Part shown: piece by piece, positions 1-64,000 of the stretch
How the letters are laid out: every line of letters starts with the position of its first letter
Numbering within the stretch: the stretch's first letter is position 1
DNA from: Isoetes taiwanensis
Taxonomy: Eukaryota > Streptophyta > Lycopodiopsida > Isoetales > Isoetaceae
Length of the DNA stretch: 64,000 bases
Assembly: GCA_021234155.1 (NCBI GenBank)
Contig: JAJEKV010000034.1
Coordinates: forward strand, 4,209,491 to 4,273,490
Reading direction: 5' to 3'
Notes under the pieces: model-generated
The model's input: the letters and a program-made list of their open reading frames with translations, nothing else
Databases searched by the model: none
What the model was told of the DNA's origin: nothing
Position numbers and translations under genes: made by a program

Positions 1-898
1 AACCACATAGACGGACTTCTATTCTCTAGTTTATGAAGATTCAGTCTTTGTTAACATTTCAGTTGCTAAGGTGCGAATCAAAATGCCCAACATAAGCTCA
101 GCCTAGCTATGAACGCAAATAGTTACAAATATGCCACACCTTTCCCGTATGCCCCTGTAGTGTTCTACATAACTTGAAATTGATTGGAAACAAAGCCGAA
201 TTAACCTCAATACTTCCGCTTGCAGATTCAGCAACTGCATGGTCAACTAGTGTTAGTGTGGAATCTAAATTACGTGCCAATTAAATTCTCATGGGATGAG
301 CTAAGTTAAGCCTATGCCTAAAAGGTCATTTCTAGAACAAAAGATCCAATGCATATATGTCACCAAGCTTATTGGGTTTTCCTTGGATACAATGCAACCC
401 AGGAAATCAGCAACAAGATTTCAATTAAAACCAAAGCGAAAAGATTAGGTAACTCACGGGTCCTATCTCTAAGCTTTATTCTGCCCTCCTCAAGTTGCCT
501 CTGCAATGCCCTCCACCTTTCATTTGCCTCATTCAGATCATATCTCTCATTTATACCATTTGCAGACATCATTGCAGAATCGCAAAACCTAACGCAGAAA
601 CAGACTCAGCTCCTAAATCTGGCCGGCAATTTCCGCCATGACATTGTTCCTGTTTCTTGACCTCTGCCAGCTATCCTTCTTACTCTCCCAGGTAATGGGC
701 CAATGCCGACATCCATAGCTGCCCTAACGGAGCTGCTTCCCCCCTGCTAGAGGCGCCGTAGCAGAGCCGGCCCTGCTGCCCAAGAACTGACCCTGATTAG
801 TACGCGGTGTGAATCGGATCCTCCTTGTCATTTTCAGGTTTCGAATTGCCACATAGGTAGGAAATTAAAAATGTTACAAAGTCCCATGATAACATGTT
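1..898. other. No gene recognised
   Basis: I see no convincing coding region here. The ORF-length stretches on both strands between about 349 and 660 overlap each other antisense, show no family motif and have no exon-like structure. The interval is ordinary AT-rich plant intergenic or degenerate repeat sequence. Confidence 0.5.
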
Positions 899-1050
899 GG
901 TCCTGTGCTAGGAATTTCGGCTCTCTAGAAATTTAGGGCTCTAGAAATTTGGTCCTCTGCTAGGAATTAGAAATTTGGTTCTATGCTAGGAATTTCGACC
1001 CTCTAGAAATTTGGTCCTATGCTAGGAATTCTGACCATGCACTCTAGAAG
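899..1050. repeat. Minisatellite, about 36-bp imperfect unit
   Basis: The words TGCTAGGAATT and CTCTAGAAATTTGG alternate about four times in this stretch, giving an imperfect tandem repeat. Units differ by point changes and by one internal duplication of CTCTAGAAATTTGG. The CTAGAA core recalls the much larger TTCTAGAA-rich block near 33 kb. Confidence 0.7.
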
Positions 1051-1778
1051 AGCTCGAAAGTAAAATCTACCCAGTAATTCGCATGCATTTTATGTTAGGG
1101 AATTGGGCAATTACTTGATCTACCTCGTAGGGGCCTAAATTTGGATGCAGGGTCTGTATGCATCTCTGACTAAGTTCATGTTTAGTGCGTAGCCTGAACA
1201 TAATTGTTTTACTCGCATCATTATAGCCGGCACTCGGTGGTACTTTGGAGCCAAGAAGGTTCAAGGATTGTTTCTTGAATAAAATCCTTGAATCTTCTGA
1301 AGGTTAGCTTTTGTCCTTTGGAGATCATGTACATTTCTTGAAGGAAACCACTTATGGGTAAAAGCATGAAAGAGGATAGATACATCGTACTGAATTGAAG
1401 AAGAATTTATGTATTTTTGAGGTACATTTTAGGTGTACAGTGAGATACTCTGATTGGTCATTTTGTGGCATGATTGCAATAACATCCCTTGGCAAATTTG
1501 CAACAAACCCTTGACAACTCCTCGAATCTTGGCATACTGAATCGTACTCAGGTTGAATGGGTCCGCCCCTCTCTTTCCAACATTTTTGCCCATTCCATAA
1601 CGAACACCAAACAAAATTCCAAAAAAGAAACATATATTAATTCAAGCTTCAAGAAATATCAATCAATTTCAATCTACACATGGAGGGCAAGAACTCTACT
1701 GGAAGCAATGGTTCTAATGGTCCAGAACAAAGATTAGTTTTTGGAGCTCATTTGTTGCAGGTGACAGGTTCTTTCTTT
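1051..1778. other. No gene recognised
   Basis: Minus-strand open stretches at 1067-1264 and 1352-1633 have protein-like composition but match nothing I recognise and are not joined by clear splice sites. They may be remnants of a retroelement. I assign no gene. Confidence 0.4.
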
Positions 1779-2207
1779 GGGAAAGTTACTGAAATACCCT
1801 TATTGTTTGTTAAAATTATCGAAATGCCCCTCAACTAGGGGCATTTCAGTAAAAATAGTAATTTTTTGCTGATAATTCGAATGCAAACATGCCCTTCAAA
1901 TGAATTGTAGAGAATGATGAGAGCTTTCCAACAAGTATAACGTCGTCTGATTTAAAAGATTGCAGCATTAAGTTATGACTTATTTTGCTCTTAAAATTTT
2001 AAGAATTCAAGACCGCATAATTAGCATATTCAATTCAAATAATCTTATACTTATTGGAAAGCTTTCATTGTTGCCTCCAATTTCTTTGAAGGCACATTTG
2101 CGTTCAGATTATTAGAAAAAAGTTATTACTATTTTTACGGAAATCCACTGGTTGATGGGCATTTCGATAATTTTAGCAAACAGTAAGGGCATTTTGGTAA
2201 CTTTCCC
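1779..2207. mobile_element. Foldback MITE with MULE-like termini
   Basis: The left end starts GGGAAAGTTACTGAAATACC and the right end, read on the minus strand, starts GGGAAAGTTACCAAAATGCC. The two arms stay complementary inwards for well over 100 bp each, so the 429-bp unit can fold almost completely. It has no coding capacity. GGGAAAGTTACC-type termini are common in non-autonomous Mutator-like elements. The 9 bp on each side (TCTTTCTTT and TGTTTTGTT) agree at only 6 positions, so a 9-bp target duplication is not proven. The foldback is seen directly; the superfamily is inferred. Confidence 0.7.
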
Positions 2208-2521
2208 TGTTTTGTTTTTTACGAACATGTGATTGAAAGTCCTTCTGAAATCATTGTTATGAAAACCATCATTCATTTAAATTGGATTTATGTCTGTTCC
2301 AAAAGCACGCCACTTTTGCATACCCTTTTCTCAATATAGTGTTTTGTTGTGTGACATGCTGTTTTGCATTGTTGCAAATTTTTGCATTGTAGTAGTGGGT
2401 GGTTTAACATTTTCTTGTTTTAGTGAGAAGAATGTGGTGTTTGATTAGCATTTGTAGATAACAACACATCAATATACAGAGAACACTTTTTACATTGTAT
2501 TCACTTGATATGAAGATTACA

Positions 2522-4395
2522 TCATGGAGGGACTAGTCCTTTCTTTGTCAAATAACTCTCAAGATAGGGATCCATCTCCTTAGTCCGATCTAGTTCTGGA
2601 TGCGTTTTGACAACATCTGATACTGTTTTACCAGAAGTCAAGCCACTCATGATGGACATGAATAGTACTAGAAACTCATCTGTTGAGTAATCTTGTGGAG
2701 TATAAGTTGGTGGATTTAGAGCCCCGACCTTGATTATAAAAGCACTTAAGAGCATCATCATCTACTATTATGATGTCCTCTTTCTTTTGAATGCCAAGTC
2801 TGATCCATCATAGTACCAAGATGTTTCCAATAAGACCGGTTTGCCATCCGGATCTCTTGGATGTGGAAACTTTATACACTTACTTTGGTCCCAAATCGTC
2901 ACAAAGTCTCGATTCATGCCTGGTAACACCCTAAGTACTTCATCAACATTTCTGCGTTCCATTGAGGACCAGATGGCAACTCGAAACAATCTGAACGCCT
3001 CATTCATCATATCTTCTAAGTGTGGACGAGGATAGATCCACTTAGTATTCGATTCTAGAGGGACTTGCTCGAAGTCATCACCATTAATAAGCTTCTTAGG
3101 AAACGCGTTTTACACAGGACACCATTCGGTCGAAGACAATGATTTTGTCACAAACAGGTGGAGCCCTGAACCATGGAAAACAAAGAGTTAGCCATGCAAA
3201 AATGTTCTGCAATACACGCCAAGCACGTTTTATCCTTCATAAATAAGCTACACATCGCGCCTGGCGTGAATTACCTTTCATCGTCGCCGTCATCTGCAGC
3301 GTCTACTTCACTCCCCGGATGCTTATCGCCGGCGTAAACGCCACCGCTTAAGTTCTATGACACGTTCTCTTCTATGAAAGATACCACGGGGGTTTGATTC
3401 CTAACCTCGGTTGTTGCATCCGAGCTTGCATGATCATCCCGGCCGGTATCAGAACTCGCCGCAGCCATTACCCCCCAAGCTGGACATTACCAGTTGGAAT
3501 GTTATCAAGCATGGACGCCAAATTTTTCTCCATGGTCTCACATTCCCGCTCTAGCATTTCGGCCTTCTCCTCGGGGGTTGCATTGCTTTTTGAACATTGC
3601 AGAGTTGCACTCGTAGGCTTTTGTGAACTAGTATTCATTACGCCCTTAAGTTCAAAGGTACCAAAGCCAACGCTTTTTATCTTTGACAGGACCCCAATCA
3701 GTCGTGGCTAGTACCTTTTCGAAAAACACTTCAAGGAAATCCACGGGATCGGTCATCGTTGATTTAAACTTAAACATCTTCTTGATGTCTTGTGGCCTCT
3801 CTACCAATATATCCTCCAACATGCAATTCCACAAAAAGTGGTATCAAGTGGTGCAAATGCCTCAACAAGATAGCTTGCCGATTGATTGCAAACCCATGTT
3901 TATTCAAGGGTCCCTTTTCTTTTGTCAAGAATTCGGAGTGATGTCTTTTCCCAGAGGTTAGGAACATCAAATTCCTCGCATTCATTTGCTTCATCCTCAT
4001 CATCATCGCTTTGTAGAAGACATTTTTTCAAGTTGGGTTCATCCAAAAGAAAACACCGCCATGCACCTTTATCCGATGCCCCTTTGCTCTTAGCTACCTC
4101 ATAGTCGCCATCCGCACAAGGGATATCATTATGAAGATTATACAAAGCGCTTTTATATCTGATCCTCAAATCAAGATCCTTTGTCTCAAAGAGAAGAGAG
4201 CCTTCCCTAATGACCTTTAGGCATTCCAAGTCGTATGAAGCCACCAAAGCATGCATATGAGGCTCTCCCGGGGGCATATGATGACAATAGTAAAGAGCTT
4301 CGAGTTGTTAAGCCTATGCAGCCTACTAAAAAACTGTTGTACTCCTGTTGAGTCATCCCTTCTTCTCCTTTTGCAGTCCCCGCTATCCAATACAA
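2522..4395 (-). pseudogene. Broken coding region, unrecognised protein
   Basis: Minus-strand open segments at 4207-4395, 3900-4277, 3770-4006, 3652-3834, 2768-3010 and 2522-2761 follow one another in changing frames. They read like one protein interrupted by small indels: for example the frame ending at the 4395-4207 segment continues as the 4277 segment, and the reading around KGTL-NKHGFAINRQAILLRH crosses another frame change. Features include an acidic run (LLQSDDDEDEANECEEF), the segment DIKKMFKFKSTMTDPVDFLE and the segment GMNRDFVTIWDQSKCIKFPH. I do not recognise the family. It lies downstream of the 219-residue ORF on the same strand and may belong to the same gene or transposon. Confidence 0.4.
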
Positions 4396-4527
4396 ACAGA
4401 GAAATATTACGAGGGCCTATTGTTGTATCGGGTAGGAGACCTTTATAGCCATGAGACCGTGTATTAGAGTGCGTAAGTCACCACCATCTTTCGGGCGATC
4501 AACCTTTCTTCTCACTCAGCCATCACC

Positions 4528-5187
4528 TTATCGATAGCTTTGAGGGTGTCTTTGTTGGTTCTTTGATTTCTGTTTTTGCGAAAATTCCTTCGACCAAAAG
4601 ACGTATTTCTTGATGTCATCAGCAGACACGCCATACTTGTCTAGCAGGCCGACTTCAGACAATGTTACATCACCAGATAGCTTCTGAAGTTCTTCACCAA
4701 CTGCTACCTTCATAACTCGCATGTTCTTTATATGAGTGCAACAATCAATGAAGGACATTTTGTCCTTAACTGAAGAAGCCTTCTTGTACAGAACTTCTTT
4801 GTTTATGCATTGATTTAACAACCAAATGATTTCATCATCTTGAAGGCTTTGTACTTTCCTCATCTCGGTAGTCTTGAGATCAAATATTGAAGTATCTTGA
4901 GGAGGCACTCGTCCCATTGGGTCTGGTAGCTGTTTCTGAGCATAAGCATCCCAGAACTCGTTCCACTTCGCCCAGACTTCGTCCTTAGCGAAGACGATCT
5001 TGTAGGCATCTGTAGGACCTCTGGAAGCTGCTTCAGACGTCTCGCCTGCTTCCTCCCCAGTTTTTTTTCCTGTTTTTTTGGCTCTTGGTTTCCTATCTTG
5101 GATGATAGTCTGAGCCAAGGTCTTTTCCAATGCCTTAAACTCCTCAGACTTCGTTCCTCCTCGCTTTGTTTTGCGGGGGTCTTCCAT
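4528..5187 (-). CDS. Hypothetical basic N-terminal protein, 219 aa
   Basis: The longest uninterrupted frame in this part of the window. It begins MEDPRKTKRGG, with a lysine- and glutamate-rich, probably disordered N-terminal third (residues 1-60). A more structured part follows: EVWAKWNEFWDAYAQKQLPD near residue 75, then DDEIIWLLNQCINKEVLYKK, a CCTHIKNMRV stretch and DKYGVSADDIKKYVFWSKEF. No family is recognised and there is no membrane segment. A GC-rich repeat-filled upstream region and a row of broken same-strand segments downstream suggest a gene carried by a decayed mobile element rather than a host gene. Read-through into the downstream segments by splicing is possible but not shown. 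Confidence 0.45.
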   Translation of the reverse strand: MEDPRKTKRGGTKSEEFKALEKTLAQTIIQDRKPRAKKTGKKTGEEAGETSEAASRGPTDAYKIVFAKDEVWAKWNEFWDAYAQKQLPDPMGRVPPQDTSIFDLKTTEMRKVQSLQDDEIIWLLNQCINKEVLYKKASSVKDKMSFIDCCTHIKNMRVMKVAVGEELQKLSGDVTLSEVGLLDKYGVSADDIKKYVFWSKEFSQKQKSKNQQRHPQSYR

Positions 5188-5212
5188 ATTCTATCCATTG
5201 TTTGGCGGGCAT

Positions 5213-5770
5213 GACGGAGTTGTTCCGCGTAAAGGGCGACGTAAAGGAAAGCATGTCGACCAATATGAGCGGGGCATACAAAAATTAACCGCCTTTTAGA
5301 TCAAGCAAAAGGATATTCGTGAAATGTCAAAGGCGTACCGGTGCAATTCGCGACCGGGCGTGAATTCATGCCGCCACTTCAAGGCTGGTATGTATTCATG
5401 CCGCCAATTCACGTCAAGGTATTCGCTCACAATTGTCGCGATGAATCGTCTCGTAATTGTCGCGATGGGGCGGTATTCCGCCGACAATTCCTGATGAATA
5501 CACGCCAGCGCCAATTGGCGCGATGAATACACGCCACGCCGGGACATTCACGCCGGGCGGTATTCGGCCCGCATAATAGGGCAAAGATGAATACACGCCA
5601 GCGCCGACTGGCAACGCGACTGTGATTCGCTACCGACGGTATTCGCCCGGCCGATGAAAATGCAAGATATTGGCAATTTCAAGGCGATGCCATGCCGACA
5701 CCAGCGACGAATACACGCCAGCGCTAATTGGCAAAGATGAATTCACGCCACGCCGCCAATTGGCATGCCT
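5213..5770. repeat. GC-rich palindromic repeat cluster
   Basis: The words GAATACACGCCAGCGC and GAATTCACGCCACGCCG recur at about 5494, 5588, 5709 and 5741. One copy contains the perfect 14-bp palindrome GCGCCAATTGGCGC, and CCAATTGG-like cores recur. Composition is far more GC-rich than the flanks. The CACGCC word also appears near 3255 and 8890-9290 in this window, so it is a shared repeat motif rather than a local accident. No coding function is proposed. Confidence 0.6.
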
Positions 5771-5820
5771 TTGACACACTGACCTAGTCTACTACATTAT
5801 TGCTACTTGATATATCGACT

Positions 5821-7611
5821 CTATTCCACCAAATATACTAACCTTTTATAAAGAAAGACTTCGCCCATTTCGCTCAATGTTGCACTAATCTCCCGCCGGT
5901 CCTCTCTGCGGGTATGGGGGCTTAGAAACCGACACCTCCTCGTGGTTGTAATGTAGCGTATACATTGTTTGTCCCATTTGCAAAGCCCGGTTGGATAGGG
6001 ATCGTTGTGCCTCAATAGAATGTTTGTCCCACAATAATAAGGAAGCATACATTAGGGTTCTCCACTTTGTTAGCTCTTCTAGTGTTGTCCACCGGAGTGG
6101 AGCATCCTTTTTCTTATCCCAAGAAAGCATGTCTGCCGGCATAGGAACTTGGCTGGATTCCTCACCATCGCCCTCAATATTTCTCTTGCATGCTCGGGGA
6201 TCATACCTCCTCGCTAACAAGACTTGACTTATGTGATCTCACTAGGCGGTCAACATGGATGGGATGTGTAAAAGATTGGCCAAGTGGGTAGTTGTCTGCA
6301 TACTTGACTAGCCTACTCATTGCCCCCATTTGCAATTTCTTTTTTAGTCATTTTCGCCAAAATGCCATCAAGCTGAAAATGGGGATGTCCTTTCCCTAAG
6401 TCCAAGAATCTTAGACATCCCCGATATCATTTTGATGCTTCATCTCCTCCGGTAGTAACTTGGAGAAGGTCCTCGCAAAGCTCTCCTCACTGCGACACCC
6501 CTTCACTAATAGAAACCGGAGTGAGGATGTATTTTGAGGCCATCCGTGCATTTGAAACATGACTCGGCCTCACGTCCTTTTTCATCGACCATCTTTGAAA
6601 GCAGTTGCCCTGCCATGTGTAAATCTGACGAGATCTTTCTTGTGGTTCTTCATAACCTCCACTAGGAGTTGACAACAGATGTCATCCTGCTCCTCACAAG
6701 TGATAAGAATACCTTGTTTCTTCATAAGATCGGTCTCTTTCTTTACGGAGTGTAACACAAGATCCACCTTACCATTTGTTTTGTCTACATCAACATACCA
6801 CTCCGCGCTTTGTCATCCATCTTCTCCTCGGGGCATGGAGGATCTCGTATGCCTTTCTGATAATGGATCCGCTATCATCCATCGACAATGCATAGGATCA
6901 CAAGCGTCCTCATTGGGCTTTCCCTTCTTACGTGAGCTGGAGCTCATTTGGAGTATCTTCCGAGCCTCTTGCTTTCTTAGGAGGAGGTGTAGAAGCTACC
7001 ATTCGGTTTTGTCTCTTCTTCCCCGCAAACGAGGGTGCAATACACGCTTAAGCGATTTGAGGGTGGTCATCAATTTCGCCGGGCTAAAGCAAGAATGGCA
7101 TCTGATCCCCAATTACGGACATGCACTCATAAAAGGCGTGCCAATTACGACATGCCGAATTCAAGCGAATCGGCGAGGCCAACTAAACACGGGTCATACT
7201 ACTTTACAAATTATAGACGAGCGCTTAATCACGAAAGCGGGACAATGTAACACAGGAAGGACATTTATTATGCGATGCAAATACAAGTCCGCAAAGAGAA
7301 ATGAGCAGCTAAAAGAAATGATAGACAGGGAGTGTGAGCAAATAGAAATTTAAGTCAACGCTACAGAAATAATAGACAGGAGTATAGGCGTAAGATACAG
7401 AGCAAATACAAAGAAATACAAAGAAATCTGAGCAATGAACAATGAATGAATAACACACGGAATGATGACAATACCGACCTTGAGCATCTTCTCTGGCCCT
7501 ACCGAGTTTGGAGCAAAGACGACCTTTGGGCATCTTCGCGATGATCTTGAGCCTCGGAGTTCTTGAGTTCCCGAGCGCCGGAGTTCTTGAGCGTCTCGAG
7601 CAAGTCGACAA
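5821..7611 (-). pseudogene. Broken multi-segment coding region, unrecognised
   Basis: Minus-strand open segments at 7350-7611, 6582-6767, 6487-6675 and 5885-6220 read as parts of one protein-like sequence with frame changes: LVRFTHGRATAFKDG in one frame continues as SMKKDVRPSHVSNARM in the next. The 5' part carries an ATGCCCAAAGG start at about 7540, after a leader rich in CAAGAACTCC words. Between 6770 and 6820 the reading EWYVDVDKTNGKVDLVLHSV joins the 6582-6767 segment. I recognise no domain. A similar leader (GGCTTCAAGAACCTCC) precedes the plus-strand gene at 27,171, so both may come from transposon-borne genes of related layout. That is inference. Confidence 0.35.
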
Positions 7612-7642
7612 TCAAAAACCAAGAAATGGAATTCAAAAACTT

Positions 7643-7831
7643 ATATAGATTTCCATAAGGCGATTAGGTTCGGCTTTTCGATCGACGGGTTTCATTCGGA
7701 TCGACTTTTGATCGACGGTCCGATAGAAGCTGAAGGTTATTAAAATTTCGCGGATCGAGTTTTAATCGACGGTCCGATAGAAGGGAGCGGATATTTAAAT
7801 TTCATGGATCGACTTTTAATCGACGGTTAGC
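7643..7831. repeat. 54-bp tandem repeat
   Basis: The words GGATCGACTTTTGATCGACG, GGATCGAGTTTTAATCGACG and GGATCGACTTTTAATCGACG start at 7698, 7752 and 7806, an exact 54-bp period, with a more diverged unit to the left near 7665. Each unit carries an ATCGAC word twice. It sits between the minus-strand region ending at 7611 and the plus-strand fragment near 8170. Confidence 0.75.
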
Positions 7832-8169
7832 AATCTTACAATTGGGCCTAATGGGCCGGACGCGATCGTCATTTGCGAGCAAAAATGGCTCTCACGACCG
7901 CCCGTATTGTCAAATCCCATAATTAGATTTCACTCGGCGGCTAGAAAAGCGTACAATTAATCGGATAATTTGAAACTACCACCTAATCTTGCCACCACCT
8001 TTCTTGTCATTCGAACTTCGAAAGAACTTGGAAGAACAGGAAGAACTTCGAAAAGAACTTCTAAGAATCTGGGAAGAAGCCGCTCGAGAAAGCGATGTCG
8101 GCGCCTTCATGTAAGTTCATCTACTCTTCCAGAACCCAAGCTCCAAATTAATCCCATGATCTTGCGACA

Positions 8170-8406
8170 TTGAACAGCGTTGGAGAAGAATGCTACATGC
8201 TGACGACGAATTTGAAGAGGAGGGTGGGAAATTGCAAGATAGAATCAGTCGATCCGGAAGCAATCTGCCATGGAGTTCCTCTTGGAAATGATCATGTGAA
8301 GATTCTAGTAACCAGCTGCCATTTCAACGACGAAGCATTACCCGTAAGGCATCCCGATGGAGACACGATGGGTGAAAGCATCGGAACCTTTGTTGCATGG
8401 CCATGA
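8170..8406 (+). pseudogene. CACTA-associated C-terminal domain fragment (DUF8039-like)
   Basis: The 78-residue reading ends ALPVRHPDGDTMGESIGTF followed by VAWP. The pattern LP-x-P-D-G...G-(E/D)-(A/S)-(I/V)-GTFVAWP is typical of a short C-terminal domain in plant proteins annotated as Ptta/En/Spm-related, which I know as DUF8039. Upstream readings toward 7970 are not clearly coding, and no transposase core is nearby. It is best read as an isolated relic of a CACTA-type element. Family assignment is from memory of the motif and is moderate. Confidence 0.45.
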
Positions 8407-8879
8407 ATTTAAACAAGAAGGTGAGTTTGATTTTCTTGGAAGACATAGAGGAAGATTGAGTGCTCATACTAAAATGCACAAGCTGATTCTGTCATATGTA
8501 TGAAATTAAAACGCTTGCATGCCAGACCATTCATTCAATATTGCAAAACTATAAGGCCTGCAGACCAGAGCATTCAGGAATTTAAAAAACACTGTATTCT
8601 TTACATGGATGGGATATTCTTTACATCTATGTGTTATTCATCTGTGTGTTGTTCCTCAGTAGTCTCAAATGCTGGCACAATAGTCTCAAATGCTGTTGAA
8701 AAAAGATAAACTGGCATACAAGATTCTGGCAAATAAGATGGTGCAGCTATTGGGATATTACCCAAAATGGCTTCGAGGTCTGCAACTCTAATTATCAGCT
8801 TAGCATTCTCCATTTCAAGCCAGAGCACGACACTACTCATTGAATAAGCTTATGCTTGTAGCCTATGCTGGCACAGGAG

Positions 8880-8945
8880 GAACTTCAGTTAAATACGCGC
8901 CAGGCGTATGTTCAGTTGAATACGCGCCAGGCGCGAATTCATAAA
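8880..8945. repeat. Two CGCGCCAGGCG palindromic motifs
   Basis: AATACGCGCCAGGCGTATG at 8892 and GAATACGCGCCAGGCGCGAA near 8918 stand 26 bp apart. The core GCGCCAGGCGC is a near-palindrome. Both belong to the motif family found at 3255, in the 5.2-5.8 kb cluster and in the foldback at 9.1-9.3 kb. Confidence 0.6.
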
Positions 8946-9039
8946 TCTGTAAGTTGGAGAGAAAAAACAAATTAGTGATTTTGCGCCATGAGCTAATACC
9001 ATTCACTTGTAATTTAAATGCGATGCGTGTATCCTGTAT

Positions 9040-9385
9040 TGTACTTTAAAGCAGTACTGTAATTTCTTCAGAAGCTGTACTGTACTTTTCAAATTTGAGA
9101 GAGCTGAAGTGAAATCACGCCAGGCGCGAAATATGTTTGTGTGCAAAATGTTTATATTGTACAGGTCCAATACACGCCTGGCGTGAACTGCATAAAGCTA
9201 ATTACTGAATGCAATTCACGCCAGGCGTGTATTGGACTGCTTGACCATTTAAACATTTTGCACACAAAAATATTTCGCGCCTGGCGTGATCTCACTTCAG
9301 CTCTCTCAAAATTAAGAATGAAAGGGCCAGAATTCAAAACAACTTCTGAAGAAATTACAGTTATGCTTTCAGTCATATGAAGAAA
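9040..9385. repeat. Foldback element carrying four CACGCCAGGCG motifs
   Basis: The left arm reads ...CTGTAATTTCTTCAGAAG...GAGAGAGCTGAAGTGA..., and the right arm is its reverse complement (TCACTTCAGCTCTCTC at about 9291, CTTCTGAAGAAATTACAG at about 9344). Within the arms lie ATCACGCCAGGCGCGAAA, CAATACACGCCTGGCGTGAA, GCAATTCACGCCAGGCGTG and TTTCGCGCCTGGCGTGAT, paired across the fold. The central loop is short (GCATAAAGCTAATTACTGAA). No coding capacity. A transcript would form a long hairpin of the kind processed to small RNAs, which is inference. Confidence 0.7.
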
Positions 9386-9590
9386 CATATTGCAGTCATT
9401 AAATCCTTGTATTGCCATTGAAAATTTTTACATGGGGCCTTTTATTAGAGTTGCGAATTCAAAAGCGACTTCCGAAATTACATTACGCTTTCAAGTTAGA
9501 GTAGAAACTAAAGAAACATATTACAGTCAGTAAATCCTTGTATTGCCATTGAAAAATTTTACATACGGCCTTTTATTAGAGTTGCCCAGC
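9332..9590. repeat. Tandem duplication, about 127 bp
   Basis: GAATTCAAAA(A/G)C(A/G)ACTTC followed by AAATCCTTGTATTGCCATTG and CCTTTTATTAGAGTTGC occurs twice in direct order, the first copy from about 9332 and the second from about 9458. The first copy overlaps the right arm of the foldback, so the duplication arose from, or extended, the foldback edge. Confidence 0.7.
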
Positions 9591-9605
9591 TCACGTATTA
9601 CAAAA

Positions 9606-10104
9606 TTACGAAGTTCTAGGCGGTTTAAGGAGATGCCTAGCTCCATTCATAATCCTCATTTGAGGCCCTTTTGGAGATGCCCACCGCTTCTTGAACCAAA
9701 AACTAAATAACAAAAACAAAAAAAAAAGCCCTCTACCTCCTCCTCTTCTTCCTCCTCCTCTTCTTCCTCCTGGCGCTTCATCCGCCATCTTCATCGATGT
9801 CTGTCTTGAGATCTTAAGTCTTCAGAGGATGAGAGGGCCCATAATCACCGCTTTTTTCTTCTTCTAATTCTTCCCGCCATTCTTCATCCGCTTCCTCCAT
9901 TTCTTCTTCTTTTTCAATCTCGCTCTCCATCTCCTCATCCGAATCAAGGGGAGTATGGGGGACTCGGGCCTCTTGGTGCCGGGTGCTCGATAATCTTTTT
10001 CGGTGAAGCTTGCCCTCAGAATAACTCCTCGCAATTATCCGGATTTTGGTGGGGAAGGCACCCACAACGGCATCTCGGGGAGGGGGAATGGATTTCTTTA
10101 TCAA
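9606..10104 (-). CDS. Hypothetical acidic protein fragments
   Basis: Two minus-strand readings, 9814-10104 and 9606-9794, lie end to end in different frames. The first contains a strongly acidic run (DSDEEMESEIEKEEEMEEAD). The second begins with glycine-arginine repeats (GGRRGGGRRGGGRG) and a phenylalanine-leucine stretch coded by homopolymer-rich DNA. A possible earlier start (MVSHLCPASPLHP) lies at about 10,182. I recognise no family. Low-complexity DNA alone could explain much of this, so the call is weak. Confidence 0.25.
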
Positions 10105-11283
10105 TTTTTTTTTTGCCTCTTAAGCCTCTAGGAGACGAGTCCCGGGGATGGAGCGGGGAGGCCGGGCAAAGATGGCTCACCATGGTAGAAAGCTAGAAAT
10201 CAATGAAGGCTAGAAGGAAGAAAGGATTGGCGGTTGAAAGAATGGAGGGTTTCATGCATGCAAGGTTTCTTATAGGCGCGGTTGTAATTATGATTCCATC
10301 ACATCATACAAGATTTATATCCTATACCTAATTAGCTATCATTAGTTCTATTGAATTAATTACGCCCTAGGTTATCATTAATTCTCTATAGAATTACCCA
10401 CATGTCAGCTATACTTAAAACCTATGTTTTCATTAATTTTGTATAATTACCTAGACCCCAACTATACTTACAACCAACTTTGGCCCATCTCGATTTACGA
10501 CCTATACTTACCTCATTAGTACTACTAGCATACACCCTATGTTAATTTTGCAATAATTACCTACACCTAAGCTATACTTACAACCTATTTTTTTTGGCTG
10601 CACTTACAACATATATTTGTCCATTTAATGGTTTTTGGTATTTCTTAAAGTTCCTTTAATCGGTTCTCAAAATTACTTTGTCCTTTTTTTTTAGAACTAA
10701 TATTAAGACATTTCACTTTATATGGGTGAAGCGTGTGGATCCTAAAAAGGGTAAAAATGTAATACCTATCCCCCCAACATGTTTCAACATTGTTACCACA
10801 TGTTCTTATCACATTGTTACCCCATTGTAAACATTGTTCTTGTAGGTCAATGCTGTGGACCACCCAAAGGGTGTTGAGGCTGAGACTACTAAGCAAATTA
10901 TCCTCTGATGAGGTTGGATTGGAAGAATAAGAAGGTGAAACCGAAGCACCAATGCAATAAGGAGCTAGTAGGTGAAGGAACTATCATACTAGCTGATCCT
11001 ATCCAGGCTGTCAATGATGAAAGGTTAGGAGAGGATAAAGTGGGTGTGGCCATAACAAGTTTAGAGGAAAAATGGAAGGAAAAAGGATCAAATCACCGTG
11101 ATTGCAATCGCTTGTATTAAACAATTGGAGGTTCCATGCATCATGCCATGGCCTATAGCCCCGCATTGAGTTTATAGGAGAATTCCTTTTACCGAGCGGA
11201 GGTTGTGGATGACACCGATTTTCTTAATGCACCTCCAATAGGCTGCCAGGACCACATTTTCGAGAGAAGAGGGCACACTTTCG
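10105..11283. other. Repeat-rich AT spacer, no confident gene
   Basis: Between 10,300 and 10,620 imperfect repeats of phrases such as ACCTA(C/G)AC and CTATACTTACAACC recur at roughly 100-bp spacing. A short plus-strand open stretch at 10,908-11,120 lies just upstream of the transposase-like pseudogene and might be its decayed 5' part, but no motif supports this. Confidence 0.4.
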
Positions 11284-13699
11284 GTGGTGAAACATTATCC
11301 TAGCAAGAGGTCCAAGTCAAGTAGTGATTGTTCACGTGAAGCTCTGACTAAGGTAAGGGGAATGGAATGTTGTTGGGCTAATTGTGTTCAGAAGTTTGAA
11401 ATTGATGAATTGGTGGAAGCAAGAGCCACCTTCCAAGAGTATACTTGTGATGAGAGGAGGACTTACATGTACTCTATTCATGAGCTTGCACTTCAAGATG
11501 AAAAATTCCCAAAGAAAAAAAAATACCCACTGCTAGGGACATGGATATGTAAAGTTGCATGGATACATATTCATGGCATTCCAATTTCATCTTGGCAAAA
11601 TTGGCAAGCACGTCATGCAAAGGGGAGTAAAATTGCATTACATGGAAATAATGGCATGTTGAGGACAACTTCTAGGATCCTGGCTGCTAGGGAGGTTTTT
11701 GAAAAATATGTTGAATTCAATGCTGAGAATATGCCACATAAAAGTAGGAAAGATCAACAGGGAAAAATAGTTGTCGAGAAGAGATTGCCATCCCATTGTA
11801 CCCGAGAAGAGCATATTGGAGGAAGTGAATGCTTTGCTTCGAGAACTACAGGTACCTGCAATATCTCAACCCAACTTTCAGAGACTATGGAGCAAGCACT
11901 TCAAGCATGTCACTATAGACACTTCGAACAACTTTGCAAAGTGCAACTTGTGTGCTAAGTTGAAAGAGATTCTTGATAAGACCAAGCAACCAAGCCAAAG
12001 GGCTAAGATAAGGGAGCAAATGAAAGATCACATGACAGACCAACTATCATGTAGATCCACTTATTGGATGTGGAGAACATTATCATGTTTGGAACCCAAT
12101 AACTATGTTTGTATTATACATGACAAGATGGATCAATCGAAGACTTGTTTGCCACAAGATAGTTACATACCCAAGCAAATCAATAGAGCTTATCCTTTGC
12201 AAGTCTCTCCGACAGTGCAATAGTGCATGGCTCGGTGCCAATTTATTATGGCCATTTTAGTTTGCAATTGTGGAGTGATGGTCCTGATTTTCATATTGGA
12301 AGTGTGATGAGGTGCTTGAGGAACTATGAGAGTGGTTATTCTGGTGACCTCCACAACCCTGGAGATGGTAGCCAACCACTCTTCAAAGGCATTGTTGGAT
12401 AGAAAGCCTAATAATTTAGAGAAGTTTACTAAGGCAAGGTTTAGGAAGTCAGGTGCTTCTGAACATGTTGGAGCCTCAAGTTTACGTCCCCAACCTCGAG
12501 ATCTACCACCAAGGTTCCTCCTCCAACTTGACAATTGTCTTTGAATGAGAATAAAAAACATTATATGTTCTCATTCCTATCTTATTTAACAGCCGTGGGT
12601 GTCTTTGAAAGAGTGAATTTAGGGTTCTTAATGCCCGGACATACTCATGAGGATGTGGATGCATTGTTTGGGAAGTATAGTGCGCAGTTGAAATCTCAAA
12701 CTGTGACCAATCTTCCTAGACTAATGGAAGTTCTTAGTGAATGCATTTCACCTTCTCCTATAGGGTTGATCATACAAGAGATGCCTGATTGGAAGAATTT
12801 TATCAAGGTTATGCTCTTGATATGGAAGGTCAATCTAGACCTCTTCAAGACACTTTTCTCGGGTCATGGGAAATAAGCCAATCATGCAATGGAAGATGAG
12901 ACCTTCGATGATAAATGGAGGCCGATGAGGGAGTACCTATATGGCACGAAGATGAAAATGGTAAACCTAAGATTCCAAGGGGTTAACTAAAAGCTCTTAA
13001 GCCTTTTCCAGAGGTGGATTCATTGCAAAGCACATTGGACGGCATTTCTGAATACATCAAGTATTGGAAAAATAACCCCTGATACCAACCTTGCATTGAT
13101 AGATTATTGGACACGTACATGGATTATTGGGACAAGTAGACACATCCTCGATGAACTCAAAGATGGATGGCTACCTAAGACTAGGTGGAGAGACTTGATA
13201 TTACCCGAGGAAGCCGATGATGTGGTTAGTAGTATTCGCAAGTCCATGGCTCCTCCAAATTTAAAAACACTATGTTGGTCCTAGGAAAGGAAGGCCTAAT
13301 ATCTCGGGCTGGAGGATTATGATCCCAAAGATGACTTGCTTTGCCATCAATTTGCACTTATAGTACCAGAGCGCAAAGAGATATACCCTGTGTGGATGGG
13401 TTACACCATCTCAGAGGTTTGCAAAGAAGTAGGTGACCGCAATGTGAACAAAGTTCGTGTGGAGTGGTGGTGTCCAATTACCCGCTTAAATGCAAGGGCG
13501 AGGAAGAAAAAGGTATAGAGACTGTTGGACAAAGAGATGGAAGAGAAACCCTATTGAAGGGGATGATTGGGTTGAGTTAGATACTATTTTATTTTCATGG
13601 ACCCCAAAGGTCATCCCAGGCAAGACTGCTAGGGTTACAATACCTGTGGAAGTGAGGAAGAAAGCTATGATATCTCTAGGGGTCACTTCTGAGAAGTAA
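11284..13699 (+). pseudogene. DUF7869-type transposase-like gene, decayed (copy 1)
   Basis: Segments at 11,284-11,958, 11,771-12,223, 12,535-12,876, 13,096-13,284, 13,336-13,518 and 13,490-13,699 spell one long protein through several frame changes. In order: a Cys-rich start (ECCWANC), EARATFQEYTCDERRTYM, ICKVAWIHIHGIPISSWQ, a CNLCAKLKEIL metal-binding-like pair, IIHDKMDQSKTCL, LLQLDNC, then NENKKHYMFSFLSYL and GFLMPGHTHEDVDALFGKYS, and a C-terminal part with PVWMGYTISEVCKEVG. The HDKMD, LQLDNC and GHTHEDVD stations resemble acidic residues of an RNase H-like fold, as in the C-terminal domain I know as DUF7869. A frameshift falls directly after LQLDNC and stops follow 12,876, so it is not functional. 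The paralogue at 24.96-26.88 kb keeps the same order. Confidence 0.65.
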
Positions 13700-13977
13700 T
13701 TGGCAATATGTAACTCGACATGCATATGTGAAATATTTTTAATTTTTAATGCAATCATGTTGTGCTGTTATAAAAAAAAGTCACATTCTCGATGCAAATT
13801 TACTAACCCGGGAAAAAGTTGCAGTGCCAAAATGGTCCAAAATCCTGACATAAATCCAATTTAAATGATGATGGTTTGAAGTCAATTCATCGGAAACTTA
13901 AAAGATGGGCTTTAAGACGTAAAATATACTAATAGCAGAGACAAATTGGCTTACAAAATATTTACTGTTATCAATAA

Positions 13978-14256
13978 TTGCTAGAAAAAAAGGGAGATAT
14001 AAACAAGGATGTTTGTTCAAAATTGTTAATCCAAAGCTGCAGTAAGAAGGAGGATAATTTATTAAGGGGAGGAAACATGTGGGCTTTGGGAGGGATGAGA
14101 TCAAGATCAAATAGAATCGATGATTCAATCGAGCGTCAGGTTTATGAATTTTGGCTTGATAATATCAAAGTTTCACCAAAGCTTAGAGATGCCATGAAGA
14201 GGAGAATACAAGCAATACAATACCTTGACATCTCACAGGTTTGCTCTTGCAATTGA
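13978..14256 (+). pseudogene. Fragment of another transposon-like protein
   Basis: The reading contains RIDDSIERQVYEFWLDNIKV followed by SPKLRDAMKRRI. A pattern of this kind (FW-x-(D/E)-N-x-(R/K)-VSP-x-(K/L)-(R/K)-D) occurs near the N-terminus of eukaryotic transposon-like proteins with DUF7869-type C-terminal domains. It lies about 280 bp past the end of copy 1 on the same strand and could be the start of a second unit. The surrounding frames are closed. Recognition is by a single motif. Confidence 0.35.
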
Positions 14257-15190
14257 AAAAATTCTTATTGGAGATTATGTTTTCTTCTTAATTTTTTCAT
14301 GACTATCTTCTATACATTCTAGTGCAGTTTCCCAGTGACCTATTACTAAATGCACATGGTTTTCATAAAATGTATTGCATCACAATGTTTGTTACATTGT
14401 TTACATACATTACAAGAGAAGGGGTCAATTCGTGTCATCAAAACGTCACCCAAACTTTGAAAAACATACACTATGCCATTATTGATGACATTTATAAAGA
14501 AGTGATATTATAGGTGCCATAATGTTTGTCATCTATAGCCTCACTTGTTGTGTTACTGGTAGTGTCAGTAACTTTGTTATGACGCAATAAATGTTGTTAT
14601 TATCATCAACTATAGTGTCACCAATTGCTACACATATAGCATCACTATTAGTGTCAGTGTCCACTACTTATAGTGTCACCAGTTGTTACATATATAGCAT
14701 CATTATTAGTGTTAGTATCCATTACTGACACTATAAGTGGTGTTATTAGCAACAGATATAATAGCAGCTTTAGTCTCAGAAATTCTGTCGATGTTTGTGT
14801 AGCCATAGTATATGCCACAATAGCTGTTACTATTTCAATCACCAATATTGTCAGATATTGCCCCATCAATTGTGTGACGTATTATGTCGATTCATATAGT
14901 GACATTATGAGTGTTATAGTAATAATATGACTGAAGATGCAACATTTTCAACAACTCCTTCATCAATTTATTAGTACACAATCTTGTTTGCTTGTTACAA
15001 GTAATGTTTGTACTTGTATCAATAATTGCGATATATCGCCTGGATATTACCATTTGATTCATTATGGAAGGTCAATAACTATGTTAGTCCAACATTGCAA
15101 TTCTATGGTATAAGCTATAGTGTCATATCTAAAGTCACTAAGATTGCATCATGGCGTATCATCACAATTGCAAGAAACACATCACTAGTT
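14257..15190. repeat. TAGTGTCACC-rich tandem and inverted repeats
   Basis: TATAGTGTCACC begins at 14,611 and 14,669, an exact 58-bp period, each followed by A(A/G)TTG(C/T)TACA(C/T)ATATAGCATCA. From about 14,732 the complementary word GACACTATAAGTGG appears, so the block includes opposite-orientation units. Similar TAGTGTCA and TAGTGACA words scatter to about 15,120. Open frames here on both strands are by-products of the repeat. No gene seen. Confidence 0.6.
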
Positions 15191-15192
15191 AC

Positions 15193-15245
15193 TATTACAA
15201 GAAATTTATCGCGGCGGCCAAGGCCGCCGCGAATATTTCTCTTCA
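15193..15245. repeat. CACTA-like terminus with GC-rich hairpin
   Basis: ACTATTACAAGAAATTTAT is followed by the arms CGCGGCGGCC and GGCCGCCGCG separated by AA (15,210-15,231). TACAAGAAA followed by GC-rich inverted repeats is reminiscent of CACTA-family ends (CACTACAAGAAA), though the exact CACTA start is not present. A related sequence in the other orientation lies at 53,289-53,340. Confidence 0.5.
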
Positions 15246-16483
15246 CTTGGATTTCAACTCAGATAACGAGGGTTTTGCAGGGTTTTCAGGTAAGCAAAAG
15301 AAGCCAATAGTGAGAAGACTATGTTGTTAGGAACTGCATTATGTAAATCTACAGTATGGTTCTATTCACAATGATTCTCTCTTCAACAACTAAGATTTTT
15401 TCTAGCTAATCATATAATTCTCACCATGTTTATTTAAAAATTTTAATTTCTTAGCGCCTTGTGCATTTATTCATCCACAGCTTCTTATCACCTTGTGCGT
15501 TCAAAGTTTTTGTTCCACAATTTCTTACCATCTTGTGCTTAATGGAAAGGCTACATTCTAACTTTCCATTAATTTTAACAAATTTGCACTTTATGATAGG
15601 TGTGGAGTGTGGACCAAATTCATGGCCGATCCATAGGTCATAGGTACTTCATGTTTAGGTCCCTTTTCATGTGGACCTATAGCATGTGAACCTTTTTATA
15701 TAGGTCATAGGGCCCATAAAATTCATGGGCCACATAGGTAGGTTTTAACATAATTTAAAGTCCCTTTTCTGCTCTTTCATCCTTTCCCATTTCATCTGAT
15801 CAATTGGGCAGTATAAAATCGGTACTATATTCGTCAATTTCGACCTTGCGTAACGAGTTGGGCATGGATTTTACGCCAGAGTCAGTGATGTACAACGATG
15901 GCGATCCATTTTTTCCCCTAAAGCTACAACTCTGGACAGCCTGCTCTGCACAGATCCGGCGATTTTGTCCAACTCTGTAAGCGGAAGCATGGGGCCTCCA
16001 ACTCCGACCTGTGTACCTCAGGATGCAGATCTGGAAGACATTCTGGGGGATCAGGAGCCAATATCTGGTAGAATCTTTTAAATCTAGACCTCTGAGCTCC
16101 TATAAAACAACATTTACTAAGCGTCTTGCTAATTTAGCACCTAAGGCCATTATAAGTGTATTGCGTGATTTGCTTTATGAACGCATATAGTTTGCATAAG
16201 TCACAACAAAACAATGTGTAAACATTGTGCGTCTTGCTAATTTTCGCAGTTTAGGGCCATTATAAACATTGTGAATCTTGTTGGTTTAGCAACTACAGCC
16301 TTGGCTTGCAAACGCAGTTGTGTTGCACCCCCCCCATACTGAAATTTTCGTTAATATCTACAGAAGTTGTAAATTACTAACATTTCTCAATTACTAACAT
16401 TTTTCATCTTTTAAACATCATGCATTTCTCAATTACTAACATTTCTCATCTTTTTCTCTCTTAATAAATTTAAAATAAAAAGT
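15246..16483. other. No gene recognised
   Basis: The interval holds AT-rich non-coding sequence with short internal duplications: GCGTCTTGCTAATTT recurs at about 16,119 and 16,227, followed each time by GGCCATTATAA. I see no protein motif and no RNA gene. Confidence 0.5.
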
Positions 16484-16756
16484 TTGAGGTCTGAGAATGA
16501 AACACTACGGTCTAGCTTTGCACAACTTCGAACAGAATTGAACGCAGTTAAGAAGGATATTTCAGATTTGAAAGGCCAATCGGCAGATTTAGGAAATGAT
16601 GCAGCAATGAATGAAATCAATAATCTGCGAACTGCCTTTGAGGAGTATGTGGAATCACAAGATAGAAAACAAAGGGCTCTGAACCTCAGAATTGTCGGAT
16701 TACCTGAGAAGGAAAATGAGAATACTAAGGAAGCTGTACTAAAACATGCCAACTAA
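16484..16756 (+). pseudogene. LINE ORF1 fragment (coiled coil plus start of RRM)
   Basis: The 90-residue reading has heptad-rich text (ENETLRSSFAQLRTELNAV, NEINNLRTAFEEYVESQD), a coiled coil, followed by LNLRIVGLPEKENEN. The form (N/R)-(L/I)-(R/V)-I-x-G-(L/M)-PE after a coiled coil is the hallmark junction of L1-like ORF1 proteins before their RNA-binding domain. The reading stops just after this point, where the foldback element begins, so the fragment is truncated. It is opposite in strand to the LINE at 17.2-19.5 kb. Confidence 0.65.
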
Positions 16757-16759
16757 GCC

Positions 16760-17213
16760 AAATGAAGATAAATGAACTACCAATCAGAAATCAGAGACTG
16801 ACGGGTCCAGTCAGCAAAACTGTTATAACTAACTCACTGGATCACATTTTCTAATATAACTATTGATAGAAAAGTCCAAATGAGCTCTTGTTTAGTGCAA
16901 TAGATAGATCTCATTGCGATCTTTCCAACCTTAGATGCTTTGCACATATTTTAACCACTTATGATTGTCAAAACTCCAAAAAATATGGTTTTTACCATTT
17001 TTTACTATCCTACGGGGTTAAAAGATATGCAAACCACCCAAGGTTGGAAAGATCTCAATGAGATCTATCTATTGCATCAAACAAGAGCTCATTTGGACCT
17101 TTCTATCAACACTCATGCTAGAAAATGTGATCCAGTGAGTTAGTTATAACTGTTTTGTTGACTGGATTACCAGTTCTGTTTTCTGATTGGCAGTTCATAC
17201 AGCTTAGTCAGTA
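16760..17213. repeat. Long foldback (hairpin) element
   Basis: The left arm from about 16,770 (ATGAACTACCAATCAG... ACTCACTGGATCACATTTTC ...CAAATGAGCTCTTGTTT... GATCTTTCCAACCTT) is matched by its reverse complement ending near 17,200 (...CTGATTGGCAGTTCAT). Arms are about 190-200 bp and clearly alike with scattered differences, and the loop is about 45 bp around 16,985. There is no coding capacity. The unit separates a plus-strand ORF1 fragment from a minus-strand endonuclease fragment. Confidence 0.75.
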
Positions 17214-17238
17214 GTTCTTAGAAGGCCCTTTTATGATC

Positions 17239-17535
17239 TCAAAAAATCCCTAATGTCCACGTGTAGCGATTATATCTATCAGCTTTATGAAGAGTGATAT
17301 ATGGGGCAAGAGCATCCTTAAAATAGCAAGCAACTCCACCGCAACCTCGTTGCCCATGACATTCATTAAATAATGAAAAGAATTGATAGCCTGTAAAATG
17401 AGGTAGCCGTTTGGCTGAATGCTCCCACGTTTCCATGAGCAGAAGGATATCCATATCTTTTGCAATGGGATTCAAGCCATCACCTTTACGCCATGGAAAA
17501 CCTCGACAATTCCAAGACACCAACCGAAGGCACAT
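17239..17535 (-). pseudogene. LINE ORF2 endonuclease, N-terminal half
   Basis: The reading opens LRLVSWNCRGFPWRKGDG, the (L/V)-x-WN-(C/V)-RG start of the apurinic-like endonuclease of non-LTR elements. It continues with DILLLMETWEHSAKRLP, where ME matches the catalytic Q/M-E-T motif, and GGVACYFKDALAP, and stops being recognisable after DRYNRYTW. The rest of the endonuclease and the whole RT are absent; the sequence runs into the CATTAGGG-bearing flank of the foldback. It is downstream of ORF1 sequence on the same strand, the normal order in this family. Confidence 0.75.
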
Positions 17536-17813
17536 TTCCTAGGAAGGTACATTTGAGGTATGAGCAAAGGTCTGTTGAGGAGGCTGGAGCAATAGAGGCG
17601 ACATGGGCAGCAGTAGCAAAGAACATCCGGCAAAGAAAACAAGCTAAAGCAGAAAGATCAAGGGTACCATTAGCAACATCGTGAGAGGAATGGCCTTGAG
17701 CATAAGAAGATGTGGTGGGTGCAGAAGATGGAACAACACGAGGTGCATTTGCAGCGTTGGTGTGTGTATGGGAAATGGGAGAATGGACTTTAACACCAGC
17801 AGTATGAGTGGCC

Positions 17814-18262
17814 TTAGCATGATGAAAGGCGCCAAAGAACGTTGCATGTGATGGTGTAAAAATACGTAGTTTTCCACGAATAAGTGCGTACCTTTACCAC
17901 CATTCTTTGAATGTCCCGGACCTTTTGCAAATTCTGGCGTCTGGCTAACTGTTGGGACTTAGTAAGATCAAAATCCAGATAGAGAGATGTCCCTTTCAAT
18001 TGCTTGGCCTGCTTGAGGATATCCATTTTAGTACTCAAATTTCGCCTTTCAGAAATTTCACTATGCGTGGTGGGCTGCAATGCTCCAACCCTATGTGCAA
18101 AGAAGGACAACAACTGGTGTTGTGAAGTCCAATTTAGCTAACACCAAAGTCTGTACCTTCTGTTGCAAGTCCTCTGATGCTTCTTCTGGCATGCCACGAA
18201 TTACCAGATTACACTGACGGTTGTGCCTATCAATGTATTCTCTAATCTCTGAAAGCGCGATG
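17814..18262 (-). pseudogene. LINE ORF1 C-terminal (RRM and CTD) part
   Basis: Beginning near 18,262 the minus strand reads EYIDRHNRQCNLVIRGMPEE, the RRM entry of L1-like ORF1. After a frame change it reads SFFAHRVGALQPTTHS and then DILKQAKQLKGTSLYLDFDL followed by TKSQQLARRQNL. The last part is the ORF1 C-terminal domain pattern (KG-x(4)-(L/I)-(D/N)-(D/E)-DLT(K/P)-x-Q-(L/R)). It continues the 18,291-19,535 frame after a short out-of-frame gap. Confidence 0.65.
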
Positions 18263-18290
18263 TAGATGCGGATGTAGATGCAAAACTTTG

Positions 18291-19535
18291 TTACATGAGA
18301 GTTTTGAAATTGGGGGAGGATGAACTAGGCATGGATCTCACATTAGAATCATGATGCTTTGAAGAAGAAGTTGGAGGTGCCTTGGTTGCATGAGAATAGG
18401 AACATTCCAAGGCAGCAACTCGACTAGATGTGTCATTAGCAAGCTCAGTCACTTGGCAGGTCATGCTTTCTTCCAATGCTCGCATGCGAGTATTACAACT
18501 CGTAGACACCTCAGAGACATGACGGAGTAAATCTTGTCTTTGCTTGCCAATATCAACCACTAGGTGCTCCACGGTCATATGACAGCCAGCAAACTCCAAC
18601 TTTGCGCCCTCAATTGCTTCCCAAAGCTTTGCATGTTCAGCATGAATTTTGCCAGTGAGCCTTGCAAGGTCGTTACGACACTCTGCCAATTCAGACCTCA
18701 ATGCACATCGAAATTGTGTCATCTCTTGTTGCTGCATGTGCAAAGTAGCTGTAAGAATGTCAAGCTTGTTCTCTAGGTCTTTTTGAAGCAAATTGACATA
18801 GAGAAGAAGACGTGCTGGACGAGGGATCTTGGAGAAATCATATGGGGTCAATGCCTCAGCAATCCGCTCCCTTTCATCATCCTGAGTTGAACCTCCAATG
18901 CATGTTGGAGGTGTAGCTGAGCGATATGCACTTCCAACACCTGTAGCAGATGCAATCTGCTCCCCATCAGCACCATGTGGTGAACCTCCAACGCATGTTG
19001 GAGGTTCGTCTGGGCCAGTTGCACTGCCAACACCTGTAACGGATGCAATCTGCTCCCCATCAGCACCATGTGTTGAACCTCCAACGCATGTTGGAGGTTC
19101 GTCTGGGCCATTTGCTCCACCAACACCATTGGGAATTTGCGATGGACAACGCTTATCCCGTTGAGAGTAAAGATGCAATGCCCTATTTAATGTCTGTTGT
19201 TTAAGATGAGCATCTTTATTGAGAGATCGAGTCACATCACCTTTGTAACCGTTATCTTTGTTCGTGGATCTGAGAGACTTCAAGGGGTGACGAGCAGGCC
19301 CTGACGGATTTGGCTGATCAAAGGGATTAATACCCACCATAGAAAAATCCCCTAGCTGCTGCAAAGGAATTGAAGGAGCCATTACTTCCAGAGGGCCGAA
19401 ATGGGCTGATCTATAATAGTAATCAGTCCCGAAATCAAAAAGTCCAAAAAGCTGAAATGTATAATGATGCAAATAGTCCGAATCAATGTCATTGGAAAGG
19501 TCCAGGCATAAGCTTTCCAACGAGCCCAAAATCAC
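18291..19535 (-). CDS. LINE ORF1 N-terminal protein, 414 aa, with 31-residue repeats
   Basis: Residues 1-130 are low in motifs. Residues about 131-215 hold tandem copies of a 31-residue unit (EPPTCVGGSTHGADGEQIAS...), encoded by 93-bp DNA repeats. From about residue 225 to 390 the protein is helical with coiled-coil periodicity (LLLYVNLLQKDLENKLDILT and CALRSELAECRNDLARLTGK). The next minus-strand sequence in another frame carries the ORF1 RRM start, so this is the N-terminal part of a LINE ORF1 protein, an RNA-binding chaperone-like partner of the reverse transcriptase. The frame is open for 414 codons but cut off from its RNA-binding part by a frameshift, so the element is dead. Confidence 0.65.
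   Translation of the reverse strand: MILGSLESLCLDLSNDIDSDYLHHYTFQLFGLFDFGTDYYYRSAHFGPLEVMAPSIPLQQLGDFSMVGINPFDQPNPSGPARHPLKSLRSTNKDNGYKGDVTRSLNKDAHLKQQTLNRALHLYSQRDKRCPSQIPNGVGGANGPDEPPTCVGGSTHGADGEQIASVTGVGSATGPDEPPTCVGGSPHGADGEQIASATGVGSAYRSATPPTCIGGSTQDDERERIAEALTPYDFSKIPRPARLLLYVNLLQKDLENKLDILTATLHMQQQEMTQFRCALRSELAECRNDLARLTGKIHAEHAKLWEAIEGAKLEFAGCHMTVEHLVVDIGKQRQDLLRHVSEVSTSCNTRMRALEESMTCQVTELANDTSSRVAALECSYSHATKAPPTSSSKHHDSNVRSMPSSSSPNFKTLM
18888..19130. repeat. 93-bp tandem repeat with palindromic core
   Basis: TGAACCTCCAA(C/T)GCATGTTGG begins at 18,888, 18,981 and 19,074, an exact 93-bp period. Each unit holds the near-perfect palindrome CCTCCAACGCATGTTGGAGG (8-bp arms, GCAT centre). 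The units keep the ORF1 frame, giving the 31-residue repeat. Confidence 0.85.
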
Positions 19536-19639
19536 CTGATTCTGATGTATCTAGCTCAAGTTATGAGCTCGAAAAGTTTTGCCGTCGGGCACCAAAAAGG
19601 CAGAGCGCCAAAAGGAGCGCCTAGAATGGAGTTGCCTGG

Positions 19640-20090
19640 ACAATTCATCAGTTGACTTTGGATGAAGTGGCACCTTGTTGGTGTAAAAAATGTACTGGTA
19701 GTAGGCGGATAGCATTTGACACTCGAGAGCAACATAGGTTCGCTTATGGATCATCTAATCTAACAAATACAAGCGGAGCATGACATGAGGTAGGCAATAT
19801 TGTTATAGCTTTATGTTTTATAAAGGATTAAGCCCATATAGTTATTATACTTCTTTATTTGTAGACATCAACTAGTTTGACAGACCAATCATTGGATGTG
19901 AATTTTGGTCCTGAGCCTGGTCTAATCGAAGCTATTAGCAACTTTTTTCCGACAAATGAAACTGAAGCCAATGATATTGCACCTGAAGCCCAAAACAATA
20001 ACAATGAGGTCATGGATGAGCCATTCAGTTTAGAGTTATGCAAACTGTTGGCTCAAATGTTGGCACATTTGGCCAACATTAAGATTTTTT
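19640..20090 (+). pseudogene. 5' part of CACTA TNP2-like gene
   Basis: At about 19,660 the plus strand reads VAPCWCKKCTGSRRIAFDTR, a C-x-C-x2-C start with a following basic and histidine segment, as in N-termini of En/Spm-type TNP2 proteins. A second segment at 19,877-20,090 reads LDVNFGPEPGLIEAISNFFP. Both precede, in order and on the same strand, the clear TNP2 core beginning near 20,690. Link to the core is inferred from position and type. Confidence 0.45.
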
Positions 20091-20229
20091 AATGTTTGGC
20101 CAATGATGTAGTGGTCTAAAATTTTATGGTGAAAGTTAGACCAGTTGCAAGAGGGAACATGGGGAGATTAGACCTCGTGTTGAAGGCAACTTGTCAACAG
20201 AGGCACCATGATGTTGTGAGACCATATAT

Positions 20230-20395
20230 TTAATTGTTTGAGCAATGGTTAAAATTGTTTGATTTTAGTGGAAGGTTAAGATTAAGTGGTGGAAATAAAA
20301 GGTGAAGATGAAGTGGTGGAGATAGAAGGTGTGGATTAAGTGGTGCAGTGTAGGGTTCAGATTAAGTGGTGATAAGAATGGCCTAGATTAAACAT
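20230..20395. repeat. Short tandem repeat with ATTAAGTGGTG units
   Basis: The words AAGATTAAGTGGTGGA, GATGAAGTGGTGGAGA, GGATTAAGTGGTGCAG and AGATTAAGTGGTGATA recur at roughly 30-35 bp. The block lies inside the CACTA gene region between its N-terminal and core segments. Confidence 0.6.
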
Positions 20396-20689
20396 TGTGT
20401 TGTATAAATATTGTGAAAAAAAAATAAAAAAATCCTCTTTCAGGCTCGTGGCAGAATGCATCTCTTATGGGCTTAGTGGCAAAAGCTCGAGGAGGGTGAG
20501 AGCCTCCTCCATACCCAAATCTGCCCCAAGCTCTGTATTTCATATTTCATCTTTTATTATCAGAAAACTCATTTTGGGTGCACTAAGTTCTTGGTTCTCT
20601 TTCTGTCAAAAATTTTCTTGTAGTTTTTCTTTGTTTTGCTTCAAAGTTTTGTTGCCACACCCCTCTTATGCTGGGTGGATAGGGGAATT

Positions 20690-23611
20690 CGCCCAACACA
20701 AACCATTATATCCAAATGCAAAAATTTCTCGTTTGGCGGCATGCCTATTGATTATTAATCGCCAACACAAATTCGGATGGAGCATCAATAGTGTTTCAGA
20801 ATTATTCAAGTAAGGTTTTTTTTCTTCTTTTGGGTATTGCTATTTATATTAATTGCAAATAGTTGCATGTTAACTTGGTATTTTGTAGTTTGTTAGGGGA
20901 TATTCTACCAGATGGGCATTGCCTTTTGAGGGATAGACGAGATGCATATAAATGTTGAAGTCAACTAGGATTGGAGTATAACTCCATCCACGCATGCGTT
21001 AATGATTGTATTCTCTACCGCAATGACTATGCAAACTTGGAGACTTGTCCAAAATATGATGAGCTTAGATACGATGTTCAAATGAAAACTGCAGGAGTTC
21101 CAAGGAAGGTCTTGCATCATATGCCATTGATACCAAGGTTGCAAAGGGTTTCGGTGCCTAACACTTAGTGCACTTATGGAGTTCCATTCAAAGCATCAGA
21201 GCACAGATGGAGTTTTACGATTGATAGTTGATGGTGAAGTGATGAAACATATTGAGGACAAGTAGCCAATGTTCAAAACAGAACCAAGGAACTTGCGTCT
21301 TGCCATTGGTTTAGATGGAGTTTGTCCATTTTGTCACATGTCTTCAAGTCATAGTGTGTGGTCTGTTGTCGTAGTGATTTATAACATCCCTCCCTGGATG
21401 GCAACAAAAGCGGGGCACCTCATGTTGACACTTATTGTTCCAGGTATATATCAATGTCAATCCAAGTATTATATATGCAATGGCAATACATATCTTCTAA
21501 CTCATTTCAAATTAGGCAAGTATCAAGTAAAAAATATGGATGTAATACTATGGAAAGGGATCCAAATGCATGATATAACTAGGTCGCCTCAGGCATTTAC
21601 CTTTCATGCTATATGTTGTTTCACCATTCATGACTACCCAGGATTTGGCGATGCATTAGGTGTATTATATATTATACATATTATAAATTTGTATGCTAGG
21701 CTATATCCTTTGATGATTGTATAGTTTTTCTCATCTTTCATTTCTTAATGCATAGGTTTGCAAACAAGTGGAAAGTTTGGATGTCCTTCATGTGGAGTCG
21801 AGTTGCCATCTTATCGATCGAAGCACTTATATAAGCAAATATATCATGGCCATAAAAAATATTTGCCACTTGCACATCACGTGCGTGGATGTATAAACAC
21901 TGGAAAACCAAGAAGAAGAACTCCCAAGGATTGGTTAGATACTTTGGTAGAAGCTCGTAGATCCCAAGATTTGACTGATGATAGTTTGGTGGTTGCACCC
22001 CCTGGTATGAAACGACTTTCCATTTTCTACAGAGAATACTGGTCACAACTAAAAATTGTACACTTGCTCGACCCCATGCATATCTTTAAAAATGTCAGCC
22101 ACTCATTATAGAGACATTTAATTGGTGATTGTGATACTTTAGCTAGTAGAAATGATTTGAAGGATCAAAATATAATGCTGCAATGATGGCCACCACAAAA
22201 TGGACGAAAGTGCAAAAGTGCACTTTGGGTACTAAGCAAGAAAGAGGAGAACCAAGTCAAACAGGTTATATCTAGTATGAGAACACCCACGGGTTATGGT
22301 GCATCCTTGCATACAGCATTCACCAGAGATGGTGAGCTTAAGGGATTGAAGACACACGATTGGCACAAGTTTCTACAAGTAAGTATTGAATTCCTTTTGT
22401 ACATATATAAAATTGCATTTAGTTATTACATACATTTTGCATTTGTTGCAGCATGTTCGACAATGCATTAGTTCAATTTTGATACCAATATTTGCTTTTT
22501 ATTTTAGCATGTTCTACCATGTGCAATAGATAACTGCCTGACACCAAAATACGAGATGTCATTTATCGGTTGGGAAAGTTTGCAGGGTACAAAACTTATG
22601 ACTTGTTAGTTCATTATGTGAAATTGTGTTAATAGCAATATTATGCGTCACAGGTGGGTTTCCTGAAAGGAAATTAATGTGTCTGGTATATAAAAAATGG
22701 AGGTTGAAGTTGTTGAATTATTATGCATCTTAGAGCGAGATTTTCCTACCAGCTTTTTTGATCTTCAACTACATCTTTTGATACATCTCTCAGAGGAGAT
22801 TCGCTTGGTTGAGCTAGCTCGACATTGAATGTCTTTTTGGAACGGTATATGAAAGTCTTAAAAGGTTTTGTTCGTCAAATGGCTAGACTAGAAGGATGTA
22901 TGGCAGAAGGGCATTTGGTGCAAGAGATTCTTTTCTTCATGATTGATGCCACCACATCAATACAAGGGGATGCTCCACATATATGGAAGAAAGAGCAACG
23001 TATGGAGGATATAGGAGAAGTTCTTGAAGGCCTTGGCGTAGAACACAGATAAACAAGTTTGTGATGGCAAATTGTGATAGCTTAGATCAATGGCGAGAAA
23101 AGTATGAGATTGCACAAAAAAAATGATGAGAATGATGGAACACACCAAGTCCTAGCAAAAAGATCTCGACATGGAAAACGTTCAAAGGTCACAAGTACTG
23201 CATCTAAGAAGTTGTCTAATATCATGCCATGTGCGTAATTAATATGTCAGATGGAAGAGGAGCAAGAGAAGGGGATTGAAATTTGTCCAGACGACTATAA
23301 TGTAGCAATTGGATGTTCAAGAAAGGTACATTGCAATTGTTTGCACTATGTTTTCATTTTTTGTTGATCATGATAATAACACATATGCATTGCAGGCAAG
23401 ATTCCACACATCCATTTGGGCATACGGTCAACATTTTCGTGTCGCGAGCATTGACAAGGGTAGGGTTACATATGATTGTGGCATTGCAGCATGTTTTGAG
23501 CAAAAGAGTCAAGCATCTACCAGAGACACTCAGCCCGTAGACAGTGATCTCAATTATATTGATCAAATAACAGACATTATTGAAGTTAATTTTCGTTCCT
23601 TCAAAGTGAAT
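20690..23611 (+). pseudogene. CACTA (En/Spm) TNP2 transposase, core region
   Basis: Segments in order match the TNP2 plan: LYPNAKISRLAACLLIINRQ with FGWSINSVSELF; LLGDILPDGHCL; YNSIHACVNDCILYRNDYAN followed by CPK (the Cys motif); VLHHMPLIPRLQRV; TEPRNLRLAIGLDGVCPFCH followed by MSSSHSVW; YNIPPWMATKAGHLMLTLIV followed by PG; CPSCGVELPSYRSKH; LKIVHLLDPMHIFKNVSHSL; and the DUF4218 stretch ERYMKVLKGFVRQMARLEGC. The last part (VDSDLNYIDQITDIIEVNF) is the start of the DUF4216 region. Several frames and stops, plus possible introns, show decay. The gene is cut at 23,611 by an 8-kb insertion and resumes at 31,697. Confidence 0.85.
23608..23611. repeat. Left GAAT target-site duplication
   Basis: GAAT directly precedes the left inverted-repeat end and is repeated after the right end at 31,693. 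In the CACTA gene it supplies the last base of a valine codon and the asparagine codon of SFKVN. Confidence 0.8.
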
Positions 23612-23659
23612 AAGCATGATTTCATTAATTGGAGAAAATAACGCAATTTTGAGAATTTT

Positions 23660-24180
23660 AAGCACACCTAATTTGCTCAAGCACAAATACTTTCACCTAG
23701 TTCTCGAGCCCAAGAAACATGAGGTAATTAACATACACATATACATACAAATTATGTGTTATACTTGTACGTGTACATGATACTTGTAGAAGCCCAATAA
23801 TGGCCCTACATTCTACACCAATAATTCACATCAATAATTTTACTTCACTATAAAAATAGCTCGACTTCGGGGTAGAGGTCATTCATCTTCCATGGCTTCC
23901 TCGATGCCTCCCGAGCACATCCGATCTTTCAAGTGCTACTTGAGCTACAACAATCTGAACGAATGCGCTAGAAATGGTATTAATCTTGATCCATGGCTCC
24001 AATCTAAAGTGATGGTCCTGCTAGTGCTTGCAAGAAGCTCACTCATGTTGTGGTCCACATTTACTGGCTTCCAGATCAGGAGATCTATGAGCTGAATAGC
24101 ATCACGAGCTTTGGTGTTGATGATGAGTGAATCAGATACGCTAAGGATATAATAATGACATGAGTACCTATGAAGTATGT
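23660..24180 (+). pseudogene. Cassette copy 1: TATA box plus small ORF
   Basis: A TATAAAAA at 23,849 lies 43 bp before an ATG at 23,892. The reading starts MASSMPPEHIRSFKCYLSYN and runs to about LDPWLQSK. After one frame change it continues as KKLTHVVVHIYWLPDQEIYE and ends SITSFGVDDE-stop at about 24,130. The whole unit, including upstream words such as CTCAAGCACAAA and CAATAATTCAC, is repeated about 0.69 kb downstream. I do not recognise the protein. The conserved promoter-like spacing suggests a formerly expressed gene carried by the element. Confidence 0.45.
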
Positions 24181-24344
24181 ATTACAATCACCATTATCGC
24201 TGATGACTCTTTGTATTTGTTTATGATATAATAATGGTATGAGCACCTATAAACCATGTAAGGATGTAATAGCACAATGAATATTGTTTGATGTATCATA
24301 CCTGAGTGTAGTGTAAGGGTGTGCTCTTCGACTTCGGTATATAT

Positions 24345-24830
24345 CCAAGGGTCCTAATTTCAACCACACCCGAATTACTCAAGCACAAAACTTCTACCAT
24401 ATTAAAATCCACAAAACACGTTTTAAAAGCATACACATATCCATACGAAAAGATGTATTATACTTGTATGTATACAACTGCCTTATACACGAGCAATAAT
24501 GGCGGTAAAGTCTACCCCAATAATTCACCTCAATAATTCTACTTCACTATAAAAACTTCTCACCGGGGCTAAAGTTCATTCATCTCCCATGGATTTTTCG
24601 CCTTCATCGCCACACCACATCGGGCGATCAAGTGCTCAATGAGCCACTCTCGATCTTGTCGGTTGCCTAGACAGGGGTCTTCTTCTTGATCCCCACACGT
24701 GAAGAAAAGCTTTGAAAAGCCGAGATTCGTTGCCCTCGACCAATTAGTGTTATGATCCATCCGATTTGGCTTCCCGAGCGCCAATAGCTATGAGATATCG
24801 GGGATCACTACTACATTTGCCGATGATGAA
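24345..24830 (+). pseudogene. Cassette copy 2: diverged duplicate
   Basis: TATAAAAA at 24,548 lies 41 bp before an ATG at 24,589, matching the layout of copy 1. Shared upstream words are ACTCAAGCACAAA, TTATACTTGTATG, CAATAATTCACCTC and TACTTCACTATAAAAA. The coding part keeps a C-terminal reading ending SYEISGITTTFADDE-stop, alike to the end of copy 1, but stops interrupt the N-terminal part. The two copies are a tandem duplication of about 690 bp. Confidence 0.5.
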
Positions 24831-24959
24831 TGAATCACCTATTTAGCATTGTATAGTGTAAGAGCTCTTGTGTTGAGATGAAAAAATGCGAGGCGTAATG
24901 AATAATAACTAGTCTATTGTAACTTGCATGTTATATATGATATAGTAATTATGTAAAGG

Positions 24960-26880
24960 AGCATTGCCTACCTCAAGAGTTCTCATCATCGCCGTTAGCT
25001 TCTTTAGCCACTAATTCTTGCAACCCAGCCTCCACACTCACCGGGATCACCATCGATAACGGGTCTCTCTACGGCCCAACCATAGTCTATTGTTTTCAAA
25101 TGTTGGTAGCGTGGCGGGTCATTAGGATTGGGTCTCCAATTCTTGCTCCAAAGAAATCCCTATACTTTGCATTGCATATGAGGTTCCCTTTAAACGCAAC
25201 AGCTCAAACCAAGAGACAAACACCTCTTAAGTAATGTGGGAGATTAGGATCCTCTATTGGGTCCTCTTCGCAAAAAAGCCATCCACGTCGGCGCTTATCA
25301 TGTGGCCCGATTAGCAAGAGCATTCCTTTCTTGACATCTTGGTAGGGGTCGAATATCTCAACCGGGTTCTTGGGTCTACCCGAAAGGCCCTACGTAATGA
25401 GATGCTTCAATGTGCTCATCCACAAACACGTTTTGGGGTTCTTCCAATGCACTTTACACCGTTGGGCGAAATCTGAATAATGACTTCGGCCAGGGCTGCA
25501 CGTCCCCAAGCACTTTTCGCGGCAAAGGTGGACCAGTAGTCAATAACTTCATTCATATATGTGTTGGACCATGAGTTATCGCCAGAGAAATAGCTGCCCG
25601 GTGCATCATGTACTTGGCAATAGAAGCTCTCAATGCACCTATATCTTTCAAGCTCCCATATGGGCTGCCGCGACCTTAGGTGACCCTCTCTAATCATAGG
25701 TAAACCTTGGGCATCCTCCTTCCACATTCTGATTCCCTTTTCAGGAGCCACTCCTATGCCCCGGCCTCATCTTGTAGAACATTAGTGGCCATCCATCCTT
25801 CATGCAGAACTTGAAGAGTAGAGGTTCCAAGTGACCACATAAACGGTCCTTCTTATCAGGGATAAAACCTTTCACGAATTCCTTCCAATTAGGAACCTCT
25901 GACACAAGGTAAGGTGAAGGAGACTTTGAACTACACTGCCTGAAGAGTTGCATAAGCTCTGAAATAGTCAATGCATCTGATCATCTCATTAGAGTAGAGT
26001 ACTTTCCAAAGAGGGCACCTATGTCATCGTGGGTGTGTCCAACCATCATGAATCCCAGCTGAACTTGATCAAAGACACCTAACCAAACCAAGTATGACAA
26101 GTAAGAGAAAAGATATCTATTCTTATTTTGACCTGAGCAATTATCTAGCTGCAAGTAAAGCCTCCTAGGCAACTTGTTCGGTACCATGGGGCCTTTGTTA
26201 GGAGGCATAAAATCATTTCTACTGCCATTTACCATTTTTGTCCTAAGGGCATCTGTGTTTAAAATTGCTCCACCCCAGCTGCTTTCAGGACGATCTGTAT
26301 CTCTCAAATGGCCCCAATTATCCTCAGATTTATTCTCTAGTGTCTTCAAGGTATAATTCAAGGATCCCACATGAAAATTAGAATCATCAGGCCAGAGGTC
26401 CAGTGAGAAGTGGCCCAAGGCACCTATACCATGGCCGTGCATGAGAGCACCTGTAACACTCACCTTCAATCGTTCACCCCTCCATACAGACTTTGCTAGC
26501 TTTTCTAGACGAGGGACCATGGTCTTATTCTCGATCCATCTTATCATGTATAATGGTTAAAGCGTGCTCGGGGAGATCTATGAGACAAAGCTCTCGGGAC
26601 CGATAAAAGGCTCCTACATGAAATCTGGGCGTCGTATGTGATTTTCTCTCCATTGCAAGTACCCTTCTTTCATTTGGATCTCTGGTCTTAGCAAGCTTTT
26701 CCTTTATGACAATACAGGTGTTACACTTAGAAAATGCTATCCTCTTAGCTATTGCCACCTCTGAATGATTCTCTTTCCAAGCAGACAGAAATGACAAAGT
26801 CGATAAAGACCTCTTGTACGGATTGCATGCTTTTTGCTTAGGGTATTTTCGCACGGTCGCATTTATGGCCGGTAATCAAT
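24960..26880 (-). pseudogene. DUF7869-type transposase-like gene of the 8-kb element (copy 2)
   Basis: Read on the minus strand, the segments 26,525-26,854, 25,981-26,547, 25,741-25,971 and 25,416-25,751 follow in order. They show CNTCIVIKEKLAKTRD (a Cys pair), TIIHDKMDRE, GIGALGHFSLDLWPDDSNFH, RRLYLQLDNCSGQNKNRYLF, QVQLGFMMVGHTHDDIGALF with GKYS, then VPNWKEFVKGFIP. Toward 25,000 comes a C-terminal part with WRPNPNDPPRYQHLKTIDYG. The acidic stations HDKMD, LQLDNC and GHTHDD are intact and the central 188-residue frame is uninterrupted, so this copy is younger than the one at 11.3-13.7 kb. Frame changes at about 26,530, 25,975 and 25,745 may be indels or short introns. Its probable role is transposition of the host element. 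Confidence 0.7.
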
Positions 26881-27170
26881 AAAGCCAGCCGTACCCGTAA
26901 TTATCTGGCGGCGTGTAATTAATCGCCCCATGCGTCACGGCATCATTATGGGCGGCCGCGACAATCCACACATCATTATGCTTTCGGCGGGCATTTAATT
27001 TTCAGCGACCCGCGTTCCTATATAAATTAGGCCCGGCAATCTCATATCATCTCGAGGCGGTTTTTTAGCGACGCGATTTCTTGATTGCCTAAGCGCCGAA
27101 CTTCGCGGCGGCTTCAAGAACCTCCCTAAAACGACCGGAATTTTGTATTCAACCGGCGCCCGCGATCCCA
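26881..27170. promoter_or_regulatory. Divergent intergenic region inside the 8-kb element
   Basis: About 290 bp separate the minus-strand transposase gene from the plus-strand gene. It is GC-rich for this window, with TATATAAATTAGG at about 27,020 that could serve as a TATA box for the plus-strand gene, whose first ATG is at 27,171. A shared promoter region is inferred from the arrangement only. Confidence 0.4.
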
Positions 27171-29135
27171 TGGCACCTAAGGACTCCCTCAGAGAAGGTA
27201 AATTCTAAGATTTCAACTCAGCAAGATCGCCGCCGCGATCTTGCTTACTAGATTTTGTAATGTTTTGATTGCTATAGCTGCTCAGGAAGATCGCGGCCGC
27301 GGTCTTGCTGAGCATAGGTTTTCTTTTCTTGCCTTGCATTACTGCCACCCCAACAACGGCGCTGATGTTTGTGGAGTAATAGTATAGTAGCTCACCGGGG
27401 ATCGCGGCCGCGATGTTGGTGGCGATGGTATTATTTTTTGCCCCAGCTTAGCTGCTACACAACATCGTCGGCGATAGTGTGGATACTATAATAGTTGCAG
27501 AAAGATGCGCGGTCATCGGTTCTCTTGAGTAGTTTATACTTTTAGTTGTACAACATTATCGACCTATCGGGCACTCACCACGGATTTTGTTTACTGACCC
27601 TTGCTGTTTAGGTGGACCGGATGTCGAACCCATCCGTATTATAACCCCCTTCTAATGAACGCAAATGGTGTATAGAGATTGCACAAGCAATACCACACAT
27701 TAAAGGTGACCGCAGAAAGGACACATGCTGTTCTGCGCGACCGGAAACCCGAGGGCGTTGAACAAGTTGGCATAGTGGTGGCAATGTGGAAAGGCCTGAA
27801 AGAACAATGTGCAAGATGCTATCATATGCAGCATCGAGGACACACACCAATTGCAGTTCCTGGAGTACATTCTGAAATGGCGCAATTATGACCCATCTAT
27901 GATAACAGCCAGCAAAATGAACAAGCCAGCCACAGGGAAAAACATCCCAACATCAGCTAAGGGTTATGGCTGGGTGTTGCCATCTTATGAATCTCTCTCT
28001 TTCGGGTATAAAGGGAAAACAGAGACATCTTGGTAGGGTTCGGCATGCGAGAAATGGTTTGTCCACGACAAGAAGCCTTCGAGCTGTGCTTTGAAAGCAG
28101 TTCGGGACGAGAAAATGCCCTCGGTGATGGACACCAATTGGCTAAGAGCCGTGGCCAAGAAAAAAAGTGTGAAGCCAATTGCTACTTTGGGAGAGCCTTC
28201 AGCATCAAAAACAGTTGTTGAAGAACCACAATCCACGATAAACCCCTCCCAGATTATTAACCCTACTCTTCCTCTTGCTTTAAAGGCCCCAGATAGCACT
28301 ACATCTGGTGGATTTATTCCAAAAAAACTTACTACTTTCAAAATTAACCTTAGAAATCTGAACACTGACGATAGCCCACAGCCCAGCAGTTCTCAAACCC
28401 CCTTCGTTACATTAAAGCCTCCTCTAGACTAGCATTGATATGGCCACACGCTTTTGCCATTCCGTCGAGTTGAAGTTCAATCCCAAGAGGAACGCAAGAT
28501 GGCGAGCAAACCACTCAAAAGCTTGAGCAGTTTAAGCGGGTTTACCCCTTAGGGGTTAATTGGTTTACCAAGATTTCTATTTTTGATTGTGAACTGCACC
28601 GCAGCAAACTGACACAATCAATGCGATCAAATGACCATGTTCAAACTCTGGTTAAAAGCTTCAAGACATACCCAACGAGGGTCCTCACACCGGCGTCGTG
28701 CCATTTGACCCTATTACCAGGTAACTGATTCTTTATCTTTTGGGCACTCGTTGTTTAGATTTGACCTGATGGTTGTCTATTTTTCAGGAGGAGGGTGACA
28801 TGGAGCAATCCAGAGGAGTTAAAGGGCAAGAAAATTTACATTATTTACGCAACCCACGATTTTTCGCCGGCACAACTCCTTTGTTCTATTCGTCGGCCGG
28901 TTGGAGCAAAGAACTAGAATTTGCTAAAGTATATGCTAGAAGAAGATCGAGAGTGCTCAACGGAAATCTTACGAACAAAGGAATATATAGAGTTGAGTAT
29001 TCAATGCAACGAAGTAATTGCAAACACCGTCTACAGAGAGCCACTGATTGAAAAACTGCAACAACTTCGTCATCAACACAAGGCTTATGGCTGTCCTCCA
29101 CAAGGACCGATAGGGACTGCTACAACTTCAGCTTA
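27171..29135 (+). pseudogene. Divergent multi-exon gene of the 8-kb element, 5' and middle part
   Basis: A first exon starts MAPKDSLREG and meets a GT donor at 27,197. Later coding-like parts include ASKMNKPATGKNIPTSAKGY, MKAVRDEKMPSVMDTNWLRA, and FTKISIFDCELHRSKLTQSM followed by RSNDHVQTLVKSFK. One intron is well supported: GT at 28,721 and AG at 28,787 join VVPFDPIT-R to RRVTWSNPEELKGKKIYIIY followed by ATHDFSPAQLL. The arrangement SNDHV-x2-LV-x-SF...PTR...LKGKK-x-YII-x-ATH resembles a ParB/sulfiredoxin-like fold, a weak match. The exon ends with a stop at about 29,135 (KAYGCPPQGPIGTATTSA). Several frame changes show decay, so an intact product is unlikely. Confidence 0.4.
27225..27414. repeat. 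Recurrent ATCGCGGCCGCGAT palindromes
   Basis: The perfect 14-bp palindrome ATCGCGGCCGCGAT is at 27,401-27,414 and again at 29,167-29,180. Variants GATCGCCGCCGCGATC (27,225) and GATCGCGGCCGCGGTC (27,289) lie between, mostly in intron-like sequence of the divergent gene. Each is flanked by CTTG or CAAG words. Confidence 0.75.
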
Positions 29136-31150
29136 AAAGGTATTTATTCATTTTCTACTTGCCAATATCGCGGCCGCGATCTTGATGACCTTTGCTTCCG
29201 GGATTTCCATGAAATTGCAACGACCACTTTGAAAGTCGCGAGGAGCTTAAAGATGAAAAACAATTCATCTTTATGGATGAGAAGGTTTTCAAGAAGTTAA
29301 TGGAAGTTCTTGCGGACCGTGGGTGAACCGTAAGCTTCGGTGGCGACCATGGTGAGTTTTCTCGACAAGCCATCCAAAGACTTCTTTAACAAGACATGGC
29401 TCACAGTTTGCTACGAGGTATGTCGAATGCAGAGGTGTCACAGCTGCTCGATGAGATTATAGAAGGCAAGACGTATTTAAAGGTGCAGTCAGGGTATAGC
29501 GGGAGATTTGATTGCAAACAACGGGCAACTGACATCAGAACCCTAACTTTTATGAGGCGCGAAATTTTATCTTATGCCACAAATTTGCTGCAAAAGGATT
29601 TCGATAGGCTGGGAGGAATTGCTTCGGGCTTTTCCTGATTTGACCGAATGAGAGAATACTTGATATCGGTCGACACCGATCTGAGAAATGCGTGAAGGCT
29701 AACTATAACAAGGATCATACACTAGGTAACCTACACTGTAGCCTTTCCGAGCCAATCGAAATATTCTAAAGCCGAAGAGGCTAGAAAAAGAAAAGAAAAA
29801 GAAAAATATTGTCATAGCAGCGACAAATGATGGCATCCCTACTTCCTCCCAGTGTCAGAGAATGCCACATTGATATTTATTGACATCCGAGGGATGAACA
29901 AGGTATGGGATTGCAAGAAATACACAGACCTATTTACAAGGATAGCTACCATGATCAAGCTCTGTGAATTTGCCCAATTGCTTGTACAGTCCGAAGCAAA
30001 TTCAGGGAGGTGGCCACATGTCTTTAGGTTCTTATGAAGAAATGGGTTGGGAGAGCAAACGAAGGGTGAAAGAATATCAGTACTATATTAGTCATATGTG
30101 CATTAACAGGAGTGATGTTAAATTGTAGCACTTTGTGCAACCCGAAATGGAGCTTAGCCTATCTCCACCGCAAAGGCCAATGCCGCTAACAGGTAATGAG
30201 GATGCCGATGAGAAGATAAAAAAGAAGTTTCAAACTCTTTTTACAGGCAAACCAAGATACAAATGGGCGGCAATGGAAGGAGATCTTGTATTGAAATGCC
30301 GGTGAAAACCTCGTATGCTTATTATATTGTTGATCACCGGTGCCCAAACCCGATTTCGTTACGGATTTCTTTTTCGATTTGGGGCGACTTCTTCGTGTCG
30401 CTCTTATGCAAGGCAAAAAGAGCGTGGCCTTTGAAAGTTCAGGTAAAGTGTGTCGTTTCCTGAGGGCCTTCTTAGAAACGCTTGAGAAAATGGCCAGTCA
30501 AACTACGGGGGGATCTGAAGAAGAGGAGAAAGCAAAGAATGCAGAGCTTAATCCTTTGTTTGCCCAACATCGATATTACCCAAAACACGTATATATCGGG
30601 GTTGGATACCATTTTGGATAACCTCCGATGCTAAATCCTCACGAGGAGAGAATGCAAGAAACAAAAAGCTTGCTATTGAAGGCGGAAAAAAGGTATTGAA
30701 GCCCTCGAGCCCACTTTTCAAAAATTAAGTGCACTGAATGAGAAGATTGATGGGTACACGCCATTCTTGACAGGCGAACATAAGTTTGAATACATGGGCG
30801 TACAGCACATGGAAATAGACCAACAACACATGGAAACAGACCAACAGCACATGGAAACAGACCAAGATGAGGCTGTTGGGACACAAGAGCATCAGGTACA
30901 CTGCAAGAAGCATAAGCTCTTTCATCCACACGAGATTGCTACTCAATCGGAGAAGGAACTTATAGGCGTGAACAGTGCAGGGGAGAGTGAAAATGCGGAG
31001 CCTGATTCACATGTGGAGCGCATCGCAAAGGCCATAGGTGTTGAGATTCCAGAGGTCACAGGTTATTCAGAGATGGACACAACACAAACTATAGAATTGG
31101 GTAGAGCGCATGTCATTCGCATGGCCAATGAAATGGGTGTGATACGATAG
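29136..31150 (+). pseudogene. Divergent gene of the 8-kb element, 3' part
   Basis: Open segments continue on the plus strand: 29,225-29,327 (DHFESREELKDEKQFIFMDE), 29,396-29,638 (SNAEVSQLLDEIIEGKTYLK) and 30,340-30,621. The last is 30,767-31,150, a 127-residue end with three QHME(I/T)DQ repeats coded by 18-bp DNA repeats at about 30,808-30,866, an acidic middle, and a final stop. They may be exons of the upstream gene or separate small genes. I recognise no domain. Confidence 0.35.
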
Positions 31151-31692
31151 TGTATCTAAAACACAATCACAAGAATTATAATTGCATTCCTCAAGAATGA
31201 TTATCGTACATTACTTCCTTCAATGAAAATTTTTGTTTTAGGGAATATGTATTACCATATCTTTTGTCCTTACTACTACTTAGTGCATGTTTAATGTTAA
31301 AAATAATCGCGACTCATGGCAAATACATAGCTTTAAATACTGAAATGTTTGTGCTATGCTTGCTCCCTTTATACCTATTTTTATGCGTAAATGCTCTCAT
31401 ATGGTTTTAATAAAAAAGCTCATTATTTTGTCTCTTTTATGCCGAAAGATGGCGTTCGCGATTCTTGCGATAAGATAGAGCATTCCCTCCTACTACATTC
31501 TACTCACGATGGACCTTTGCATGAGCTGTAAAAAATATATTTCCGAACAACACCGAATCATTGGTAGAATTTGTACAAAAAAACGCCAACTTTTACTCAG
31601 TTGCTAGTAGTTTCTGCACTATATGGCTAACCACGAACCTATTTCATGCTAAACGAGAATTCCAAATTTCTCTAATTAATTAATTCATGCTT
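31151..31692. other. Right terminal region of the 8-kb element
   Basis: Non-coding AT-rich sequence between the last stop of the divergent gene and the right inverted-repeat end at 31,692. I see no ORF or internal repeat of note. Confidence 0.6.
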
Positions 31693-32230
31693 GAATGTTT
31701 TGAAGGCAAAGTATTTCAAAGCATCCTTCAATGAGGGAACATCCTTCAGGCTTTTATGAGGTGAACTCCACTTATTTCTTGAGAGACATGGATGAGCCTT
31801 TTATTTTTCCAAGGCAAGTTGAACAGGTTTTCTTTCATAAGAACCACAGAGATAGTGATTGGTGGATTGTGGTTCTGCGACTCCTACATCTCGTCGTATG
31901 ATCGATCCATTAATTTTGCATGATGATTCTTATCATGAAGTGAACCAGACAACTCCTCCTTCACTTGAGACTAATGAAGTAACCGATGATGAGATAGATG
32001 TTCCGGAACATGATATGGGTGACATGCAGAGTGCTCAATATGAAGATGATCAAGGTCCAGTTGAGGATGATGTGTTACCTTTGCGAATACAATCATTGCA
32101 TCATGTTGTTATAGATTATGCCATTGACGAGAATATTGAACAGGAAAGTGTGGCATCTAGAACTTGGAGATGATGAGTTGGAGGATATTGAAAAGGATAT
32201 AAGGGATGTGGAATCACTTTCTAGTTCTCT
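31693..32230 (+). pseudogene. CACTA TNP2, 3' part after the insertion
   Basis: Starting with the second GAAT, the strand reads VLKAKYFKASF. After a one-base frame change it reads SGFYEVNSTYFLRDMDEPFI followed by FPRQVEQVFFHKNHRDSDWW. This is the classic DUF4216 sequence (EPFI-x-ASQ-x-EQVF-type) near the C-terminus of TNP2-linked proteins. A further frame change leads to an acidic tail (EVTDDEIDVPEHDMGDMQS). The first residues continue exactly the frame that stops at 23,611, so this and the 20.7-23.6 kb region are one gene split by the 8-kb element. Confidence 0.8.
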
Positions 32231-32299
32231 ATGATAATTGTTTTTTCAAATGGTTATATCTAATCTAAATATATGTTCTTATGTTTGTTGCGCTTATCC

Positions 32300-32850
32300 G
32301 ACCGTTCATTCGAGATCCGACGACTCACGTGGCTTTGGGACGTATCCTACGGCCCAGATGCCTTGGGAGTTTATATATAGATCCGTATAGACGATCCTAC
32401 GGTCCAGGTTGATCTGATCCTGACCGTCGGTCCGAGATCCTACGGATCACGTTGCTTGGGGACATATCCTATGGTGCACATGGCTTTGGGAATTATATGT
32501 AATCAATCTAACAGCCCAGGTTGCTCTTGATCATGATCGTCGATCCGAGATCCTACGGCTCAGGTGGCTTGGCACATATCTTATGGTCCACATGGCTTTG
32601 GAAATTATATGTAATAGATCCTACGGCTCATGTTGCTTTCATATGGTGAGATCTCGATCGTTAATCGAGTCTAAGATCCTAAGGCTCATGTTGAATGAAT
32701 TATATGTAATAGATCCTGCGGCTCATGTTGCTTTCATATGGTGAGATCTCGATCGTTGGTCGAGTCTAAGATCCTAAGGCTCATGTTGCTTTCATATGGT
32801 GAGATCTCGATCGTTGGTCGAGTCTAAGATCCTAAGGCTCATGTTGAATG
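32300..32850. repeat. 58-bp tandem repeats, GATCCTACGGCTCA family
   Basis: GCTTTCATATGGTGAGATCT begins at 32,730 and 32,788, an exact 58-bp period over nearly identical units, with another copy near 32,634. To the left, more diverged units carry GAGATCCTACGG(A/C)TCA and TATCCTATGGT(C/G)CACATGGC. The block starts just past the end of the CACTA gene fragment. Confidence 0.8.
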
Positions 32851-32884
32851 CTCGTCCCTTAAGGAAAGGCTTTTAAAGTTTTTA

Positions 32885-32955
32885 TATTGTGTGAGGGATT
32901 TGAACCCTAGTCATCAACCTCTCAGCCCCCCATTCTAACCACTAGACCAAGCATT
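32885..32955 (-). repeat. tRNA-like SINE head (pol III A and B boxes)
   Basis: On the minus strand TGGTCTAGTGG (complement of 32,939-32,949) matches a pol III A box and GGTTCAAATCC (complement of 32,896-32,906) matches a B box, 32 bp apart. The anticodon region between them does not form a proper stem, so this is not a working tRNA. It most likely is the 5' head of a tRNA-derived SINE. The SINE tail is not clearly delimited. Confidence 0.5.
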
Positions 32956-33009
32956 AATTCCATGAATAATTTATGTTTCAAATATACTTAAGGGTAATGT
33001 TCTAATTAA

Positions 33010-33800
33010 GATAAAATATAACATTCTAGATAGTTCAAGAAAGTTCTAGAATCTTTTGGAGGCTCTAGAAAGTTCTAAAATCTTCTAGAAAGTTCTAGAA
33101 AGTTCCAGAATTCTAAAATGTTTTGGAATATAAGAGAATCTAGGGGGAATCTAAGAGAATCCTTCCAGAAAGTCCCAAATTGTTCTAATAAGTTATAGAA
33201 TATAGGGGAATCTTTGGGGATGTAAGGGAATAGGGAAATACTTCCAGAAAGTTCTAGGATGTTTTGAAAGTTTTAGAATGTTCAAAAAAGTTCTAGAATG
33301 TTCTAGAAATTTCTAGAATGTAAGGGAATCCAGGAGAATTAAAAGGAATCTAAGGACTCATAAATTGCAAGAGAATCTAGGAAAATATTTACAAGTCTAA
33401 GGGAATCTCTTAAAATCTAGTTGAATCTAAGGGAATCTTCATAATATCTAAGGGAGTCTAAGAAAATCTTGATGAAATCTTAGAGGTTTTTTAAGATTTT
33501 GCAAAGAGCCACAATAGAATGTTCTAAAATATTTCATAATAAAGGTGTACAATATAAATCCTGAAAAAAAAAATGTTCTAGATGCTCAGGGCAAGCGCCT
33601 CAGTCTAAAAATAGAAAGTGTTTTAGAAATGTTGCACAGATCCAAAATAGATTATTTTGGAAGGTTCTAAATGCTCATGGGTAAGCACCTCAATCAAAAT
33701 AGAAAATTCTAAGAGAATCTAGACGAATCTTCATGAATGCTAAATATAGTACATAGAATGTTGAAGAATATAGAGGAATCACAAGAGAATCTCAGTAGAA
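33010..33800. repeat. TTCTAGAA-rich degenerate array
   Basis: AGTTCTAGAA, CTTCTAGAAAG, TTCCAGAA and AAGGGAATCT words recur dozens of times over almost 800 bp with irregular spacing near 10-20 bp. The palindrome TTCTAGAA is a TTC-nn-GAA pair. The array is probably a decayed simple satellite. It contains no supportable gene; the plus-strand frame at 33,737-33,961 is incidental. Confidence 0.65.
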
Positions 33801-33949
33801 TCGTTGGTTATCTAGAGCACGACAGGGCCTTGCACCGTAAGAACATGCTAAAACTGGAACAATGTGCCGTAGGATGCATTAAATTTCTTGTTTATATCTG
33901 TTGGTTAATTATCGATTTTATATATCTTAACATATATAATGCAGATGCC

Positions 33950-35432
33950 ATTTCTGTTTGATCCTAATATATTTTCTCCAGCAAAAAATTTGGGGCGACA
34001 CGTGTTTTTCAAAAAGAAAAAATGAAAATAAGAAAGAAAATTTGACGGGCTTCGGATTTCTTGCTTTAGAAGCAATCCTCTGCTCTGGATCTATTGCGTG
34101 CTTCAAAGCTTCAGCAAATCGATTTCAAGGTTCAGAAATGCGCCTCCTTCGACTTAATGGGGATTACTATGTGTGACCCCTTGATTTGCAGAATACAGAG
34201 AATGCTTCCAGGAGATCTCTGTGCGCATCAATTTATCCACATTCTGGAGCCGATTTATGACCAAGCCTTCAAAGGGGCCGGTTTTATTCTGTTTTGTGAT
34301 TCTGGCAACGAGGGCGATGTTGAGGACCAGGTGATTGAGCCGCGAGAAAAAAAGCCCTGCCATTTGCATATTATCCTGCGAAACAGCCTCTGCAAAATGG
34401 GGGCAAATTACAAGCAAGAGGAAGCATGCCGAAATTTTCCCAACAGGGCCCAGGTTTACCCAATGGGTGGATTTTTGTTTCTGCTAATTCTAGTCTCATT
34501 TTCGGTGACTCTGGAGAACCGGTCCCATTAGCATCCCAAGGTGGACGAATTTTGTGAGGCAAATAAATGCATTTGTGTCGAGTAGGCAAGCCCTAATCCG
34601 CATGCATTGTTTCTTCTCTTCCCCTGCATGTGTCGCTGTAGAGGAGAAATGAGATGCAAGCTTCCCTCTTTTTTTTTTCGGTTAAATCAGCTACAGAGAT
34701 TTCAAAGCTAGAGGAGCTGGAAAATTACACTGGATTCTTACGCTTTGGGCTCGAAGCAAGCTTTCTCCTTCAGGACTCAGGTTGGTTGTCAACTAGAACT
34801 GAAACCCTTCTATTTTTTTTTTACAGAAATTAAAGCTCTAGTTATGGCCGCGGATAAGCAATGCTAAGGGACTCTTGTGCTTCTCGTTTTGATTTAAAAC
34901 ATTGCACTCTTGCAGGGGATCCGGATTTGATATCTATATTAAGGACATCGCTTCTGCTATACACAGCTTTGCCAGATTTAATCATGCTGACAGAGAAAAT
35001 GGTAAGCCCAAAACTGTTGTGCTTTGGATCTTTTTGTTGTGGGTTTTTCTGCAACTCCAATTCCGACACATGAGGGTTTGAAATTTTGCCAATAAACTGG
35101 GGCTTGTGTGCCATGATTTGTAAGGCCCATGGAACTGATTTGTAGACCCCAAAACAGGGGTTTGGTCTGCAGCATTTAGGCAGATCCCTGAAATCTTTTC
35201 CGACCAAAGGTTTCCTTTGCGCTTTACTGTTTAGAGCGTGGCATTTAGCCCGATGACCACATGCTGGGGTAAGTTGCAAATAGAAAGGCCTGCAAGCCTC
35301 AATTGATGTGTAGTCTTTGTTTTAGATCTTAGGGAATAAATGCTCCGAGCTTAAAATTTCTTAAGAAGGTGGCTTGGCAAAGCCAATGAATTTCTTGCTT
35401 GAGGCAACCAAGTTCTTGAACACAGTGAGATT
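33950..35432 (+). other. Possible exon at 34,094-34,531, otherwise non-coding
   Basis: One plus-strand frame of 145 residues (LRASKLQQIDFKVQKCASF...) looks more protein-like than its surroundings, and an AG acceptor-like site lies at about 34,191. I recognise no domain and cannot join it to other exons. It may be part of a host gene or an old retrogene. The rest of the interval shows no gene. Confidence 0.25.
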
Positions 35433-35449
35433 TGTAATAGAAGATTTTT
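35433..35449. repeat. Left 17-bp target-site duplication of the L1 LINE
   Basis: TGTAATAGAAGATTTTT here is repeated exactly at 37,923-37,939. The left copy runs into a poly-T tract, the complement of the LINE poly-A tail, as expected for target-primed integration on the minus strand. Confidence 0.9.
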
Positions 35450-37922
35450 TTTTTTGAAGAACGTGTTTTACTTCATATTATGCACTCAAAATATTACAAA
35501 GTACTTCCAGAAGTAAGAAATGTCCCTGAAGCATCAATCACTTTTAGATGATCACTCCATATTGGAATTTTAATACGATCAGGCCAGTTGGAGATCTGAA
35601 AGCAATTATACAACTTCTTACGAATTTCTTGAAGCACCACCTGAGAAGAAATACGCTTATCATAAAAGACCTTTCTTTGCCTTCGCTTCCATACACTCCA
35701 TATTAGCCAAGACTTTGCCATGTGAAATGCAATCCTTTTAGAAGCAGTCTACTGATTTGGATAAATACCCAAAAGAAAGTCGCGACTATCCAAAGATACT
35801 CCAAAAGAGAATGCAGCGGGACCTAAGACTACTCAGCTCTCGCACACAAATATAAACAAAGCTCAATGTTTCAATGCACCTCACACATTGGGCAAAGTGG
35901 GCTTACTCCCGGCTTAAAAAGCGATGAACCATCTCATTAACTCTCAAAGAGCGATGAATCACCCGCCAAAGTAGAACATTTACCTTTGGAGGATTATATT
36001 TAGACCAAACAAGGTTCCAGATGGATTGCCATCGAGAAGGCAAAATCTGTAAGTGCCATTTTCGAGAAGGTGATAAAGTACTTGAGGAGGTAAGCAATAT
36101 GTAGCATGAACTTACTAGCTTCTTGCCTTCTTTAATACCTTGAACAAAGTTTCAAAGATCTCTTGTTACCCACCTTCTTAATTAGAGGAAAGAGCACTTG
36201 CTACATAAGCCCATATACCGATATCTTTATCCAACAACCCATATGTCTCCTCAAACCATTGCCAAGGAGCAATGTCAATACCAAAAATACCACTGTTCAA
36301 TAGAAATAATACCTGCTCTCCTCCACCTCGCTTTGGGAATGCGCATGCATAAATTCGACAAACCGGGTGTAGTTGTCCATGAGTATACAAAGGCAACCAC
36401 GTAAAGGGGAAGATGCACGGAGACAAGCTTTCCAATCAAATGTAATCACCTGTTTGGACTACCTTCCGGGCCCGGCAAGCCTTTCAAAGATGGAGAGGCA
36501 TGTGAATAAGCTTTCAATGGATATAACAATGCCCAAGGGAGCTCAATTCTCACACCTCGCTTATGAAAACCATACACTTCTTTCTTGATTGTTTAAGTAA
36601 CTTCATACCGGTGATGCACAATCATCTTTCAACAAAGCCGAACAATAGCTTAGAAGCTAAGACCTTACCCCTCAGAAAGAAAGATCCAACATACCAAGTC
36701 CTCCTTGTTGTTTGAACAACATACATTTCTTCCACGCCACCTTCCACGGTGCCTCCTTGATCGGTACACCGACAAAATCTCTTACAATCTTTTTTATCTC
36801 TCCAAACTTAGAAGTCGGAGCCAATAGAACCGAAACCAAATAAATATCGTATTGTTCAATCTTGACTTAGCTACTTGAATTCTACACGTCAAAGGATAAC
36901 TTTGAACCTCTCCACCAAATCGGGTTGCCTTTGTAAATTTAAGATAATTTCATCCCATGCTTCATTCATGTCAATATCTAGACCAAAGGGGACTCCTAGA
37001 AGCTTTGTCTTTGCAGATGGTACAACAACCTTCCAGGCATACTCATATAAAAAATGCGAACCGCTTCCTTCCCCACCCATAAAGCACTACACTTAGCCCA
37101 ATTAAGGAGACAACCCGGATGCAATTGAAAATATATCCAAAATCATTTTGATTATCGCACATTATTCTCTTCACCATCCACTAGGAAGAAGGTATCATCA
37201 CAAACCGATTAACCAAAACACGCTCACCTTCCACCAATAATAATCCCTTTACCAAACCATCCTTTTCAGCCTCATGCAATAGTTGCGAAAGTCCTTCTGC
37301 CACTATAGTAAACAAAAAAGGAGCTAAAGGGCAACCTTGCCTTATTCCACGTTCAATTGGAAAAAGCACCAATGGTTCTCCATGATACAGTACTACCCCC
37401 TTAGCAGAAATCAACATTTTATGCATCATAGATCGGAAACCAGACCCAAATCCCAATTTCAAAAGCATGGCATCCAAGAAAGTCCACTTCACACTATCAT
37501 AAGCTTTAGCAAAATCCAATTTTAAATATAAAAGATTTTGACTCGAACATTCCGGGCCTAATGAACTCCTTCATATCTTGCCACTATATTATGAAAAATT
37601 TGCCGACACGAAGAAAACCCGACCGAAGAGCATCTATTCTCAATCCCAAAACCTGTTTAAGTCTTTCTGCATAGGCTTTTGCAATAATTTTATAGATAGT
37701 AGATAGAAGAGTTATTGGGCGCCAATCATGAATGCTCACAGGTTCTTTCACTTTAGGAATAAGAGAAATCAAACCCGTATTCAAAATCCTATCAAATTGA
37801 TGTGAAGTACACAAATCTTTGTATGCCTCCATAATGCTTACTGAAGTCCATTCCCAATACCTTTTAAAAAATTCTACAGGGATACCATCCATACCTGGAC
37901 ATTTATCTGAAGCCAACTCAAA
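35450..37922 (-). mobile_element. 5'-truncated plant L1-type LINE
   Basis: The minus strand starts within the RT domain (FELASDKCPGMDGIPVEFFK), then gives LISLIPKVKEPVSIHDWRPI followed by TLLSTIYKIIAKA, DFAKAYDSVKWTFLDAML (palm A), RGIRQGCPLAPFLFTIVAEG, and farther on the zf-RVT type C-terminal text WNLVWSKYNPPKVNVLLWRV followed by IHRS. That order is typical of plant L1 elements. The body ends in poly-A (poly-T on the plus strand at about 35,445) and is flanked by an exact 17-bp duplication. A missing base turns the catalytic FVDD motif out of frame at about 37,195, and other stops follow. It is dead and truncated at its 5' end. Confidence 0.9.
37181..37519 (-). pseudogene. L1 reverse transcriptase, palm A to QGCP part
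   Basis: 112 codons hold DFAKAYDSVKW (motif A, catalytic Asp) and IRQGCPLAPFLFTIV (motif B). The frame ends NRFV-MIPSS instead of NRFVDDTFF: one base is missing in the codon after FV, so the DD pair is lost in frame. It continues the 37,584-37,922 reading after further damage at about 37,520-37,600. Confidence 0.8.
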
Positions 37923-37939
37923 TGTAATAGAAGATTTTT
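37923..37939. repeat. Right 17-bp target-site duplication of the L1 LINE
   Basis: Exact second copy of TGTAATAGAAGATTTTT. It marks the 5' truncation point of the minus-strand LINE; the open frame that extends past it to 37,973 is flanking sequence. Confidence 0.9.
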
Positions 37940-39387
37940 GTGGGATTTGTGAGTACTCTGTCACAGGAGGCAAGTTCCTCTTTAGTTTTTAAAATGTTTT
38001 AGTCTGGCAAATTTCAAATGGAAAATGAGTGGAGCTCTCTCTTCTAAAGACATCCAAATTTCTCTTTGTTGAAAGGGATCTCATTATTTTGAAAACATGA
38101 TTCTTAAGCTAGATTTTATAGCTTGGCTGCAATAAGAACTAGTAGACAGTCAGCTTCAGAAGTTTCACCTTTTTATGCCTGGCAATCCTGAACTATTGTC
38201 CTCTCTTTTTGTTTCCCTTTATGTTCTAGTTTTTATTAATGTAGATATGGTTTCCATACAATTAAATAACGGTGAGCTTGACTTTTGCTACAATTTCTGC
38301 ACCAGATCTTGATTGCTAGTGCAAATGATGGGATGCATTTGGTAAGGTACAAAGCAGTCTGTAAATTTGTCTCGTTAGAACTCTTGCTCTATAAAACCAT
38401 TTCTAGCCTTAAAATGCTTCTGTTCCCTTCAAGTATTTTCTCACGTTGAAGATGATGGCAGATGTTTGTCTTGAAAATTGTGTTGTCAGTCCAAATGTTT
38501 AAAGAAAAGTTAAGGTCATAGGTTAACTTACAAGGTGGCAACATTTGTGCATTTCATGTGATACTGTTATTGCGGCACATTTGCTAATTGCCACAGACTT
38601 GCATCATATAGCAAGTTCCCTAATCTCTATTATGTTGATTGCTTCGTTATGTGCATTGTTATGCAAAAATGATGGAATATACATCCTAAGTTAGGTTAAA
38701 CCATCCAGGTCCATTAGTGTGCCGTGTTGCTCATTACAATCGGACACAACCTATGTTTCAAATCTAGTTTGCAGTGAATAAGTCATATGGGAAATGACAC
38801 TGTAAATTTTTGATATGCTAGGTCACATGCATTAGTTTAAGGCATGTACTTTATGGCCACAGTTTAAGGCATTTGTTCTATGGCCATGGGGTGATGCCAT
38901 CCAGTTGGTCTATAAAGCTTCTAGCCTTGGACATCACCACATTCATGATATGCAACTTTATCTTTCACAAGCTCTAAGTGGAGAGCAAAATATAGTATGT
39001 TTCCATTATCCTGTCCAAGTAAAAGCATTTTAGGCAATATTTGAAACAATTTAGGTAGCAAGTAACATGATATTTGCAAGAGTTTATTTCTTTGATAGGG
39101 CAGATGCTAGGTTTAATGTTTGCAAGCCAAGGTAGACGTTAAGTTTAATGTTTGCAAGGTTCTATGTTTCAAACAGCAGCCTCTGAGGGTGGATGATTTA
39201 TAGCTTCAAGGAATTTCGACTATGTGCAAGAGTATTGTCATAGTGCAAAGAGAGCTTAATACTTATATTATTAATAAGCATGCTAGGTTAGGTTAGACCA
39301 TCCAGGAGCATTAGCTACTGCGTTGCTTATTAAGTGTGTAGTGTATTAATCTTTGGGAGGCCTCAAAGGCCTAAAGACATAGAAAGT
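37940..39387. other. No gene recognised; short dispersed duplications
   Basis: CTAAGTTAGGTTAAACCATC at 38,687 and CTAGGTTAGGTTAGACCATC at 39,281 are a direct duplication that extends some 50 bp. TTTAATGTTTGCAAG is repeated near 39,113 and 39,143. The sequence otherwise resembles intron or intergenic DNA. The last part (about 39,300-39,387) may include the 3' untranslated end of the minus-strand LINE. Confidence 0.45.
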
Positions 39388-41334
39388 TTACTCATAATCA
39401 TAAAAGAGCAGATGAGTCTCAGAGTCCTCATCTTGCTCGTCACTCTCACTCAACTTATCATCATCTTCTAAAATATAGTTCATTCTCTGTAAACAAATCT
39501 CTCTATATTGTAATAGCTCTATTAAATATGCCCCAACTTTCTCTCCTCCTAAGGAAAAAAAGGATTGAAGATTATCAGTGTGGATCCCATGCTGCTCTCG
39601 TAATAAGTGATAAGCACTACATCTGAGTAGTGCATGGGATTCATCTTCTACCTGCTCCTCACCACACACTTTACAATATCTTTCTGTTCTAGGTATGATA
39701 TGCCCCCATCGTCCTGTTTCAACACCCAAATGGTGTGAACTGAGGCGGATCCTGCCAATCACATGTCTTTTTTTTATTGAGATATTATCTTCTAAATACT
39801 TGGCAGCTTCCAAACTTGGATTCATATGTTGCCTGTATAATATCATTTTCGTTTTTGGTTGGGACCACATCTTCTTTTGAACCCTAGCGTAAAGCCATTG
39901 CCTCAGGTTTTTCTCAACTAGTATTGCTTCATTCCATTGAATATCCCATCTCCCAAGCCATCGTGTTGCATCATAGAACCAACCTTTATCTTTGCTGGCT
40001 AGCAATGCTTTATAAGGAAGTCGGTTCTCATCCATATTCATTACTTTTTTCATATAGCGAATGCACCTCAGCATGGCTTCTCCTTCTAGCGGTAGAAGAC
40101 CGCGTGCAATCAAGATCATCTGGTGAGTCCGGGCCTTCACCCCCAATTCCAGCCTTATAAATTTCTTTAAAATCTGCTCCATATCTTCCCACAATCCCAT
40201 TGGAAGGCTCGGCCCCCAAACCTCACTGCCATATAATACAACACTTTGCACCAATGACTCAAACAACCTCTTTTTAAGTGTCCAGGCCCACAAATGAGCT
40301 TCTCTACATAAACTTTGCATGGCATAAAGAGCCTTATGGCCCCCATCAATGTGCTGATTAATGCATGCATTCCACCTGTGATTCCTATGAAAAATCAGCC
40401 CCAGATATTTGTAAGAATCACATGTACTTACTAGATTCTTCTTATATCTAAAGGAACTTTCTTGTTTAAGTGTTCCGACTGTCATGACGCTTGTTTTTTC
40501 CAAGTTCACTTGCATCCCAGTTGAGTCACAAAAGTGGGCAAGCCCATCTAAATGGCTCTGCATGCATTCTGGGGAGTGGGCAAAAATAACCACATCATCT
40601 GCATACATCAACAACTGTATCATAAAACCATGAAGTTCAGTACCACCAGGGCAATTATCGTGCAACCAGGTTTCAAGACCATCTATAAATAACCCAAACA
40701 AGGTAGGAGACATTGGGCAGCCTTGTTTAACTCCAACATTACTATCAACATATTCCCCTTTTTCTATCGACATAGGCGGTGATAACTGTACCAGAACTTT
40801 TTCATATAAGACATGCACTGCCTCTTTCAACTGCTGTGGCACATTAAGTTTCTCCAATGTGCTCCACAAATGAGATCTCGGTACCTTGTCAAAGGCCTTT
40901 CTAAAATCAACAAAGGCCACATATGCCGGTTTCTTCGTCCCTTTCACAGTGTTAAAAATTGCTTTCAGAACCAATAGGTGATCCACAGTGGATCGTTCAG
41001 ATCTGAATCCCGCTTGCGTCTCGGCCCTTTTCTCATTAGACTCGGTCCAAATACTGATTTTGGTTTCCAGGATAGATGCTAGAAGTTTTGACAACAGACA
41101 ACTTACTAGTATGGTTCTATAATTACCAATCTCATTGATAGAACCACCTTTATGTACAGGTACTACCCGATTTACTTGCCATGATAAGGGAAGTCCATGC
41201 TTGAGGGCCTTTGTCAGCAGCTCAGCCACAATGTGATAAATCTTCGGACCAGCCCATTTTAGATGCTCGGCACATAGTCCTTGTAAGTCTCTTGCTTTAC
41301 CGTTTGCTAGGCGAGAAATCCCCTGATGAAACAT
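39388..41334 (-). CDS. Non-LTR reverse transcriptase ORF2 fragment, 648 aa
   Basis: A single frame of 648 codons. It covers the RT domain: GGSINEIGNYRTILVSCLLS near residue 65, FVDFRKAFDKVPRSH (motif A, residues 141-155), GVKQGCPMSPTLFGLF (motif B, 201-216) and MYADDVVIFAHS (motif C, catalytic DD at 246-247). The thumb-like text LFESLVQSVVLYGSEVWGPS follows, then a long connector and a zinc-knuckle-like end CKVCGEEQVEDESHALLRC (C-x2-C-x9-H-x4-C, from residue 554). Catalytic residues are all present. It lacks the zf-RVT ending of the L1 element at 35-38 kb, so it is another non-LTR family. Its start is a frameshift point, not a true start: the endonuclease lies upstream in another frame. Confidence 0.9.
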   Translation of the reverse strand: MFHQGISRLANGKARDLQGLCAEHLKWAGPKIYHIVAELLTKALKHGLPLSWQVNRVVPVHKGGSINEIGNYRTILVSCLLSKLLASILETKISIWTESNEKRAETQAGFRSERSTVDHLLVLKAIFNTVKGTKKPAYVAFVDFRKAFDKVPRSHLWSTLEKLNVPQQLKEAVHVLYEKVLVQLSPPMSIEKGEYVDSNVGVKQGCPMSPTLFGLFIDGLETWLHDNCPGGTELHGFMIQLLMYADDVVIFAHSPECMQSHLDGLAHFCDSTGMQVNLEKTSVMTVGTLKQESSFRYKKNLVSTCDSYKYLGLIFHRNHRWNACINQHIDGGHKALYAMQSLCREAHLWAWTLKKRLFESLVQSVVLYGSEVWGPSLPMGLWEDMEQILKKFIRLELGVKARTHQMILIARGLLPLEGEAMLRCIRYMKKVMNMDENRLPYKALLASKDKGWFYDATRWLGRWDIQWNEAILVEKNLRQWLYARVQKKMWSQPKTKMILYRQHMNPSLEAAKYLEDNISIKKRHVIGRIRLSSHHLGVETGRWGHIIPRTERYCKVCGEEQVEDESHALLRCSAYHLLREQHGIHTDNLQSFFSLGGEKVGAYLIELLQYREICLQRMNYILEDDDKLSESDEQDEDSETHLLFYDYE

Positions 41335-42455
41335 CCTCCTCTGTAATTAACAGATTAGCTCTTATGGGCTGTCCGGTACCATTAGCTAGAGCTGGGTGAT
41401 GATACAAGGTATATACATGTTTCCATAAAATATCTGCTGAGAGACTAAATTCATTGTGTCTTTTTTTGCGAAGCATGTTCCAAAAGTTTTTTGGTTCAGA
41501 CACATACCTTTGACATAGCTCTTCTTGCCTAGACTTGATAAAGTGCCATTTCCTTTGTCTTATTATTGCCCTATATTCTCTTCGCCTTGTATCCTTAAGA
41601 TGCAATGGGCTCTCTTTCCATGCAATCTTTGCTGCATAATAGGTTTGATCATACCATGACTTACAAGGAAGGCCTTTCTGGGCACGCTTGGAAGTAACCT
41701 CCTTGGCAGCATAAGATAACAGATCGTGCAACTGTTGGCTTGCTATAGTTACATCATCATCCCATACAAAGGATTGTAACATGTCTTCCACTTTTGCTTG
41801 ATAATTTATCATCAAGCTGGGCCGCATATAGTATTCCTGGGTTATCCTGGTACTGGCACTGCTCTCCATTCTCTTAACTGGGATCATGAGCAACATTGGA
41901 CAATGATCGGATCCTAATTGTTCTTCCCCAATCTTGAAGTCTATTATCTGGTCTAGAGTATGATCTCCCATGATCACATAATCCACAGTGCTACGGGAGC
42001 GGCATGTGGTATGCATAGTATCTGGAAAACGAGCTAAGCCATTGCAGATAAGCATGCTTGTACTACACACAAAGTAAGCAACTGTCGCCCTGTCCTTGTG
42101 ACAATGTTATCCATAGAATTTCTGGCCCAACCACCAGCCTGTAGCTCATCGCTATCCATTTGATCCAGCCAAAGAGGATCTTTCAAATCAGTATACCTTG
42201 ATGCTTGCATATTCCCCGTTCTACCATTAAAGTCACCGGCAATGATTACTTCCCCTTTACTCTGGAAATGCATTATATCCTGTTCTATTTCAAAGAACAC
42301 ATTTTCTTGGGATGCTTTAGTTTCAACATAAACCTTCATATGTCTTGGTGCAAAGTAACAGATTGCTAAATAATATGATGTTGGCGATCCGGTTATCTCA
42401 ATCCAAATGTACTGCCCATTTTTACCTGCTTCCTTGAATTTCAGAATTTCCTATT
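41297..42455 (-). pseudogene. LINE endonuclease C-terminal half and linker, frameshifted
   Basis: Segments 42,034-42,450 and 41,297-42,070 read QYIWIEITGSPTSYYLAICY, IIAGDFNGRTGNMQA (the GDFN catalytic motif), LLICNGLARFPDT, STVDYVIMGDHTLDQIIDFK, and LGSDHCPMLLMIP, where the SDH motif carries the catalytic Asp-His. The linker KSRQEELCQRYVSEPKNFWN leads to the RT frame. One frameshift separates the two endonuclease segments and another separates the linker from the RT ORF. The N-terminal half of the endonuclease is missing. Confidence 0.8.
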
Positions 42456-42590
42456 TCTTCTCTCGCAGTTGCTCCTTAGTTAAATCGTCATTGATCTAGA
42501 TAAACTTCCCTTTAAGAGTGAATCTCTGTTTTAAAACCTGAAATTTTGAATCTCTATTTGGGAATTTGAGCAGCACATGACGGGTGCCAG
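42456..42590 (-). pseudogene. LINE ORF1 C-terminal domain fused to endonuclease
   Basis: Minus-strand text GTRHVLLKFPNRDSKFQVLK, LKGKFI-stop-INDDLTKEQL and REKK-stop-EILKFKEAGKNG is the L1-like ORF1 C-terminal domain with two in-frame stops. It runs directly, in the same frame, into the middle of the endonuclease (QYIWIEITG). The end of ORF1 and the first half of the endonuclease are missing between them, so an internal deletion joined the two. Confidence 0.65.
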
Positions 42591-42617
42591 CCCTTTTTTA
42601 ATCTCAAAAAAACCCTA
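42588..42617. repeat. CATTAGGG-ended 31-bp sequence shared with 17.2 kb
   Basis: The complement of this stretch reads CATTAGGGTTTTTTTGAGAT with AAAAAAGGGC after it. The minus strand at about 17,222-17,252 reads CATTAGGGATTTTTTGAGAT with AAAAGGGCC after it. Both lie at the same point of the endonuclease gene but in opposite orientation to it, as the two ends of an inverted-repeat insert would. Confidence 0.55.
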
Positions 42618-44650
42618 ATGATCAAACTTCATTGCCACAATAGTAGTACCATTTTTGCTGCTGCCTATTACTTCCCACCTACATCATCATCTTTTTATGA
42701 TGAATATGATGTCGCTCGTAGTGATCCCTATGGTGATCTTTATGATGACATTGCTCAATTCAAACAGTTGGGGCATGTTATTCTTCTTGGTGATTTCAAT
42801 GCTCGCACTGCTGAAATGCAAGCTGCTCAACTCATACTTGAGGATGTTCGTGACCCTTTATGGATGTTTGCTAATGATACGGTCTTTCCACGTTCATCGC
42901 CTGATGCTAACAAACCCGTCTCAACATTTGGAAGGGAGCTCATCCAGTTGTGTGAAGTCTTTGAGATGGTACTTTGTAATGGCTTAGAGCAATGGCCACA
43001 CTCTAAAGGTATTACATGCAGACAGGATAGGCAGGGTGGTGGTACTAGTGTTGTCGATTATGTCATTTCGCAAGTGCAAGCCTTGGATCTCATTTCAGAC
43101 TTTCGAATTGGCACAAGGCATAGAGATGAGAAGATAAAATCTGATCACTATCCACTTTATTTGTCATTAAAGTGGCGACTTCCACCTCTTCAACCCATTG
43201 CTATCCAGGCTCACCTTTCGCATTAAACTTGACTTATTCTAGATCTTTTGAATATGAGCAGACATTAGCTCCTGGCGGCAGCGTGTATTTTGGATTACCC
43301 AACTCTTCAAGACTTCTGCCGTCTCTTGCTTTGGTACACGCGACTGGTGTTGCTCATCTTTGGTAGGAAATCCTTTCCTATAAATGCACGGTTTGATGAA
43401 GACCGTAGCGGCTTAAAAACAATTGCGAACGATAGTTGAGCGGATATGCGACATAATGCCATTCGAATTATAAGTCTGCTTTTAAAACGCAAGAAGGCAC
43501 GCTTTGTTGCCGAGCATCGAAGCAAATGTTTGAATTCTTGCTACGTGAGCCTCGGACCTTCTGGCGCAAAATATTATATCGACCACCTTCTATCCTTATT
43601 GGCCACAAAAAGCCCACTTGTTTCGGGCTTTGGTAGAGCCTGTTTTACTGTATGGTTATGAAGTGTGGGGGCCCGCCATTAGTGCTAGTGCTTGGGAGAG
43701 CTTGGGCGGGTGCAAAAGTCCTTTCTCACTTACGGCCTCTGAGTTAAAACAACGGTGCCCTATGATATTCTTTTTACAAGAGACAGGTTTTGGCCTCTTC
43801 AACATTCTCGCCATGAAGCGCCATCTCCACTATATCTGCAAGGTGCACCACATGGATGATGTTAGGTATCCCGTTCTTGCACTTGCCATGGTGAATCTCC
43901 CCGGCTTTGAAACGATGTTGGAAAGAGCATTGCACTACATGGTTTGCCCGCTGGGTTGGGCTGTTTTAACCGAAACCGCCTGATGCTTGCCGATTCGATC
44001 CCGAGCTTTTGCAACAATATCTCAATGGTCGTTTTTTCTCAAAAGATATGGGACGCAGCTATTTTTGGCCCAAGTGAAAACCGGTCATTATCATGCACGA
44101 TAAATCCCACCTTGGCACCGTGGGCCCCAAGCTTATTTGCTTGCTTCATTGTCCGTGAACAAGCTTGTAGCTATTGCATCAATTCGCATACGGGGTCCCA
44201 CAAAGCACTGATTGAGACAGGTAGATGGGAGCGCCGCACTTACCGCCATGAAGCGAGACTATGTGCCTATTGCCCGATTCTGTGTTATTGAAGATGAAAG
44301 TCATACTCTTCTGAGTTGCCCTGCTTTTGAGATAGTCCGGAATCATTTTTTGACCTTAGCATTCCATTCCACGCTTCCACAACTTCTCAGAGCACCATCT
44401 GCGCATGACTTGGCATTATACATACTTGAGGTTCTAGATAAACGTCTGCAATTACTGAGCCCTCAGTAGCCATTATCTCTGCTTGTCTAGTATCATCATT
44501 ACTGCAAAGGTTTTTCCCTTGAAAACCTTTCGAGGCAGGGGTTTTTTAATCCTAGTAGTAATGATTGTACTAGCCCATTGTATGGGTCCCATGACCTATT
44601 GGTCTCCGTGGACGTTAAAAAAACTATTCTATTCTATTCTATTCTATTCA
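42618..44650 (+). pseudogene. Second non-LTR element with the RT core deleted
   Basis: From 42,618 the plus strand gives mid-endonuclease text FAAAYYFPPTSSSFYDEYDV, VILLGDFNARTAEMQA, SVVDYVISQVQALDLISDFR and KSDHYPLYLSLKW, homologous to the minus-strand element. The linker LLREPRTFWRKI at about 43,540 then runs straight into LFRALVEPVLLYGYEVWGPA at 43,615, so the RT palm and fingers are gone. The C-terminal part keeps EDESHTLLSC. The element ends in GTTAAAAAAACTATTCTATT and more TATTC repeats (to 44,649), a pentanucleotide tail. Confidence 0.8.
44624..44650 (+). repeat. (TATTC)n tail of the plus-strand LINE
   Basis: Five direct TATTC units close the 3' end of the plus-strand non-LTR element. 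The complementary GAATA repeat at 61,587-61,603 may mark the end of another copy on the minus strand. Confidence 0.7.
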
Positions 44651-46376
44651 TCGAAAAGAGTATCACATGGATCGCTCCTAGAAGGTGAAGAAGAATCCCT
44701 CTAGCAACAACAAGAAAAAAAAATTGTTGCTACATGTTGTGAAACAGCGCATTACATATTGTAAAAAACTGCATAGTAATCTCAAAAAAACAAATGGAAA
44801 CATTCCTCCGCTTCTGGATACCTCTTTTCATTAGCTTGCCTATATTTTTTGGAAACAAAGGAAACATAATGCATTCGTTCAATGCATAGCCCTAAAAAAA
44901 TGCATGGAATATGAATGCTTTCGTTTAACTAGCTAGCTCTAAAGCATTCGTTCAATGCATTCGTTTAGCTAACTTAGAATAACTTAGAAGGAAAAAAAAA
45001 TGTTACCTTTTCTTCTTCTTTTTGACAAGATTCTGCGTGCTCTTCTACGGGTTGAAGGAGATGACGTGGAGGAAGTGGAGGACGAACTGGGCTTGTTTAT
45101 TGATGTCCTGATATGGTATGTTGAATTTGAGGGATTAGATCTCTGGTTCTTTTCAATTAGCAAAGGTAAAGCGGTGGCAGAATTACGGATTTAGAAGGCA
45201 CAGATTTCGGCTAATTTTTGGGAAGGATTTGATGCATATAATCCTAAAGCTAGGGCTGAATAGATGCTTTGTCTCACCTTGCATTCGTGGTTCTTTTCTA
45301 TACTGTACCACCCTAAACCATGGCTTCTGCAAGAAAAGAGACAGCAGCAGGAGCTACTTCTTGCAGCAAATCAAAACCCCATCAAAACACTCCAAGTCGA
45401 AGTCCAGGTCTGGTGGACCATTATATGCTCCATCAAGAATATGAAAGTACATGAAATGGTACTGGAAAGGAAAGCCATGAGGAGTCCAGATCAGTTCTCA
45501 ACTGTGTCTCACCTTGGTTTTAGCAAATGGATACTCTTATTACCCCTTATCAACAAGCTTTCAGATAAAGAGGAGGAGGTTGCCCCCTTCATTTATGGGC
45601 TATAGGATAGTTTGGCTCAAAAAATTTACAATTGGACTAAAACAGAAGATGAACTTGCTAAGAATTTCAGTATGGGGTCACTGCACTAGAAGATATTAAT
45701 GAAATTAAAAACTCACATGCTAAGAAGGAGGAAATGACAAGGCTGGAAAACCCAGTAGTGAAAGATAAAGATACAAGTGCAGATGATGATATATTTGGAG
45801 TAAGCCTGGTATTGACGCCAGAAGACGAACCCTTAAAACCTTCCAGAAACAGCTTGTCCAAATGTCCTCTTCCTATGGCCCCGGCAACGGATGGGCAACT
45901 CCCGCACTCCGGAACTGTGAATTGGCTCCTCCAATGGATTTAGAATGTCGACACTGCCTTGGAGATCAAGTTTTGTGGGCAGAAGACCACCCCTTCTCCA
46001 AGAACTTTGGGGTAGTGTCATTGTTTTGTGTTGTCCAGTTTTTGCATTGGACATTGGACATGATACTAAAAGAGAGGCACTAATGTATGTTTTGAAGAAA
46101 TAATTCTTAATCAGCGTCCATTTGTATCTTTGCAGTAAAATTATTTTTTCAGCATTCGGAAGCATCATATCGATAAGTATTACCCTTGTTCCAGAGCATT
46201 CAGATCATGTCCATGCCCGTGACAAATTTTGAGAAGGCCGGTTATACACTAAATCTTATATTATAATGTTTTGTAATGGACGACGCCCTAGATTTGATGG
46301 TCAAGATTTGAGTAGAAAATTGGACGGTCGAGATAGCCCTTTTATTTTCGTTCTAGCGATTTAGGGCTTCCTCAAC
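44651..46376. other. No confident gene; weak plus-strand ORFs
   Basis: Plus-strand readings at 45,000-45,194, 45,264-45,605 and 45,734-45,943 have average protein composition but no motif I recognise and no convincing splice pattern. The block carries (A)n tracts and GCATTCGTT(C/T)AATGCA-like repeats at about 44,870-44,970. It could be a decayed gene or retroelement. Confidence 0.35.
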
Positions 46377-46611
46377 TATGGCGAAGCGGGAAGGTCTGCA
46401 GCAGTCATGGAGGCAAAGCTCGGCGTGAGCTGCTTCGTTACCTTCAAGGGCTGAGGGGCAAGGCATCGCTAGGGTTAGGAATGATCGGACCGGCATGTAT
46501 CGTAGTTTCACTTCGTTGAAAGGATTGAACCACAGTGGAGGCGACATGTCTGCTACAATGGCAAGCTTCAGATTAGAGCAAGCTTTGGCAGTGCCTGGCT
46601 AAAAAGGGCAA
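46377..46611 (+). pseudogene. Short ORF with a single internal stop
   Basis: ATG at 46,377 starts MAKREGLQQSWRQSSA, then TGA. The same frame continues for 57 more codons: RNDRTGMYRSFTSLKGLNHS, then GGDMSATMASFRLEQALAVP-G and a stop. The preceding sequence (CTAGCGATTTAGGGCTTCCTC) looks like a plant 5' leader. It could be a damaged small gene, a non-coding first exon of the FKBP gene 2 kb downstream, or chance. No family is recognised. Confidence 0.3.
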
Positions 46612-48656
46612 GATTGTGAATAGGATAATCGATCCCAAATGCGGATCCATGTAGCACAGGTTCTGGCCTTTGCAAAATCGTGGCTGAAAATCGTGGTAAT
46701 GCATGGTCTTGCTTTCCAACATGTTTTTTTCTATGGCCTGACTGGCAGTAAAATCGTAGCTCAGCATTTCGGCATGTAGATTATCTGCCCATCCGAAGAC
46801 AGGTTTGCCAGATCAAGTTTTATTTTTTTCTTTTGCTTAAAGCCACAGAAATGTCAACAATGCTGGATCTATGTGCAGCTATATAAAGATAGAGCAAAAT
46901 CCTGATAGGAATCAATTGCAACAATATTTTAAAGATCAGTGACACTATGGATGGCAAGGACGACTCTATTTAGGTTTTTGAATACATTCCAATTTTATAT
47001 AGAATCATTTTATTGCATATGATGGGATATGATTTATATGTGAATAGTCTACCTCTGTTTGTGCTATGCTGGTATGAGGATGGACATATATGCTTGCTAA
47101 ATTTTTGCAACTTTCATCAACTTTTGCTAAATGTCATAGGGCCAATTTCTTTGTGCAGCAGTCAGCGCCTTTGTTCATAGAAGCATTTTTGTTCCAGAAT
47201 AGGGATGCTGTGGGGTGATTCAAACCAATATTGTACATGCCCTTGCTCTTATGACCGAGATGAATGGGCTATGCAAAATGCATTTCTTCTATTGTATCTT
47301 GAGAGCTGAAATAAGTGTTGGTTGCTATGCCAGTTTAAAACTGTCGAAGCCCTTTGCTGTAGAAGATGTCAGATTTTCAAAAAAAAAAGTAACTTTGTGT
47401 ATGGGATTTAAATTTTGAAAGCTCAGTGGTTTATGGTCTTCTACATTTCTCTGTAAAAGGGGATGGTGGTCTGATTTATGCAGTAGATTTTAGTTTCTCT
47501 TTTGTATGACATGTTGCCAAATAGTTTCTCTGGAGATTCTACCAATATGTCCTCTTTTGTTCCAACTTTTAGCAGTTTAATTATTTATGGCTCTTCTACA
47601 GCTAGAGTGTGGAGCTAACTAAAATTGCATCTATTTTATGGTCTAAGAATATCCAAATACATGATCCATTAGTATTTAGAGTGTGACTTTGCTATGGTGC
47701 CCAAGAAGTTGCAAGAGCTTATGTTGCATCGGTTAAAAATAAAAAGCAGAAAAACCAGGTTGGATTTTCCAGAAAAGTCATATTCTGCCATAGAATCCAG
47801 TGCAAGCTAAAAAAAAGTAGTCCACAAACTCACCTTTGGAAAGCAAACACAATGGAGAATCAGGATAAAGGATTTAGTCTTAATGAAGACGAAGCAAGAA
47901 GGTTTTGAGAGAGAAGAGGTTTGGAAGAGCGGACTTGGATTAACAAGTGAAAAGTGCCATAGTCCAATCCCATAACTAATATGCCAGCAGTTGAAAAGAA
48001 AAACAAATGAGACAAAAATATGCATATGGTTGGCAGCTAAAAAAAATGTATTCATTTAGGTTTCAACTTATGCCCAGCAACGCTGGGCACCATTACTAGT
48101 AGATAAAATAGTCCTTGCTTCTTGCACACCTCAATGCCGGATTTCCAAGAAATTCTTACAGATGTCATGTAGATAATAAGTCGGATTGCCAGATTTCCAT
48201 GGGGGTAGGCCATTGGAGTGCCATACTTTTGATGTGAAATCACAAAACCATGCCTTCCTTGTTAGCAATTGCCCACTATTTCTGTGGTTGATGCTAAGCA
48301 GCGCCAGCTTCTGCTTCTGTGCCAGAAGTGGCTATGGCACAAGTCTGCTTCTGCAAAAAATGCGACAAAAGAAGGAACCAGACTGTCCGTCGCTTTACCA
48401 GCCCTCAAGGGAGTAGATGGTTTCGATAACACGTGGCATGTAAACGGAGAAAAAGATTGCTGAGGCGCAGAAATTCAAGCAGCTGACAAACAAAAAATGA
48501 AAAAAATTAAAGAATTAGCCTACATATGTTTAGATAGTAAGGTGGTTGGGGCAACACCAGCTGACTAAAAATTGGTTCTTCTGGGCCTCAAAATTTTTTA
48601 TATATCTGATCCACGTAGCCTATATCTTAAATTTTTTTTGATAAAACGGCACAGAT
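46612..48656. other. Upstream region of the FKBP gene, no gene recognised
   Basis: AT-rich sequence with short unrelated open stretches on both strands. A CAG at 48,652-48,654, just before the ATG, could be a splice acceptor, so part of this interval may be a 5' untranslated intron. Confidence 0.4.
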
Positions 48657-50917
48657 ATGGCGCCGTATACCCTGTTGTGGCAAGCTTCATCGTTGTTCGG
48701 CCTCTTCACAAAGCCTGCTGCGAAGCCGTTCTCTTTGAGGACAATTAAGGCGGTAAACTCCACAGCTGATGCCCCCTCAATAAGCCGAAGGTTGATTCTC
48801 GAAGCTCTTCTTGTAACCACACTATCAGGTATCTACGAAAGACTTTTGAAACTTACTCGAACTACCAAAATGTTTATTGCCACATAGAATTATAACATTT
48901 CCAATTAGTTTACACCCGATCTAGCTTGTGATTATGCTTCCTTTCTTTGTATATCAGCTTCAATTAATGTCAATGAAGATGCAAACGCTGTTTCAACAAG
49001 CAGAAGAGCGGTAATAACTTAGATGATGCATCCACATTATACTTCCTAAATACCTTGTCATGGAAAAAGTAGTAATAATGTTGTGCCCTATAATGGACAA
49101 AATTCGAAGAAAATGTGGATTTAGTCTGCCTATCAGAGAAGACTGTAGTGGTTATTTAGACATTTTTAACTCAAGTCTCGTCACAACAGCGAAATGCTTG
49201 CCCTTGACTTATATATAGAACAGAGTGCAGTAGAAGTAGTTTCTATTTTTGTTACTATTTCCATTTTCTAGATGTTCTGATCTTTGTGGGAAGTATTTAA
49301 TAGGTAACGTCTACAAGTTGAGCAGTATACATGTTGATGTCTAACATTTCTGTGCAGCTTAGATCTGAAAGAGTTCCTGAAAGTGAATACAAGACACTCC
49401 CAAATGGGCTCAAGTAATTTGCTCTATCACTTTTATCTCTGAGCAATTATTGCTAAGGAAACCTTTCATTGTTCTGTCCTCCCACAGGTATTATGATTTA
49501 AAAGTTGGGAGCGGTCCCGAGGCTCAAAAGGGGTCCCGCGTAGCGGTCTGCTCATATCTACAAATACTTAGTTTATTGATATATCAGGAATGCAAGATTT
49601 AACTCATTTCCATGTTCTTTTAAATCATTTGCAATGTTTGCATAGTCATTGTGCTGTTATTCTATCAGTCCCTCTACTCTACTGGCTGATGATTGAAGCA
49701 GCAACAAACCCTCCGTTCAGCCAGTTTAGGATGTCTTATCTTCAGGCATGATATAAGATTGCCAGTCACATGTCGCATGATTTGTAGTCTACTGAGAGAC
49801 ATCTAAGTTTGGTACTTCTCATTGGTTATGAATTATAATTTCAATGGTTTCTTGGGGGAAGTATCTGCCTCCATGGGTGAGGGAAAGTTTGGAAGCAGTT
49901 AGAATGCATTCTTATAAATTAAGTATAAAAGCGTTTGTTACATGATATGTTTGATTGAATAGCCAAAGAATCACTATTTTCTGGTGGAGTCATAATTTCA
50001 GAATGGGTAATGAAAGGAACGTCATATATGCCACATTGTTTATAACTTTATTGTATACTAGTGTTTTCAATTTCTGTGATGCAGATACACTATGTGGCAA
50101 AGTGGAAGGGCCTGACATTTATGACGAGCCGCCAAGGGTTAGGAGTTACAGGAGGCAGCGTAAGTATATATCCATTTCCATAGGTTTCCAAGAAAATCTA
50201 GACCTGTATGTCATTGCTTTCCCTAGGATAATGTGTTTAATATTGTGTATTATTAACCAGCCTTATGGCTTTGATGTGGGAGCATCTGAGCGTGGTATGG
50301 TTCTTAAAGGTTTGGACCTCGGTGTCAAAGGGATGAGGGTAGGAGGGCAGGTAAACAATCTTCCAATTAATCACTTGCATTAAAATGTATCTTTTGTATG
50401 AACCATGGATGGGTCTTAAAAGTTCCACCCGTGTTTGAGTCTTTCCATCTTGTGGCCTGATTGAAAAGCCACATTTCCATATGTCTGAAGAGTTGCTATG
50501 AGGTATTGGCTGATCAGTCGTGATCAAATGCCCTTTATATGATGTTGTCATAATAAACACATCACAGCCAAACCAATGCCATTTCTTCACCTCCAAAACC
50601 ATGTCATATCGTTGTGAAAAATGTTTTGCAGAGATTGCTCATTGTACCGCCAGAATTGGCATATGGAAATAAGGGTGTTCAAGAAATTCCTCCTGGTGCA
50701 ACGCTGGAGGTAAAGAGGGTTTTTGTGGTCATCTGGTCATACTCAGTTCTTCTAACATATGCCTTGAAATCACTTACAGTTTGATGTGGAGCTGCTGACA
50801 ATAAAACAGACACCATTTGGGTGAGTCATGTTATAAACTATTAGCAGTTGTTTTATTTGGTTAAAACCTCCCATTATTCCCTTTTACAGATCAAGAGTGA
50901 AGTTGGTTGAAGGATAA
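48657..50917 (+). CDS. Chloroplast-lumen FKBP17-type peptidyl-prolyl isomerase, nine exons
   Basis: Exons that join in frame with GT-AG borders: 48,657-48,828, 48,958-49,010, 49,358-49,413, 49,488-49,545, 50,085-50,159, 50,261-50,350, 50,632-50,709, 50,780-50,820 and 50,890-50,917, giving 216 residues. Residues 1-45 look like a plastid transit peptide. SRRLILEALLVTTLSAS followed by ANA suggests a twin-arginine lumen signal. The FKBP domain runs from TLPNGLKYYDLKVGSG through VAKWKGLTFMTSRQGLGVTG, PYGFDVGASERGMVLKGLDL, VPPELAYGNKGVQEIPPGAT to FDVELLTIKQTPFG. These match the Arabidopsis FKBP17-1/17-2 subgroup as I remember it, including the VEG end. It would act as a foldase or assembly factor in the thylakoid lumen. 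No stop or frameshift is seen, so the gene looks intact. Confidence 0.92.
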
Positions 50918-53094
50918 TTGAAACCAGGTGGCAAGACAGCAATACTGCTTCCAATGGCTGCATATTCGTGGTGTCACAAGCCAGGTATCCTAGGTTATGG
51001 TGGATCCGTCAGTCTAATTACTTATGTCCATGATTAGAAAGATTCTTTAATTAAATTACTTGTATTGTAAAGATTGGCAATGCCTGCACTTAGCAACTGC
51101 TTAACAAGCTTCTTTCTTGCTGAAGAATGAAGCCAAAATTGTAAGAAGTTTAATCTCCAAAACTGTAAGAAGTCTTTGCTCGAGAAAACAAGCTCAATTT
51201 ATTCTCATGCCGTTAAGATAAGACCATTTAACTCTTTGTTTGCAATTTGGAAAGACTGCTCCCATCAGAGAGCAAATTGAGCAACGTTAGTTATCTCAGG
51301 ATTGTCATGCGCAATGCAAATGAAGCCACATTTAACTTAGCGTTGCACCAATGTGGGTGCGGAGGCCGAGCTGGGGCTACACAAACATTAATGTATACAA
51401 GGAACATAAACTTTTTTTCCTTAATGGATCAAGGAACATAAACTTTTTAGCCTCTTGAAGGATGCAATTATTTGGGCAAACCCTCTCGTTGGTGGGCCGA
51501 TAGTGGGATCTTGGGCTTCGACGGCCGAGATGGGTCTGCAGTGCAGGCCTGTCTGGATGGTCCAGGTGATTTCAACAGCTGCGTTAGGTAGCGTTAAGGG
51601 ATGGTTGGCTGCAGTCGATCAGCGTTAGGTGTCGTTAGCTTGGAATTTGGACGGTTTTTCTCCTTGTTCTTCTTGTTTTAAGCTTGCTCGCCATCGCTGG
51701 TTTGGGGGCCTGGTTGGACGGTACGCGATCTCTGTTTGGGATCCTTAACTGAATCGATAGCATCATTTTCATGGCTGAATTCACTATTTCATCGCTCCTT
51801 CAGGTATGGCCTCCAGTATGAGCAGATTTAAGGGCAACCCACACTGCGCAAGCACATTTTTTTTTTTCTTGAAGGATGTGAAAATCAGGTATTATATAAA
51901 AGAGGTGGAGATAACCCTAAACCTCATGCTTACACGAGGATGCCTAGTCATGCAGACAAGATTTCATCTCTTGTTAAAGGCTTGTAGCAGGGGTGCGCCA
52001 CTTCTAAAAACTACTTGTCATCTGTGCTTTCACACCACCCTCTAAGCATGCTAAGCATGGAGGGCCTCTGAATCCATGATAAAATCATCTTCAAGAATTG
52101 TAGGGCTTTTAATCCCGACTAAAAACATTACTGGTATGCTGAGCAGCGGAAAGACGTGGGATTGCTCTAACATCTTAAAAACAAGTTACATCACATTGTG
52201 CCCTTGCGTCCAATGACACCTCGCCATGTGGCATAGATTCTTTTACCTAACATTCCCAGCGTTTACCTAACATTCCTATTGTTTACCTGACATTCGGTGG
52301 GCAGAATGCCACGTAACTTTTTTCCACATTACACTAAACTTTTTTTTTGTCTCACATTCTTGGCGTGTCAAATTTTTAAACATATTCTAATCTGTTTATG
52401 TGTTTATTTTGGATATGCTACCATGCCTATTTGGGATAATGATTAACTTAGCATATGGAAAGATAGTGATTTCTACACTATTGTAGCATGTGAGAAATGC
52501 ATAAAATTCTAGTAATAGGGCCACTAAGGCTGCTGGCCATCTAGAGTATATGACAACAATGGATTATATGAGCTAGTCTCTCGTGAAATACATGTCTATC
52601 AACATGATGTGCAGACCTTAGGGATCATAGAACATCAATATATTATGCGTTTTTTGGTCTCGACATGGCATGATCCTTTAATGTTGATTTAAATAGTGAT
52701 ATGGAATTCATTGGACCTTGCCTTTTTGCATCTCATTCAATCACGAAAAGTATGCACATCAATATCCACATAGTGACGAACTTGATCCAATCTTTTTCCA
52801 AAATCAATGTGCCAGTTCCTTTTTACAGTATTCTCAGTTTTTTTGTGCGCCACATCACCATGATAGACACTCTAGGCACTATCGTGTTGCCTCAGTTATG
52901 GTGATGCCTTCTATTTCCTTAAATCGTTAAGATATTATTTTTTGCCCCCATCTTTAGAGGATCTCTATAGTAATAGTACTTTTTAGTCAAACTATAGAAT
53001 CTTGGATTCAAAAAGATAGATCCGCAATTCCATAATATGGTTGTAACTCTAGCTCTCTTAATACCTAATGTAAGTAGAAAGATGTATCCCAGTT
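50918..53094. other. No gene; possible LINE end and pentamer-spaced repeats
   Basis: At 51,856 a poly-T tract followed by CTTGAAGGATGTGAAAATC resembles the complement of a LINE 3' end, but no RT text follows. At 52,240-52,300 TTTACCTAACATTCC(C/T) is repeated three times at about 20-bp spacing. Complementary words (GAATGCTAGGTAAAC) occur at 58,978. The rest is AT-rich with no gene seen. Confidence 0.4.
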
Positions 53095-53225
53095 CATTTA
53101 AATATCGATGTCCAATGGGAAGCCTAGTTCAATAGCACTCTTCGAACATACGAGTGCAGGAACACAAGGCAATGGTGCAAGTTCAAATCTCGAGTGCTCT
53201 CAAATTGACAAACTCTCGATGCCAG
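53095..53225 (+). repeat. SINE-like sequence (degenerate pol III promoter)
   Basis: AAGCCTAGTTCAATAGCACTC with GCAAGTTCAAATCTCGAGTG about 65 bp downstream recall the A and B boxes of tRNA-derived Au-type SINEs. The match to GGTTCRANTCC is 9 of 11. Ends cannot be fixed. Confidence 0.4.
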
Positions 53226-53288
53226 ACAAAATTCTAGCCAGTAAGTGAGTCAACAGACATATGTCGGGAAAGAGAAATGTTCGCAGCA

Positions 53289-53340
53289 GGCCGTCGCGAT
53301 AAATTTCTTCCAAGGCCGTCGCCATAAATTTCTTGTAAGT
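53289..53340. repeat. Duplicated GGCCGTCGC-ATAAATTTCTT unit
   Basis: GGCCGTCGCGATAAATTTCTT at 53,289 and GGCCGTCGCCATAAATTTCT at 53,314 lie 25 bp apart. The complement of the second (TTACAAGAAATTTATGGCGA) matches the CACTA-like end at 15,195, with 23 of 25 positions the same. This suggests two remnants of one element family. Confidence 0.6.
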
Positions 53341-54404
53341 ATAGGTAAAAGACATTGAACAATATAAAAGGAGGTTCGTGGCTAAACATCAAGAAAGGGC
53401 GCTACATCTAATAAAGGGAGTTAAAAAGGAAAGGTGTATATATTAAAGGACCAAACACATTCATGTAAATCATCATCTTGCCAATAACATAAATCCAAGT
53501 ATCATAGTAATTATTTGTAATTGAAACATTTGCATGATTTTATGAATCCAAGTGGACAGCTTGACCATATCAGAAGGATTTTCTATTTTTATTGATCCAC
53601 ATTTGTTTTTTTATTGATCAACAGTTTTATATTTTACCGAAATCAAATCTTTATAATATTTGTTCATACCCATTGAATATTCCATTTTTCCACTCTACTT
53701 CTTGAGAGCCAAGAGCTTCAAAAAAAACTAAGAAAACAGATGAAAAACAAAAAGATTTTATGGATAAATGTTTCAAGCCCACTGATCCTATTTGGACTAT
53801 ATTTACGTATTTGTTGTAACATTACCTATCAGTCTTCCTCAGATCTTACTCGTAAGTACCTTTATTTTAGGAAAGATCTTAATGCTAAATTAGTTATTGG
53901 AACTTCAATTGTAGGACAACTGTAGTCATTTTATCGGTATACTATTTACATCTCTATGCCATGTTAGTCAATATCCCTCTCCTCATGACAAGACAATGAT
54001 GAAATGGGCCTAGCGTCTATTCCTTCGGATGTCTCAATGGGCAAAGACACATACATAATGACTAGAAAGCTGTGATTAAAATCATCAATTATGTTCTCAT
54101 AAAAGCTTTCTCCAATGCACTCGACGAGCATAATTCATCTTGAGCATTTTGATGAGCTTTCCAACATTTTTGTGATGGTCTATAAGATGCCATGATATGT
54201 TAGAGACAACTACATAAACTTTGAAAAGAAATACTATATAGCTCGATCATCTTAAAGCGCCATTGCAAGAGCTTCAGATGCATGCCTTAGTTTTCTTCTC
54301 TTTATTAATAGCTTTGTAAAGCTCTATTTTGGCTTCATCAATTCAGGATCTGTCAAATGCATCTCCATGTATGCAACTCAAAACCTATTGGTAGTATTTT
54401 AGGT
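53341..54404. other. AT-rich sequence, decayed transposon 3' part
   Basis: No intact gene. The minus strand below 54,420 should hold the end of the Harbinger-like gene described next, but the frames are closed by stops. No other motif seen. Confidence 0.4.
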
Positions 54405-54600
54405 ACTTTATCAAGCTAGTATTTTAAATCTAGATTCCAGCATTCCAAATGCACATTCAACCAGCATCCTAGAGCTCGATCGAATGTCTGCCTGAGCTAT
54501 CTTTGTGACCTTGTATGGTAGAAGATGGTACACTGTTGAGGATGGGTTAAGTTTGGCGTAAATATCCAATCCAATATGGCTCTCAGGGGCAGTTTATATG
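54405..54600 (-). pseudogene. PIF/Harbinger transposase C-terminal fragment
   Basis: The minus strand reads IGLDIYAKLNPSSTVYHLLP, then KIAQADIRSSSRMLVECAFG followed by MLESRFKILA-stop. The R-x-(L/V)-VE-x-AFG-x-L(K/E)-x-RF-(K/R)-IL text is the conserved C-terminal signature of DDE_Tnp_4 (Harbinger) transposases, where the last catalytic Glu is the E of VE. The upstream DD region and the Myb-like partner are not recognisable. It is a relic. Confidence 0.6.
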
Positions 54601-54619
54601 CACCAGCACCGTAACTACA

Positions 54620-54875
54620 GTGTCTTGTTTTGCCTGAAGAAACCTAAAAGTGGTGATGGCTGCAAATAACAACAAGCCATTTTTCGTGGATGACTCTCCA
54701 ATCACGAAGCTCAATGGCACATGTAAAGCGACCCTTAGGGCGGCTTACATGCAACAACATCATCAGGACGCTGCCCTGTTTTACCTAGAGAAACCTAAAG
54801 AGAAAGTGACGATCGTCGCGAATAGGGGCAAACCTTTTTTTCGTGGATGACTCTCCTCAACAGCACATGTAAATC
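54620..54875. repeat. About 144-bp tandem duplication
   Basis: TGTTTTGCCTGAAGAAACCT at 54,623 and TGTTTTACCTAGAGAAACCT at about 54,767 begin two copies that both contain TTTTTCGTGGATGACTCTCC and GCACATGTAAA. The plus-strand frame at 54,650-54,850 is a product of this duplication and shows no known motif. Confidence 0.65.
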
Positions 54876-56303
54876 ATCGTGTAGGTGTAGGGTAGAGTGC
54901 TAATGAGAGTGCTATAGAATAAAAGAATAAACTAGCAGAAATGCAGGCTTGGGGCAAGGGGAGGGTAGGATTTTCAAGCATCGGTACCATAATATATTCA
55001 ACAAAACTTGGACTTATTCAGGTTTAATAGATAACACTTCAAGGACGCCATTATAAGAATATATGTATTGTTTAATTCTTCTTGATTGTCAAAAATTTTA
55101 TAAGTTTTAATCATATAAGTTTATCTTTAAATTTAAAATTTAATGGTTATCAAAATATAAAATTACTTTCCGAACTATATTTCACTAGAGTCTATCTACA
55201 ATTAAATATTTCAAGAATATAAAATTTCAACTTTTAATAACAAAAAAATTGGCAATCATGATAATTCTAAGTGATTGACTTAAAAATTACTACACTTTTA
55301 AAAATACTCTAAGAAAAGTTTTAGATTGAAATTAATTAAATGATAAAGTTAATGCTTTAATGATAACATTTGATCAATTTATTATTGATAAAATAAAATA
55401 TAGTGAAATTAATCAGCAATAAACTATTTTTTTTAATAAAAACTTAAACTTAATTATTTAATTAATTTCAATCTAATTTTTCTTCTTTAAATATTTAAAA
55501 AAATAATAATAACATTTTAATCATATGGAGTTTACTTACACAACAATTTAGTTATTTAACGTATCATCAAGTTAACCTGTCATCAGGGAAAACAAAGCAT
55601 GTCATCTCCCAAATATGAACTCAAATCACGTGTATGAAATGAAGACTTAGCTGATGAGCAACCATATAAATGGTTAGATATGGCTATAATCATTACATTT
55701 AGACACTGAACTAGTGGTACAACTAAACTGCACAATACTTAGTTCTAACTATGGCTATTTTAATGTGCACTCAATCTTATTACAACATTGCCTTCATGGC
55801 TAGAAGGATAACCCTTAAAACATCATGTAACACTGACCCTAGACAATAAGCCAAGTTTTTGCACACAATGACAACGCGACTACAAAAGAGCAAGATTAGC
55901 TTTCTAGCATTGTTTTAGTATCAACGGTTTACAACTTTAGAAAGCAATTTTGGAGAAATAGAGAATATCATGCAACATGCAATAAAATGCTGATCAGGTC
56001 TGTCATCTGTAACTTGCAAATACATCTTCTCAAAGACAAAGAATTGCTACGTTTTATATGGGCTCAACATTTAGCTTATACAGCCAAGGTTTGTAGGAAA
56101 GCCTGATTATAGTTAGTGCTCTTGGAACAGAAGATACAAATAAGTACCTTGTCGTAGTAAGATTGTAGTCAAGGTTAACTGTGTTGAAGCAAATGGAAGT
56201 TGCTGCACACAAAAGCTGTCAGTACCCAGAGTGAACTTTCTAATAAAAGTTTCAGAGGCAAACTTAGTGCCATTTCTTCAAAACAGTTCAATTGGAATGG
56301 AGA
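54876..56303. other. Very AT-rich spacer, no gene
   Basis: From about 55,040 to 55,570 composition is extremely AT-rich with TAAAATT and AATAAA runs on both strands. No open frame of note, no repeat structure beyond low complexity. The part up to 56,303 is ordinary non-coding sequence. Confidence 0.55.
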
Positions 56304-58459
56304 CTAGTTACCAGGGTTTCCCTTAAGGGGCGAATATTCGCTAAAATGCTATATTTAGAGATTTTTTTTGTTTTTTTCCACGAAGGTTAGGTAGAGTCTG
56401 TTTTAATTCTCTTTTTGAAATTTTGCCTGCATTTCTACGGAGGAGGCGCCCGCCTCAATGGCGATCGCCCAGCTTACGATAGCGAGATCATAGGTAATCG
56501 CCTAGGGTTCTACAGCAGGCAATCAATTTTTTTTTGAATCGCCCTTTCTTTTTGTTTGAAGGAATCATCTTATCCTGTTAGACAGTAAGTCTTCGAGCAT
56601 TATATCTTTTGAAGACCATTAACAAGCATATGTCTTCGCATCTCAACTGACGACCTACTGTTGTTTTAAGTTTCCGTCAAAAGCCGCTATTTGGTTCTTG
56701 CTGGTTGTGGTATGTATGCATGCATCTACAAATAATTTCTCTGCTTTGGAATGTGCTTCAGCATCTACAAATAATTTCTCTGCTCCTGAAATGTGCTTCA
56801 GGATGTACTAAGCTGACTCGCTTTGAAAAACGCAGTGGAGTTCAATAGGGATTACTAGGAGTATGTCTACCATAGAGTTGCGTCCTCTCATTTGCTGTCA
56901 TAAGAAGGTACGACACATTTTCTTTGTTCTTGTAGAATTGACAGTTTTGTTTTTACTTTCAGGGTCTGAGATTTTGGAAGGATAAACCCAAATCTCATAT
57001 TTCCATTGAAAGTTTATCCTTTTGCTACTATAAAGACTTCAAAGATTATGTTGCCTCCAAAGTGTAGCTAAAATTCAAAGACCTGTCACTAAAATTAAAA
57101 GTGTAGCTTCTGTGCATGTTTCTGCTTTTTTAGTGGAATTATCATATTTTCGTTGTGCATTAGAAGGACCTCATATCAAATTCCAGTTATAGGAGTTAAA
57201 TGTCAACTATTATCAGATATTCTGACCTCAGGTTCACATCTTGCAATCCATTTTATACTATTTATTTTATGGACAGTGTCCAGCTAGAGTCATTTTTTAT
57301 TGTCACCTTAGTTTATTGATGTATTGCTCATAAATATAATGTTTTTAGCAAATTCTGTTAAATCTAGTTGGTAAACCATTTCACTTATTATATCATTTGC
57401 TTCATCTGATGCAGCTTTTTAACATGATAATTTGGCAACATTTTTTGCAGGAAATGTAAGCAATTTCTACCAAATAAATGTTCTGAGTTGTTAAGACATT
57501 TTCCTTTTCCAAAATCATGTCTGTATTATGAGTAAGTTGTATAATGAATGCAGTTTTGATTGCTCCAGCCATGTCTAAACCAGTCCATGTAGTAGCAATA
57601 TCTATTTTGTCAAAAGCGATTAAGGAAAAGTAACAGCCTATATCCTATTTTGTCTTTGACCAGCAATTCTATATTGTGAACGAAGCATTCATTGCACAAA
57701 TTTCCATAAGTCTGTGTCTAGATATAGTGGGATATATCTTTGCAAGCACTTCAACATCTGGATATCCCGTAAAACATGGTGCTCACTTCGTTGGAACCTT
57801 GTAAACTATTTCCAGTCAAATCTTACAGTGCATGTGTTTATGAAATTCAAACTTATGTGACGAAATATGTCTTACAACGTAAAATTTATGTGAAGTAACG
57901 TGGAGAATTCTACACTGGAATTTTTTTCTGGTGGTGTATTAAATGGTCATCCACATTTTGGCAAATGTAAACTCTATACAAAACAGGATTTGCTACAACC
58001 AGATTGTATTTTGGGATCAACTGTTTTTATTGTAAAGAAATACATCGATTTATCCTACAACAAACCATATTGTATTTGAAATGAAGTATAGTAAAGAAAT
58101 ACCTTGTTTATATCTAATGAAACGCAAGTGTCTATATAGTGAAAAGCAGTGTCAATCTCTAGTGTTTGAAGGATGTATCATAAATCCATGCAACAACCAT
58201 AATGATAAATATACTGGTATTCAAATCAATGCAAACAAACTTATCTACATTAATCGTAACATTTGACGAAGCAGTTATATATTTTTGCTTGTCTTATTTA
58301 TTGCTAATTATTGTGGCAACAATTCGCCCAAGATACTATTTTGTATATTGCATAACTTAAAGATTCGCCACCACGACTAACCTCCAAATTCTATAATTCG
58401 CGACATATTCTAAATTTGCACACTTGAATATTTCCCTCAGGGGAAACCCTGCTAGTTAC
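56304..58459. mobile_element. Non-autonomous hAT element, 2,140 bp, with 8-bp target duplication
   Basis: CTAGTTAC stands at 56,304-56,311 and again at 58,452-58,459. Between them the ends are CAGGGTTTCCCTTAAGGGG (from 56,312) and, on the minus strand, CAGGGTTTCCCCTGAGGG (from 58,451). An 8-bp target duplication with CAGGG-type termini is diagnostic of the hAT superfamily. The interior is non-coding: no hAT dimerisation domain or other transposase text. It contains a direct duplication CATCTACAAATAATTTCTCT at about 56,722 and 56,761, and a GC-rich island (GAGGCGCCCGCCTCAATGG) near 56,445. It would depend on a transposase from elsewhere. Confidence 0.88.
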
Positions 58460-58514
58460 ACAATAGTGGCCAGTCAAGAGATTGATAAAATAAAATATTG
58501 AAGCAATGCTCTTG

Positions 58515-59213
58515 TTTCAGAGAAAATCAATCTGCACAAGATTTTAATGGGCATATCATCCATTCGTCGTCCATGAAAAGACATTTTTCTGCTTGATTTT
58601 CTCAAAGACTTCCAATGCTCGATCTACCAACATATTTCTGAACATCTTACCTTGCTTGAGGTCCTTCTCTTTGGGACATTATAATCGCGATGTCTTCTTA
58701 ATCGTAATTCTTTCCTTCCCAGCCAGATGCACAAGTTCTGCCAAGTTATAATATCTTTCCAGCCTAGTGACTTTTGGTGCTTCTTGAAGCAATGCTCTTG
58801 TATACAGGAATGGCAATCTACTTGCCATTCCTGGGATGGAAACAGGGCGATGCGCGAAGCGTGGAGCCCTGTTGACATCCCGGGAATGGCAAGTAGATTG
58901 CCATTCCTGTAACGTGGAAGACACATAGGAAGCATTCTGTAGCGGGTAAAAAGATTCAGAATGCAGGGTAAGTTCTTGGAATGCTAGGTAAACAGGGCAG
59001 AATACGGGGTAAATACTCAAGAATGCAAGTAGAAACTCCTCGCTACTCCATCGACGCTGCTCCGTCGCCGCTCTGTGCTCAAAATTTTTTTTTAATTACA
59101 TTTATTTGAAATAGTGCCATGTGGCACGGCATTACTGGCGGACGTGAAAGAATGCTTTCTAAGTGTTCCTAAGTGTTTTTTTTACGTTTCAAAGAAAATC
59201 AATCTGCACAAGA
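58515..59213. repeat. Segment bounded by 28-bp direct repeats
   Basis: TTTCAGAGAAAATCAATCTG with CACAAGAT following (near 58,517) and TTTCAAAGAAAATCAATCTG with CACAAGAT following (near 59,186) differ at one base of 28. The 640 bp between hold the hairpin at 58,804-58,910, words like GAATGC(A/T)(A/G)GGTAA, and a poly-T stretch before the second copy. The pattern may be a long target duplication or an unequal-exchange product. Confidence 0.55.
58804..58910. repeat. 107-bp hairpin with nested palindromes
   Basis: The left arm (58,804-58,848) and right arm (58,866-58,910) are 45 bp each and complementary at 42 positions, with a 17-base loop. Each arm itself contains the palindrome GGAATGGCAA-TCTAC-TTGCCATTCC or its complement, so cruciform and long-stem forms compete. 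The size would suit a miRNA-like or siRNA-producing foldback, or a tiny MITE. No transcript evidence is available. Confidence 0.8.
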
Positions 59214-59389
59214 TATTTGGTGAGGGGCCACGTAAATATTTGTTGAGGGGCGACGTGGAAAAATAAATGGCAAACAGATATGGTGAGCTGGCAAAGAAAG
59301 TAGAAAAGAAAGATAAATGAAATAGAAGAAAAGCCATCGAGAAAATAGGCGGCGAGGCGACCTTCTTGCAAATGTTTCCACCTTTGGTC

Positions 59390-59747
59390 TGCAGCATCCT
59401 CCTCGACTCAAACCCACCGACTCTTTTCTCCTCTTCCTTACACCGCCTTTTTCTGCTTATCTTCTCTCCGCCCGCTCCCCCTGCCGCCGGACTTGCGCCA
59501 TAGCCATAGCTCCATCTTTTTGCTCCAAACCTTCTTTCATCCCGCTTTTTCTCCACAAATCCTTCCCTCCGCATCTCTTTGCATCCCAATCCGTTTTCCC
59601 TTCGCAAAAATGCACCTTTTTTCTTTCTCGCATCCATCTGTTTGATGTTCTTTCCATCTGTTTGATTCGCTTTCATCCCTTACATTTCCTTTCCCTGCTG
59701 GATTATGCAGAAATCATCGGAACTTAGTGGTCGAATCGGTTATAAAC
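59390..59747 (+). promoter_or_regulatory. Pyrimidine-rich leader of the LBD gene
   Basis: The plus strand from about 59,395 to 59,700 is rich in CT runs (CTCTTTTCTCCTCTTCCTTA, CTTCTCTCCGCCCGCTCCCC), typical of plant 5' untranslated leaders. Lower-strand open frames over it are by-products of this composition. Confidence 0.45.
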
Positions 59748-60771
59748 ATGAGCAATTCAAGCGCAAATCCGGCTTGTGCCGCTTGTAAGTTCCAGCGCCG
59801 GAGATGCTCGCAAGAATGTCCTCTTGCGCCTTACTTTCCAGCGGAAGAGAATCAGAAATTTATGAACTGCAAGAGATTATTCGGCGTCAGCAATATGGTG
59901 AGGTTCTTGAAAGATGTAGATCCTATGTATAAAGATGATACTATGAAGTCTCTAAAATTTGAGGCAGATATGCGGGAAGTGGACCCTGTCCATGGATGTT
60001 TAGGGGTGATTAACAGGTTGAAAGAGCAGATTGGAAAACTGACGGAAGAATTGAATTCTACGCAGCAGCAGCTTCGGATTTTGATGGAGCAGCAGCAGCA
60101 AAGCTATGGTGTTTTCCAGCATCATCATCACCATTTTCAAAGCGCAGGAGCTATGCAACCAGGGATTTCTTCTCCGCCTATTCCTTACGGCCATCCAATG
60201 GATTCTGGAATAGAATATGAGCCCAAAGCTATCTATACAGGCCGTCAGGATTTTCCTCCCAGGTCGTTCGACCACAAGTATGTTAAACTTCAAACTTTTA
60301 GTTCTGTCTTTTAGTTGTCTGTGCTTCATTTCGAAACAAATGCGTTCAAATGTCGCCCTTTTTTTGTCTGTTCTGTTGACCTTTTTTATTCTGTTTTACG
60401 TCTTTCCTGTCAGCCATCTTCTATTTAGTTGCATACCTTCAATTTAGTTGCATCAATTTGCACTTCTTGTTGCCATCTTCTATTTAGTTGCATACCTTCA
60501 ATTTAGTTGCATCAATTTGCAACTTCTTGTTGCTAACATGGTCTAAGATGCAATTTTTTTTGTGTCTGAGTATAAATGTGCACTGGACAGAGTTTTGTTG
60601 CTAGGATATGGCACGGACTTTTGCAGATATTGAATGTTTATTATATGGCATGGTTCTTGCAGATTTTCGGCAGAAGAAATGGCATTAAGCCAAGTACATC
60701 TAGTAAATCATTTGCCGGATCAAGAGCTCAAGAACGCAGCAGCGCTGTTTACGCTAACAAGCCAGCATTAG
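59748..60771 (+). CDS. LOB-domain (LBD) transcription regulator
   Basis: The start is the ATG at 59,748; the codon 21 bp earlier is GTG. Exon 1 is 59,748-60,277 and exon 2 probably 60,663-60,771 (donor GTATGT, acceptor TTGCAG), giving 212 residues. If unspliced the protein ends at 60,314 with 188. The LOB domain (residues 8-109) has CAACKFQRRRCSQEC (C-x2-C-x6-C-x3-C), the GAS block FMNCKRLFGVSNMVRFLKDV, DPVHGCLG, and an exact L-x6-L-x3-L-x6-L zipper at Leu 91, 98, 102 and 109. A Gln run and a His run follow. It is DNA binding, plant specific, and controls organ boundary or gametophyte development in known members. The domain recalls the LBD22/LBD27 group, a tentative placement. Confidence 0.9.
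60410..60535. repeat. 60-bp tandem duplication in the LBD intron
   Basis: GCCATCTTCTATTTAGTTGC followed by ATACCTTCAATTTAGTTGCA and TCAATTTGCA(A)CTTCTTGTT is present twice in direct order. It lies between the proposed exons and does not affect coding. Confidence 0.85.
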
Positions 60772-61393
60772 AAAAAGATAGAGGGAAGAATTCCAAATTG
60801 ATTTGGTCTATTTTCCAAGCTTGAAAAGACAGAACTCCAAGTCCGGCGTCCCCCATAGCCTTTTCTTCATCATGTGAGAAAACAGTGATGAGTAAGAAGG
60901 CTTTGATGAGGCAGAAACCAGATCGGGGGAGAAAAAAGTCTGCAAAAATAGTAGACCATCAAAAGAATGAAGATTTTGGACGATCGTCTTTGTTTCTCTA
61001 AAGTTTGATTATTTTCAACCCTTTTTCCTTAATTGGGATGGATGACGTAGTATTGGATAAAAATAAGCAGTTTTCACCCACGTTGTGTTAGATGCACTCT
61101 CTTAAAATAGGCAAAAATAGGCATGGATTCTATTGTAAGTCAACTAATTTATTTTATTTTTTGTAAATAAAAAGAAATGCATTCTTTGATATTTTGCTAA
61201 TTTTGTCCAGATATTTTAAGATATTTTCGTGAGGAAATGGCCATTCTCAAGCCCAAGATGCAATTGAACATGCCATGAAATAAAACATGATCTTTTTTAA
61301 AGCAATTAGCTATGGGTGATGCTTTCGTCCACTTTCGAAGATGTATTCGATTCCATACAATTCACAATTTCTTGTTATAGCTAGTAGCTATGG
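60772..61393. other. 3' region of the LBD gene
   Basis: Non-coding sequence with AATAAA at 61,166, which could act as a polyadenylation signal. No other gene seen. Confidence 0.45.
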
Positions 61394-61603
61394 CCTCTTT
61401 ATCCTCTCGAGATACCAATAAACGAGTTCTTGTAGTTATATACTATTCATCTTCCTCTTTATCCTCTCGAGATACCAATAAACAAGTTCTTGAAGTTATA
61501 TACTATTCATCTTCCTCTACTGATAAATACATTGAACACAAAGATTGCATCTATGCATTGAAAAGAAGATTGTACTTTGAACCAAAGAATAGAATAGAAT
61601 AGA
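61394..61603. repeat. 60-bp tandem repeat and GAATA tract
   Basis: CCTCTTTATCCTCTCGAGAT begins at 61,394 and 61,454, an exact 60-bp period. Both units are open in one frame and encode SLSSRDTNKxVLxVIYYSSS twice. GAATA is then repeated three times to 61,603, the complement of the TATTC tail seen on the LINE at 44.6 kb. Confidence 0.7.
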
Positions 61604-63406
61604 GACTGGCCCCATGGTAGAGCCACCAGCCTTCGTATACATGCCACTATCTTCCTTTATTAAGTGTTCTACACTTGGGATAGGTGGATCCACATGAGAT
61701 GTATGATGCATAGTTAGAAAAACCAAATGAATAAAGTTAAGAGCACCTAATGGAGCTAGGCTTCGTTGATAATTTAAATTGCTGAAAGCTTGCCTCAATT
61801 CAAACTTTAGGTCTTGTGGTAAGATCTTAAATTGCCACTGCAAATTTGAGTCCCCTTGTCGTAAATGGTTGATTCCGTGGGTTAGTTGTGGGAGATGTAT
61901 GGAGGATATCTGTCAAGGAGCTCAAATCTACGTAAACAAATTAGCACAAACTACAATAGTCTTTTTTTAAGAGAATGCAAGACATCTTGAGGATCCAAAT
62001 CCTTTTTCCTGGTTTCAATCAAGGAGGTCAAACTGTATGTAGTCAAACTCTATGTAAAAAGATTAGCACAACCCACACCACTCATCTTTTATTTTTTAAA
62101 AGAACATGTGCTTGTAATGCAGTAGCAAACCCTTGCATAAAAGACATCGTCTTTTTCTCATAGGTTTAAAAGACGACCATATCTGCAAACCTTGCATAAA
62201 TAGACATTGTCTTCATCTCATAGGTTTTCATGCCATAGAGGCAAGAAAACCTATTTGTTAAACTCTTCTTCCTATATTCATCCAAGAAGCTATACCAAGT
62301 TAATGCAAACAACTGCTTTCTTAAAAGAACCATGTGTTGGATGTCAACTATAGGCAAGCAAACTTATTTATTATTTGCAAACCAGATGAAGTACCTACCA
62401 ATAATAGAATGAACATTTTATTCTTAAATGCATATATTATACGACCACGTCAGGAGTACAGGTCAGGTATGATGCTCACTAGCATCCTATCTCCACTTCT
62501 CCATAGTCCCCGTTGTGTGGTGTCCAATCACCCCATAGCTTCTACAACCTAATGGGTCCTATGCACAGGCCAAAATATAAATGGAAGTTTATTGGGTTTA
62601 ACTAGAGGCATTATCTAACAATGGCTGCTAGGTCTCTAGCCCTCTTCCCTCATACACAAGAGGTGCAATCATGAGATCAACTAACATACTATATCAATAT
62701 AACTTGATAATTACCAATCCTAATCACATGCATACTTAGAACTAAGGTTCTAGAATGGCTTTATTTGAAGTAAGACATGATAACTCATCTGGATGATAAC
62801 TACCGGATGAACTAGCTATATATACTCGTACCTGCTTTGGAAGTGCTCATGGGGTCTCCATCTCTTGGCTCCTCAAGCTGATGTGTGTATGCTCCTGGGT
62901 CTGCTATACCATGCTATGCTATCGAAGACGATTCTTGAATCAAACTGGGAGAGCCATTCGAGGTTGCAGCAGATAGTGGAGCAAAAGTGGGCTAGGGCTA
63001 GGACTAGGGTTTAGCCTTATATATATTAAGGTTTACATGTTGATCCACTTGGCTCCAATGGGGTGCATTCACATGGCGGGACATATGAAGTGGGCCAATG
63101 TGGAAATAGGCTTTGATACCTTAAGATGGCTAAGTTATGATAATAACTAGGCCATCCTTTCTTAAGTATGGCTATTGATAAGTACAAGTCTAATGGTGTG
63201 ACTTATAGGGTGACATGGTTCATACGATATGCGTATTGATACCAAACATTCTAGGTGAACGCCATACGGTCTCTACCCCCAAAAAAAAAAAAAGCATAAT
63301 GCTCAGCACTGTGTTAAAATGAACCTGCATCAACTTCATACAATAATGTTTATAATTAAGAAGTTATTATAGAGATAAACTTTCAATGTATTAATTCGAT
63401 CCATTA
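61604..63406. other. No confident gene; short duplications
   Basis: A minus-strand frame from 61,843 (CAFSNLNYQRSLAPLGALNF type text) is protein-like but unrecognised. CCTTGCATAAA(A/T)AGACAT(C/T)GTC and CTCATAGGTTT are repeated at about 62,132 and 62,191. Near 62,990-63,015 GGGCTAGGGCTAGGACTAGG followed by GTTTAG recalls telomere-like simple sequence. I call no gene. Confidence 0.35.
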
Positions 63407-63990
63407 TCATGAAGGCTCGACTAGCTCTACGCCTTTATATTGCGGAAGTTCTTGGATTTCATCCTGAAAAAAAGGGTCATGAAACTCTTCTATTAATCTA
63501 GCGATTGCTTTAGACAACTTATTGAGTGGATTCTTCCTTCTTAAGTTTGCAGTCGGGGTCGATGTTTTGCAACTTAAGGATACATGCAACCCCACTCTCG
63601 CTATGCACCTAGCTAGCTTCTTAGCTGATATGTATTGCATGACCGAGATGACCTTCTTACCTTTGATTGAAAAGGGTTTTCCATTCGGTGCTACGATCAA
63701 TATTTCATGCTTGTCGCAATCAATCATAGATTTAGTAGGTTTCAAGTATTCCATGCCGACTATGAGGTTGTACTTGCCAATGTTCATCATTCTGGCCCCA
63801 TGCCTATCTTTGTTTCGCCTAGGGTGATGTCAAAATTGACTCTTGCTCTTTTGGTGTTGCAGATTGCTCTGCTTGCCATTATCATCAGGATAGGCCTTAC
63901 ACTTAAGAGTCTTACTTTTGAATATGGCTGCCATCCTCGGAGATGCAAAGTTGTGGTAACTTTCTGTATTTATTGAAATTATGAAGATAG
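63407..63990 (-). pseudogene. Ty3/gypsy retrotransposon protease region fragment
   Basis: The minus strand reads FDITLGETKIG and, after a frame change, MMNIGKYNLIVGMEYLKPTK followed by SMIDCDKHEI. (Y/D)-x-(V/L)-I-(L/V)-GM-(D/E)-(W/Y)-L with a later IDC is the C-terminal signature of the LTR-retrotransposon aspartic protease. The final part (DEIQELPQYKGVELVEP) is the linker that precedes the RT. The catalytic D-(T/S)-G lies outside the readable part, the RT is absent, and the element is truncated at 63,407. It may continue beyond the right edge. Confidence 0.7.
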
Positions 63991-64000
63991 ATAGATAGGT

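Follow-up and report, generated by a model that had tools for sequence, protein, structure and literature searches.

An abundant, probably Sola-like transposon of Isoetes taiwanensis with palindromic sites and a putative methyltransferase-like gene, seen in a copy with an internal deletion

According to the accessible parts of the sources, Sola transposons generate 4-bp target-site duplications, encode a DDD transposase, have very variable ends and occur in moss (PMC10741241), and Sola1 elements are listed for the moss Physcomitrella (PMC9033089). As given in the available part of its report, Sola1-1_Ec32 of Ectocarpus is 21.5 kb long and contains an opposite-strand gene for an 1104-aa protein with ParB-like and methyltransferase domains (Dinatale et al., 2025, PMC12477816). 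The same part proposes that algal methyltransferase-bearing DNA transposons bind and modify their own DNA, and it names no target site (PMC12477816). DUF7869, the transposase domain considered below, was not found mentioned in the open-licence literature searched. Ginger elements also produce a 4-bp duplication and have an integrase-type transposase (rve), and CACTA/EnSpm elements possess CACTA-type ends and duplications of 2–3 bp. ParB-parS systems and plasmid iterons combine the gene of a DNA-interacting protein on a mobile element with neighboring repeated palindromes or spaced arrays.

The window, a stretch of 64,000 nucleotides from Isoetes taiwanensis, contains an element with terminal inverted repeats, and its insertion into a CACTA element at 23612–31692 was confirmed (Table 1). 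The left end, starting at 23612, was AAGCATGATTTCATTAATTGGAGAAAAT, and its inverted partner ended at 31692; direct reading gave 24 identical positions out of 28, as the original prediction had claimed. A 26-base probe of the element end, with ≤6 substitutions allowed, hit these two ends and nothing else in the window. Of 40 scored genomic matches to the joined flanks (326 bases), two were the window's own halves and the other 38 spanned the junction. Two of the 38 (L074 and L075) were aligned, and both showed a single GAAT and no gap at the junction, which bore out the predicted GAAT on both sides. The host belonged to the CACTA (tnp2) elements, with PF02992 (Transposase_21) at 21266–21724 (E = 1.5e-25); this match and the 38 empty sites upheld the split of a CACTA gene. 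The predicted restoration of the CACTA frame held locally, with one 291-aa frame reading through the insertion junction in the L074 paralogue. It failed farther on, because the host copy has a 17-bp deletion ~31 bp downstream of the junction compared with L074 and L075.

Table 1. Positions of the element's features in the window.
Feature	Position	Strand	Basis or remark
Target-site duplication GAAT, left copy	23608..23611		Sequence reading and empty-site comparison
Left terminal inverted repeat, 28 bp	23612..23639	+	24/28 match right end
Left subterminal diverged direct duplication (~23654-23898 and 24356-24692)	23654..24692		Common to other copies
Transposase remnant (DUF7869), frameshifted, N-terminal part deleted	24976..26812	-	Matches residues 333-945 of the c12 945-aa open frame
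Junction of ~2.4-kb internal deletion relative to copy c07	26797..26799		Comparison with c07
Palindrome GATCGCCGCCGCGATC	27225..27240		5' of gene 2
Palindrome GATCGCGGCCGCGGTC	27289..27304		5' of gene 2
Palindrome GATCGCGGCCGCGATG	27400..27415		5' of gene 2
Gene 2 exon block E1, first conserved block, broken	27623..28243	+	Comparison with other copies
Gene 2 exon block E2, broken	28331..28701	+	Comparison with other copies
Gene 2 exon block E3, broken; intact copies read ISGNHS..AAQ	28795..29139	+	Copy comparison
Palindrome in the E3–E4 gap, which is a short intron in other copies	29166..29181		Element scan and intron alignment
Gene 2 exon block E4, broken; putative methyltransferase-like domain in intact copies	29202..31144	+	Copy and profile comparison
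Palindrome by right end, 2 mismatches to GATCGCN4GCGATC	31448..31463		Element scan
Right terminal inverted repeat	31665..31692	-	Sequence reading and end searches
Target-site duplication GAAT, right copy	31693..31696		Sequence reading and empty-site comparison

The element family is large and abundant in the genome. At ≤3 mismatches, 603 left and 392 right ends were detected, and the reversed-pattern controls gave 0. When the copies were checked for different ends or target lengths, the same ends and the same duplication length were found: the 4-bp duplication was exact in 20 of the 21 copies with both ends, its sequence varying, and the 28-bp terminal inverted repeats were also present in other copies. 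The left end was the same in eight of nine other fetched copies, and the right ends of c09 and c13 showed CATGCAT in place of CATGCTT. Seven other copies had both ends; five of them were 10.1–12.1 kb, c05 was 8.8 kb and c09 was 8.1 kb. Copies c06 and c11, which had no usable end pair, were left out, and end pairs more than ~20 kb apart (e.g., on C279 and C701) were not counted as copies. Paired ends of possible short derivatives were searched for in L083 and L084 and not found. L085 was rejected as a very divergent lineage (37–42% identity), as it turned out to be a decayed copy. The boundaries of the predicted 8.1-kb element stood; this copy is not full length. It is defective and internally deleted by ~2.4 kb, and both of its genes are broken by frameshifts.

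Long open transposase frames existed in copies c12 (945 aa) and c13 (1019 aa). The c13 frame matched PF25273 (DUF7869; E = 2.2e-41), its sole Pfam match at E ≤ 10, and the four exon blocks of gene 2 were on the opposite strand, which supported the original prediction of a DUF7869 protein and a multi-exon gene that face away from each other. Acidic positions were conserved in LQLDNC and GHTH[DE]D[IV]D, and HDKMD was also read in copies; these positions may be the catalytic residues of a DDD transposase. The window's 191-aa transposase piece gave a structure prediction without a usable fold (mean pLDDT 34.9), and the transposase core had no credible match in a sequence search against the PDB. 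No relatives of the transposase were found in the viral and prokaryotic collections.

Compared by description, layout and duplication length, Sola-like appears to be the best fit for this element. The 4-bp duplication without fixed sequence and the terminal inverted repeats, both checked as Sola traits, were present; the duplication, the presence of Sola1 in moss and, most strongly, the brown-algal Sola1 element with its similar opposite-strand methyltransferase gene argue for a Sola-like plant element. As far as the available part of its report goes, Sola1-1_Ec32 is likewise a large DNA transposon with a transposase gene and an opposite-strand accessory gene with a methyltransferase(-like) domain, and the accessory protein has 1104 aa there and ~1,107–1,116 aa here (PMC12477816). 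Its host is a brown alga instead of a plant, and it is 21.5 kb long against 10.1–12.1 kb in five copies here; a ParB domain is reported there and unsupported here, the catalytic motif of the methylase is changed in the present family, and palindromic sites are present here, whereas no mention of them was seen in that part of the report (PMC12477816). In the accessible parts of the sources, the Physcomitrella Sola1 elements represent a plant Sola, with 4-bp duplications and the DDD transposase as superfamily traits (PMC9033089, PMC10741241). Ginger was rejected, as the 1019-aa frame matched only PF25273 at E ≤ 10 and no rve, and CACTA/EnSpm was rejected as the identity of the inserted element by the AAGCATG ends and the 4-bp duplication.

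Gene 2 is divergent from the transposase gene, and its four exon blocks total ~1,107–1,116 aa in L021, L026, and L031. A genome search gave at least 102 matches, from the 96 scored of 5,504 candidate places, and 13 loci with few or no stops were picked from it. The dN/dS was low (0.13–0.37) in the six of 36 pairs with unsaturated dS (9 of 14 loci; the other 30 pairs were saturated), a value biased towards constraint because the loci were picked for few stops. For alignments A1 and A2, six largely intact loci each were selected from the 14. Searches of the viral and prokaryotic collections with gene 2 found no relatives.

The C-terminus of gene 2 is, with moderate confidence, methyltransferase-like in sequence. 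The best tblastn match of this part among phages was a methylase (E = 5e-4); Gordonia methyltransferase genes made up 16 of the 20 matches listed, one group of similar genes found with a single query. The PF01555 profile reached E = 0.019 in one of six members, an E-value rivaled by the unrelated PF16780 (0.043) and PF05103 (0.049), which matched two of the six members each. Using hhalign, two sets of phage PF01555 proteins gave 9.2e-5 and 8.4e-5 (probability ~60%) against 0.25 and 0.5 in mismatched controls. The similarity was centered on the SAM-binding motif I, which is present by profile near the C-terminus at that same probability of ~60%, and this region also matched phage PF01555 N4/N6 DNA methyltransferases such as gp66 of Gordonia phage Francois. 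However, gp66 keeps DPPY, whereas gene 2 has long extra regions and, in 13 of 14 copies, D[MIFV]R[SG] (DxR) at that position (no match to this pattern in L023); the catalytic [DNS]PP[YFW] was found in none of the 14 E4 segments. Neither part of gene 2 had a credible match in a PDB sequence search, and one hit at 6e-5, to a synthetic cytochrome trimer, was judged spurious, as it covered little sequence and lay upstream of the methylase motifs.

A ParB domain in gene 2 was not supported by sequence comparison, and the likeness was a motif resemblance only (ISGNHS). The candidate region aligned with six plasmid ParB-family proteins at E = 0.33 (hhalign), in columns outside the motif; Pfam gave no ParB family for six gene-2 members, and searches of PDB, Pfam, NCBIfam and phages (tblastn) yielded no convincing match. 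Six proteins from phages had seemed to be ParB-methylase fusions; they were methylases without a ParB match and formed the second methylase reference set, and PF02195 had no match in 12 phage records. The likeness to ParB-parS and iteron systems is a resemblance only: there is no ParB profile match, the element is a eukaryotic transposon, and no partition function is proposed. The gene of unknown role in the original prediction is indeed multi-exon and divergent, and it now has a putative methyltransferase-like domain and candidate DNA sites.

These sites are palindromes with the core ATCGCGRYCGCGAT, and they are the new point of the element. All eight scanned elements contained them, 5–11 per element, compared with 0.15–0.2 expected by chance (simulated for three elements). 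They lay close to the two gene starts, within the short intron and next to the right end; the leftmost 3.6 kb of the elements had none. Genome-wide there were 507 sites vs. 2 for the reversed control; four palindrome places, chosen by eye, were fetched. In the E3–E4 intron, 11 of 16 copies had ATCGCN4GCGAT without mismatch, 14 had it with ≤1 mismatch, and much of the intron outside it varied among copies; c10 was left out of this alignment, as its E4 match began after residue 1. The candidate target is a palindrome of 14–20 bp, such as AAGATCGCGGCCGCGATCTT. Its protein partner is putative: candidates are a host protein and the transposase as well as the gene-2 protein.

The reading that we consider probable is that the window element belongs to an abundant family of Sola-like cut-and-paste transposons, of which it is a copy with an internal deletion, and that the family's gene-2 protein would bind the palindromes. 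The DUF7869 transposase of intact copies would cut at the AAGCATG ends and insert the element at varied sites through cuts staggered by 4 bp. The sites bound by the gene-2 protein would be those close to the two gene starts, within the intron of its own gene and next to the right end, and this binding may regulate or shield the element. Another explanation, which we regard as rather doubtful, is that the transposase itself binds the palindromes, for autoregulation or synapsis, and that gene 2 serves elsewhere as an accessory factor. The positions of the palindromes near both gene starts and the right end would suit it, as would the retained long transposase frames and a parallel in other plant elements (CACTA/Spm), whose transposases bind subterminal repeats; yet the left 3.6 kb of the eight elements is free of palindromes, and one palindrome lies inside the gene-2 intron. 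It is unlikely that the gene-2 product marks the element as an active N4-cytosine or N6-adenine methyltransferase. The conserved SAM-binding-like motif, the phage methylase matches and the proposal for the brown-algal Sola1 gene, in the part available (PMC12477816), are consistent with such an enzyme, but the altered DPPY position (13 of 14 copies) and the absence of [DNS]PP[YFW] from all 14 E4 segments argue against it. Because DxR replaces DPPY, a protein that binds DNA and S-adenosylmethionine but does not carry out ordinary methylation is no less likely than one that methylates its own element.

It seems improbable that this transposase represents a new superfamily of elements with 4-bp duplications, distinct from Sola. 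The transposase's match to DUF7869 alone and its lack of relatives in the prokaryotic and viral collections would fit such a group, which is not needed to explain the element: the accessible descriptions already give Sola 4-bp duplications, a DDD transposase, very variable ends and a presence in moss (PMC10741241), and the Ectocarpus Sola1 element the same opposite-strand two-gene layout (PMC12477816). A chance repeat or an assembly artefact was refuted by the empty sites, the hundreds of ends and the 20 of 21 exact duplications, and its probability is negligible.

Beyond the probable Sola-like reading with a palindrome-binding protein, we tentatively propose a self-recognition system, possible though the less favored outcome. 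A methyltransferase-fold protein, perhaps non-catalytic, would bind its dedicated palindrome, mark the element's copies or shield them from host silencing and control the element's genes, and palindrome and protein would have been retained together while synonymous sites became saturated between lineages. The two-gene layout is extended here to a vascular plant. This plant family supplies a candidate target palindrome, its positions and hundreds of copies for comparison, and the idea that such transposons may bind and modify their own DNA thus becomes directly testable.

The insertion in the window is real. A copy of GAAT lies on each side of it, direct reading of its two 28-bp ends shows agreement at 24 positions, and a 26-base end probe (up to six substitutions) found only the two element ends in the window. 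The joined flanks (326 bases) were used as an empty-site query on the genome (1,658,258,908 bases in 1,110 contigs), and 40 matches were scored out of 227 first-look candidates. Of these, 38 spanned the junction; the remaining two were the halves in the window itself. The two paralogues that were aligned, L074 and L075, had no gap at the junction and a single GAAT, and a 291-aa frame ran unbroken through the junction in L074. The interrupted host was a CACTA element, because PF02992 (tnp2) was matched upstream of the insertion (E = 1.5e-25). The original prediction of a TIR insertion with a GAAT duplication that splits a CACTA gene was thus borne out. Its argument from frame restoration held no further than locally, since the CACTA copy in the window carries a 17-bp deletion of its own ~31 bp downstream compared with these two paralogues. 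Downstream of the CACTA gene, a phrase such as GATCCTAAGGCTCATGTTGCTTTCATATGGTGAGATCTCGATCG recurred in an imperfect, tandem-like fashion.

Coordinates of the features in the window
Feature	Position	Strand
DUF7869-type transposase remnant	10947-13654	+
PF02992 (tnp2) match	21266-21724	
TIR element	23612-31692	
Diverged direct duplication, first copy	23654-23898	
Diverged direct duplication, second copy	24356-24692	
Sequence missing compared with c07	26797/26799	
17-bp deletion in the CACTA copy	31727-31728	
Tandem-like repeats	32280-32870	

The element belongs to a large family. At up to three mismatches the left end occurred 603 times and the right end 392 times in the genome, and the reversed-pattern controls gave 0 for each. 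Of 10,511 first-look candidates for a 191-aa DUF7869 piece, 150 were scored as matches, and many of these were stop-free. Nine copies were fetched, seven of which have both ends, as does the window copy. Exact duplications flanked seven of these eight (GAAT, GCTC, TATG, GCAT, GACT, GAGT, and AAAG); the duplication of c07 was mismatched (TTCT/TTAT). Among the left and right end places listed, which are part of the 603 and 392, 13 further pairs were picked by eye, and the 4-bp duplication was exact in all 13, compared with none for 3 or 5 bp in the same test. In total, the predicted 4-bp target duplication was exact in 20 of the 21 two-ended copies. Twelve of the 13 further flank pairs read GAATTCATGCTT at the end. 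The right ends of copies c09 and c13 read CATGCAT in place of CATGCTT. A right-end variant, AATGAATTCATGCTT, was common among the right-end places and may be a sub-family marker.

Five copies exceeded 10 kb (c07, 10,431 bp; c08, 12,114 bp; c10, 10,644 bp; c12, 10,309 bp; c13, 10,145 bp), and c05 (8,823 bp) and c09 (8,106 bp) were shorter. The window copy lacked ~2.4 kb compared with c07, and its transposase match began only at residue 333 of c12. The direct duplication on the left side was also present in other copies. CpG observed/expected was 0.64–0.76 in the window element, c07, c08, c10, c12, and c13 and 0.57 in the remaining window, so the elements were not more CpG-depleted than their surroundings.

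Open frames, from stop to stop, reached 945 aa in c12 and 1019 aa in c13. Only PF25273 (DUF7869; E = 2.2e-41) matched the c13 frame in a Pfam search with an E-value cut-off of 10, in agreement with the DUF7869-type gene originally predicted. The window contains a second, distantly related transposase remnant of this type, in several frames, with ~30–36% identity to that of the element; in its neighbourhood gene 2 had no match with an E-value of 1e-3 or below. LQLDNC and GHTH[DE]D[IV]D were conserved stretches common to both proteins, and HDKMD could be read in both. These three motifs may represent the DDD catalytic triad.

Short introns separate the conserved exon blocks of the second gene, of which there are at least four (E1 to E4), and the blocks total 1,107, 1,116, and 1,112 aa in loci L021, L026, and L031, respectively. 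With E4 as query, 96 of 5,504 candidate places were scored and yielded 102 matches, with identity down to 60% and many of them open. By eye among the listed matches, at least 21 gene-2 places lay no more than 15 kb from a scored transposase place, all 21 divergent, as expected from the prediction that the DUF7869 gene faces away from a multi-exon gene. The dN/dS of E4 was 0.13–0.37 in the six pairs with unsaturated dS (30 of 36 were saturated), in loci chosen for few stops, which biases towards low values. The simplest reading is that gene 2 has long been maintained by selection.

The C-terminal part of gene 2 (one copy as tblastn query) matched phage genes in 26 records. Methyltransferase genes of Gordonia phages made up 16 of the 20 listed, with gp66 of phage Francois the best at 5e-4; the other four were hypothetical genes with E of ~3. 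PF01555 matched one of six members at E = 0.019, families unrelated to it scored 0.043 or higher, and two PHROGs methyltransferase families appeared at 0.13 and 0.19 alongside families of unknown function at 0.09–0.16. Profile-profile comparison gave 9.2e-5 over 45 columns (probability 59%) against six Pfam-confirmed phage PF01555 proteins and 8.4e-5 over 145 columns (60%) against six other phage methylase proteins, compared with 0.25 and 0.5 for mismatched controls. The alignment was centred on motif I (VIDFFSAGTASRVALMQGKRSVSLE). However, methyltransferase catalysis by gene 2 is doubtful because 13 of 14 copies have D[MIFV]R[SG] at the beta-class DPPY position, upstream of motif I, and [DNS]PP[YFW] occurred in none of the 14 E4 segments. 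A ParB-like domain had been suspected from the E3 motif ISGNHS..AAQ, and profile tests gave it no support.

The palindrome GATCGCN4GCGATC, at up to two mismatches, occurred 5–11 times in each of the eight elements scanned. The expectation was 0.15–0.2 per element (first-order Markov control, three elements simulated), and the rest of the window (55.9 kb) had a single weak match. Sites lay close to the 5′ end of the transposase gene, on the 5′ side of gene 2, in the E3–E4 interval, and in the stretch from gene 2 to the right end. The consensus over 56 sites of window-like copies was roughly ATCGCG(G/A)(C/T)CGCGAT; the outer A...T pair, which lies outside the search pattern, was symmetric in 93% of these and in 56% of 16 c13-like sites. 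All 13 gene-2 loci of a set selected for having few stops or none contained at least one palindrome, and several neighbouring ones were spaced 34 bp in L028, L029, and L032. Genome-wide, AGATCGCN4GCGATCT occurred 507 times, and its reversed pattern twice. Family sequence was present at each of four of the 507 places, picked by eye: two had element ends only and two also gene 2, one of these (L085) being a decayed copy. L083 and L084 (G000:C223 and C195) had palindromes near element ends and no detectable genes within the 4 kb fetched; both element ends were sought there and could not be defined. They are perhaps non-autonomous derivatives.

Splice sites aside, the palindrome was the main conserved block of the E3–E4 intron (63–69 nt). 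Of 16 intron copies, 11 had ATCGCN4GCGAT exactly and 14 had it with at most one mismatch; many of the 16 are related and thus not independent. The exceptions were c07, with a one-base deletion, and L028, with two mismatches. Because it was kept across lineages with saturated synonymous divergence, the intron palindrome is best read as a protein-binding site.

The element is likely Sola-like, judged by published descriptions of the superfamily. Sola is described as having a DDD transposase, duplications of 4 bp and ends that vary greatly; it occurs in moss and seems to be infrequent in flowering plants (PMC10741241), with Capsicum also listed (PMC9033089). Sola1-1_Ec32 of Ectocarpus is 21.5 kb and carries an opposite-strand gene of 1104 aa with a ParB-like and an N4C/N6A methyltransferase domain (PMC12477816). 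Our family resembles Sola in its 4-bp duplication, and Sola1-1_Ec32 in layout and accessory gene. In contrast to the latter, its gene 2 has an altered catalytic motif and lacks profile support for a ParB-like domain, and the family bears palindromes, which the available passages on Sola1-1_Ec32 do not mention (PMC12477816). The second gene and its palindromes mark it as a variant of the published kind.
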